From Oscillospiraceae bacterium (lineage in GTDB: Bacteria > Bacillota > Clostridia > Oscillospirales > Oscillospiraceae), in contig JAFSLL010000074.1 in the NCBI GenBank assembly GCA_017448455.1, positions 1 to 38,251 of the forward strand: DNA of 38,251 nucleotides, written 5' to 3'. The notes below the pieces were generated by a model. That model was not told where the DNA came from, did no database searches, and saw only the letters and a program-made list of their open reading frames with translations. Position 1 is the stretch's first letter. Each line of letters opens with the position of its first letter. Shown here piece by piece: positions 1-38,251 of this stretch. A program made the position numbers and the translations under genes.

Positions 1-38
1 AATGATCTTCGCGGTACGACGGCAAGCAGAATGATCAT
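1..38 (-). CDS. Start of a gene that runs off the left edge
   Basis: An ATG at position 38 on the minus strand overlaps the rnfB TGA by four bases (ATGA), the same translational coupling used elsewhere in this operon. Twelve codons are visible, reading MIILLAVVPRRS. The spacing of the PRR residues faintly recalls the start of Maf-type nucleotide pyrophosphatases (LASASPRR), but the serines of that motif are missing, so no function is assigned. The gene would be the seventh gene of the rnf operon if real. Confidence 0.35.
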   Translation of the reverse strand, partial: MIILLAVVPRRS

Positions 39-850
39 CTGTTCTGGTACTGCGGACCAAAATAAGAGATGATATGACGCGGGCAGATATCCGCGCAGTG
101 GCCGCACTGAATGCATTTACTTACATCCACCTGTGCGAGATTGTCTTTTACGACAATCGCGTCTGCGGGACACTCGCGCTGGCACTTCATACAGCCGATG
201 CAGCCGACCTGGCAGACCTTCATCACCTGGGCGCCTTTGTCCATGTTGCCGCAGGCAGGCATGATCTTCTGCTTTTCCGGAATCAGCTTGACAATGCTCT
301 TCGGGCAGGCGTCCACACAGGCGCCGCAGCCGACACAGTTCAGGCGGTCAACCTTCGCGACGCCATTTATAATATGCATCGCGTCAAACTGACAGGCTTT
401 GGCACAGTTGCCAAGGCCGATGCAGGCAAAGGTGCAGAGCTTGCTGCTTTTTCCTCCGAACAGCATCGCCGCGCGGCAGTCTTCCGGTCCGGTATAGTTG
501 AAACGGGCTTCCGCAAGGTCTTTGGAGCCGCTGCAGGGTACAAACGCAACCATTTTTTCCGCCGCATCGTTGCTGACACCCATGATCTCGGCAACTCTGG
601 CAGCAGTGGCTTCGCCCCCGGCGACACAGCGGTTGGTCGGCGCCTGGCCGGCAGCGACCGCAGCAGCATAACCGTCACAGCCGGGATAACCGCAGCCGCC
701 GCAGTTGGCACCTGCAAGACATTCCCGAATCTGCGCCTGCTTGGGGTCTACTTCCACATGGAAGATCTTGGATGCATATGCCAGGAGGGCACCAAACACG
801 CCTCCCAGCGCGCCCAGAACCAGGATGGCAAGGAGAATCGATTTGATCAT
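35..850 (-). CDS. rnfB: Rnf complex subunit B (iron-sulfur electron carrier)
   Basis: RnfB takes electrons from reduced ferredoxin and feeds them into the membrane-bound Rnf ferredoxin:NAD oxidoreductase. One N-terminal membrane helix (about residues 4-26) anchors it. It is followed by the conserved Fe-S domain with Cys 44, 50, 53, 58 and 75, and then by a run of CxxCxxCxxxCP ferredoxin motifs (for example CVGCGACVDACP, CIGCMKCQRECP and CIQCGHCADICP), as in the multi-cluster clostridial RnfB. Length (271 aa) is in the family range. It lies 18 bases downstream of rnfA, as in the clostridial order C-D-G-E-A-B, and its stop overlaps the ATG of a further gene. The assignment is firm. Confidence 0.96.
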   Translation of the reverse strand: MIKSILLAILVLGALGGVFGALLAYASKIFHVEVDPKQAQIRECLAGANCGGCGYPGCDGYAAAVAAGQAPTNRCVAGGEATAARVAEIMGVSNDAAEKMVAFVPCSGSKDLAEARFNYTGPEDCRAAMLFGGKSSKLCTFACIGLGNCAKACQFDAMHIINGVAKVDRLNCVGCGACVDACPKSIVKLIPEKQKIMPACGNMDKGAQVMKVCQVGCIGCMKCQRECPADAIVVKDNLAQVDVSKCIQCGHCADICPRHIISYFGPQYQNR

Positions 851-868
851 TTTTTCACATCCTCCTCA

Positions 869-1453
869 TCAGAAAATCTTCATGCCGCTGAAGCCCATGA
901 ACGCGAGAGCAACCAGCGCAGCTGAAACCAGGCAGATGGGGAAGCCTTCAAAATTCTCCGGGTAATCGGAAAACTGCGTACGTTCACGAACACTGGCAAA
1001 GAGGACGATCGCGAGCAGGAAGCCGATACCGCCGGTAATCCCGTAGACAACGGACTCGATGAAGTTGTAATTGTTCTGAACATTCAGCAGAACAACGCCG
1101 AGCACCGCGCAGTTCGTCGTAATGAGAGGCAGGTAAATACCAAGTGCTGAATAAAGGGAAGGAACCGACTTCTTCAGGAACATCTCAACCAGCTGAACCA
1201 ATGCAGCAATGACAAGGATAAAGGCGAGGGTTTCGAGGAAGGCCAGGTTCAGAGGGATCAGAATGTAGTGGTCAATCACCCAGCAGATGGCGGAAGCGAG
1301 CCCCATAACAAACACCACCGCGACGCCCATGCCGGCTGCCGTATCCACTTTGTTGGAGCAGCCGAGGAAGGGGCAGCAGCCAAGAAACTGCGAAAAGATG
1401 AAGTTGTTGATCAGGATCGCGCCAAGGGAAATAGAGAGAATATTCGCAAGCAT
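869..1453 (-). CDS. rnfA: Rnf complex subunit A (integral membrane)
   Basis: RnfA is an integral membrane subunit of the Rnf ion pump. It forms a pseudo-symmetric pair with RnfE, and the pair holds a [2Fe-2S] cluster in mid-membrane in solved Rnf/Nqr-type complexes. The 194-residue protein is almost entirely hydrophobic, with about six helices. The two conserved Cys segments are visible: QFLGCCPFLGCS near the N-terminus (two more Cys than the usual GICPFLGVS) and TTNCAVLG in the middle. Its start codon overlaps the rnfE stop by one base, so the two are translationally coupled. Confidence 0.96.
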   Translation of the reverse strand: MLANILSISLGAILINNFIFSQFLGCCPFLGCSNKVDTAAGMGVAVVFVMGLASAICWVIDHYILIPLNLAFLETLAFILVIAALVQLVEMFLKKSVPSLYSALGIYLPLITTNCAVLGVVLLNVQNNYNFIESVVYGITGGIGFLLAIVLFASVRERTQFSDYPENFEGFPICLVSAALVALAFMGFSGMKIF

Positions 1454-2163
1454 TATTCTTCAACCTCCTTCATGGCAGCGGCTTCTTTCTCCGCGCGTTC
1501 TTCCATTTTTTTCTTCTTCTCACCTTTTTTCAGGGCATACTGCATGATGCCGATCAAAAGGCCCAGTGTCAGGAAGCCGCCAAAGGGAAGGTTCATGATG
1601 GACGCGCCGTAGGTCTCCGGGAAGATCTGGATCCCGCCGCCTGTACCGTCCAGAGTAAAGCGGAAGCCGTTGGCAACATCAATCAGACCGCCGCCGAAAC
1701 GTCCGGAACCGACCAGTTCACGGAAGACACACATGATGATCAGCACGACCGTGTAGCCAAGGCCCTGGAAAATGCCATCGAAGAAAGAATCCTTGACCGT
1801 ATTCTTCTGGCAGAAGGCCTCCGCGCGGCCGATAATGATGCAGTTGACGACAATCAGCGGAATGAACACGCCGAGCGCCGCGCTCAGCGCGGGAATATAG
1901 GCCTGCAGGAGCAGATCGACGATGGTAACGAACCCGGCAATGACCACAACGAAAATAGCAAGACGGATTTCTTCGGGAATGATCTTCCGGATGGCGGCAA
2001 CCACAACGTTGCAGCAGGTCAGTATAATCAGAACGGAGAGGCCCATGCCGACACCGTTGAAAAGCGTCGTGGTGATGGCCATGGTCGCGCACATACCGAT
2101 CTGCTGAACCAGAACCGGGTTATTGGTGACCAGACCTTCTGTAAACTGTTTTTTCCGATTCAT
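1453..2163 (-). CDS. rnfE: Rnf complex subunit E (integral membrane)
   Basis: RnfE is the membrane partner of RnfA in the Rnf complex. The 236-residue product starts with the family signature NPVLVQQIGMCA, has about six membrane helices, and carries the second Cys segment VNCIIIGRAEAF expected to ligate the shared cluster. After the last helix it ends in a roughly 30-residue tail made almost only of Lys, Glu, Met and Ala (from KKGEKKKKMEE onward). That tail is longer than in many homologues and resembles tails on RnfC and RnfD here. It sits 12 bases after rnfG and overlaps rnfA by one base. Confidence 0.95.
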   Translation of the reverse strand: MNRKKQFTEGLVTNNPVLVQQIGMCATMAITTTLFNGVGMGLSVLIILTCCNVVVAAIRKIIPEEIRLAIFVVVIAGFVTIVDLLLQAYIPALSAALGVFIPLIVVNCIIIGRAEAFCQKNTVKDSFFDGIFQGLGYTVVLIIMCVFRELVGSGRFGGGLIDVANGFRFTLDGTGGGIQIFPETYGASIMNLPFGGFLTLGLLIGIMQYALKKGEKKKKMEERAEKEAAAMKEVEE

Positions 2164-2175
2164 TGAGAACCCTCC

Positions 2176-2724
2176 TTAACCCAGAGCCGCAACGCAGGCG
2201 ATCGAGGTTGCGGTCGCGTTGGTGACAGCTGTCGAGGTGATCGTGGCACCGGCCAGCGCATCGATGCTGCCGCCGGCTTTGGACAATGCAATGCTGCCAT
2301 CCTGGCCGACGAACTGTGCGCGGAATTTTACACCGGCATCGGAAGAACTCGCAGCAACGGCGCCAAGGCCGGAGGTTTCAGAATGTTCAATAATGGAGAT
2401 ACCGGTACAGGTGAGTTCCGGGCTGACGCCACAGGCCATGGTAATGCTGCCCTGAGCACCGGAGAAGGTCGACGTTACCACATAGCCGTTTCCGTCATTG
2501 GACTGCATGACACTGTCCACCGTGGGAAACGCAGCTTTGTCAAATTCAACTTCTGTATAGCCGGACTCGGATTTGAGAACTTCCGCAAAAGCTTCATATT
2601 CTTTTTGATGGGACAGATAGTCAATACGTTCCCATGTCAGCGCGTTCACAATGCCAAGGATTCCCGCGGTAATCGCACAGATCAGGAAAAGGACCACAGA
2701 GAGCTTTACAACCTTGTTATTCAT
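2176..2724 (-). CDS. rnfG: Rnf complex subunit G (covalent FMN protein)
   Basis: RnfG carries a covalently bound FMN on the outer face of the membrane and passes electrons within the Rnf complex. It has one N-terminal membrane helix (about residues 8-28) and an FMN-binding domain. The attachment motif near the C-terminus reads DALAGATITSTAV, with AGAT in place of the more common SGAT; the Thr is the residue expected to be modified by the flavin transferase ApbE. At 182 aa it is slightly short for the family. Its start overlaps the rnfD stop by four bases (ATGA). Confidence 0.95.
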   Translation of the reverse strand: MNNKVVKLSVVLFLICAITAGILGIVNALTWERIDYLSHQKEYEAFAEVLKSESGYTEVEFDKAAFPTVDSVMQSNDGNGYVVTSTFSGAQGSITMACGVSPELTCTGISIIEHSETSGLGAVAASSSDAGVKFRAQFVGQDGSIALSKAGGSIDALAGATITSTAVTNATATSIACVAALG

Positions 2725-3821
2725 TTCGATGCCCTCCTTGCCGCTTTTTCCGCTTCGGCTTTGAGCCGGGCAGCGTTCTCTTCCGCTTCTTCCGCAGCCG
2801 CGCTGGCTTTCTGTGCCTTTACAACAGCTTTCTGGGCAGCAATGTCTTCTTTGTTGACGCCGAACTGGTGACGGTGGAAGGCTTTGTCGATTGCCCAGGT
2901 GCAGAGGTTCATAATCAGAATCGCGTAAGTGGTACCTTCGGGGTAGCCGCCGAAGTAACGAATCAGAACCGTCAGCGCGCCGCAGCCAAAGCCGAAGAGC
3001 AGCTGTCCCTTCAACGTTACAGGGCTGGTCGCGTAGTCGGTCGCCATAAAGATCGCGCCAAAAACCACGCTGCCGGAGCAGATATTATAGAGCATCCAGT
3101 CAAAATTGCCATATCCCTGTCTGCCGAACAGCAGAGTCAGGATGGCAACCGTCCCGATAAAAGATACCGGAATACGCCAGCTGATGACCTTACGCCAGAG
3201 CAGGTAGGCGCCGCCCAGAAGAAGCGCAAGCACACTGATCTCACCGATGGAGCCGGGGATAAAGCCCAAGAACAGAGCTCTGATGCTGAAATACGAAGGC
3301 ATCGATCCGGAATAGAGACTGGCAAGGGGCGTCGCCATGGTCGTGGCGTCGAAGCGGCCGATCAGCGCGTTGGGAACCTGCCACTGCGCCATCAGCGTGG
3401 CATAGCTGGCAAGCAGAAAGGCACGGCTGGCAAGAGCGGGGTTCAGAAAGTTCTTACCGATTCCGCCGTAAAGCTGCTTTACCACCACGATCCCAAACAG
3501 GGTGCCGATTACCGGGATCCACCAGGGCGCGGAGGGCGGCAGTGTCAGGGCAAGGATCAAACCCGTTACGACTGCGGAAAGATCGCCGATCGCGGATTCT
3601 TTCTTCATCAGCCTGCGGTACAGCCATTCAAAGAAAACAGCGGAGCAAACAGAAACCGCAATCAGGACCAGGGTATGAAGCCCAAACTGCAGTACACCGA
3701 TCAGGGCAGCGGGGAACAGCGCGATGATCACATCGAGCATCAGGCTCCGGGTATCTGTCTTTGTGCGCACCTGGGGCTGGTAGGCTACGTCAAGGACAAT
3801 TCTTTCCTTTTTATCGCTCAT
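2721..3821 (-). CDS. rnfD: Rnf complex subunit D (membrane, covalent FMN)
   Basis: RnfD is a polytopic membrane subunit of the Rnf complex that carries a second covalent FMN. The N-terminal part and the eight to ten hydrophobic segments match the RnfD/NqrB family. The segment DATTMATPL matches the position of the flavinylation motif (Thr in (S/T)xAT). The last 50 or so residues, after FGVNKEDIAAQKAV, form an Ala/Lys/Glu-rich, probably helical tail that standard RnfD proteins lack. It overlaps rnfC upstream and rnfG downstream by four bases each. Confidence 0.95.
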   Translation of the reverse strand: MSDKKERIVLDVAYQPQVRTKTDTRSLMLDVIIALFPAALIGVLQFGLHTLVLIAVSVCSAVFFEWLYRRLMKKESAIGDLSAVVTGLILALTLPPSAPWWIPVIGTLFGIVVVKQLYGGIGKNFLNPALASRAFLLASYATLMAQWQVPNALIGRFDATTMATPLASLYSGSMPSYFSIRALFLGFIPGSIGEISVLALLLGGAYLLWRKVISWRIPVSFIGTVAILTLLFGRQGYGNFDWMLYNICSGSVVFGAIFMATDYATSPVTLKGQLLFGFGCGALTVLIRYFGGYPEGTTYAILIMNLCTWAIDKAFHRHQFGVNKEDIAAQKAVVKAQKASAAAEEAEENAARLKAEAEKAARRASK

Positions 3822-5170
3822 TTCGCAGCCTCCTTCGCGGCGCGGGCCTCCGCCTCCGCCTTTTCTTTCGCGGCCTTGGCCTGGAACATCAGCTTAGCCG
3901 TTTTAAACGCATGTGTCAGCGGCATGCGCGCGGGACAGTTGTAAGCGCAGCTGCCACATTCAAAGCAGTCCATGACATGATACTTTTCCAGATTGGCAAA
4001 GTCGCGTTTGCTGTAATACATGTACATGAAGACCGGTTCCAGATTCATGGGACAGACCGTGATGCATTTGCCGCAGCGGATGCACTGCGGGTCGTCCACG
4101 TGACGGTCTTCCTCTTCGGTAAAGAACAGAACGCCGGAGGTGCCCTTGATGGTCGGCGCCTCAAAGCTGGTGGCGCAGATGCCCATCATCGGTCCGCCGA
4201 GAACAATCTTTCGCGGAGTCTTTACAAAGCCGCCACATTCCTCCGCAAGGTAACCAAAGGGCGTTCCGACACGGGTCAGCGCGTTTCTGGTCCCACCGAG
4301 CGCGCTGCCGGCGACGGTTACGATACGCTCAATGCAGGGCTTGCCTTCATAGCAGGCCTGATAAATCGAATAGCAGGTACGGGTGCTGACCACCGTGGCA
4401 CCGACCCCTGCAGGCAGTCCACCCGGTTTGACCTCACGGCCGGTAACAGCCTTGATCTGCATTTTCTCGCCGCCCTGCGGGTACTTGACCGCTTCGGGAA
4501 CGATCTCAATCCCATAGTTCTCCGGGTGCAGAGAATTGAGCAGGTCAATGGCATCCTGCTTATTGACCTCGATGCCGTAATAGGCCTTCTCAAGACGGCT
4601 GGCAATGCGGACAAGCTCAATCCCTTTCAGAAGCTGCTCCGGATAATTCAGCATAGTCAGATGGTCACCGTTCAGATACGGCTCGCACTCCGCTCCGTTG
4701 ATGACAAGCTTGTCAACCTTGCCCAAACCGCTGCGCACCTTGAACGCCGTCGGGAACATAGCGCCGCCCATACCGACAATGCCGGCTTCCCGCATGCGGG
4801 TAAGAATCGCTTCCGGATCCTTCAGCTGCTCTTCTGTCAGCGGGGCAAGATCTTCACAGGGGGTATCCTGATAGTCATTCTCAATGACGACGGACATAAT
4901 CATATCCCCAAGGGGATGCGGACGAGGTTCCACCGCAAGGACCTTGCCGGATACGGACGCGTGAACCGGTGCCGAGACCGGAGCAGGGCTCTCTCCGATT
5001 TTCTGACCCAGCTTCACATAGTCCCCTTTTGCCACCAGGGGCTTGCAGGGCGCGCCAATGTGCTGAATCATCGGTATAATCACCTGTGGCGGGGGTGTCA
5101 CTACAGAAATCGGTATTTCAGGCGCTTTCATGTAGTTGGGATGAACACCGCCCTTAAACGTACGGGACAT
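3818..5170 (-). CDS. rnfC: Rnf complex subunit C (NADH/FMN and Fe-S subunit)
   Basis: RnfC is the peripheral cytoplasmic subunit where NAD is reduced. It has the N-terminal RnfC domain, the flavin/NADH-binding region with GAMFPTAFKV, an SLBB-type segment, and two C-terminal [4Fe-4S] motifs, CIRCGKCITVCP and CFECGSCAYNCP (roughly residues 360-415). It ends in an Ala/Lys/Glu-rich tail of about 25 residues. An upstream in-frame GTG at 5179 overlaps the GAGGTG ribosome binding site, so the ATG at 5170, six bases downstream of that site, is preferred (450 aa). It is the first gene of the rnf operon. Confidence 0.95.
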   Translation of the reverse strand: MSRTFKGGVHPNYMKAPEIPISVVTPPPQVIIPMIQHIGAPCKPLVAKGDYVKLGQKIGESPAPVSAPVHASVSGKVLAVEPRPHPLGDMIMSVVIENDYQDTPCEDLAPLTEEQLKDPEAILTRMREAGIVGMGGAMFPTAFKVRSGLGKVDKLVINGAECEPYLNGDHLTMLNYPEQLLKGIELVRIASRLEKAYYGIEVNKQDAIDLLNSLHPENYGIEIVPEAVKYPQGGEKMQIKAVTGREVKPGGLPAGVGATVVSTRTCYSIYQACYEGKPCIERIVTVAGSALGGTRNALTRVGTPFGYLAEECGGFVKTPRKIVLGGPMMGICATSFEAPTIKGTSGVLFFTEEEDRHVDDPQCIRCGKCITVCPMNLEPVFMYMYYSKRDFANLEKYHVMDCFECGSCAYNCPARMPLTHAFKTAKLMFQAKAAKEKAEAEARAAKEAAK

Positions 5171-5219
5171 AAGCTTCACCTCATATGTTTCTTAGTTTCC
5201 CAAAAAAATTATTCAAAGT

Positions 5220-5249
5220 ATTCTATCATAAAAGAATCCTTGATGTCCA
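5220..5249 (-). promoter_or_regulatory. Candidate rnf operon promoter
   Basis: On the minus strand, TGGACA (5249-5244), an 18-base spacer and TAGAAT (5225-5220) lie about 45 bases upstream of the rnfC start. The match to the sigma-A consensus is moderate. Confidence 0.55.
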
Positions 5250-5256
5250 TAGCGTT

Positions 5257-5272
5257 TTGGCAGTTTTGCCAA
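5257..5272. promoter_or_regulatory. Perfect palindrome upstream of rnf (candidate operator)
   Basis: TTGGCA-N4-TGCCAA is a perfect 6+4+6 dyad just upstream of the proposed rnf -35 box. It is followed at 5271-5288 by AAGTTTA-N4-TTAACAA, one exact half of the Firmicute Rex consensus (TTGTTAA-N4-TTAACAA) with a degenerate second half. These are candidate redox or regulator sites. The protein that binds is not known from the sequence. Confidence 0.45.
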
Positions 5273-5451
5273 GTTTAGTTCTTAACAATCGCAGGATATT
5301 CCTTGTTTTTGTGCATTTTTGGCATAAGTGTCTGAATTTTCGGCGATGGATGCCCATAAGAAAATGTGGCTGATTTGTTCTGTTCCCGGTCAGGCCCAAA
5401 GAAAGCATGGAACGGAAGCTTCCCTTCGTTTCCCACGTCGGGCACCCCGTT

Positions 5452-6168
5452 TCATATTCTCTTGTAGATCTGCCTGTATTCCGGCGTCTCAGAGCCCGTC
5501 TCCGTTGTCAGAATCAGCGGAGGCATCAGCTCCAATCCCGGTTTTCCGTCTCTGCGTGCTTCCGTCAGGACCAGCGAAGCGCGCGCATTCAGGCGATGAT
5601 GCACAAAACGAAGGCGCTTCGGCTCCAGTTTCGCGTCTGACAGCACCCGCAGCAGCTCGGCCATCCGATCCGGACGACTGCAGAGAAAGAACCTGCCTCC
5701 GCTGCGGCACAGGCGGGAAGCGGTGCGGCAAACCTCCTCCAGACTGCATGTTCGCTCTTCACGTGCGGCGGCACGGTCCTGATCAGTGGCAGAAACACCG
5801 GAGCCTTTTTCAAAATAAGGCGGGTTGCAGATCACGAAATCGCAGCTTCCCGCACGAATCGGGAGATCCCTGCCGCAGAAATCAACGCAGAGTGCCGCGG
5901 CGCGATCTTTTAGTCCATTCAGACGGAAATTCTCCTCTGCCAGTTCAACCGCCTGCCGGTTCAGTTCCATTCCCGCCATCCGTAAAGAAGGATTCTGCCA
6001 GAGCAGAATCAACATCAGTACGCCGGAAGCGCACCCGAGATCCGATCCGAATCCCGTTGCGTACGGCTGCGCGAAATCCGCCAGCAGGACGCTGTCTCCC
6101 GTCAGTCTGGCGTGTTCCGTCTGCAGGAACAGCGGTCCGTTTTCCCATAGCTGCATTGATTCCGTCAT
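5452..6168 (-). CDS. tRNA1(Val) adenine-37-N6-type methyltransferase
   Basis: This is a SAM-dependent N6-adenine methyltransferase of the TrmN6/YfiC family, which modifies A37 of tRNA-Val in characterised members. A Rossmann fold shows the SAM motif DLGCASGVLMLIL (usually DLGTGSGxIpLLL), an acidic residue after strand two (GMELN) and the catalytic NPPY motif in DFVICNPPYF, which is diagnostic for N6-adenine methylation. The ATG at 6168 has an AGGAGA site at proper spacing; longer in-frame extensions run back into the upstream terminator and are rejected. Length is about 238 aa, normal for the family. The exact substrate is inferred. Confidence 0.85.
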   Translation of the reverse strand: MTESMQLWENGPLFLQTEHARLTGDSVLLADFAQPYATGFGSDLGCASGVLMLILLWQNPSLRMAGMELNRQAVELAEENFRLNGLKDRAAALCVDFCGRDLPIRAGSCDFVICNPPYFEKGSGVSATDQDRAAAREERTCSLEEVCRTASRLCRSGGRFFLCSRPDRMAELLRVLSDAKLEPKRLRFVHHRLNARASLVLTEARRDGKPGLELMPPLILTTETGSETPEYRQIYKRI

Positions 6169-6201
6169 GTTTTCTCTCTCCTGAACCATAAAAATAGAAA
6201 A

Positions 6202-6229
6202 ACCACCCACCCGTTTCGGGGTGGATGGT
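6202..6229 (-). terminator. Rho-independent terminator after the ferredoxin gene
   Basis: A minus-strand stem of about ten pairs (CCATCCACCC against GGGTGGGTGG, one mismatch) is followed directly by TTTTTC. It separates the ferredoxin transcript from the methyltransferase gene downstream. Confidence 0.85.
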
Positions 6230-6245
6230 ACTTCACAAAGCTGAA

Positions 6246-6416
6246 TTATTCGGCTACGATCGCTTCTGCCGGGCACTGAGCAGCGCAGGCGCCACACTCC
6301 AGGCACTTCTCCGGGTCGATCTCATAATGCAGCTCGCCCATGTCGATCGCTTCTGCCGGGCACTGAGCTGCGCAGGAACCGCAGGACAGGCACTCATCGG
6401 TAATAACAAACGCCAT
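6246..6416 (-). CDS. Clostridial-type 2[4Fe-4S] ferredoxin
   Basis: This is a 56-residue soluble electron carrier with two CxxCxxCxxxCP motifs (CLSCGSCAAQCP and CLECGACAAQCP), the classic low-potential ferredoxin of clostridia and the likely electron donor or acceptor for the Rnf complex. The start at 6416 (MAFVITDEC) has a GGAGG site eight bases upstream; an in-frame ATG further upstream overlaps that site. The two halves are very alike at DNA level: a 25-base stretch is identical at 6257-6281 and 6344-6368, and both copies encode CAAQCPAEAI. It has its own promoter and terminator. Confidence 0.95.
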   Translation of the reverse strand: MAFVITDECLSCGSCAAQCPAEAIDMGELHYEIDPEKCLECGACAAQCPAEAIVAE

Positions 6417-6449
6417 TTTAAAATCCTCCATCATCAGAATTCAGATTGA

Positions 6450-6475
6450 CGGGCAGCCAGGCTCATGTCTGCCCG
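6450..6475 (-). other. Hairpin in the ferredoxin 5' leader
   Basis: CGGGCAG and CTGCCCG pair around a 12-base loop in the transcribed leader, with no T-run after it. It may stabilise the ferredoxin mRNA; no function is shown. Confidence 0.4.
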
Positions 6476-6496
6476 CCGCATTTCTCTGTTGACTGT

Positions 6497-6524
6497 ATTG
6501 TAGCACACATGCCGGAAAATGCAA
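6497..6524 (-). promoter_or_regulatory. Ferredoxin gene promoter
   Basis: TTGCAT (6524-6519), a 16-base spacer and TACAAT (6502-6497) on the minus strand lie about 80 bases upstream of the ferredoxin start. Confidence 0.6.
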
Positions 6525-6692
6525 TAGCTATTTTCTTAAACTCCGTATTTTTTTTTCAAAAAAGCCGGTAGTTTGATTAATCTAACGCCTTTTTCGTCAC
6601 TTTTTTCTCGTTTTAATTCCTACTGTTCCGATAGAAGATTCTTTGATTTATGCAGCATATGTTATTCCTTATCAATTTTTTCTGAAATTAGC

Positions 6693-6721
6693 TTGACATT
6701 CTACTGAAGGAAGCATAGAAT
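6693..6721 (+). promoter_or_regulatory. rny promoter
   Basis: TTGACA, a 17-base spacer and TAGAAT form a near-consensus sigma-A promoter. The leader to the rny start is about 150 bases and contains a small hairpin (GGTTCG-N8-CGAACC, 6782-6801). Nothing else is recognisable between 6530 and 6690 apart from AT-rich DNA. Confidence 0.75.
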
Positions 6722-6880
6722 TAATTGGATTGTATTTAGAGGCCATGGGGAGGCCATATAAATCACTCTTCAATCATCCGCGGTTCGAATTCAAACGAAC
6801 CCGTTTCAGTGATCACATAACCGCATATGCTTGTGAACCCACGCAAAATTCTTAAAAGAATGGAGGTGTGTTTACGACCA

Positions 6881-8422
6881 ATGCCAACTTTTTTATGGAT
6901 TATTATTCTTCTTGTTTTGGCTGCAGCCGGATTCGCCGGCGGCACCGTATATCGGAAAAAAGTCGCCGAGCGTGAAATATCCAGCGCCGAAGATGAGGCC
7001 AAGCGGATTATCAATGATGCAATTAAAAGTGCCGAGAGCAAAAAGAGAGAAGCTCTTGTAGAGGCAAAGGAAGAAATACACAAAAGTCGCTCAGAGTTTG
7101 AGCGCGAGGAAAAAATGCGCCGTTCCGAAGTTCAGAAACAGGAACGCCGCCTACAGCAGAAAGAAGAAACTCTGGATCGGAAGACTGACGCCCTGGAAAA
7201 AAAGACCGAGACTCTTAATTCCAAAATTGCGGCTGTCGAAGCGCAGCAGGCTGAAGTCGCTCTGATCAAAAAGAGCCAGCTGGAAATGCTGGAGAAGATT
7301 TCCGGCTTCACAGTGGAAGAAGCCAAAGCTTACCTGATTGCCAACATCAAGGATGATGTAACGCATGAAATGGCCATGAAGGTCAAAGAGGTGGAGGCCC
7401 AGTACCGGGAAGAGGCCGATGCCAAAGCCCGTGAGATCATCACAACAGCCATTCAGCGCTGTGCCGCCGACCACACCAGTGAGGTCACTGTATCCGTCGT
7501 CCCCCTCCCCAACGACGAGATGAAGGGCCGGATCATCGGCCGTGAAGGCCGGAACATCCGGAGCATTGAAACCCTCACCGGCTGTGATCTGATTATTGAT
7601 GACACACCGGAAGCCATTACGGTTTCCAGCTTTGACCCGGTTCGCCGCGAGGTCGCCCGGCTGGCACTGGAAAAGCTCATTCAGGACGGACGGATTCACC
7701 CGGCCAGAATCGAAGAGATGGTTGCCAAAGCCCAGAAGGAAGTCAACGCGACCATCAAGGCCGAAGGTGAACGTGCCATTTTTGAAACCAACATCCACGG
7801 GATTCATCCGGAGTTGGTCCGGCTGCTCGGTCGGATGCGTTACCGCACCAGCTATGGCCAGAATGTTCTGAACCACTCCATCGAAGTGTCTCATATTGCA
7901 GGATTGCTGGCATCGGAACTCGGTGTGGATGTCATGACCGCCAAGCGCGCCGGACTCCTCCACGACATCGGCAAGGCCATCGACCACGAAGTGGAAGGCA
8001 GCCATGTTTCCATCGGTGTCGATCTCGCCCGCAAGTATCACGAGTCTGACGCTGTCATCCATGCCATTGAGGCACACCACAACGATGTGGAGCCGCACAC
8101 CGCTGTCGCCTGTCTGGTTCAGGCCGCAGATGCGATTTCCGCCTCCCGTCCCGGTGCCCGTCGTGAGAACATTGAAAACTATGTCAAACGACTGGAGAAG
8201 CTGGAAGAAGTCTCCAAAAGCTTCCCGGGTATCGCAAGCTCCTACGCGATTCAGGCCGGCCGGGAAATCCGCATCATGGTCAAGCCGGAAGCGGTTTCTG
8301 AAGATCAGATGGTTCTGCTCGCGCGTGACATCGCCAAGAAAATCGAGGATGAGCTTACCTATCCCGGACAGATCAAAGTCCACGTCCTGCGTGAAACCAA
8401 AGTGGTTGATTACGCGAAATAA
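6881..8422 (+). CDS. rny: Ribonuclease Y
   Basis: RNase Y is a membrane-anchored endoribonuclease that starts mRNA decay in Firmicutes. The 513-aa product has an N-terminal membrane helix ([15 protein letters not shown]), a long charged coiled coil (about residues 30-190), a KH RNA-binding domain with [13 protein letters not shown], and an HD domain with the metal-binding HDIGKA motif. The ATG at 6881 is chosen because the membrane helix should begin almost at the N-terminus and a GGAGGTG site lies 12 bases upstream. It is a single-gene unit with its own promoter and a bidirectional terminator. Confidence 0.97.
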
Positions 8423-8438
8423 AAACTGTACGATGAAA

Positions 8439-8471
8439 AAGAATGCCTCTGCCGGAAGCAGAAGCATTCTT
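8439..8471. terminator. Bidirectional terminator between rny and the GNAT gene
   Basis: A 14-pair stem (AAGAATGC...GCATTCTT, one mismatch) around a CGGAA loop has T-runs on both strands. It serves rny on the plus strand and the pncB-GNAT operon on the minus strand. Confidence 0.9.
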
Positions 8472-8472
8472 T

Positions 8473-8973
8473 TTATTCTGTCAGACTGATCTCCATAAAA
8501 ATGGTTCCCGGAACCAGACAGTCATAATAAGGTTCGATCTCATAGAAACCCAGTCTGCGATACAGGGCAAGCGCGGTCTTCAACCCGGGCAGCGTATCCA
8601 GCCGTAGCCAGCGATAGCCTGACTCCCGCGCATCCTCCATAATCTTTTTGGTCAGCACTTCGCCCAGGTTCTGCCCGCGAAACTCCTGTCGTACATACAG
8701 CCTTTTGAGTTCCGCGTGATCTTCATCCGAAGGCTTCATCCCCACACAGCCGGCCAGTCGGTCGTCCAGGTACACCAGATAGATTCTGCCGCGGGGCGGG
8801 GCATATTTGTCCTCCAGACGCGCGATTTCTTCGTCGTAGTTCTGCTGTACAAGAGACCTGGAAAACACGGGGTCTGTTCTGACCAGCATCGCCGCATATT
8901 CTTCATAGAGCGGAACCAATTCCCAGCGATTTTCAAACGCGGGAACCAGCCGCAGATTCTCCGGGGCATTCAT
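8473..8973 (-). CDS. GNAT family N-acetyltransferase
   Basis: This is a 166-aa acetyl-CoA-dependent transferase of the GNAT superfamily. The acetyl-CoA pyrophosphate loop is visible as EFRGQNLGEVLTKKIM (R/QxxGxG/A type), preceded by the strand AELKRLYVR, and the C-terminal ALALYRRLGFYEIEPYY is the typical motif B region. The substrate cannot be told from the sequence. Its start overlaps the pncB stop by four bases (ATGA), so it is translationally coupled to NAD salvage, though that does not prove a shared function. Confidence 0.88.
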   Translation of the reverse strand: MNAPENLRLVPAFENRWELVPLYEEYAAMLVRTDPVFSRSLVQQNYDEEIARLEDKYAPPRGRIYLVYLDDRLAGCVGMKPSDEDHAELKRLYVRQEFRGQNLGEVLTKKIMEDARESGYRWLRLDTLPGLKTALALYRRLGFYEIEPYYDCLVPGTIFMEISLTE

Positions 8974-10436
8974 GCCTTCGCCGCTCCCCTGCCGGCATTT
9001 TCCAGCATGGCATCCTTCATCGCCATGAGCTTTTCGGAAAGATCCACATAGTACTGATGCGGATTATCAAAACGCTTGACTTCGGGCCAGAGCGTTTCAA
9101 TCTGCACTGCGCAGTAAGCTTTGATCTCGGGCAGTGAGGGAAGCCTGTATACCAGTTCCCCGTTTTGAAAAACCGGAACCTGAAGCTCGACCGCGCGATA
9201 GTTTTCCATGGTCTTGCGTTTCCACCGGGCTACCGGATCACAGATGGTCAGAGGCTGTGTGTCATCGACGAACTCTTCCCGCAGGCAGATATAGTCCGCC
9301 TCCGCATGTCCGGTCTCCAGGCTGTAGAAGCGGTAGAGCTTTTTAAAATCCGGGTTGGTAATCTTGCCTACATTCTCACTGATCTTGATCTTCGGGATGC
9401 GTGTCCCGTCTTCCTTTTCCACGGCGCAAAGCTTGTAAACACCGTCAAACACGGGCGAGCTCTTCGATGTGATCAGGCGTTCGCCGACACCGAAGGAATC
9501 GATCTGAGCCCCCTGACGGATCAGATCGCGAATCAAACGCTCATCCAGCGAGTTGGAAACCGTGATTCTGCACTCGGTCCAGCCTGCCTCATCAAGCATT
9601 TTACGGGCACGTTTCGTAAGGTAAGCCATATCGCCGGAATCCAGCCGAATGCCGCACTTTGTAATGCCGAGCGGTTTGAGAACGGTGTTGAAGGCCCGGA
9701 TCGCGTTCGGAACCCCGGAGCGGAGCGTATCGAAGGTGTCTACCAGAAGGATCGCGTTCGTCGGATAGGTACGGCAGTAGTTCTCAAATGCCTCATACTC
9801 GCTGTCGAACATCTGGACCCAGGAATGCGCCATCGTTCCGCCGGCCGGCACACCGTATATCTGGTCGGAGACCGCGCAGGCCGTACCGGCACAGCCGCCG
9901 ATGAAAGCAGCCCGCGCTCCGGTCACCGCGCCCGTGATCCCCTGCGCGCGGCGGGAGCCAAACTCCAGAACCGTCCTGCCCTCCGCAGCGCGGCATACGC
10001 GATTGGCCTTGGTGGCGATAAGACTCTGGTGGTTAAACTCGAGCAGGATATAGGTCTCCATCAGCTGGGCTTCTATTGCCGGCGCTCGTACGGTCATGAC
10101 CGGTTCTCCCGGAAAGATGGGTGTGCCTTCCGGCACGGCCCACAGATCTCCGTGGAAATGAAAGTCCTTCAGCCATTCCAGAAAATCCTCGTTGAAAATC
10201 TTTCTTCCCCGCAGATAGGCGATATCCTCCTCGGAGAAATGGAGATTCTGAATATAATCCACAATCTGTTCCAGGCCGGCTGCAATGGCAAAGCCGCCGC
10301 CATCCGGAATGGTGCGGAAAAACACATCAAAACAGGTGATCCTGTCCTTCATCCCGTTTTCCCAGTATCCGTTTCCCATCGTCAGCTCATAAAAGTCAAA
10401 GAGCATGGTGAGGTTAATCCCATTTGCCGTGTTCAT
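8970..10436 (-). CDS. pncB: Nicotinate phosphoribosyltransferase
   Basis: The enzyme converts nicotinate and PRPP, with ATP, to nicotinate mononucleotide in the Preiss-Handler NAD salvage route. The 488-aa protein has the family N-terminus LTMLFDFYELTMGNGYW, the segment GTMAHSWVQMF, the phosphate-binding region LVDTFDTLRSG, GIRLDSGDM, and GVGERLITSKSSPVF near the active site. It is the first gene of a two-gene operon with the GNAT gene. The start at 10436 is supported by a GGGGGA site. Confidence 0.95.
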   Translation of the reverse strand: MNTANGINLTMLFDFYELTMGNGYWENGMKDRITCFDVFFRTIPDGGGFAIAAGLEQIVDYIQNLHFSEEDIAYLRGRKIFNEDFLEWLKDFHFHGDLWAVPEGTPIFPGEPVMTVRAPAIEAQLMETYILLEFNHQSLIATKANRVCRAAEGRTVLEFGSRRAQGITGAVTGARAAFIGGCAGTACAVSDQIYGVPAGGTMAHSWVQMFDSEYEAFENYCRTYPTNAILLVDTFDTLRSGVPNAIRAFNTVLKPLGITKCGIRLDSGDMAYLTKRARKMLDEAGWTECRITVSNSLDERLIRDLIRQGAQIDSFGVGERLITSKSSPVFDGVYKLCAVEKEDGTRIPKIKISENVGKITNPDFKKLYRFYSLETGHAEADYICLREEFVDDTQPLTICDPVARWKRKTMENYRAVELQVPVFQNGELVYRLPSLPEIKAYCAVQIETLWPEVKRFDNPHQYYVDLSEKLMAMKDAMLENAGRGAAKA

Positions 10437-10465
10437 ATCATATCCCCCGTAAGCAGATTTGTTTC

Positions 10466-10494
10466 ATTATATACGCTGCACCTGCCAAAGGCAA
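10466..10494 (-). promoter_or_regulatory. pncB promoter
   Basis: TTGCCT (10494-10489), 17 bases and a perfect TATAAT (10471-10466) on the minus strand lie 30 bases upstream of pncB. Confidence 0.7.
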
Positions 10495-10536
10495 GAAAGA
10501 ATCCTCTTAATTATTCATTTGTCAGGCATTCCTCTA

Positions 10537-10565
10537 TTGACTTTATACAAATCGTGGTTTAGAAT
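10537..10565 (+). promoter_or_regulatory. Promoter of the galactokinase-like gene
   Basis: TTGACT, 17 bases and TAGAAT on the plus strand lie about 65 bases upstream of the TTG start at 10630. Confidence 0.65.
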
Positions 10566-10629
10566 GAGCTAAAATAGTGTTGAAAATGCTACAATTATTT
10601 GAAAAATGTTCCAATAAAGGAGAAAAAAA

Positions 10630-11706
10630 TTGGCCATTCTTACCGTTCCCGGCCGCACTGAGCTGGCCGGTAATCACACGGATCATCAGCAGGGACGCGC
10701 GCTCGCCTCTGCCATTCACCTGAATCTTCGCGCGAATTTCTCCGCTTCCTCTTCCCCCGTCGTCCATATCAAAAGTAAAAATATCGGCGATTTCAGCGTT
10801 CGCCTTTCCCAGCTCGCCGTTCGCCCTGCGGAATTCGGCAAATCCGTTTCCCTCGTTCGCGGTGTGCTCGCCGCATTCCAGAATCTCGGCCTGAACATCG
10901 GCGGTTTTGATGCCGACATCTCGGCTACACTCCCGATCGGAGTGGGGCTGAGTTCTTCCGCGGCTTTTTCGATTCTGATCGGACGCATTCTCAATCAGCT
11001 CTATAATAATAATGAAATCGAAGACATCGTGCTTGCCCGAATCGCCCAGACGGCAGAGAATGTTCACTTTGGCAAACCCTGCGGTCTGATGAGCCATCTG
11101 GTCTGTGCCGCCGGACATACCCTGTATGTGGATTTCAAAACCAATGAGATCGAGCGAATCGTCGATGACTTCCGAGATATGGGTCTGGCCATGTGTGTTG
11201 TCAAAACAGGCGGCACACACGATGGTCTGAACACCTCTTACGCCCGTATCCCCGCGGACATGAGCTATATTGCCAATCTCTTCGACGAAGGGGTACTGGG
11301 TGATGTGGATCCGGAGGATTTCCACCGGCAGGGCTGGGAGCTCTCCAATCGCCCCGTCCGGCGCGCCAAGCACTTCTTCGACGAGAACGAACGCGTTCCG
11401 CTGATGCGCGACGCCCTGAAGGCGCATAACGGAGAAGCCTATATGCGTCTGATGAACGAGTCCGGAAGATCTTCCGAGGAATTGCTGAATAACATTGTTA
11501 CCTCGTCCACGAATGACACACGTCTCCTGAGCGGTCTTGACCAGAGCAGAGCATTGCTGGACGGGCGCGGGGCATGGCGTGTTCACGGCGGAGGCTTTGC
11601 AGGCTGTCTTCAGGCTGTTATGCCGGTCGATTACTTCCATGTCTACAAGGGCGAAATGGAAAAATCGTTCGGCCCTGGCAGCTGTATTCAGCTTCATCTG
11701 GTATAG
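10630..11706 (+). CDS. Galactokinase-like GHMP kinase lacking the catalytic Asp
   Basis: This is a 358-aa protein of the galactokinase branch of the GHMP kinases. The N-terminal signature GRTELAGNHTDHQQG, the ATP-binding motif LPIGVGLSSSAAFS and the C-terminal glycine motif VHGGGFAGCLQA are all present. The segment that in galactokinases reads CGxMDQ, whose Asp is the catalytic base, here reads CGLMSH (Ser155, His156), so Asp and Gln are both replaced. The protein may be inactive, regulatory or act on another substrate. The start is TTG behind an AAAGGAG site. It is a single-gene unit with promoter and terminator, and no other galactose genes are nearby. Confidence 0.85.
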   Translation: MAILTVPGRTELAGNHTDHQQGRALASAIHLNLRANFSASSSPVVHIKSKNIGDFSVRLSQLAVRPAEFGKSVSLVRGVLAAFQNLGLNIGGFDADISATLPIGVGLSSSAAFSILIGRILNQLYNNNEIEDIVLARIAQTAENVHFGKPCGLMSHLVCAAGHTLYVDFKTNEIERIVDDFRDMGLAMCVVKTGGTHDGLNTSYARIPADMSYIANLFDEGVLGDVDPEDFHRQGWELSNRPVRRAKHFFDENERVPLMRDALKAHNGEAYMRLMNESGRSSEELLNNIVTSSTNDTRLLSGLDQSRALLDGRGAWRVHGGGFAGCLQAVMPVDYFHVYKGEMEKSFGPGSCIQLHLV

Positions 11707-11724
11707 CAGGCATCCCATATTGAT

Positions 11725-11755
11725 AAAAGCGAGTCGGTATCCCCGACTCGCTTTT
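11725..11755. terminator. Bidirectional terminator
   Basis: A perfect 13-pair stem (AAAAGCGAGTCGG against CCGACTCGCTTTT) with a five-base loop lies between the convergent galactokinase-like and amidohydrolase genes. Confidence 0.92.
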
Positions 11756-11779
11756 GTGGTTTATCAGTCGTCATCTGTC

Positions 11780-13393
11780 TTATGCCGTATAGACGCATTT
11801 CCCGTCAAGATAAGAGGCTTGAACGCCGATGGTATGCAGATCGTGAGGGGCTGTTTCGAAGGGATTGCTGCTGAGCAGGACAAAGTCGGCGTAATACCCC
11901 GGTGCTATGCGGCCTTTCACGTTCTCTTCAAAACTTGCTTCCGCGCCGCGGATGGTGAAGCTGTCCAGCGCCTCACCGACCGTAAATGCCTCCTCAGGAA
12001 GATACGGACCGGTACCGTCAATGGAGGTGCGCGTTACGGCGCATTCCATGCCGCGCATCACATCCGGAAGCTCAACCGGGCAGTCGGAGCCGTTGGATAC
12101 CGAGACGCCACTGTCCATGAGCGTTTTCCAGCAATAGCTGGTTGCGGCGAGCTCCGGTCCGACACGGTCCAGAACGATATGGTTATCATAGTCCAGGAAA
12201 ATGGACTGCGCATAGACACGCATATTGAGAGCCCGGATACGTTCGAGCTGTTCCGCACGGGAGATCTGGCAGTGAACGACACCGTGGCGGTGGTCGATAC
12301 GGGAATACGCGCGAAGCGCCTGTTCCACTGCATTGAGAACCTGATCCAGACAGGCATCGCCGATGGCGTGGATGGCAACCTGCATTCCATGCCTGTTGGC
12401 ATAGGAAACCATCTCATTCATATGTTCTGCGCTGAACAGGGAGAATCCGCAGGTCTCCGGCATATCCGCATAGGGTCGTGAAAGATGCGCCGTATGACTG
12501 CCGAGGGCACCGTCGCCCAGCATTTTGAGCGGACCGATTCGAAACCGCTGGCTGCCCGCGCCGGTCACGTTGCCCGCTTCAACAAAGCGGCGCAGTTCCG
12601 GCAGCGTCGTAAAATTCGCCTGCTCATAGACGCGTACTGTCAGTTCTCCGCTCTCCTCCAGTTCCAGGTACGCGGCATTGACTGTCTCAAAGGGGATCGC
12701 ACGGAAGACGCAGTAATCGTCGGTCTGGGAACTTGTTACGCCGTAGGAGTTGAGCGCGGCACAGGCAAGACGGATCATGTCCTTCAGCTCTTCTTTGTCG
12801 GGAAGCGGAATAAAGGGCGTTAGCAGATCCATCGCATTGTCATAGAGTCTGCCGTCCGGCTCGCCGTTTTCCTGGCCGACCGTACCGCCCGCTGGGGAAG
12901 GCGTGGCAGCCGTAATGCCGGCAATCTCCAGCACACGGGAGTTGACAACACAGCAGTGTCCGCATGCGCGGGTCAGCATAATGGGGTACTCCGTGGAAAT
13001 TGCGTCCAGGTCCGCCCGGCTCGGCATACGCGAGGCGTCCGAGAAATAATCCTGGTTCCAGCCGCGCCCCAGCAGCCAGCGGCCCTCACGCGGCGGATGC
13101 GCCTGCGCGTATTCCCGTACGTAGGCAAGCAGATCCGTCAGACTTCCCGTATGCGGCGCGAGCTGAGCCGCGTTCAGCGACTGGCCGAGATTCAGCAGAT
13201 GCATATGCGAATCGTTGAAGCCCGGGCATACAAAGCTGCCCATCAAGTCAACAAAAGCGGTGTCCACGTCCGCAAGAGAGCGGATTTCGCTGTCCGAACC
13301 GACCGCAGCAAATCTGCCGTCCTCTACGAGGAAGGCCTCCTGGAGAGCTTCTTCCCCGGTGTATACCTTCCCGTTGTAATAAACTGTTTTCAC
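11780..13393 (-). CDS. YtcJ-like metal-dependent amidohydrolase
   Basis: This is a 537-aa member of the amidohydrolase superfamily (YtcJ/NfdA group), which are metal-dependent hydrolases of amide or formamide substrates. Visible metal-site motifs are CPGFNDSHMHLL (HxH), AIHAIGDACLD (His) and SNGSDCPVE (Asp). The C-terminal VKGRIAPGYYADFVLL strand motif is typical. No signal peptide is seen, so it is cytoplasmic. Its start overlaps the stop of the upstream symporter by four bases, which puts it under the same lysine riboswitch. The natural substrate is unknown; an N-acylated amino acid or lysine derivative is only a guess from context. Confidence 0.88.
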   Translation of the reverse strand: MKTVYYNGKVYTGEEALQEAFLVEDGRFAAVGSDSEIRSLADVDTAFVDLMGSFVCPGFNDSHMHLLNLGQSLNAAQLAPHTGSLTDLLAYVREYAQAHPPREGRWLLGRGWNQDYFSDASRMPSRADLDAISTEYPIMLTRACGHCCVVNSRVLEIAGITAATPSPAGGTVGQENGEPDGRLYDNAMDLLTPFIPLPDKEELKDMIRLACAALNSYGVTSSQTDDYCVFRAIPFETVNAAYLELEESGELTVRVYEQANFTTLPELRRFVEAGNVTGAGSQRFRIGPLKMLGDGALGSHTAHLSRPYADMPETCGFSLFSAEHMNEMVSYANRHGMQVAIHAIGDACLDQVLNAVEQALRAYSRIDHRHGVVHCQISRAEQLERIRALNMRVYAQSIFLDYDNHIVLDRVGPELAATSYCWKTLMDSGVSVSNGSDCPVELPDVMRGMECAVTRTSIDGTGPYLPEEAFTVGEALDSFTIRGAEASFEENVKGRIAPGYYADFVLLSSNPFETAPHDLHTIGVQASYLDGKCVYTA

Positions 13394-14868
13394 GCCTGTA
13401 TATCCTCATAGAAGAGCGCGGCATTCTCATCCACTGTACCAATGTTCATATAGCGGGCCTTGTAATCCCGCAGCAGGCGGAAGTAGTCCCCGGAAAGGAT
13501 GAGAATAACCGCAACGTTGATAAAGGTTGGGATCGCGGAAGTAATATCGACCACGGTCCAGATAAAGCCCTGATTATTGGTCTTGACCAGATAGATGGTC
13601 CAGAGCAGACCGGGAAGCGCACGGGTGGCATAGAAGACCTTCATCAAGATCTTCTTCCAGGCAGCGTCTTCATGTCCGAGATGCTCAAGAATGGCGAGGT
13701 AGTAAGTAAACCAGCCGCCGGAAGTCGTGACCGTGAAGATGATCATGACAATGGCGAGCAGATACTTTCCGATCGTACCAAAGCCCTGTCCAAAGGCCGT
13801 CAGCGCGAGTGTGCCGCCGTTTGTGCCGTCTGTCCAGGCTCCGCTGAGGATGACCGCCAGCGCGGTGATGGTGCAGATGATAAAGGTGTCGAAGAAAACC
13901 TCAAATGAGCCCCACAGCCCCTGCTCGATCGGGTGAATGGTCTTCGCGGAGGAATGGATCATGGGAGAAGTACCCCAGCCGGCTTCGTTGGAATACACTG
14001 CACGGGCCATACCGACACGAACCATCTGGCTGACCGCGCAGCCGGCAAAGCCGCCGACCGCAGCGGTTCCGGTGAACGCGTTGACGAAGATGGAACCGAT
14101 CGCGGCGGGGACACGGGTGATATTCACAAGGATCATGACGATACCCATCAGAATGTAGACCACGCTCATAACGGGAACCAGCTTGGAGAAGATATTGGCG
14201 ACACCGCGCGTACCGCCGCTGGTGATGAGATAGGTCAGAATGGCAAGAAAGACGCCGACAATGATGATGCCTTCAACCGTGAGAGAGCCGAGGTGGATAT
14301 CGCCGAGGTTCAGAGCGCCGGAAACCACCTGAGCCGCAGTCAGTGTCGAGGAGGTTACGAAGAAAGTGGAGAAAATACCGAGGGCAAAGATGACGCCGGG
14401 AATCAACCAGAGCTTGCCCCAGTGGTGCTTTTCACCGAGTCCCTGTTCCATGTAGTAGGTCGGGCCGCCGTATGTATCCCCGTTGTCTTTCCGCTGGCGG
14501 TAGAAGAGACCAAGTGTCACTTCCACCTGCTTCAGGATCATCCCGAGAGCAGCCGTCATCCACATCCAGAAGACTGCCCCGGGACCGCCTGCCGCAACCG
14601 CAGTCGCGACACCGGCGATATTGCCGAAGCCAACCGTTCCGCCGACAGCGGTAACAATCGCCTGGAAGGGACTGAGCATGCCCTCCCGGTCTTCTGTTGT
14701 CTGATTCCTGCGGAAAAGTGTTCCGACGGTATGCCGCCAGATGCGGCCAAAGTAGCGGAACTGGAAAAAGCCTGACCGCACCGTAAAATACAGGCCGGTC
14801 ACCACCATCAGGACGATCAGGGGAAGCCCCCAGAGAACGCCGTCGAGCCAGTTGAGAAATTCGATCAT
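13390..14868 (-). CDS. AGCS-family amino acid:sodium symporter
   Basis: This is a 492-aa integral membrane transporter of the alanine/glycine:cation symporter family (AlsT/DagA type). Typical sequences are GFGNIAGVATAVAAGGPGAVFWMWM, SNEAGWGTSPMIHSSAKT and GGWFTYYLAILEHLG, with about ten to twelve membrane segments. An AAGGAG site precedes the ATG at 14868. The gene lies directly downstream of a lysine riboswitch with an intrinsic terminator, so its expression should fall when lysine is abundant. That suggests lysine or a related amino acid as substrate rather than Ala or Gly; this is an inference from regulation only. Confidence 0.93.
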   Translation of the reverse strand: MIEFLNWLDGVLWGLPLIVLMVVTGLYFTVRSGFFQFRYFGRIWRHTVGTLFRRNQTTEDREGMLSPFQAIVTAVGGTVGFGNIAGVATAVAAGGPGAVFWMWMTAALGMILKQVEVTLGLFYRQRKDNGDTYGGPTYYMEQGLGEKHHWGKLWLIPGVIFALGIFSTFFVTSSTLTAAQVVSGALNLGDIHLGSLTVEGIIIVGVFLAILTYLITSGGTRGVANIFSKLVPVMSVVYILMGIVMILVNITRVPAAIGSIFVNAFTGTAAVGGFAGCAVSQMVRVGMARAVYSNEAGWGTSPMIHSSAKTIHPIEQGLWGSFEVFFDTFIICTITALAVILSGAWTDGTNGGTLALTAFGQGFGTIGKYLLAIVMIIFTVTTSGGWFTYYLAILEHLGHEDAAWKKILMKVFYATRALPGLLWTIYLVKTNNQGFIWTVVDITSAIPTFINVAVILILSGDYFRLLRDYKARYMNIGTVDENAALFYEDIQA

Positions 14869-14933
14869 GTTTTTGCACTCCTTTTTTTTGGATTTTGAAT
14901 CGGTGCAATAGCTGATCTCACCGCCGGAAAAAG

Positions 14934-14959
14934 AAAAAACAGTGGTCGGGAAACCACTG
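14934..14959 (-). terminator. Terminator of the lysine riboswitch
   Basis: On the minus strand, CAGTGGT and ACCACTG pair around a six-base loop and are followed by TTTTTTC. It lies between the riboswitch aptamer and the symporter start, as expected for a transcription-attenuating expression platform. Confidence 0.9.
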
Positions 14960-14982
14960 CCTCACATGCCAAAATCGATGAG

Positions 14983-15155
14983 TCAATAGCTCCTCTACAT
15001 ATTCATGTAGGAGTATGCAGCCTGTTCGACTGCATCCCAACTCCGGACGCCCTGTACGCGGCTCCGTGTTTCGGCGGGACTTCCTTTCCCGGGAACATGG
15101 TAACGACCGCACTGTCTCTGTTCCGGGTACTCTTAAGGCCCGCGCCTCTATTGCC
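14983..15155 (-). promoter_or_regulatory. Lysine riboswitch (L box) aptamer
   Basis: The minus strand shows the L-box core. P1 pairs CAATAG (15153-15148) with CTATTG (14989-14984). Then come AGAGGCGCG and TTAAGAGTA, the P2a arm CCCGGAACA against TGTTCCCGG, GGGAAAGG and the conserved GCCGAA. The P3 arm has CGGA/TCCG, P4 has ATGCAG/CTGCAT and P5 has CTACAT/ATGTAG, and the aptamer closes with GGAGCTATTG. This follows the order of the Bacillus subtilis lysC leader. It is followed by an intrinsic terminator and an AGCS symporter gene, so lysine binding should stop transcription. Confidence 0.9.
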
Positions 15156-15173
15156 GATGATTCAATTTTCTGC

Positions 15174-15203
15174 AGTATATATACAGAATTGATGTTCTGT
15201 CAA
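15174..15203 (-). promoter_or_regulatory. Promoter of the riboswitch-controlled operon
   Basis: TTGACA (15203-15198), an 18-base spacer and TATACT (15179-15174) on the minus strand lie about 20 bases upstream of the aptamer. The alternative TATATA with a 16-base spacer also fits. Confidence 0.8.
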
Positions 15204-15284
15204 GTGCTCAAGATCATTTTTGGAGTTTTAAACATTTTTTATTGATCGAATTCGCTTGTATATTTACATTTTGCATGAATGGAA

Positions 15285-15312
15285 GGATGGGGCAGCCGGG
15301 CTGCCCCCATCC
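15285..15312 (-). terminator. GC-rich hairpin after the PRTase-like gene
   Basis: GGATGGGGCAGC pairs with GCTGCCCCCATCC (12 pairs, one bulge) just after the stop codon at 15321. The T-run is weak, so termination may be partial. Confidence 0.65.
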
Positions 15313-15320
15313 ATGAGTGC

Positions 15321-15959
15321 TTACAGACTGGAAATCCCGTAACTGTTGACCAGCGCATCCAGCTTTACGCCTGCCTTGCACAGCGGACAGTCGGCCGGTG
15401 CCGCAACCAGGAAGCCGTTCAGGATGTCCTTGGTGAAGATGGAGGTAATCGGAATGCCGGCAATGCGCTGTCCGGCAGAAAACACTGCGCAGATTCCCTC
15501 AGGGATGCCTCCATAGTACTTCACGGAGTGGACCGCGTCATAGACCAGATCCCCGGTCGCGATCGTCGCCGCAAGGATCAGAACATGACGGTTTCGGATC
15601 AGGTGGGCCGTGTTGCTGCGGAAGATCGTCTGATTCCCGCTGGAGATTTCCGGGGTGACCACATAGATGGTGCCGTGCTCGTTCGTGATCGAGATCCCCG
15701 CATTCTGAAGCTCCTCAGCCAGGCAGGTACCGATGACCTCTGTACCGTCCAGGCAGAGAATCGTGTCGATCGGCGAAGACTTATCCAGCTTCGCCACCAG
15801 TTCCCGTGCGGCCTCCCGTGCCTCCGCCAGACGGTGCTTGGTATAGGTCATGTCCAGGTAATAGTTGACATGGCAGTGGTTTGTCGCGAAATGCCCTTTG
15901 GCGATACGCAGCGGAATCGAATGCGCTTCTTCCCGCAGATGCGATGTTGAAATCCCCAT
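15321..15959 (-). CDS. Phosphoribosyltransferase-like protein (OPRT-like, divergent)
   Basis: This 212-aa protein resembles a clostridial group annotated as orotate phosphoribosyltransferase-like. It keeps the fold landmarks: TILCLDGTEVIGTCLAEEL, IYVVTPEISSGNQTIFRSN and the PRPP-loop position VLILAATIATGDLVYDAV. The acidic pair normally found there (DD or ED before xTTG) is replaced by Ala-Ala. A C-terminal CPLCK pair and the ending DALVNSYGIS are further marks of the group. The start at 15959 has an AAAGGAG site nine bases upstream; an in-frame extension upstream is not coding-like. It is a single gene with its own promoter. Enzymatic activity is uncertain. Confidence 0.8.
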   Translation of the reverse strand: MGISTSHLREEAHSIPLRIAKGHFATNHCHVNYYLDMTYTKHRLAEAREAARELVAKLDKSSPIDTILCLDGTEVIGTCLAEELQNAGISITNEHGTIYVVTPEISSGNQTIFRSNTAHLIRNRHVLILAATIATGDLVYDAVHSVKYYGGIPEGICAVFSAGQRIAGIPITSIFTKDILNGFLVAAPADCPLCKAGVKLDALVNSYGISSL

Positions 15960-16012
15960 AACTGCAGCTCCTTTCTGATATTTTTCCTTCGTCTGTCCTG
16001 TCATTTTCTGAT

Positions 16013-16041
16013 ATTTTATCACAGAACGGCACTGACTGCAA
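16013..16041 (-). promoter_or_regulatory. Promoter of the PRTase-like gene, flanked by direct repeats
   Basis: TTGCAG (16041-16036), 17 bases and TAAAAT (16018-16013) form a promoter. A 12-base direct repeat, AAATATCAGAAA on the minus strand, occurs at 16005-16016 (overlapping the -10 box) and at 15972-15983 (just before the ribosome binding site), 33 bases apart. Confidence 0.65.
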
Positions 16042-16096
16042 GAAGCAGTGTAAAAACGCAGTATAAAAGGCAGCCGGATCTGTCTAATTATAAAAC

Positions 16097-16128
16097 GCGG
16101 CAGAGGGCTCTTCAGTCCCCTCTGCCGC
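16097..16128 (-). terminator. Terminator after the flavoprotein gene
   Basis: A perfect 11-pair stem (GCGGCAGAGGG against CCCTCTGCCGC) with a ten-base loop is followed on the minus strand by GTTTTATAATT. Confidence 0.85.
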
Positions 16129-16134
16129 ATGATG

Positions 16135-18003
16135 TTATGCCGCTTCCTGCATTTCCGCGCCGGCAGCGTAGGCTGCCGCGCCGGCACCGGCAATCCGACC
16201 GAACACGACAAAGTCGCATACGGCGTTGCCGCCGACACGGTTACCGCCGTGGATGCCGCCAGTAGTCTCACCCGCAGCGAAGAGGCCGGGGATGACGTTC
16301 CCGTCGGTGTCAATTACCTGCGCGTTGGTGTCGATCTTGATGCCGCCCATGGTATGGTGGATGCCCGGAGCAATCTTGATCGCGTAGAACGGTGCGGTAT
16401 CCAGGCTGTACTGCATGCTCTCACGTCCAAATTCCGTATCTTCCCCATTGGCGACATCCACGTTCCACTTCTCCATCGTCTGGACGAAGTTCTGCACTGC
16501 TTCGTCGCCGTTCAGTTCCAGATTCTTCGCAAGCTCCTCATAGGTCTCGCCCTTGATGGCAAACCCGCGGTCAATGAACTTCTTCGCGAGGGAGAGGTTG
16601 TCCACCAGGTTCTGGTCAAACACGATATAGCAGTAGCCGTTCGGCTGCTTCAGCTCCGCCTGCGACACCACGTCGCGGGCTGCCAGATCGTTGACAAAAC
16701 GCTTGCCGTCGGTGTTCACGACAATGGCGCCCTTACTGCGCAGCGACTCGGAAACTAGCAGGCCATTCTCCTGAATCACCGTCGGGTGCAGCTGGATCTG
16801 CTCCATATCGACCGTATCCGCGCCGATTGCCTGCGCCATCATGATGCCGTCGCCGGTCGCACCTGCGTGGTTCGTGGTTACCGCATTCGCGAGGCTCGGG
16901 TCGAAGCTCGACATCAGCTCGAAGTTCGAACCGAAGCCGCCCGTTGCGAGTACCACCGACTTGGCATGGATCGTATAAATATGTTCGTTGTCCTCCGCCT
17001 TCACGCCGATTGCGCAGCCTTCTTCCACTAGGATTTCCGTCGCTTTGGTGTTCAGCATGATCTCAATCCCCTGCTCCTCACAGACGGAACTGAGCTTCTG
17101 AACCAGGTATTCACCGACCGCTACACCGCCCTCCGGCTGGTGCAGATACGATCTGCCCTTGCAGCCGCCCGTCGGTTCCACACCGGTAAACTTCGCGCCG
17201 ATCGAAGTGAGCCAGTCGATGGCGTCGGAGCTGCTCTCCGCCAGCCTCGTTACCAGGTCCATGTTCGCCAGATCATGGCCGAGGCGGTACGTGTCGGCAA
17301 TGTAATTGTCCACGGTGCTTCTCAGATCGTTGTCGCCGTCAACCAGCGAATCGTCCAGAAGGCCGAGCTCCTCTTCCAGCTTCGTGCCGGCAGCGTTCAT
17401 GCCGCCTTCCGCACGGTTGCTGTTGCCGCCGACCATGGGCATCTTCTCAATGACCAGCACATCCGCGCCTTCCTGGTTCGCGCGCACCGCAGCCGTCAGG
17501 CCGGCGCCGCCCGCGCCGACAACCAGCACGTCGCACTCCAGCGTCGCCTCTGTTTTCTCCACCGCGACGGTCTCCAGTTCGACCTCAAAGGCTGCTGGAT
17601 CCAGACCTGCCTTGGTAAGGGCTTCCCGGATTGCCGTCTTGATGGCTGTGCTCGTCACGGTCGCACCGGACACCCCGTCCACCAGAATGCTGTTGCTCTC
17701 TACGATCTGCCCGGGCAGCTGCTCCACCGCGACGGAGCCGATGCCGACAGTCTCGTTCTGCTGCAGGATCTCAACGGAATAAATCTTGTTCGCGTCCGCA
17801 GTCACCTCGACGACGACGTCGCCGTCAATACCCTTCCCTACTCCGGTCGCGGTGATTTTGCCGTCCTCAGCGACGACCGGCTGTGCTTCCTCCGGCTTCA
17901 TCGCGCCGAGGCGATTCGCCTGAATATGGTCGGCAACCAGCACAACCAGCAGCGCAAAGGCAAGGACGAGTGCAAGAATATCCGTTATTTTGCTTCTTTC
18001 CAT
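16135..18003 (-). CDS. Membrane-anchored FMN-binding fumarate-reductase-like flavoprotein
   Basis: The 622-aa protein has an N-terminal membrane helix (about residues 8-30), an FMN-binding domain with the flavinylation motif DGVSGATVTSTAI, and a FAD-dependent reductase domain of the fumarate reductase/succinate dehydrogenase type. The latter has CDVLVVGAGGAGLTAAVRA, IEKMPMVGGNS, HHTMGGI and a C-terminal GGIHGGNRVGGNAVCD. The basic residues before the helix suggest N-in topology, placing the catalytic part outside the cell. Covalent FMN would need ApbE, absent here. No heme motif is present. The substrate could be fumarate, urocanate or another enoate. The ATG at 18003 has a GAGGTG site; the 11-codon upstream extension is not favoured. 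Confidence 0.9.
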   Translation of the reverse strand: MERSKITDILALVLAFALLVVLVADHIQANRLGAMKPEEAQPVVAEDGKITATGVGKGIDGDVVVEVTADANKIYSVEILQQNETVGIGSVAVEQLPGQIVESNSILVDGVSGATVTSTAIKTAIREALTKAGLDPAAFEVELETVAVEKTEATLECDVLVVGAGGAGLTAAVRANQEGADVLVIEKMPMVGGNSNRAEGGMNAAGTKLEEELGLLDDSLVDGDNDLRSTVDNYIADTYRLGHDLANMDLVTRLAESSSDAIDWLTSIGAKFTGVEPTGGCKGRSYLHQPEGGVAVGEYLVQKLSSVCEEQGIEIMLNTKATEILVEEGCAIGVKAEDNEHIYTIHAKSVVLATGGFGSNFELMSSFDPSLANAVTTNHAGATGDGIMMAQAIGADTVDMEQIQLHPTVIQENGLLVSESLRSKGAIVVNTDGKRFVNDLAARDVVSQAELKQPNGYCYIVFDQNLVDNLSLAKKFIDRGFAIKGETYEELAKNLELNGDEAVQNFVQTMEKWNVDVANGEDTEFGRESMQYSLDTAPFYAIKIAPGIHHTMGGIKIDTNAQVIDTDGNVIPGLFAAGETTGGIHGGNRVGGNAVCDFVVFGRIAGAGAAAYAAGAEMQEAA

Positions 18004-18049
18004 CTTCTGCACCTCAACTTTATTAAATTCACGCAATAAGGTAGTGTTT

Positions 18050-18078
18050 ATTGTACAGGATTATCTTCCTGTTTTCAA
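18050..18078 (-). promoter_or_regulatory. Flavoprotein promoter with internal palindrome
   Basis: TTGAAA (18078-18073), 17 bases and TACAAT (18055-18050) form a good promoter. The spacer is filled by a perfect palindrome, ACAGGA-N6-TCCTGT (18055-18072), placed where a repressor would block RNA polymerase. Confidence 0.75.
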
Positions 18079-18106
18079 CTGAAACATGCGGCTACTTCTA
18101 ATTTTT

Positions 18107-18310
18107 TTAAAATCCCGCTTTCCTCATCAAACAGAACGACACGGAAGAGGAATCATCAAACATCCTTTTCCGTGTCTTCTCGCGTTTATAGGCTCTCGGG
18201 TTTTCCGGGCGGCGTGTCACCGGGCTGATGCTCCACATCTCGCGGCGATTTGCGTCTACCGCTCTCCGCTGTTTTTTGGAGAGCTTCTCATACGGAACGA
18301 ACTTCTCCAT
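18107..18310 (-). CDS. Small conserved basic protein
   Basis: This 67-aa very basic protein begins MEKFVPYEKLSKKQRR and contains SPVTRRPENPRAYKREKTRK. I recognise this pattern (FxPYEKLSKKxRR...NPVTRKPxNxxAYxRKK) as a small conserved hypothetical protein common in Clostridia; its function is unknown. An AGGAGG site lies eight bases before the ATG at 18310. A 13-pair hairpin (18138-18176, GACACGGAA...TTCCGTGTC) lies inside the 3' part of the frame. The last 20 or so residues may therefore be read through a former terminator and not belong to the conserved protein. Confidence 0.75.
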   Translation of the reverse strand: MEKFVPYEKLSKKQRRAVDANRREMWSISPVTRRPENPRAYKREKTRKRMFDDSSSVSFCLMRKAGF

Positions 18311-18409
18311 ACGCAATACCTCCTTTTATCTTGAGGCACTACCATACCACAGTTATCCGTTCCCGTCAATCACTGTCGCTTTCCCTCATAAAAGGCGCTC
18401 AGGAACCGG

Positions 18410-18624
18410 TCACACAGGGGAAATCCCGTCCATGTCCTCGTCCGTCAGATCCTGTATGACGGAAGAAGCAAACGATATCTTCCTCCCGACTCAAATCGCA
18501 TGATATTCTCACGCTTCCTGCCGCTTCAGCAGCGGCAACGCCGTCGCGACCACTTCATCACGTCGATGAGGGCAGCTATTTTTTCTTCCCGCACCCCGTC
18601 GTAAATCTCATATCTGACGCACAT
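18410..18624 (-). pseudogene. Decayed small ORFs downstream of the SGNH gene
   Basis: Seven bases after the SGNH hydrolase stop, an ATG at 18624 with a GGGGTGA site opens a frame reading MCVRYEIYDGVREEKIAALI, then stops at 18526. A one-base shift continues it as DEVVATALPLLKRQEA to 18509. Right after it a second frame (ATG at 18500) starts MRFESGGRYRLLLP and, again after a one-base shift, continues SVIQDLTDEDMDGISPV to 18410. The two shifts suggest decayed genes or indel errors. I do not recognise a family. Confidence 0.35.
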
Positions 18625-18630
18625 ACCGGT

Positions 18631-19329
18631 TCACCCCTGCATTCCGGCCCGGACCGTGTCCAGGATCCGGTCCGTCCAATCCCGATTCAGCTGTACCCTT
18701 ACCGCGTCCTTATCCTCGATCACAACCGGCATGTCCAGCTCAAAGGGACCGCCCTGCAGGAAGTCCAGACCTGCCCCGCTCATAACCGAGGGGAGTGCTC
18801 CCGTCAGAAGTTTACATAACACGGAAGCAATCAGGAAGTCCCCGTAGGGGCTCGCGTGCTCGCCGTCCACATAATACAGCTCGATCTCCGGGTATGTCTC
18901 CCTGACCGTCCGCCAGATCGAGCCGATGGGAGCCAGCAGCGCGTTCTGCTCCCGCGCCAGTGCCTCGCAGGTGTCGATCATGATCTGCTGATTCATTGGG
19001 AAGCGCTTCTCCGCCCAGGTCATGTACGCCACCGGCGTCACGCCGCATCGGCGGCAGAGACCCATGATCTCCCGGTAGAACCGTGCGGTGGTCTCGACAG
19101 GCGGATAGGGATGCGCTGCCTGCTGAATAACGCAGTAGTCATAGCCCCCGTACAGCAGGTTAAAGCGCAGGGAGAAGTACTCCGTCCGGTGCCAGACCAG
19201 GTCCCGGTTGCTGTAGGCGAGCATCGTCACCTCCGGACGTTCTCCGGCCGCGCGCTCCGCAAACCACGCGAACAGCGCCGGCATGTCGTTGAAATATGTG
19301 TGGCTGTTGCCCACAAACAAAACCTTCAT
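18631..19329 (-). CDS. SGNH-type hydrolase
   Basis: This 232-aa protein looks like a serine hydrolase of the SGNH (GDSL-like) superfamily. It starts MKVLFVGNSHTYFNDMP, where GNSHT holds the nucleophilic Ser in block I. IQQAAHPYPP supplies a block-III-like region, and DGEHASPYGDFL near residue 165 gives the Asp-x-x-His pair. No signal peptide is seen, so a cytoplasmic esterase or deacetylase acting on a small ester, for example an acetylated sugar, is plausible. The gene lies after a short hydrophobic fragment (19364-19444) and before decayed ORFs. The substrate is unknown. Confidence 0.8.
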   Translation of the reverse strand: MKVLFVGNSHTYFNDMPALFAWFAERAAGERPEVTMLAYSNRDLVWHRTEYFSLRFNLLYGGYDYCVIQQAAHPYPPVETTARFYREIMGLCRRCGVTPVAYMTWAEKRFPMNQQIMIDTCEALAREQNALLAPIGSIWRTVRETYPEIELYYVDGEHASPYGDFLIASVLCKLLTGALPSVMSGAGLDFLQGGPFELDMPVVIEDKDAVRVQLNRDWTDRILDTVRAGMQG

Positions 19330-19363
19330 AGATCAATGCTCCCATCTATTCTGTTTTCAGGGT

Positions 19364-19444
19364 TCACAGACCCTTGATCAGGTAGCCCTGGACGATGTCG
19401 AGCACGAACAGGGCGAAGGGCAGCGCCGAGATCAGCGTATACAT
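19364..19444 (-). pseudogene. Short hydrophobic ORF, possible gene remnant
   Basis: The minus-strand frame ends with MYTLISALPFALFVLDIVQG and six further residues before the stop at 19364. It looks like one membrane helix, perhaps the end of a lost membrane protein. No ribosome binding site is seen before the Met. The rest of 19445-19763 holds only a hairpin (19513-19536) and the MFS promoter. Confidence 0.25.
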
Positions 19445-19512
19445 CCGAGCCGAATAATCTGCAAAAACGTCGCTTCGTGTCGAATAATCGTTGATAAGGC
19501 CTGTAAAAAGGA

Positions 19513-19536
19513 GGCGCAGAACTGCCCCTCTGCGCC
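19513..19536. terminator. Hairpin of unclear role
   Basis: GGCGCAGA and TCTGCGCC form a perfect eight-pair stem around an eight-base loop. There is no clear T-run on either strand. Confidence 0.4.
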
Positions 19537-19696
19537 ATCTTGTGTTATTATGGCAGCAACCAGACCGAAACAAGAAACAGGATTATATAAGATGACTATA
19601 ACAGTTCCAGGTGAAATTGACAATATCGTATATTAAACTATAGAGGAAATCATCTTACCTGACACATACAAAACGCCGCGATTCTTCCTGAAATGC

Positions 19697-19725
19697 TTGA
19701 AACGCGCGCCTGGAAACAATATAAT
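19697..19725 (+). promoter_or_regulatory. MFS transporter promoter
   Basis: TTGAAA, 17 bases and a perfect TATAAT lie 38 bases upstream of the MFS start. Confidence 0.75.
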
Positions 19726-19763
19726 GGATCTGCTTTTATCATTATCCTGAGGAGACAGTAACC

Positions 19764-21059
19764 ATGAACAGCAAACTGAGCGGCAGAGTCCTCGCGTCCC
19801 TGATCATTTTCTCCCTGATCGGGCAGATCGCCTGGGTTGTCGAAAATATGTACTTCAACGTCTTCATTTACAAAATGTTCCGCGCCAACGCAGCCGCCAT
19901 CTCCACGATGGTCTCTGCCTCCGCGGTCGCGGCAACGCTTACCACCATCCTCATGGGCGCGCTCTCAGACAAGGTCGGCAAGCGCAAGCTCTTCATCACC
20001 GGCGGTTATATTGTCTGGGGCATCTCTATTCTGGCATTCGCCCTGATCCGGATGGACATTCTGACTGGGATCACCGGCTCCGCGCTCGAAGCCATGTCTC
20101 TCGGCGTCTCGCTGGTGATCATTATGGACTGCGTGATGACTTTCTTCGGTTCCACGGCCAATGACGCCTGCTTCAACGCCTGGCTCACGGACTCCACCAA
20201 CGAGGGAAGCCGCGGCAAAGCGGAGGGAATCAACTCCATGATGCCCCTGCTCGCCGTACTGGTGGTCTTTGGCGGGTTTATGGGCTTCGACCTCGACAAA
20301 GCGGAGAGCTGGACGCTGATTTATCTTATCATCGGCGGTGTCGTGCTCTTCTCCGGGCTCCTCGGTATCTTCCTCCTTGAGGATCCGAAGCTGACTCCGC
20401 AAAAAAATGACTCACTCCTCGGAACGGTCATCTACGGCTTCCGCCCGAATGTCATCCGGGAGAACCGCGCGCTGTATCATACCCTGCTCTCTTTCGTCCT
20501 CTTCAGCATCTCCATTCAGGTCTTTATGCCCTACCTGATCCTGTACTATACCGTCGGGCTGCGTCTGGACAATTACGTGCTCATCCTCGCACCGGCGATC
20601 ATTCTGGCCTCGGTCGTAACCTTCGTCTATGGCCGGATCTACGACCGTTTCGGCTATTCTCGCACGGTCATCCCCACAATTCTGCTCCTGATGGCTGGCT
20701 ATACCCTGCTGTATTTCTTCCGGCAGATCCCGCCTGTCTTCATCGGCACCTTCCTGATGCTCAGCGGCTATCTCTCCGGCATGGCCGTGTTCGGCGCCAT
20801 GATCCGTGACAACACGCCTGCAGGAAAGGCCGGACGCTTCCAGGGTCTCCGTATCTTCTCCCAGGTCCTGATCCCGGGCGTGATCGGCCCGTGGATCGGC
20901 GCCTTCGTGCTGCGCAACGCGGACACCATTCTCAACGACGACGGAACCCGTTCCTTCATTCCGAATCAGAGCATTTTCCTTGCCGCCTTTGTAGCCGCCG
21001 TAGTCGCCCTGGCAGCCGTGTTGCTCTTCCGCCGCAGACAGGCGGCAGAAAAGTCCTAA
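19764..21059 (+). CDS. Major facilitator superfamily transporter
   Basis: This 431-aa membrane protein has about twelve predicted helices and the MFS loop-2/3 motif GALSDKVGKRK (GxxxDxxGRR-like), with a second, weaker copy VYGRIYDRFGYSR between helices 8 and 9. A TGAGGAG site precedes the ATG. The substrate is not evident; similar clostridial proteins are annotated only as MFS transporters. It is followed directly by a REP-like hairpin that overlaps its stop codon and may end the transcript before the biotin operon. Confidence 0.88.
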   Translation: MNSKLSGRVLASLIIFSLIGQIAWVVENMYFNVFIYKMFRANAAAISTMVSASAVAATLTTILMGALSDKVGKRKLFITGGYIVWGISILAFALIRMDILTGITGSALEAMSLGVSLVIIMDCVMTFFGSTANDACFNAWLTDSTNEGSRGKAEGINSMMPLLAVLVVFGGFMGFDLDKAESWTLIYLIIGGVVLFSGLLGIFLLEDPKLTPQKNDSLLGTVIYGFRPNVIRENRALYHTLLSFVLFSISIQVFMPYLILYYTVGLRLDNYVLILAPAIILASVVTFVYGRIYDRFGYSRTVIPTILLLMAGYTLLYFFRQIPPVFIGTFLMLSGYLSGMAVFGAMIRDNTPAGKAGRFQGLRIFSQVLIPGVIGPWIGAFVLRNADTILNDDGTRSFIPNQSIFLAAFVAAVVALAAVLLFRRRQAAEKS

Positions 21060-21081
21060 GACAGAGAACCGTCTCCGTCTT
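21058..21081. repeat. REP-like hairpin element, copy A
   Basis: AAGACAGAG-N6-CTCCGTCTT is a short imperfect palindrome whose left end overlaps the MFS stop codon. It resembles copies at 27726 and 30357 and the general pattern of dispersed AAGACA...TGTCTT elements in gut Firmicutes. Confidence 0.5.
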
Positions 21082-21137
21082 ATTGTCAACCTGTTATTCT
21101 TAACGCGGTTGACAATCGCCTCCTGCCCTGCTATACT
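21082..21137 (+). promoter_or_regulatory. BirA operator and bioY-birA promoter
   Basis: ATTGTCAACC (21082-21091), exactly 15 bases, then GGTTGACAAT (21107-21116) is a perfect inverted repeat with the architecture of Firmicute BirA boxes (TTGTTAACC-N15-GGTTAACAA). Its right half contains the -35 box TTGACA (21109-21114), followed by 17 bases and TATACT (21132-21137). Binding of BirA-biotinyl-AMP should therefore block transcription. Confidence 0.92.
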
Positions 21138-21166
21138 CGGTTAATCCGATATAGGAGGTGCTTTCC

Positions 21167-21715
21167 TTGAATTCCTGCAAATTCACCGCTCATGACATTG
21201 CTTCCGCGGCCATGGGTGTGGCGCTGATTGCCGTTTGCTCCTGGCTCTCCGTCCCCATGACCGTGCCCTTTACCATGCAGACCTTTGCCGTGTGTCTTGT
21301 CACCGCAGTGTTGGGTCTTCGTCTGGGGTTCTGGACCGTGGTCTGTTATCTGCTGCTGGGCGCGGCAGGCGCACCGGTCTTCGCGGGCTTCAGCGGCGGT
21401 TTTGCCGCTCTGCTCGGCCCCACGGGTGGCTATCTGATCGGCTTTCTCTTCACCGCGCTGGCAGTGGGTCTTGCTGTCAGCAGATTGGGGCGGAAGCTTC
21501 CGGTCCTGGTTCTGTCTATGGCGCTGGGGATACTTCTGTGCTATACTTTCGGCACAGCGTGGTTTATCTATGTTTACTCCCGCAGCAGCGGTCCCATCGG
21601 TCTGGGCACGGCCCTGGCATGGTGCGTGCTGCCCTACCTGATTCCCGATGCGATCAAGATCGCCCTGGCCGCTTTTCTGACGGGACGCCTCGCGCCCATT
21701 CTCCGAAAGGACTGA
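21167..21715 (+). CDS. bioY: BioY biotin uptake protein
   Basis: BioY is the substrate-binding membrane component of biotin ECF transporters. The 182-aa protein has about six hydrophobic segments and the family motifs TVPFTMQTFAV, GAAGAPVFAGFSGG and GPTGGYLIGF. The likely start is TTG at 21167, eight bases after AGGAGG; an in-frame GTG at 21158 overlaps that site. No ecfA or ecfT gene is nearby, so it would work with shared ECF modules elsewhere or alone. It is the first gene of the bioY-birA operon under a perfect BirA box. Confidence 0.95.
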   Translation: MNSCKFTAHDIASAAMGVALIAVCSWLSVPMTVPFTMQTFAVCLVTAVLGLRLGFWTVVCYLLLGAAGAPVFAGFSGGFAALLGPTGGYLIGFLFTALAVGLAVSRLGRKLPVLVLSMALGILLCYTFGTAWFIYVYSRSSGPIGLGTALAWCVLPYLIPDAIKIALAAFLTGRLAPILRKD

Positions 21716-21721
21716 TTCCGG

Positions 21722-22696
21722 ATGACGAAAGACAAGGTCCTGCAGCTCCTGCGGGAACATGAAGACAGCTATATCTCCGGTGCGGAGCTGGGAAGGTGCC
21801 TTTCCCTCAGCCGCACCGCCGTATGGAAGGCCATCGTCCAGCTGAAGGCAGAAGGCTATCTGATCGAATCCATCACCAAACGGGGCTATCGCCTGAGCTC
21901 CCGGGGAGATGTGCTGAATGCGGAGAGCGTGCGGAAATACCTGCGGCATACTGAGCTCACGCCTGAAATCTACAGGACCATTACCTCTACCAACACCGTG
22001 CTGAAGGCACGTGCAGCGGAGGGCGCCCCGGAGGGACTGGTCCTGATCGCCGGCGAGCAGACCGCAGGCCGCGGCCGCCTAGGGCGCAGCTTCTATTCCC
22101 CTGACTCCAGTGGACTGTATATGAGCCTTCTGCTGCGCCCGAAGATCCCGGCGCAGGAGGCTACGCGCATCACTGCCAGCGCCGCGGTGGCGGTGGCGGA
22201 GACCATAGAGGAGCTCTCCGGCAACCCCACCCGGATCAAGTGGGTCAATGACGTGATGATGGAGGGAAAGAAAGTCTGCGGCATTCTGACAGAGGCCTCC
22301 TTCGACTGCGAGAGCGGGCAGCTGGCATACGTGATCGTCGGCATCGGCATCAACGTCGCCGTACCCGCAGGGGGCTTCCCGGAGGAACTGGGGCAGATCG
22401 CAGGAGCGGCCTTTGACGGCGTTTCCGTCCCGGAGCTGCGGGCAAAGCTCGCCGCGGGAGTATTGGACCGCCTCATGGATCTCGCTGTCGATCTCAGCGA
22501 CCCGGCCTGCTTCGAGGCCTACCACGCGCGCTCCCTGGTGCTTGGCAGGGCGGTAAACCTGCTGGTCCCCGGCCGGGATCCCGAGCCGGCAGAGGTGCTT
22601 GCGCTGAACCGGGACTACTCCCTCCGGGTGCGCATGCCGGACGGCAGCGAGCGGAACGTTTCCTCCGGCGAAGTCAGCATCCGCCTCACGCCGTGA
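21722..22696 (+). CDS. birA: Bifunctional biotin-protein ligase and biotin repressor
   Basis: BirA attaches biotin to acetyl-CoA carboxylase-type carrier proteins and represses biotin genes. The 324-aa product has an N-terminal winged helix-turn-helix (about residues 1-60, SLSRTAVWKAI), the biotinyl-AMP loop GRGRLGR (residues 116-122), the catalytic Lys in KWVNDVMM (Lys173) and a C-terminal SH3-like domain. The HTH places it in the repressor class. It lies six bases after bioY, so it regulates its own synthesis through the operator at 21082-21116. Confidence 0.96.
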   Translation: MTKDKVLQLLREHEDSYISGAELGRCLSLSRTAVWKAIVQLKAEGYLIESITKRGYRLSSRGDVLNAESVRKYLRHTELTPEIYRTITSTNTVLKARAAEGAPEGLVLIAGEQTAGRGRLGRSFYSPDSSGLYMSLLLRPKIPAQEATRITASAAVAVAETIEELSGNPTRIKWVNDVMMEGKKVCGILTEASFDCESGQLAYVIVGIGINVAVPAGGFPEELGQIAGAAFDGVSVPELRAKLAAGVLDRLMDLAVDLSDPACFEAYHARSLVLGRAVNLLVPGRDPEPAEVLALNRDYSLRVRMPDGSERNVSSGEVSIRLTP

Positions 22697-22828
22697 ACCG
22701 AGTGAACCGAACAGTGATGCTTCGCTGCCTGGCACAGGTCGGGGGACAGACCCGCCGCGGAGGGACCCGGCTTGTCGGAAACGATAAAAACGATTCTGTG
22801 AAACCCACATTTTCATGAGTTTTCCAAC

Positions 22829-22857
22829 TTGCCCGGCAGGGTCCGCTGTGTTAAACT
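22829..22857 (+). promoter_or_regulatory. Candidate promoter of the truncated surE
   Basis: TTGCCC, 17 bases and TAAACT lie 35 bases upstream of the surE ATG. A GAGGTGAGG ribosome binding site also remains, so expression signals outlived the gene. Confidence 0.5.
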
Positions 22858-22891
22858 AAGCGCACTGTGGTTGGAGAAGAGGTGAGGACGC

Positions 22892-22987
22892 ATGCGCATT
22901 CTGATCGTAAATGACGACGGTATCCGGTCCCCCGGGCTTGCGGCTCTGGCGCGCGCAGCGGTCCTGACGGCTCTGCTATGCCGCTGA
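22892..22987 (+). pseudogene. surE: Truncated surE (5'/3'-nucleotidase N-terminus)
   Basis: The frame begins MRILIVNDDGIRSPGLAALA, the N-terminal active-site segment of SurE nucleotidase (NDDG holds the metal-binding Asp pair). After about 24 residues the match ends and the frame stops at 22987, against about 250 residues in intact SurE. The next DNA encodes the C-terminal part of an unrelated protein, so a deletion probably removed the rest of surE. Confidence 0.8.
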
Positions 22988-23403
22988 CCGGCACCTTCGG
23001 CTATCAGTACTCCCTGCCCATGTTCTGCCCCGAAATTCTGGAAAACGCTGCCATCCTCTACATCTGGGTCACTCCCGAGGAATCCCGCCACAAAAACGCC
23101 GACCGCGCAGACCCAAACGATCCAGGCTCCAACCTGCACCACGGCGTGCCCATGGCAGTGATGCTGGGCGACTACGGCTGTGACGATATGGAATATCTCC
23201 GTGCGCAATCCAAAGCCAACTGCGTGAGTTTTGAAGCCCACGGGAAGCACTGGGACGTACCCATCGGCGTTTTCGACAACCGCGTAGACAAGACCTCGTT
23301 CCTCCGTGCCGAGCCTGAGAACCGGGATCCGGCCAAGGTTGCCGAAGTCACCGAAGCCATCCGCGCCGCCACCGACGCCATGTTTGCAAACTACGGGAAG
23401 TAA
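22957..23403 (+). pseudogene. 3' fragment of an unrecognised gene fused behind surE
   Basis: The frame covers about 148 codons and includes PLTGTFGYQYSLPMFCPEIL and TPEESRHKNADRADPNDPGS, then ends ATDAMFANYGK. The sequence looks coding and conserved (many Asp, Pro, His and Trp) but there is no good start; the first ATG at 22978 lies inside the surE remnant and lacks a ribosome binding site. It is most simply the C-terminal part of a larger cytoplasmic protein whose 5' half was lost in the deletion that cut surE. The RxxNxxRxDP segment resembles a kinase lid, but I do not name a family. Confidence 0.55.
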
Positions 23404-23444
23404 TATGCAAAGTGCTCCTGATTTGCAGATCATACAGCCCATAT

Positions 23445-23484
23445 AGCAGAACACCGACCGGCTTCCGCCGGTCGGTGTTCTGCT
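23445..23484. terminator. Perfect 18-pair hairpin between convergent genes
   Basis: AGCAGAACACCGACCGGC and its exact complement pair around a TTCC loop. No T-run follows on either strand. Its position between converging transcripts suggests a bidirectional transcript end. Confidence 0.6.
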
Positions 23485-23555
23485 GTCTGAAAGGATTCCA
23501 TATTACGAAAGGGCATCATACAGGGAGCGGCTGCGACAGATACGGGTACTCCTTG

Positions 23556-25004
23556 TCACGCGTTCACGACGAGGTTTTCCAAGGCAGGGAAGAAAACCCA
23601 GATCGAGACGCTTGCTCCTTCCGTACGGAATTCACCCCAGCCGTCCGCGTCGATGACTACGGGCTCCCTGCATTCACCGAGTACATCGTACATCTTTGCT
23701 CCCGCGAAGCGGCTGCCCATCCACATCCGCTTGATGCCGCTCTCTCCGTTCGAAAGTACAACGGCAAGACCGGAGTCCGGATGCTCGTCGTCGCCCCGCC
23801 GCACCCAGCCGATACAGTGCGGATCGTCGAAGCAGTCCTCCTGTTCTCCATAGGCGTATGCGCTGCGGGTTCTAATCATCTTTCCGAGATTCGGCACCGG
23901 TGTGAGATGCCGGACGGGATTGCCGTAATAATCCGTATAAAACACACAGGGGTTGCCGTTTTCACGCAGCAGAAGAAGGGCGTAGGCCAGTGGCTTAAAC
24001 CAGTCCGCAACGAAAGATGCGAGGCTCTGCCCGCACTGTGTATCGTGGTTGTCGACGAAAGTGACCGCGTTCTCGGGTCTCGCAGATACGAGTGTATCCG
24101 AGAATATGCCGCGCAGATCGTAATCGGCGCCGGCCTCGGAGGCCTGGAAGAGATGGTAGTGTAGCGCCACGTCAAACAGTGACATCTGACTATCAACCGT
24201 ATCGAGATAGTACAGCAGCCGGCCCAGATCCCCGCTCCAGTATTCACCGACAGCGGGAAGGTCAGGATAGCCCTGCTCGCGCAGACGCCTGAGTAGTCTG
24301 CGGTAAAACGGGAAGCTGATGTGCTTGACCGCGTCAAGCCGCAGGCCGTCAATCCCGGTTTCCTCAAGATACCAGCGGAGCCATTTTTCCGTCTCCATTC
24401 GGACACGAGGGTTTGACATGTCGACATTCATGCCCATCAGATAGTCATAATTTCCCTTTTCCGGGTCGGTCTGCGGAGCCCAATGCTTGCCACTGAAGCG
24501 ATAAATGCATTCGCCGTCCGGAGCGGTCTCGTCCGTGCCTGTAAAATCCCGGTGATCCCAGACAAAGCGGCTGTATTTGCCGCCGCGGCCCGGGAAGGTG
24601 AACTTCGAGTGGACACGCACGGTGCGCTCGCCTTCCAGCTGGATCAGGCGGTCTTCCGGAGAGTCGCTCACGGCTTTGACCTCCTCAACCTCATCCCCGC
24701 CCATGCGGTGGTTGAGCACGATGTCCCCGTATACACGGATACCCGACTCGTGAAAGGCGTTGATCGCCTCGATATATTCCTCTTTGGTGCCGTATTTGGT
24801 ACGGACCGTTCCTTTCTGGTCGAACTCTCCCAGATCGTACATATCATAAACGCCGTAGCCCACGTCCTCCTGCGAGATGCCCTTGCAGGCGGGCGGGAGC
24901 CAGACTTCGGTGATTCCGAGGGCCGCGAGCTCCTCTGCTTTTGCGGCGCAGCGCTTCCACCAGAAGCCGTCATTCGGCAGATACCATTCAAAGTATTGCA
25001 TCAT
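23556..25004 (-). CDS. Cytoplasmic alpha-amylase (GH13)
   Basis: This glycoside hydrolase family 13 enzyme cleaves internal alpha-1,4 bonds of glucans. The four GH13 regions are visible: DIVLNHRMGG (I), GLRLDAVKHI with the nucleophile Asp (II), PAVGEYWSGD with the general acid Glu (III) and FVDNHDTQ (IV). The N-terminus TMMQYFEWYLPNDG is typical of cytoplasmic AmyA-type enzymes with no signal peptide. The start is unclear. ATG at 25004 is 25 bases from the AGGAGG site at 25029-25036; an ATT at 25022 sits at ideal spacing; an ATG at 25112 has AAAGGA upstream but adds unrelated sequence. About 482 aa from 25004. It is a single gene. Confidence 0.93.
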   Translation of the reverse strand: MMQYFEWYLPNDGFWWKRCAAKAEELAALGITEVWLPPACKGISQEDVGYGVYDMYDLGEFDQKGTVRTKYGTKEEYIEAINAFHESGIRVYGDIVLNHRMGGDEVEEVKAVSDSPEDRLIQLEGERTVRVHSKFTFPGRGGKYSRFVWDHRDFTGTDETAPDGECIYRFSGKHWAPQTDPEKGNYDYLMGMNVDMSNPRVRMETEKWLRWYLEETGIDGLRLDAVKHISFPFYRRLLRRLREQGYPDLPAVGEYWSGDLGRLLYYLDTVDSQMSLFDVALHYHLFQASEAGADYDLRGIFSDTLVSARPENAVTFVDNHDTQCGQSLASFVADWFKPLAYALLLLRENGNPCVFYTDYYGNPVRHLTPVPNLGKMIRTRSAYAYGEQEDCFDDPHCIGWVRRGDDEHPDSGLAVVLSNGESGIKRMWMGSRFAGAKMYDVLGECREPVVIDADGWGEFRTEGASVSIWVFFPALENLVVNA

Positions 25005-25152
25005 TGTATCGTTGTTTCGAATAACAATGCCTCCTTTCTCCGGACATGTCGTCCGGCACAGAACCGCTCGCGGTGAACGCGTGCGGTCGATCCGGTGCGG
25101 ACCACACGGCATCTTTTTCCTTTCCTGTTCCGTGGATCCTGGGATCGCAGGC

Positions 25153-25181
25153 GTTTTACCACTGTTTTCGAGAAATGTCAA
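25153..25181 (-). promoter_or_regulatory. Candidate amylase promoter
   Basis: TTGACA (25181-25176), 17 bases and TAAAAC (25158-25153) lie on the minus strand. The -35 box is perfect and the -10 box is weak. Confidence 0.5.
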
Positions 25182-25247
25182 ATATCGGCCTGTTTTTTCC
25201 CGTCAATCTGCATAAATCCGGCGTCGGAAATAAGGCGAAAAACACCC

Positions 25248-25283
25248 TATAATGAAGCGAATCCGGGAACAGGATTCCGGATT
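25248..25283 (+). other. TATAAT box and hairpin in the amylase/micro-ORF gap
   Basis: The 495-base gap 25005-25499 also holds a perfect TATAAT (25248-25253) with a poor -35, and AATCCGG-N10-CCGGATT (25260-25283) followed by a T-rich stretch. This could be a short transcript or nothing. The rest up to 25430 is AT-rich and shows no recognisable gene. Confidence 0.25.
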
Positions 25284-25434
25284 TCTTATCGTATTTTTAT
25301 TGATCTTTCACAAAATTTCGAGGTTGCTTTACAGAATACGGGCAAATTAAGCTCCTTGTCTTCTCGACAGGGCTGACTATTATATCTTTTACGTATGTTT
25401 AATAACTTATTATATGTATTTCCTTTTTGTAAAA

Positions 25435-25483
25435 CTCTGTGTTATCATACAATCGTCCTGAGGGAACAGGATAAAACACAGAG
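25435..25483 (+). promoter_or_regulatory. Palindrome and candidate promoter of the micro-ORF unit
   Basis: CTCTGTGTT (25435-25443) and AACACAGAG (25475-25483) form an exact nine-base inverted repeat. A smaller hairpin, TCCTG-N6-CAGGA, lies inside it at 25456-25471. TACAAT at 25448-25453, with TTTGTA 16 bases upstream, may be the promoter, so the repeat would flank the start site as an operator; if transcription starts further upstream it would be an RNA stem. Confidence 0.45.
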
Positions 25484-25499
25484 AAAGAAGGCGAAGGAC

Positions 25500-25556
25500 A
25501 TGCTGAAGATGCTCAAGGAATACTACGAAAGCTTCTCCCACCGTGAGGGCAAATAA
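25500..25556 (+). CDS. Micro-ORF 1, 18-residue peptide (new family?)
   Basis: ATG to TAA encodes MLKMLKEYYESFSHREGK. An AGAAGG site lies eight bases before the ATG. The peptide has an amphipathic, mixed-charge start and a basic/acidic end, with no signal peptide or membrane segment. A near copy follows at 25608 with the same site and spacing. Over the 13 codons they share, four differ only at silent positions and one changes Ser to Ala, as expected for a selected peptide. I do not recognise a family. It could be a signalling or regulatory peptide, or a leader peptide. Confidence 0.6.
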   Translation: MLKMLKEYYESFSHREGK

Positions 25557-25607
25557 GCGGGACTGGTTTGGGTACCGCAATCAACTGACAGAAAGAAGGC
25601 GTTGAAA

Positions 25608-25655
25608 ATGCTGAAGGAGTATTACGAAAGCTTCGCTCACCGCGAGGGTAAATGA
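25608..25655 (+). CDS. Micro-ORF 2, 15-residue near copy of micro-ORF 1
   Basis: ATG to TGA encodes MLKEYYESFAHREGK, the same peptide as micro-ORF 1 without its first three residues and with Ala for Ser. The upstream GAAAGAAGGCG is identical to that before micro-ORF 1, and the AGAAGG-N8-ATG spacing is the same. The 51 bases between the two ORFs do not look repeated except for this leader. A strong terminator starts 15 bases after the stop, so both peptides appear to be the end of one short transcript. Confidence 0.6.
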   Translation: MLKEYYESFAHREGK

Positions 25656-25670
25656 CCGATCGAAACGATT

Positions 25671-25714
25671 AGCACGGACTGCATTTGTGATGGATGCGGT
25701 CCGTGCTGTTTTTT
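25671..25714 (+). terminator. Strong terminator after the micro-ORF pair
   Basis: AGCACGGAC pairs with GTCCGTGCT (25699-25707), with an inner GCAT/ATGC pairing, and is followed by GTTTTTT. It closes the micro-ORF transcript 88 bases before the lipoprotein gene. Confidence 0.92.
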
Positions 25715-25802
25715 CCGGGAAAACCGACTTGCCATGTCAAAAGAAATATAGTAGAGTATGATCAAAGCCGTTTAATAAAACTAATGATTTGGAGGACAGG
25801 AA

Positions 25803-27122
25803 ATGATGAAAAAAGCGCTTTGCCTGCTGCTTGCGATGCTGCTTCTGCTTGGACTCTGCGCCTGCGGCGGGAGTGCCGCGCCGACTTCCAATGACGCTGC
25901 CCCCGCGGATGCCGCGGGACAGAATGAGGCGGTCGAGGTCCCGGATGTCGAGTACAGCATCTCGGTCACGGATCAGGAAGGAAACCCGATTTCGGGAGTC
26001 ATGGTGCAGTTCTGCGACGATACAGCCTGCACGACGGGAGAGACGGATAAAAACGGCACTGCCGTTTTCACGGCGAAGGAAGGAAGCTACACGGTCCACG
26101 TCCTGCGCGTACCGGAAGGCTTTCTCGGAACGGATGAGGAATTCCGCTTCTCGGGAACGGAAAGAAGTCTCGGCATTACGCTGGCCGTACCGGTACCGGA
26201 GATCGCTGACCCCATCATCGGCTTTTCCTTCTATAACCCTGAGAAGTATGAAAGCATGAAGGGAACCGTTGCGTGGGAGAATAACCAGATCACCAATAAA
26301 GCTTACGTCCTTTCTTCCGTGTACTATGCTGTCGCGAAAGAGGACAGTGCTGCCTTCAATGAACTGAGGACCGATTTGTATTTTTCCACAGATAGAAACA
26401 ATGAGGTCCGGACTCTGTTCGAGGTAATCTGCGTCCAGATGAGCGAAGCCGAAGCGGAAGATTATCTGAAGGCCAATATCCAACCGGCAAACGGCTGGGA
26501 AAACTTAACCCTTGAAAAAGTCGGATCGGCCGAAAACCTGACTGCCTTCCTGGTTCAGGAGATTCTCCCCGAAAGTGATCAGAAGTCTCTGAAAGAAGGC
26601 ATGGGCGAGTTTTATGACGAGTTTATGGACCTGCGCGAGGACAGGGAGACCTTTCTCTCCGGTATTCAGCTCCAGAAACCGCTCACCGCGACCATGCTCT
26701 TCGAGACACAGGATCTGGATGGCAACACCGTCAACATGCTGGATGTTCTGGCCGATCACAAGGTCACCATGGTCAACCTCTGGGCGACCTGGTGTGAACC
26801 ATGCAAGAAGGAACTGCCGGACCTGCAGGAGCTCAGCAAGACCTTTGAGGCGCAGGGTTGCCAGATCATCGGAATCTGCCTGGACTATCACGCGGGCGAA
26901 GACACCGCTGCCGTGAAGGACATCCTGTCTGAGGCCGGCGTGACCTATCTCAATCTGGTTGCCCCGGAAAACGACAGAACGCTTCTCCCCATGAAGTATT
27001 ACCCGACCTCCTATTTTGTTGACAGCGAAGGCAATATCCTGACAGACGCGGTGCTCGGCGCCTATCCCGTATCCGTCTATAAAAATGCGCTGAAATTAGC
27101 TCTTTCCGCGCTCCAGGGATAA
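25803..27122 (+). CDS. TlpA/ResA-like thiol-disulfide lipoprotein with N-terminal beta domain
   Basis: This 439-aa lipoprotein has a signal peptide ending in the lipobox LCAC (Cys21). A beta-sandwich segment similar to carboxypeptidase-regulatory/Ig-like domains follows (about residues 48-115, DQEGNPISGVMVQFCDDTAC...TDKNGTAVFTA). Then comes a middle region of unknown fold (115-300) and a C-terminal thioredoxin-like TlpA domain with the redox site WCEPC (Cys331 and Cys334) and cis-Pro in YYPTSYFVD. It should act on the outer face of the membrane in disulfide exchange. GGAGG lies upstream of the start; a possible promoter is TTGCCA-17-TAGAGT at 25729. No CcdA-type electron donor is in the window. 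Confidence 0.88.
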   Translation: MMKKALCLLLAMLLLLGLCACGGSAAPTSNDAAPADAAGQNEAVEVPDVEYSISVTDQEGNPISGVMVQFCDDTACTTGETDKNGTAVFTAKEGSYTVHVLRVPEGFLGTDEEFRFSGTERSLGITLAVPVPEIADPIIGFSFYNPEKYESMKGTVAWENNQITNKAYVLSSVYYAVAKEDSAAFNELRTDLYFSTDRNNEVRTLFEVICVQMSEAEAEDYLKANIQPANGWENLTLEKVGSAENLTAFLVQEILPESDQKSLKEGMGEFYDEFMDLREDRETFLSGIQLQKPLTATMLFETQDLDGNTVNMLDVLADHKVTMVNLWATWCEPCKKELPDLQELSKTFEAQGCQIIGICLDYHAGEDTAAVKDILSEAGVTYLNLVAPENDRTLLPMKYYPTSYFVDSEGNILTDAVLGAYPVSVYKNALKLALSALQG

Positions 27123-27168
27123 GGCAGACGCAGCCTGTGCCTCAAACGTAAAAGAATTATAACGCTAT

Positions 27169-27183
27169 ATATTATGTAAACCA
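27169..27183. repeat. Short dispersed repeat ATATTATGTAAACCA, copy 1
   Basis: This 15-base sequence occurs identically at 28467-28481. A partial copy, ATATTATGTA followed by TAC, lies at 30269-30281 beside TATGTAAAC (30259-30267). All are intergenic. Confidence 0.5.
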
Positions 27184-27198
27184 AACGCAGAGGAAGAT

Positions 27199-27243
27199 AC
27201 CCCGTGCTTTTCCCGGACAGTGGGAAAGGTATGGGGTTATTCT
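27199..27243. terminator. Bidirectional terminator
   Basis: ACCCCGTGCTTTTCCC pairs with GGGAAAGGTATGGGGT (some G-U pairs) around a seven-base loop, followed by TATTCT. It lies between the converging lipoprotein and ElaA-like genes. Confidence 0.8.
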
Positions 27244-27253
27244 GTCATAGGGC

Positions 27254-27688
27254 TTATTTTAGAATCATCTTCACATGCGGGATGCCGTCTAAAAGGAACT
27301 CGTCCGAGATCTGCCGGAATCCCTGCTTCTCATACAATCCTCTGGCATAGGTCTGCGCCTCGAGGTAGATCCTGTCGGCACCGAAACCTTCTCTCGCTGC
27401 CCGTATGCCTTCGGAGAGAATTTGGGTTCCCAGGCCGCGGCGCCGCTTTACCGCGATTACACGCCCGATCGCGACATGTTCGCTTTCCACGCCGCGATTC
27501 AGAATGCGGAGATAGGCTTCAATGCCGTCCTCGTCCTCCAGCCAGACATGCAGCGCTTCCCGGTCCAGATCATCCAGCTCCATGTAGGGACAGTTCTGTT
27601 CGACCACAAACACGGAAACGCGCAGCCGCAGAATGGCGTACAGTTCCTCGGTGGTCAGCTCGTGAAAACGCTTGATTTGCAATGTCAT
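27254..27688 (-). CDS. ElaA-like GNAT acetyltransferase
   Basis: This 144-aa GNAT protein matches the ElaA subgroup: ELTTEELYAILRLRVSVFVVEQNCPYMELDDLD at the N-terminus (abridged here as LRLRVSVFVVEQNCPY), HVAIGRVIAVKRRRGLGTQIL as the acetyl-CoA loop (RRRGLG) and ARGLYEKQGFRQISDEF near the end. It is cytoplasmic. The natural substrate of ElaA proteins is not established. The gene stands alone between a terminator and a REP-like hairpin, with a GGAGCAGG site before the ATG. Confidence 0.9.
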   Translation of the reverse strand: MTLQIKRFHELTTEELYAILRLRVSVFVVEQNCPYMELDDLDREALHVWLEDEDGIEAYLRILNRGVESEHVAIGRVIAVKRRRGLGTQILSEGIRAAREGFGADRIYLEAQTYARGLYEKQGFRQISDEFLLDGIPHVKMILK

Positions 27689-27725
27689 GTTCCTGCTCCA
27701 ATCTTCGTGATGGTCTGTGCCCTAT

Positions 27726-27750
27726 AAGACAGAGAAGCGTCCCCTGTCTT
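27726..27750. repeat. REP-like hairpin element, copy B
   Basis: AAGACAG-N11-CTGTCTT, inner sequence AGAAGCGTCCC, shares AAGACAGAGAA and the overall form of copy A at 21058. It lies just after the zinc-ribbon gene on the minus strand and may end its transcript. Confidence 0.5.
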
Positions 27751-27755
27751 GCTTC

Positions 27756-28097
27756 CTATTTGCCGGGGTAGAGCCTTTTCCGCTCACGCCCGAAGAGAAT
27801 CCTCGCGACCACCGCCGCGATGAAAAGCGCCACGCACAGCGCCGTGAAAATATAGATGAGAACAGGGTGCCCCGTTCCGCTCGCGTAGCCGGGCAGAAGA
27901 AGCGAGCTAATCACCAGCGTAACAAAACAGCATGCCAGCAGAACGAGAATCCGTTTACGCTGCCGGACCAGGCGGTCCAGCGCCGCTTCTCTTTCTTTTG
28001 CCGCTTCCTCAGTATATTTTTTCCCGCATCTCTTGCATCTGTATACGCCGTCTTCTTGCGTAAAGCTCTCTCCTCCGCATTTGCTGCAATCGAACAT
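27756..28097 (-). CDS. Zinc-ribbon membrane protein of unknown function
   Basis: The 113-aa protein begins with a zinc ribbon, CSKCGGESFTQEDGVYRCKRCGKKY (two CxxC pairs spaced by about 14 residues; shown here as CSKC...CKRC), followed by a charged linker and two membrane helices (about residues 49-70 and 78-103). Such proteins are frequent in Clostridia with no known role. It is the second gene of a small minus-strand operon, 20 bases after the gene at 28118, with an AGGAGA site. Confidence 0.7.
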   Translation of the reverse strand: MFDCSKCGGESFTQEDGVYRCKRCGKKYTEEAAKEREAALDRLVRQRKRILVLLACCFVTLVISSLLLPGYASGTGHPVLIYIFTALCVALFIAAVVARILFGRERKRLYPGK

Positions 28098-28117
28098 GGT
28101 ATCACTCTCCTGCCTGA

Positions 28118-28300
28118 TTATTCCGTCATTTCCCTGACAATGGAGGCCAGATCCACTTCTCCGAAGCTGCCGGCTTTTTCCGGATATCTGGCTTTGTAGT
28201 CACTCAGGATATTCCTCAGCATGGTCTGCTGGATCAGGTCTCCGTCTCCTGTCAACAGGCAGAACAGCTCGCGGTTGTTCATTTCTTTCAGGGGTTTCAT
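28118..28300 (-). CDS. Small hypothetical protein (60 aa)
   Basis: The product starts MKPLKEMNNRELFCLLTGDG and ends DLASIVREMTE. It is soluble and helix-rich with mixed charge; I do not recognise a family. The strong GGAGGAG site nine bases before the ATG, a good promoter upstream and the short gap to the zinc-ribbon gene all support that it is translated. Confidence 0.65.
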   Translation of the reverse strand: MKPLKEMNNRELFCLLTGDGDLIQQTMLRNILSDYKARYPEKAGSFGEVDLASIVREMTE

Positions 28301-28373
28301 TTCGCACTCCTCCTATTGAAGCATTTACTCGCTGTTAATGTTTTCCTATATAGCTATTTCCCCAGTTGCGTAC

Positions 28374-28428
28374 GGATGAGATCATCCCAAAGTGCTTTTA
28401 TTATACACCTTTTTTTCTCAGTTGTCAT
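28374..28428 (-). promoter_or_regulatory. Promoter with palindrome near the transcription start
   Basis: ATGACA (28428-28423), 17 bases and a perfect TATAAT (28405-28400) drive the minus-strand pair. A perfect palindrome GGATGA-N2-TCATCC (28374-28387) lies just downstream of the -10 box, where a repressor could block initiation. Confidence 0.65.
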
Positions 28429-28466
28429 GGATTAAGAACCGTATGTTTCAAGACTTTGCAAATTAA

Positions 28467-28481
28467 ATATTATGTAAACCA
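28467..28481. repeat. Short dispersed repeat ATATTATGTAAACCA, copy 2
   Basis: Identical to the sequence at 27169-27183. It lies between the divergent promoters of the 28300 and 28579 genes. Confidence 0.5.
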
Positions 28482-28506
28482 TTATTCGATAATCTGCTTT
28501 GCTCTC

Positions 28507-28535
28507 TTGCATGAAAACAGTATATGGCGTATAAT
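28507..28535 (+). promoter_or_regulatory. Promoter of the reductase/EFR1 pair
   Basis: TTGCAT, 17 bases and a perfect TATAAT lie 43 bases upstream of the ATG at 28579. Confidence 0.75.
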
Positions 28536-28578
28536 TGAAACAGATTTTTCCTGTTATCGTGAAAGGAGATTTGCATTC

Positions 28579-29436
28579 ATGAAAGTAGTACTTGCGGGGG
28601 CATTCGGTCACCTTGGCCTGGATATCCTCCGGGAGCTGGTTAAGCAGGGACATGAAGTAACCGCACTTGGGAGAAGCATCCGCAAACCCGCCGATCTGCA
28701 GGACGGCTATACTGCCGTACAGGCAGATGTCCAGAAGCCGGAAAGCCTCAAAGGCGTCTGCGACGGCGCCGAAGCTGTCATCTCCACCGTGGGACTCACC
28801 AAGGCCAGCGCCGAGGTCAGCTGTTATGACGTGGACTACCAGGGAAACATGAACCTGCTCAAAGAGGCAAAACGCGCGGGTGTAAAGCAGTTTGCCTATA
28901 TCTCGGTTCTCAAGGCCGACGGCAATCCCTCCGTCCCCATGCTGGACGCCAAAGCGAAATTTGAGGCGGAACTGAAGAAAAGCGGTCTCAACTGGGTCAT
29001 TTTCCGTCCAAGCGGGTATTTTTACGATATTGCCAAGGTCTTCATGCCGATGATCGAAAAGGGCAAGGTGACCCTGCTCGGCAAGAAGGACGTCCATGCC
29101 AATGTGGTTGACACGCCCGACTTTGCGGCGTTTATCGTGGAGCATATGTGCGACAGTGGGAAAACCTACAATGTCGGCGGCAAGGAGACCTGGAGCTATG
29201 AGGAGATGGCGAAGATGTTCTTCGCCGCAGCCGGCAAGGAGCCTGTAATCAGCCGCGCGCCTGTCTGGCTGTTCGATGTGCTTGCCTGGGTCAATAAGAA
29301 AAAGAAGAACGGCAAGGAAGCCATTATCCGCTTCTCCAAGTGGACGCTGACCGAAGAGATGGTCGGGGATACCGTTGTCGGAGACGCAAGCTTTGCCGAG
29401 TACATCAAATCCTGTTACGGAAAAAGCCGTAAGTGA
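28579..29436 (+). CDS. NAD(P)-binding atypical SDR protein
   Basis: This 285-aa member of the atypical short-chain dehydrogenase group (NmrA/NAD-dependent epimerase-like) begins with the dinucleotide motif VVLAGAFGHLGLDILREL (GxxGxxG). It has a VQADVQ acidic segment, AVISTVG at strand four and YISVLKADG where other members have the catalytic region, but no full YxxxK. The start at 28579 follows AAAGGAG; the frame extends upstream without coding character. It is 33 bases upstream of the EFR1 gene, so the two may form an operon. The substrate is unknown. Confidence 0.85.
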   Translation: MKVVLAGAFGHLGLDILRELVKQGHEVTALGRSIRKPADLQDGYTAVQADVQKPESLKGVCDGAEAVISTVGLTKASAEVSCYDVDYQGNMNLLKEAKRAGVKQFAYISVLKADGNPSVPMLDAKAKFEAELKKSGLNWVIFRPSGYFYDIAKVFMPMIEKGKVTLLGKKDVHANVVDTPDFAAFIVEHMCDSGKTYNVGGKETWSYEEMAKMFFAAAGKEPVISRAPVWLFDVLAWVNKKKKNGKEAIIRFSKWTLTEEMVGDTVVGDASFAEYIKSCYGKSRK

Positions 29437-29469
29437 GATAGATAACAAAGAAGGATAGAATTCAGAATC

Positions 29470-30252
29470 ATGATTGTTTATTTTTCAGGAACGGGAAACA
29501 GCCGCTTCGTCGCGAAAAGAATCGCCGCGGCGACGGGCGATGAGCTGTTTGACGCGTTCAGCAGTGTTCGAGAAGGAAAAGGCTTCACATTCCCGGATTC
29601 CGGCGTCTATGTATTTGTTTCACCGATCTATGTGTCGGCGCCGCCCATGGCCTTTCTGGACTTTCTCCGGCGCTCGTCCTTCCCGGACGGCTGCCTGGCA
29701 TACTTTGTCATGACCTGCGCGGGCGGTATGGGGGGCGCTCCAGCCTACTGCCGGAAGCTGGCCTCTGAGAAAGGCTTTACCTACCTCGGTACCGCCGAAG
29801 TAGAGATGCCGCAGAATTACATCGCCATGTTCAAAACGGGTACTCCGGAGGAGAACCGAGCGAAAATCGAAGCGGCGCTTCCCGAGATCGACCGCATTGC
29901 CGCTACCATCTCCAGCTGCCGGGAACTCCCGGATCCGGGGATGAAAACCTGGGAATATCTCTCCACGGAGATGGTTCTTACTCCATACTACAAAGCCTTT
30001 ATGTCTGCCAAAGCCTTTACCGCAACCGACAAATGCATCGGCTGCGGGAAGTGCGCATCGGTCTGTCCTCTCGGCAACATCACGCTGCAGGACAGAAAGC
30101 CCGTCTGGGGCGGGCACTGCACCCACTGCATGGCATGCATCAATCAGTGTCCCAAAGAGGCGATCGAATACGGCAAGGGCACCCGGGGCAAACTGCGCTA
30201 CCACGGGCCGGACGCTTTGATGAAAGACAGGCAACAGCAGAAACGCCCCTAA
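29470..30252 (+). CDS. EFR1-family flavodoxin/ferredoxin protein
   Basis: The 260-aa protein combines an N-terminal flavodoxin-like domain (phosphate loop FSGTGNSRFVAKRIA) with a C-terminal 2[4Fe-4S] ferredoxin domain (CIGCGKCASVCP and CTHCMACINQCP, about residues 190-240). This architecture is the EFR1 family, a cytoplasmic electron carrier typical of anaerobes and likely linked to the ferredoxin pool. It is the second gene after the SDR-like protein and is followed by a terminator hairpin. Confidence 0.92.
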   Translation: MIVYFSGTGNSRFVAKRIAAATGDELFDAFSSVREGKGFTFPDSGVYVFVSPIYVSAPPMAFLDFLRRSSFPDGCLAYFVMTCAGGMGGAPAYCRKLASEKGFTYLGTAEVEMPQNYIAMFKTGTPEENRAKIEAALPEIDRIAATISSCRELPDPGMKTWEYLSTEMVLTPYYKAFMSAKAFTATDKCIGCGKCASVCPLGNITLQDRKPVWGGHCTHCMACINQCPKEAIEYGKGTRGKLRYHGPDALMKDRQQQKRP

Positions 30253-30295
30253 GAATTCTATGTAAACTATATTATGTATACTTAGCCCTATTAAG

Positions 30296-30326
30296 ACTGC
30301 GCCTTTCCCTGCCGGAGAGGCGCAGT
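30296..30326 (+). terminator. Terminator hairpin after the EFR1 gene
   Basis: ACTGCGCC and GGCGCAGT pair around a 15-base loop that can pair further; TGGTTCTGT follows. The T-run is weak. Confidence 0.6.
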
Positions 30327-30356
30327 TGGTTCTGTAAGACAGCAATACAGGGTACA

Positions 30357-30388
30357 ACATAAGACAGGCCTCGGCTCCTGTCTTATGT
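30357..30388. repeat. REP-like hairpin element, copy C, at converging gene ends
   Basis: ACATAAGACAGG and CCTGTCTTATGT form a perfect 12-pair stem around an eight-base loop. The AAGACAG/CTGTCTT core matches copies A and B. It lies between the converging EFR1 and rhamnosidase genes and may terminate both. Confidence 0.6.
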
Positions 30389-30401
30389 CTTAATGTCTTG
30401 C

Positions 30402-33161
30402 TTAAATGCCGGATTCATTCATCGCTTTCAGAACTGACTCATACAAAGGTTTTGCCTCGGGCGCATAGGAAAGCAGCGAAGAGATCGGCTGCTCCTTAAC
30501 ATACTGGATCATCGGGTTATTCAGAATATCCGGCATGTACTGCTCCAGAATCGGGAGCGCGGCCGGATGGTCCAGCATCACCCGCAGCAGGGTCTCCAGT
30601 GTATAGCGGTCCTGCTCAAGTCGTGTATCTGTTGCATACTCATAGTGATAGCTTCCGCTTCCAAGCGTGAGCACCTCTTCCCGCTCGGGCAGAGTCAGCA
30701 GCGCCACCGTGTTCACGGGCACAGTCAGATCAACGGTGATCGTGCCCTTCTCACAACGCCAGGCAGTCTTGATTGTACCGTAAACGCTCTCGTATTCCAG
30801 CTTTGCCCAGGTGATGCCCTTGATAAACTGCGGTGCTACGGCAAATTTTTTATAACCGGGCTCCAGATTACGCAGCCCACAGAGACGGGTGTATAGCCAG
30901 TTGCCGATGGAACCGTAAGCATAGTGATTGAGCGAATTCATATTCACGGGGTTGAAGCTGCCGTCCGGCATGATGGAATTCCAGCGCTCCCACACCGTAG
31001 TCGCACCCATCCTGACTTCGTAAAGCCAACCAGGGTTCTCCTCCTGCAGGAGGAGTTTGCCGGCCAGATCGTGCTTTCCGTTATCACTGAGGGCAAGGCA
31101 GAGATAGGGCGTGCCGATGAAGCCGGTAGTCAGGTGCGTCCTGTGCGCGGCAATGTTCTGCTCCAGCCTTTCGGCGATCGCAGCCCGGTCTTTCTCCTCT
31201 GCGAGACCGAAGTGCAGCGCCAGCACCATGGCCGTCTGCGTCTCGCTGACGAGGCGGCCCGTCCTCGTGACATACTCGTCGCGGAAGGCCGCAAGTACCG
31301 TTTCGCGCAGCGCAGCGTAGAGAGCCGCGTCCTCATCAAAGCCGAGGACGGCAGCTGTGTCGGCCATAATCTGCAGGCTCCAGATAAAGCAGGCATTGGC
31401 AACGAAATAGTCGTCCGTCGCGCCTTTTCGTTCGTCAGCCATATCATTCCCTTCGTGATCCAGACCGAGCCAGTCGCCGTACTGGAAACCTGTCTGCCAC
31501 AGACCGTTGTCCCCGCACTGACGGCGGATGTAGTCCACCCAGATCTTCATGCTCTCGTACTGCTCGGTCAGGACGCGCTTGTCGCCGTAGGTCTCGTAGA
31601 GCGTCCAGGGCACAACTGTTGCACAATCTCCCCAGTAAGCCGACCCGTTCTGGCCGCCGGAATAGCCGTCGGAGAGCACATCGGGTACCACCTGTGCCAT
31701 ACCGGTCGCCGGATCCTGGTCGGCAGTGAGATCCCGCAGCCATTTGCGCATGAAAGGCATGATATTCTGATGGAAGACAGCCGTCGGCGTAAAAGCTGTG
31801 GCATCACCCGTCCAGCCGAGGCGCTCACTGCGCTGCGGACAGTCGGTGGGGACATCCAGATAGTTGTCCCGCTGGCCCCAAACGATGTTCTGCTGCAGGC
31901 GATTGACGCGCAGGTCGGAGCAGGAGAATCTGCCGTTTTCTTTCAGATCGCTGGACAGATGGCAAGCAGTCAGCGTAATTTTCTGCCCTTCCTCCAGGCC
32001 CTCCAGGCAGACGTAACGGAAGCCGTGGAAGGTAAAATGCGGACGGAGAGTCTGTTCCTCGCCGTTGAGGACATAGGTGTCGGTCGCCTTGGCAAAGCTG
32101 AGGTTCCCGGTATAGAAGTTGCCGTTTTCGTCCAGGCTCTCCGCGTGGCGGAGTGTGATCTTCTGGCCCGGTCTTCCGCTGATTCTGACCTCAACCCAGC
32201 CGGTCAGGTTCTGGGCAAAGTCGAACAGGTGATCGCCGTTCGGGGCAGTGAACTCTCCGGCGACCGGCAGCGTGCACAGGCAGCGAACAGGCTCGTTCTC
32301 CTGTGCAACAAGCGTTTCAAAGTTTCCTTCAAACGGCAGCGCTTTGCCGATGTCCTCTTCGGCATGCATATAATCCTGCGTTTCTCCGTCATAGATCTCA
32401 GAAAAGCGGATGGTACCGGTCGTCACATTCCAACTCTTATCCGTGCCGATGATCTCCTCCGTGCCGTCATCATAGGTCAGGACAAGCATGGCCAGCAGCG
32501 CAGTTGTGTCGCCGTAGTGATTCGGCGTCGGCATGAAGCCCAGCACACCGGCGTACCAGCCCTTGCCCAGGGTGAAGCGCAGTTCATTCCGGCCCTGCCG
32601 GAGATTTTCCGCAACATAGGTCTGATACTGCAGACGCCTGCAGTAGCTGGTCCAGCCCGGTGCGAAGAAGGTGTCATCGATCTTTTCCCCGTTGATCTCT
32701 GCCTCATAAAGGCCAAGCGCCGTGGCGTAAAGCCTTGCTTTAGCGAGGGGCCTGGCCACGATGAAAGATTTTGTAAAAACGGGACTCGCCGCTTCCTCTT
32801 TGGTCAGGCCGTGCGTGATCCATTGCGCCTTTCCCTCGAAGGCCGCACCGGACAGCAGCCCGGTCTCAAAACCGGAAGATGCCGACGCCACTTCTCCGTG
32901 GTTATCCCAGACGGTCACCGTCCAGGTATAGGCTGTGCGCGGAGAAAAGGTGGCGCCCATGTATTCGACCAAAACGCTTTGCCCGCTCTCTACCCTTCCG
33001 GTATCCCACATCACAGTGTCGTTGGAAACTGTAAGGCGATAGGCGCTCTGGCGCGTGTCGTTCCGGTCGCTTTCCAGCTTCCAGCTGAAGCGCGGCTGCA
33101 CTTCGTCGAGGCCAAGCGGTCCGGTTTTGTATTCTGTTGTCAGGTCAAAAATGTTGAGCAT
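30402..33161 (-). CDS. Alpha-L-rhamnosidase (GH78)
   Basis: This 919-aa enzyme releases terminal alpha-L-rhamnose from glycosides or pectic rhamnogalacturonan fragments. N-terminal beta domains (for example LARLYATALGLYEAEINGEK-like segment at about residue 140 and HAESLDENGNFYTGNL) precede an alpha/alpha barrel. The barrel carries the GH78 signature TDCPQRSERLGWTGDA, where the Asp, Glu, Trp and Asp used in catalysis or binding are kept and one Asp is Ser. GATTVWERWNS carries the general-base Glu. There is no signal peptide, so it acts in the cytoplasm. It is the last gene of a permease/GH43/GH78 set. Confidence 0.94.
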   Translation of the reverse strand: MLNIFDLTTEYKTGPLGLDEVQPRFSWKLESDRNDTRQSAYRLTVSNDTVMWDTGRVESGQSVLVEYMGATFSPRTAYTWTVTVWDNHGEVASASSGFETGLLSGAAFEGKAQWITHGLTKEEAASPVFTKSFIVARPLAKARLYATALGLYEAEINGEKIDDTFFAPGWTSYCRRLQYQTYVAENLRQGRNELRFTLGKGWYAGVLGFMPTPNHYGDTTALLAMLVLTYDDGTEEIIGTDKSWNVTTGTIRFSEIYDGETQDYMHAEEDIGKALPFEGNFETLVAQENEPVRCLCTLPVAGEFTAPNGDHLFDFAQNLTGWVEVRISGRPGQKITLRHAESLDENGNFYTGNLSFAKATDTYVLNGEEQTLRPHFTFHGFRYVCLEGLEEGQKITLTACHLSSDLKENGRFSCSDLRVNRLQQNIVWGQRDNYLDVPTDCPQRSERLGWTGDATAFTPTAVFHQNIMPFMRKWLRDLTADQDPATGMAQVVPDVLSDGYSGGQNGSAYWGDCATVVPWTLYETYGDKRVLTEQYESMKIWVDYIRRQCGDNGLWQTGFQYGDWLGLDHEGNDMADERKGATDDYFVANACFIWSLQIMADTAAVLGFDEDAALYAALRETVLAAFRDEYVTRTGRLVSETQTAMVLALHFGLAEEKDRAAIAERLEQNIAAHRTHLTTGFIGTPYLCLALSDNGKHDLAGKLLLQEENPGWLYEVRMGATTVWERWNSIMPDGSFNPVNMNSLNHYAYGSIGNWLYTRLCGLRNLEPGYKKFAVAPQFIKGITWAKLEYESVYGTIKTAWRCEKGTITVDLTVPVNTVALLTLPEREEVLTLGSGSYHYEYATDTRLEQDRYTLETLLRVMLDHPAALPILEQYMPDILNNPMIQYVKEQPISSLLSYAPEAKPLYESVLKAMNESGI

Positions 33162-33187
33162 ATTCTCATTCCTTTCCCGGTTAAGGC

Positions 33188-34048
33188 TCAGGCTTTTCTG
33201 AACACCCCGTCCCAGTACACAAGCGGGATGAAGGTCGTATGTTCCTTTTTGAAAGTATTGGGGTAGTGCAGGGCCAGATAGTATTGTTTCTCTTTACTTT
33301 GGAAGATCATACCGTGGCCGCCGTCACGGTCATAGAGAAGCTCTCTGTCCACTGTCCAATTCCCGTCGAGCGCATTGTTGTCCGAATGCGCCATTGCTAC
33401 AGCGTAGCCCCCTTTGGTAAAGGTCGACCACAGCATGTGCAGTCTTCCATCCTCTGTTTGGATCATAAAGGGGCCATCCGTCACATAGTTTCTGAAAAAA
33501 TATCTGCTGACAAACGGGGTTGCGGAAGAGGCGCGAAACAGCAGCTGTGCAGCGCCCGTGCTTTGTTTCAGGTCATCCGTCATCCGAATGCTGCAAACGG
33601 TACCGTCGCGGATCTGCCTCCACTCATGACAGAACACCATATAGGGAACGCCATCCTGCGAAAGGTACAGGGTCCCATCCAGGCAACGCCACTCTTTCGG
33701 AGTAACGCAACCGTCCGAATAAAGCGAAAAGGGACCCATCGGCGATGCAGCAGTGAGAACTGCCGTACCAAGCCCTTTGTTATTATATGCAAATATTGCA
33801 AACATATAAAACCTGTCACGATAGCAATAAACTTCAGGCGCCCAATAGCATTTTCTGCTAAAAAAACCGGATGGACGATGAAAGACTTCAAAAGGGCCTT
33901 CCCACTCATTCAGGTCGTCACTTGTGTATACATCAAACCCGTATGCCTGGCCGGCAAATGCGGTCTCACTCCGTGTGCCATAAAGATAATACCTGTTATT
34001 GTATAGAAGAACGTACGGATCGCGCAGTTTGATTTCTTCCGTTTTCAT
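33188..34048 (-). CDS. GH43-like glycoside hydrolase
   Basis: This 286-aa five-blade beta-propeller hydrolase resembles family 43 (arabinosidase/xylosidase type). The catalytic Asp lies in KLRDPYVLLYNNRYYLYGT, a second carboxylate in GTLYLSQDGVPYMVFCHEW, and VTDGPFMI has the third conserved acidic position. No signal peptide is present. The ATG at 34048 is preferred because AAGGATGA is then a properly spaced ribosome site; the ATG at 34060 lies within it. It is followed after 26 bases by the GH78 gene, so the two probably act on the same imported oligosaccharide. Confidence 0.85.
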   Translation of the reverse strand: MKTEEIKLRDPYVLLYNNRYYLYGTRSETAFAGQAYGFDVYTSDDLNEWEGPFEVFHRPSGFFSRKCYWAPEVYCYRDRFYMFAIFAYNNKGLGTAVLTAASPMGPFSLYSDGCVTPKEWRCLDGTLYLSQDGVPYMVFCHEWRQIRDGTVCSIRMTDDLKQSTGAAQLLFRASSATPFVSRYFFRNYVTDGPFMIQTEDGRLHMLWSTFTKGGYAVAMAHSDNNALDGNWTVDRELLYDRDGGHGMIFQSKEKQYYLALHYPNTFKKEHTTFIPLVYWDGVFRKA

Positions 34049-34072
34049 AATCGGATTCATCCTTTTGAAAAC

Positions 34073-34098
34073 GCCCGCGGAGCCTTCACCCCGCGGGC
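34073..34098 (-). terminator. Hairpin between permease and GH43 gene
   Basis: GCCCGCGG and CCGCGGGC pair around a ten-base loop and are followed by GTTTTC on the minus strand. It may partly terminate transcription and set the permease-to-hydrolase ratio, or stabilise the permease mRNA 3' end. Confidence 0.6.
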
Positions 34099-34113
34099 GG
34101 TATTGTTTGAAAT

Positions 34114-35526
34114 TTACTCAGCGCTCTTTTCGGCTCGGCGAACGCGGAGCTCCTCAACGATGCCGGGGTAGATTTTTTCCAGATCGTATTTGGAGAAGAG
34201 GACTGCCATGATGATGAACATGGCAAGAGGAATGTAGATGGCAAAGCTGAAGATAGCCGTGTTTACAGAGGCGGGCTGGGAGGCTGCAGCAGCCTGATAG
34301 CCGGCGGCCGCCAGCAACCAGCCGATCAGGGATCCGCCGATGCCTGATCCGACTTTGGCGCCGAAGGAGCTGGCACTGTTGGACATACCCAACAGACGCC
34401 TGCCAAACTTCCACTCGTTGTACTCCACACAGTTATTGACCATGGCGCCGGATACGCACATGATGGGCATCACGGCAAAGGTCTGGAATGCACCGCCAAC
34501 GATGCAGGACCAGAAGCTGTAGGGAGTAAACACACGGACAACACAGGCAGCGGCGCCGAGGGCGCAGCCGATCAGGCAGGTTCTGGCCATGCCGAACTTC
34601 TTTGTGAGGGGACCGACCAGCATAAAGCCCAGGAACGTGGGGATCAGGCCGATGGCACCGAGGAGAGCCACAATGTTATCATTGCCGAGAATGTACTTGG
34701 CATAGTAAGTGCCGCCGGAGGCGCTCAGGCCATAGGAGATGTTGACGAAAAGGTTCACGATGAGCATGATAACCCAGTATTTGTTCCTGAAGAGGAGCTT
34801 GAGTTCTTCCAGGAAAGAATCCTGTTTCTCCGCGCTCTGGATTTTCTGCACTTCGGCATTCTCTTTGGAGCTGCGGTAGAGGATAAAGAGCGAAAGGCCG
34901 GAGAGAACCGCAAAGACCACGGAGACTTTAATCCAGGCCGCCTGATCGGCCACGCCGTTTGGCCCGAGGGCGTTGGTGATGGGGATGAGCAGAACCGCAA
35001 TGACCATACCGATGAGATAACCGAAGACCGTACGGGCAATGCCCATCTTGCCGCGCTCCTCCACGCTCTCAGTACGCAGGGCCATGATGGCGCCGTAAGG
35101 GATGGCGATTGCGGTGTAGACAACGGCAGAAATCAGGATGTTTGTGATGAGCACATAGGCCATCTGCAGGCCACTGGGCGCGTTCTTTGGAACTGTGAAC
35201 ATGAGAACGATGATCGCCACCGTCGGAGCCAGCATCCACAGGAACCAGGGGCGGCATTTCCCCTTCGGGGAGTTGACCTTGTCCATGATCTTGCCCATGG
35301 CAAGATCGGAAAACGCGTCACAGATCTTCGCGATCAGCAGCATGGTGGCTACCGCACCTGCCGCCAGGCCGACTTTTTCGGTGTAGAAGTAGGTAAGCTG
35401 ACCCACCAGGGTGGTCATAGCGTTTAACGGAAGCTGACCGATGCCGTCACCAAAGTAGTCCCTGAAACGCATGGTCTTCCGGATACCCATGCTGTCGAGG
35501 CCGAGCTCTTTTTTCTTTCTTGCCAT
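34114..35526 (-). CDS. GPH-family sugar:cation symporter
   Basis: This 470-aa twelve-helix transporter belongs to the glycoside-pentoside-hexuronide:cation symporter family (MelB group). It shows the family N-terminus FGDGIGQLPLNAMTTLVGQL, DAFSDLAMGKIMDKVNSPKGKCRPW and the central ALRTESVEERGKM loop. It is the first gene of the minus-strand catabolic unit and divergent from an AraC regulator. Context suggests a rhamnose-containing oligosaccharide as substrate, but the sequence alone does not say. An AGGAGAGG site precedes the ATG. Confidence 0.93.
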   Translation of the reverse strand: MARKKKELGLDSMGIRKTMRFRDYFGDGIGQLPLNAMTTLVGQLTYFYTEKVGLAAGAVATMLLIAKICDAFSDLAMGKIMDKVNSPKGKCRPWFLWMLAPTVAIIVLMFTVPKNAPSGLQMAYVLITNILISAVVYTAIAIPYGAIMALRTESVEERGKMGIARTVFGYLIGMVIAVLLIPITNALGPNGVADQAAWIKVSVVFAVLSGLSLFILYRSSKENAEVQKIQSAEKQDSFLEELKLLFRNKYWVIMLIVNLFVNISYGLSASGGTYYAKYILGNDNIVALLGAIGLIPTFLGFMLVGPLTKKFGMARTCLIGCALGAAACVVRVFTPYSFWSCIVGGAFQTFAVMPIMCVSGAMVNNCVEYNEWKFGRRLLGMSNSASSFGAKVGSGIGGSLIGWLLAAAGYQAAAASQPASVNTAIFSFAIYIPLAMFIIMAVLFSKYDLEKIYPGIVEELRVRRAEKSAE

Positions 35527-35568
35527 GATGTTCCTCTCCTGTCACTTGATTTTTGGGGTTCTGCGGGT

Positions 35569-35635
35569 AATATAGCAGAGAAGCAGCAAGGTAAACACAA
35601 TTTTCTTGATATCTTTGATGTTTTTATGATATTAT
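35569..35635. promoter_or_regulatory. Divergent promoters of the permease and araC-type gene
   Basis: On the plus strand TTGATA (35606-35611), 18 bases and TATTAT (35630-35635) serve the regulator. On the minus strand TATATT (35574-35569) with a weak TGTTTA 17 bases upstream may serve the permease. The 128-base gap is the likely regulator target. Confidence 0.5.
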
Positions 35636-35654
35636 TCTCGATGAGGTGGGAAAA

Positions 35655-36851
35655 ATGCAGAGAATCACAAAGGCACTTGAACGACTTCACAGTATTACCG
35701 GCATCACGCTCACGCTGACAGACGGGAACGGATCCCTGCTCGGAACCTGGCCGTTCCTCGGCAGGAAAGTATTTCCGGAAGAACCCTGCGCGGCAGCAAT
35801 CATGGATTTTTGTCTGCAAAAGAGAGACGCGCTTCATCCTCTCGTCAGCTTCCTCGAGCCCGGTTTTCTGCTGGGCGTCGCGGAGCTCGAGCCCGACCGC
35901 TACGTGCTGATCGGTCTGGTGAGCCCCTATGTTCACTCCCGCGCCGAAGTATTGAAGATGGCCGGCAATGTAATTCAGCCGGAACATCTGCAGCAGTACT
36001 GCGATCTGCTGCTTAACCAGCCGTTGGTAACATTGGAAAAAATGAAGGATCTGATCTGCCTGCTGGGCCATACACTGGGTCTTGATGTTCCGGAGGAGAA
36101 CATCCTGTTCGTTGATAATGTATCCAACAAAAAACTGGGGGTCTCCGTTCTGGATCAGTCGCTTTTCGAACAGCGCGAAGAGCCCGAGGCACATGTTCCG
36201 GTGGATTTCGAAACCGCAATCTGCGCTGCCGTAGAATCCGGGAACCGCACCCTGCTGGAGCGCAGTCTTCTCGCGCCCCGAACCGGACGGGTCGGCCGAA
36301 TGTCACAAAACAATCTTCGGCAGGAGAAGTACTCCTTTATCTGTCTGGCTACACTGGTCTCCCGTGCGGCAATCCGCGGCGGACTCCCCGTCGAAACCGC
36401 TTTCAACCTGAGCGATCTGTACTGTCAGCGGGCTGACCTGCTCACGGAAATCCCTCTGATCCAGAATCTGGTCTTCACCATGCTGAACGATTTCTGCGGA
36501 AAAGTCAGGGAAATCCGCAAACAGGCAGCTGTCTCCCCGCTGATTCGAAAGTGTCTGACGTACATCTCCGTTCATTTACATGAACCCATCGGGCTGGAAC
36601 AGCTTTCCCGGCACTGCAACCTGTGCGCGCGCAGCATATCTCTGCGCTTCAATGAAGAAATGGGTATGAGCATACCGGAATACATCAACCGGGAAAAGCT
36701 GCTGGAAGCGAAATATCTTCTGGAACATTCCGGCTATTCGATTTCTGATATCTCGACATTCCTGAATTATCCGTCACAGAGTTATTTTGCTCATGTCTTC
36801 AAAAAATATAACGGGTTGACGCCGCAGAAATATCGTAACGGCAAAGAATAA
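35655..36851 (+). CDS. AraC-family transcriptional regulator
   Basis: This 398-aa regulator has a sensor region of about 290 residues of no recognised fold and a C-terminal AraC/XylS DNA-binding domain with two helix-turn-helix motifs (LEQLSRHCNLCARSISLRFNEE and ISDISTFLNYPSQSYFAHVFKK, quoted in part: LEQLSRHCNLCARSIS; SDISTFLNYPSQSYF). It is divergent from the GPH permease, so it probably activates the permease/GH43/GH78 unit in response to the sugar. The ATG at 35655 is preferred over the GTG at 35646, which overlaps the GAGGTG ribosome site. Confidence 0.9.
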   Translation: MQRITKALERLHSITGITLTLTDGNGSLLGTWPFLGRKVFPEEPCAAAIMDFCLQKRDALHPLVSFLEPGFLLGVAELEPDRYVLIGLVSPYVHSRAEVLKMAGNVIQPEHLQQYCDLLLNQPLVTLEKMKDLICLLGHTLGLDVPEENILFVDNVSNKKLGVSVLDQSLFEQREEPEAHVPVDFETAICAAVESGNRTLLERSLLAPRTGRVGRMSQNNLRQEKYSFICLATLVSRAAIRGGLPVETAFNLSDLYCQRADLLTEIPLIQNLVFTMLNDFCGKVREIRKQAAVSPLIRKCLTYISVHLHEPIGLEQLSRHCNLCARSISLRFNEEMGMSIPEYINREKLLEAKYLLEHSGYSISDISTFLNYPSQSYFAHVFKKYNGLTPQKYRNGKE

Positions 36852-36855
36852 AGAA

Positions 36856-36892
36856 AGGACGGTGCCTCTCCGTTTCGGAAAAGCACCGTCCT
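36856..36892. terminator. Terminator between araC-type gene and recD2
   Basis: AGGACGGTGC pairs with GCACCGTCCT around a 17-base loop, followed by GTTTCCGTTTT. It lies between converging genes. Confidence 0.8.
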
Positions 36893-36910
36893 GTTTCCGT
36901 TTTCTCCGCC

Positions 36911-38251
36911 TCATCCCCGCAGGCGGTCGGCGAGCCGGGTGTTGCGCGTCGTGACCGTTACGGTATGCACGGCCATGGAGATCGCTTTCTTCGCGCCAAC
37001 GATGACCAGCCCCTTTTTTGCCCGCGTGATCCCGGTATAAATCAGGTTGCGCTGCAGCATGACATAGTGAGTCATCAGAACCGGCATGACGACAATGGGG
37101 TACTCGCTCCCCTGGGCCTTATGGATCGTCGTGGCATAAGCCAGGACCAACTCATCCAGCTCGGTGGAATCGTAATCCACCGAGCGGTCATCAAAGCGGA
37201 CAGAGAGCATGTGCTCCTCCAGGTCAACCCGCTCCACGACCCCGATATCCCCGTTGAAGACCTCTTTGTCGTAATTATTCCGAATCTGCATCACCTTATC
37301 CCGTTCCCGGTACAGGCTGCCTCCTCTGCGCAGTCCTGTATCTCCGGGGTTGAGAGCCTCCTGCAGAAGTCGGTTCAGATTCGTCGCCCCGACAAAGCCC
37401 CGCTGCATCGGGGTAAGCACCTGAATCTCTCTCGGCGGTATCCGGTAGTAACGCGGGAGCTTGGTTTTGACCAGCTCGGTGATTTCGGCGGCAGCCTGTT
37501 CGGGGTCTTCCCGCTCCACGAAGAAGAAGTCCGTGCTGTGTCCGTTGGAGAGGTCCGGCATGCTCCCCCGGTTGATCCGGTGCGCGTTCATGATGATGCG
37601 GCTCGTCTGCGCCTGACGGAAGATCCGGGTCAGGCGGACAACCGGGAAGCAGTCCGAATCGATCAGATCCCGCAGAACATTGCCGGCGCCGACGCTGGGC
37701 AGCTGGTCCACATCCCCCACCAGAATCAGTGTCATGGTATCCGGGACCGCCTTCAGGAGGTTGTACATGAGCAGGATATCGATCATGGAGCACTCGTCCA
37801 CGATCAGGACGTCCCCCTCAAGCGGGTTGTCCTCGTTGCGCTTGTAGCCTTCGGGCGGCTTCACCTCAAGCAGGCGGTGGATGGTCTTCGCCTCCATGCC
37901 GCTTGTCTCGGAGAGGCGTTTCGCCGCCCTGCCGGTCGGAGCGGCAAGGAGAATCTTCGCCCCTGCCTCCCGAAAAGCGGTCATGATCCCGTAGGTCGTG
38001 GTCGTCTTGCCTGTGCCTGGGCCGCCGGTCAGCACCAGGATCTTGCTCTGCGCGGCAGTCAGGATTGCCTGCTGCTGAACCTCGTCGTACCGCATGCCGG
38101 TCCGGGCCTGAACACGCTCTGCGAGTCTCTCTTGCCGGATCCGAACCGAAGGGCTGCAAGATGAAATCTCCCGCAGGCGGCGCGCGGTACCGAGCTCCGC
38201 GTAATAAAACGGCGGGAGATAGATGGCTTCCCCATCCCTGATGACATCCTC
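36911..38251 (-). CDS. recD2: RecD2-type ATP-dependent DNA helicase, 3' part
   Basis: The frame is open to the window edge; 446 residues of the C-terminal part are visible. It is a 5'-3' superfamily 1B helicase involved in DNA repair. Motifs in order: LTGGPGTGKTTT (Walker A), DVLIVDECSM (Walker B), LVGDVDQLPSVGAG (motif III), LTRIFRQA (IV), VQVLTPMQRG-like segment, and YATTIHKAQGSEYP and YTGITRAKKGL (V and VI). The residues before the internal Met (YLPPFYYAELGTARRL) also match RecD2, so the full gene is longer, about 740 aa in the family. Confidence 0.94.
   Translation of the reverse strand, partial: EDVIRDGEAIYLPPFYYAELGTARRLREISSCSPSVRIRQERLAERVQARTGMRYDEVQQQAILTAAQSKILVLTGGPGTGKTTTTYGIMTAFREAGAKILLAAPTGRAAKRLSETSGMEAKTIHRLLEVKPPEGYKRNEDNPLEGDVLIVDECSMIDILLMYNLLKAVPDTMTLILVGDVDQLPSVGAGNVLRDLIDSDCFPVVRLTRIFRQAQTSRIIMNAHRINRGSMPDLSNGHSTDFFFVEREDPEQAAAEITELVKTKLPRYYRIPPREIQVLTPMQRGFVGATNLNRLLQEALNPGDTGLRRGGSLYRERDKVMQIRNNYDKEVFNGDIGVVERVDLEEHMLSVRFDDRSVDYDSTELDELVLAYATTIHKAQGSEYPIVVMPVLMTHYVMLQRNLIYTGITRAKKGLVIVGAKKAISMAVHTVTVTTRNTRLADRLRG

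Follow-up and report, generated by a model that had tools for sequence, protein, structure and literature searches.

Features of the micro-ORF unit

The window, that is, the whole stretch of 38,251 nucleotides analysed from contig JAFSLL010000074.1 of an Oscillospiraceae bacterium (assembly GCA_017448455.1, 92% complete with 7% contamination), carries on its forward strand a 338-bp unit that consists, in order, of a predicted LysR-type operator, a promoter, two ribosome-binding sites, two micro-ORFs and a terminator. Micro-ORF 1 (MLKMLKEYYESFSHREGK; 25500–25556) and micro-ORF 2 (MLKEYYESFAHREGK; 25608–25655) are 51 bases apart, and in both cases 8 bases lie between the end of the ribosome-binding site AGAAAGAAGG (25482–25491 and 25590–25599, respectively) and the ATG. 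These elements are present as an earlier note on this DNA had described them. The first ribosome-binding site is retained in most units of clade A, the group of relatives that includes the window, and both ORFs are backed by the silent-change test of the family given below. The two ORFs are homologous in register over 17 codons (LKMLKEYYESFxHREGK), of which 7 differ silently and one exchanges Ser for Ala; the earlier note had counted four silent changes over a shorter stretch, and its statement that Ser/Ala is the sole residue change between the copies holds over all 17 codons. The strong terminator that was said to end the pair was found as an intrinsic terminator at 25670–25714, and homology to other clade A units stops near or before it. 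Note that the genomes compared in this study are, where named, metagenome-assembled.

Upstream of the ORFs, the putative operator dyad TATTATATCTTTTACGTATGTTT (25378–25400) contains T-N11-A and corresponds to the family consensus TATCATATC-N5-GATATGRTA, from which it deviates at 4 of the 16 specified bases. It is followed by the promoter core GTATTT-N17-GTGTTATCAT (25416–25448), which was recognized in the unit alignment and would comprise an activation half-site or -35 region and an extended -10. The centre of the dyad lies approximately 65 bases before the probable transcript start, as placed from the -10, and the transcript would begin with the 5' hairpin GUCCUG-AGGGAA-CAGGAU (25455–25472), which folds in clade A and is weak in most clade B units. 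The nine-base palindrome that had been noticed here (25435–25443 and 25475–25483) is indeed in the sequence. However, its left arm overlaps the predicted extended -10 (25438–25448) and would therefore not be transcribed, and the alignment shows that the palindrome is absent from clade B, so that we did not take it as an RNA hairpin; the conserved element at this site is, as judged from the alignment, the promoter itself.

The operator and promoter were then compared among the 35 counted units. The dyad fitted best exactly 15 nt before GTATTT in 31 of the 35, with four or fewer mismatches of 16 at that place in 27, and the mean number of mismatches there was 4.0, compared with 7.1–14.1 at 27 other offsets. 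Three units (L137, L138 and L144) had 13–14 mismatches at this spacing; in them the dyad appears to sit one base closer. It fitted poorly in L074. T-N11-A was found at the same place in 31/35 units, GTATTT was exact in 34/35, and GTG 17 nt later, followed by TA, was present in every unit. The first transcribed bases, GTCCYGAGGGA, were also similar in clade A and in others. The LTTR box, as outlined in passages of PMC8407307, combines a T-N11-A site around -65 with an activation site over -35, and the units have the same architecture, with a T-N11-A dyad near -65 and a probable -35 site, to which a LysR-type protein is predicted to bind.

Distribution of the peptide family

The earlier note had proposed a search for relatives with a count of copies per locus. 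With the micro-ORF 1 peptide as query, 16 of the 102 genomes of the genus matched at E up to 1, for the most part in pairs approximately 80–126 bases apart, and among 400 genomes of the whole family the window's own genome gave the only convincing match. Searching with a profile built from 21 peptides gave matches in 42/102 genus genomes at E up to 1; loci of 27 of these were read, and 26 genomes were accepted, ten more than the peptide query had given, and one (G405, locus L148) was rejected. Against the family, the same profile matched 12 genomes at E up to 0.1, and all three that were read (the own genome, G310, G384) were accepted. Thus, relatives occur in 26 of the 102 genus genomes, 20 of them with tandem sets of 2–4 ORFs and six with one ORF per unit as read. 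Units were also found in four genomes of two other genera of the family (G039, G342, G310 and G384). A pattern scan of the genome contigs gave six loci, of which four lie in genomes already among those compared and one is a further real unit (L067). The 35 counted units exclude L067, two further G464 units found by weight matrix and the G039 and G342 units, as well as L078 (in G448), L148 and L143, a contig-edge near-copy of L144. Weak family matches at L003 and L004 were rejected because they lie antisense to or within longer genes, and L063 was rejected because it lies out of frame within a gene that we take to be transaldolase-like and thus matches by chance. The peptide pattern had no match in viral contigs.

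The general form of the peptides is MKKxxxLLxEYYxxF with a variable tail, and most relatives are 15–21 residues long. The clade A peptide is MLKE[FY]YESFSHREGK. Clade B units encode MKKLEKLFEEFYESFSHREG and then MKK[MI]SELFKEYYRSFSHREGR, and these two positions are distinct paralogues, kept in parallel in the seven loci that have both in full. Other relatives end in YESYLHR, YATFSR, YEIYKEGRG or YVSFVHGRG. Outside the genus, G039 and G342 have MKSLAALLSDYYRTFSR-type sets, with related sets in G310, and G384, of another genus of the family, has a MKKLVRFLEEYFEICAHK-type set. In G039 (L198) and G342 (L199), both of genus g39, the first ORF reads MEQNxLxHVVGAxxGNCQTS and is followed by YYRTFSR peptides. 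Several single loci depart from the common layout. The second ORF of G484 (L073) has ATA in place of the ATG of the others, and in L075 (G478, contig C25) a deletion that reaches into the spacer has removed the HREGK end of the first ORF, the second being intact. Locus L135 (G464, contig C19) holds three units within 3 kb (5260–8196), all of which have a promoter of their own and two peptide matches.

In line with the remark that no such family is known, Pfam gave no match for one composite peptide and NCBIfam none for four peptides. Rfam had no match at gathering score in nine loci and, with E relaxed to 0.5, none that covers the unit in L132 or L198, and a tandem repeat finder returned nothing. 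Among the open-licence titles and opening lines of abstracts listed, none describes the micropeptide family or the LysR regulon set out below.

Codon changes in the micro-ORFs

We next asked how codons differ within the family. Differing codons were counted across all pairs of distinct rows, and the alignment columns were shuffled as a control. The synonymous share of differing codon pairs was 0.78 in clade A (761/980; 18 distinct rows), 0.58 in the first ORF of clade B (102/175; 7 distinct rows) and 0.48 in the clade B 21-mers (174/366; 9 distinct rows, comprising second ORFs and three single ORFs). The mean share after column permutation was 0.20–0.24, and none of 2000 permutations reached the observed value in any of the three ORF sets; this permutation controls for composition and column conservation, not for relatedness. 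The first ORFs of L079 and L075, which fall outside the patterns used, were left out of the test. Variable sites were at third positions in 14/22, 13/22 and 17/33 cases in the three sets, and the spacers between the ORFs were more diverged than the ORFs. The codon data give good support to the view, put forward in the earlier note for the window pair, that selection acts on the peptides. Judged by the presence of relatives in 26/102 genus genomes and by an excess of silent changes that no permutation reached, the ORF pair is not a product of chance.

Gene neighbourhood and position of the units

Nitrogen-assimilation genes or a LysR gene were found in the fetched stretches, which are of unequal length, of 19/35 units, and in those of 16/35 when LysR was not counted. 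The neighbour set consists of type III glutamine synthetase (GSIII), NadE, AmtB-PII, AsnB, GltB, PyrG, GuaA, PurA and LysR. Pfam confirmed GSIII, AmtB fused to P-II and LysR; the names of the other neighbours are presumed from sequence likeness and from tblastn between loci. In most clade B loci, GSIII and AmtB-PII are divergent neighbours of the unit. Genes of this set were present in the stretches of 1 of the 10 units of clade A, window included, and of 18 of the 25 other units.

Homology between the clade A units compared begins 3–33 bases before GTATTT, continues to approximately 215–310 bases after it and then stops. It thus extends from the operator or promoter to near the terminator, and the flanks differ. 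In one genome (G412), two copies located at unrelated sites share 97% identity over 336 bases. Neither the amylase nor the lipoprotein gene that adjoins the window unit was matched beside other units, with the lone exception of one 27% match over 119 aa, and no unit was found in the 600 bases upstream of the two nearest lipoprotein orthologues. On these comparisons, the window unit is a relocated copy that would have moved out of a nitrogen cluster with its operator kept, and it is unrelated to the downstream lipoprotein gene. The suggestion that the peptides might be leaders of that gene is not supported, given the terminator in between, the two nearest orthologues without a unit upstream and the differing flanks. 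The window unit had no match in phage and plasmid collections.

Partial copies were noted at two loci. In L071 (G412, contig C76), a second 49-base terminator region, 92% identical, lies approximately 1350–1400 bases after GTATTT. In L078 (G448, contig C179), a lone promoterless copy of the second ORF with its ribosome site (6579–6638) is read in frame as the last part of a 78-aa open frame, which we take to resemble the start of an AbiEii-type gene; this copy is perhaps a scar of unit movement.

Operator sites before other genes

In the window's own genome, the promoter core occurred at three or fewer mismatches in two places, the window unit and a site before asnB on contig C191. Because the reversed control pattern also gave one chance match in this genome, the asnB site rests on its place and on its matrix score. 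It lies between the divergent gltB and asnB genes, with a T-box leader in between (70.5 bits against an Rfam curated threshold of 93; E 2.5e-13), and a LysR gene (C191, 10453–11406) follows directly after asnB. The tetranucleotide correlation between the window and C191 was 0.95; loci of related genomes also gave 0.93–0.95.

A weight matrix trained on the 35 units was run over 28 loci with a threshold of 16. Sites before asnB scored 40.2 in the own genome, 31.5 in G412, 47–57 in three g102 loci, 18.4 in G109 and 17.2 in G410; G109 also had sites before amtB (24.6) and pyrG (20.7). Besides the units, scores above 16 in the 28 loci were confined to sites before asnB, amtB and pyrG and to g39 operators beside LysR, and the maximum on reversed sequences was -15.6. 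Two G264 sites that were found by pattern scored below 16. Unlike the LTTR box in general, the dyad-plus-promoter pattern is restricted, occurring in 14 of 390 family genomes (five genera, 18 places). Of 389 genomes of the order, two had the pattern; these belong to the own family, and the 347 genomes from outside it gave no match. The pattern is strict, missing the window's own site at 3 mismatches, and the control pattern of the family scan was absent among the matches listed. The 18 places comprised five units, two asnB sites, two pyrG sites, five T-box-like leaders in g102, three places without a recognized ORF and one probable chance match. In all three g102 leaders that were fetched, asnB was confirmed downstream.

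The putative cognate regulator has the Pfam domains HTH_1 and LysR_substrate. An orthologue was present in 25/26 unit genomes compared with 23/76 others (Fisher p 1.3e-9, ignoring phylogeny; one 39% match, in G301, was dropped). The unit genome without a LysR match was G436, and in the unit genomes G464, G478 and G489 the match contained one in-frame stop. The orthologue lay inside the fetched stretch of 14/35 units. It was divergent from the operator at five g39 and three g102 loci fetched and was the divergent neighbour of units L134, L136, L139 and L140; it was on the same strand in L146 and absent from the short stretch of L145. A divergent or adjacent LysR gene was thus found outside the window and clade A, where, as fetched, LysR is not adjacent to the unit. 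The matrix and pattern sites, together with this association, give good support to membership of the unit in a predicted regulon with asnB, amtB and pyrG.

Two kinds of sites deserve separate mention. A LysR-box promoter together with a T-box leader precedes asnB in L204 (7771–8010, minus strand) and L149 (8537–8776, plus strand), and to judge from these sequences, two control elements seem to act on asnB in these bacteria. At L201 (G128), L202 (G237) and L200 (G310, contig C6), LysR-box promoters with 0–1 mismatch are divergent from LysR, and no recognized micro-ORF lies downstream of them; they possibly drive other short products or RNAs.

Properties of the peptides

The hydrophobic moment of 7 of the 12 peptides tested was higher than that of at least 99% of shuffled sequences. 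Clade D peptides (L134, L136, L139 and L140) had moments of 0.67–0.70, which at most 36 of 5000 shuffles reached, and the peptides are amphipathic in clades B and D. The clade A 15-mers are weakly amphipathic (1492 and 1653 of 5000 shuffles reached the value). No secretion signal was seen by inspection in these charged peptides of 15–24 residues. In 27 comparisons, no convincing sequence mimicry of cluster proteins by a peptide was found; the best candidate, GltB, was reached by 11/200 shuffles.

Possible function of the micropeptides

We propose that the unit is a LysR-controlled transcript of the nitrogen regulon and that its micropeptides act in trans inside the cell to tune nitrogen assimilation, a reading to which we give a probability of a little under 0.6. 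Specifically, the LysR protein would bind the dyad near -65, as gene neighbourhood, co-occurrence and box type suggest, and would jointly control the units and asnB, in some species along with amtB and pyrG. A short mRNA extending from promoter to terminator would encode two paralogous micropeptides, which would act within the cell on a protein of ammonium or glutamine assimilation. In clades B and D, where they are amphipathic, the peptides may have a protein (or membrane) as their binding partner in nitrogen assimilation, and the first candidate targets are GSIII and the AmtB-PII fusion, because the clade B units usually have these two as neighbours. We infer from the genomic data that the peptides modulate nitrogen assimilation. 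Among the three options of the earlier note (a peptide signal, a small regulator or leader peptides of the lipoprotein gene), the small regulator is best supported, since the unit has a LysR-type promoter in common with asnB, amtB and pyrG and is often located in nitrogen clusters; the lipoprotein leader did not survive. A more specific version, which we regard as speculative, is that the tandem, differentiated micropeptides of 15–21 residues form a multi-subunit modulator of GSIII or AmtB-PII and that relocation and multiplication of the unit set its dosage. Several observations count against the proposed mechanism: clade A units are mostly outside the nitrogen cluster, and some operators (in G128, G237, one of G310 and g102) have no recognized micro-ORF. 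Also to be weighed are the damaged or deviating ORFs of L075 and L073, the LysR genes with an in-frame stop and the genome without one, the dyads that fit poorly, the low matrix scores of the G264 sites, the weak amphipathicity of the clade A 15-mers and the lack of convincing mimicry of cluster proteins. Given that 76 of the 102 genus genomes have no accepted unit, the peptides would be dispensable for nitrogen assimilation.

A serious alternative, to which we give a low probability, is that the peptides act on the LysR protein as feedback co-regulators and not on an assimilation enzyme. The LysR gene is the most constant partner of the unit (25/26 unit genomes), and it is the divergent neighbour in the four clade D loci and at the fetched g39 operators. 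However, 23 genus genomes have LysR without an accepted unit. Improbable as well is the view that the unit functions as a regulatory small RNA within the nitrogen regulon, its ORFs being secondary or part of a dual-function transcript. Such an RNA would account for the predicted short transcript, bounded by a regulated promoter and a terminator, for the similar first transcribed bases in clade A and others and for the operators that drive leaders without a recognized ORF. It is opposed by the excess of silent changes in all three ORF sets, whose variable sites fall mostly at third positions, by spacers that diverge more than the ORFs, and by the weakness of the 5' hairpin in most clade B units.

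We consider it still less probable that the micro-ORFs are leader peptides in cis, whose translation would attenuate the gene that follows, namely asnB in clade B and, in the window, the lipoprotein gene. Several clade B loci do have the unit immediately ahead of asnB and a T-box-like leader, and in the own genome a like promoter stands before the T-box and asnB without a unit. In clade A, however, the units end in terminators of their own, are followed by unrelated genes and share homology only from operator to terminator, and asnB of the own genome already has a T-box. In addition, 37 clade A and B peptides, 637 residues in all, contain no Asn and only 3 Gln, unlike an amino-acid-sensing leader, and the genes downstream differ between units. 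Very improbable is that these are type I toxins, bacteriocin-like or membrane-active peptides of a spreading selfish unit, as the promoter-to-terminator units at unrelated sites, with up to three per genome, and the amphipathic, charged peptides of clades B and D might suggest, since the operator is common to asnB, amtB and pyrG, the window unit has no phage or plasmid match and no viral contig has the peptide pattern.

The preferred reading, intracellular micropeptides of a nitrogen regulon, has parallels among very small proteins elsewhere, which are likewise encoded in or regulated with nitrogen-assimilation genes; here such regulation is predicted. In Methanosarcina mazei, the 23-aa sP26 was earlier reported to interact with glutamine synthetase, and stable binding was not seen in vitro, according to the portion of PMC11957540 available to us. 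For the 61-aa sP36 of the same archaeon, extracts of PMC10714827 describe interaction with AmtB1 and GlnK1 on ammonium upshift. The likeness is that of very small intracellular proteins tied, here by prediction, to nitrogen assimilation. As far as those descriptions go, the present peptides are set apart by being bacterial and mostly in tandem, with 15–21 aa and a LysR-type operator, whereas sP26 and sP36 are archaeal. The cyanobacterial IF7 and IF17 (gifA and gifB) are two homologous, nitrogen-regulated small proteins, one with a glutamine riboswitch leader, and on the account excerpted from PMC6316151 they are of 7 and 17 kDa and encoded by separate genes under NtcA control. Unlike them, the peptides here are far shorter, their unit gave no Rfam match in the loci scanned, and the neighbouring glutamine synthetase is of type III. 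With regard to the regulator, GltC of Bacillus subtilis, a LysR-type regulator of the nitrogen-assimilation operon gltAB in the passages seen of PMC6794564, is of the same broad kind; the targets predicted here (asnB, amtB, pyrG and the micro-ORF units) differ. By analogy, the best explanation is that the micropeptides work like sP26 and sP36 or like the inactivating factors of glutamine synthetase, and we do not file them as a member of either group, given the negative Pfam, NCBIfam and Rfam results for what was scanned, their mostly shorter length and their mostly tandem arrangement.

Ammonium assimilation is important to bacteria of the rumen and gut, and there peptides tied by their operator to GSIII and AmtB-PII would be direct candidate regulators. 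To our knowledge, little is known of the regulators that act on GSIII and on AmtB-PII fusions in gut Bacillota. The comparison also supplies a predicted LysR regulon of asnB, amtB, pyrG and the micro-ORF units, and operator and synonymous-change evidence of this kind can find peptides below the usual annotation length.

Other features of the window

In the window, Rfam detected a lysine riboswitch only (RF00168, 79.5 bits; 14979–15158, minus strand), and neither glnA RNA nor Downstream-peptide RNA, the glutamine riboswitch families, was among its matches. The first gene that follows it on that strand is an ORF of 492 aa (13390–14868), presumably a sodium/alanine-type symporter. The only other close direct repeat of similar size found in the window, with a lag of 87, lies at 6246–6434 on the minus strand, within a small ferredoxin-like ORF with two cysteine motifs.
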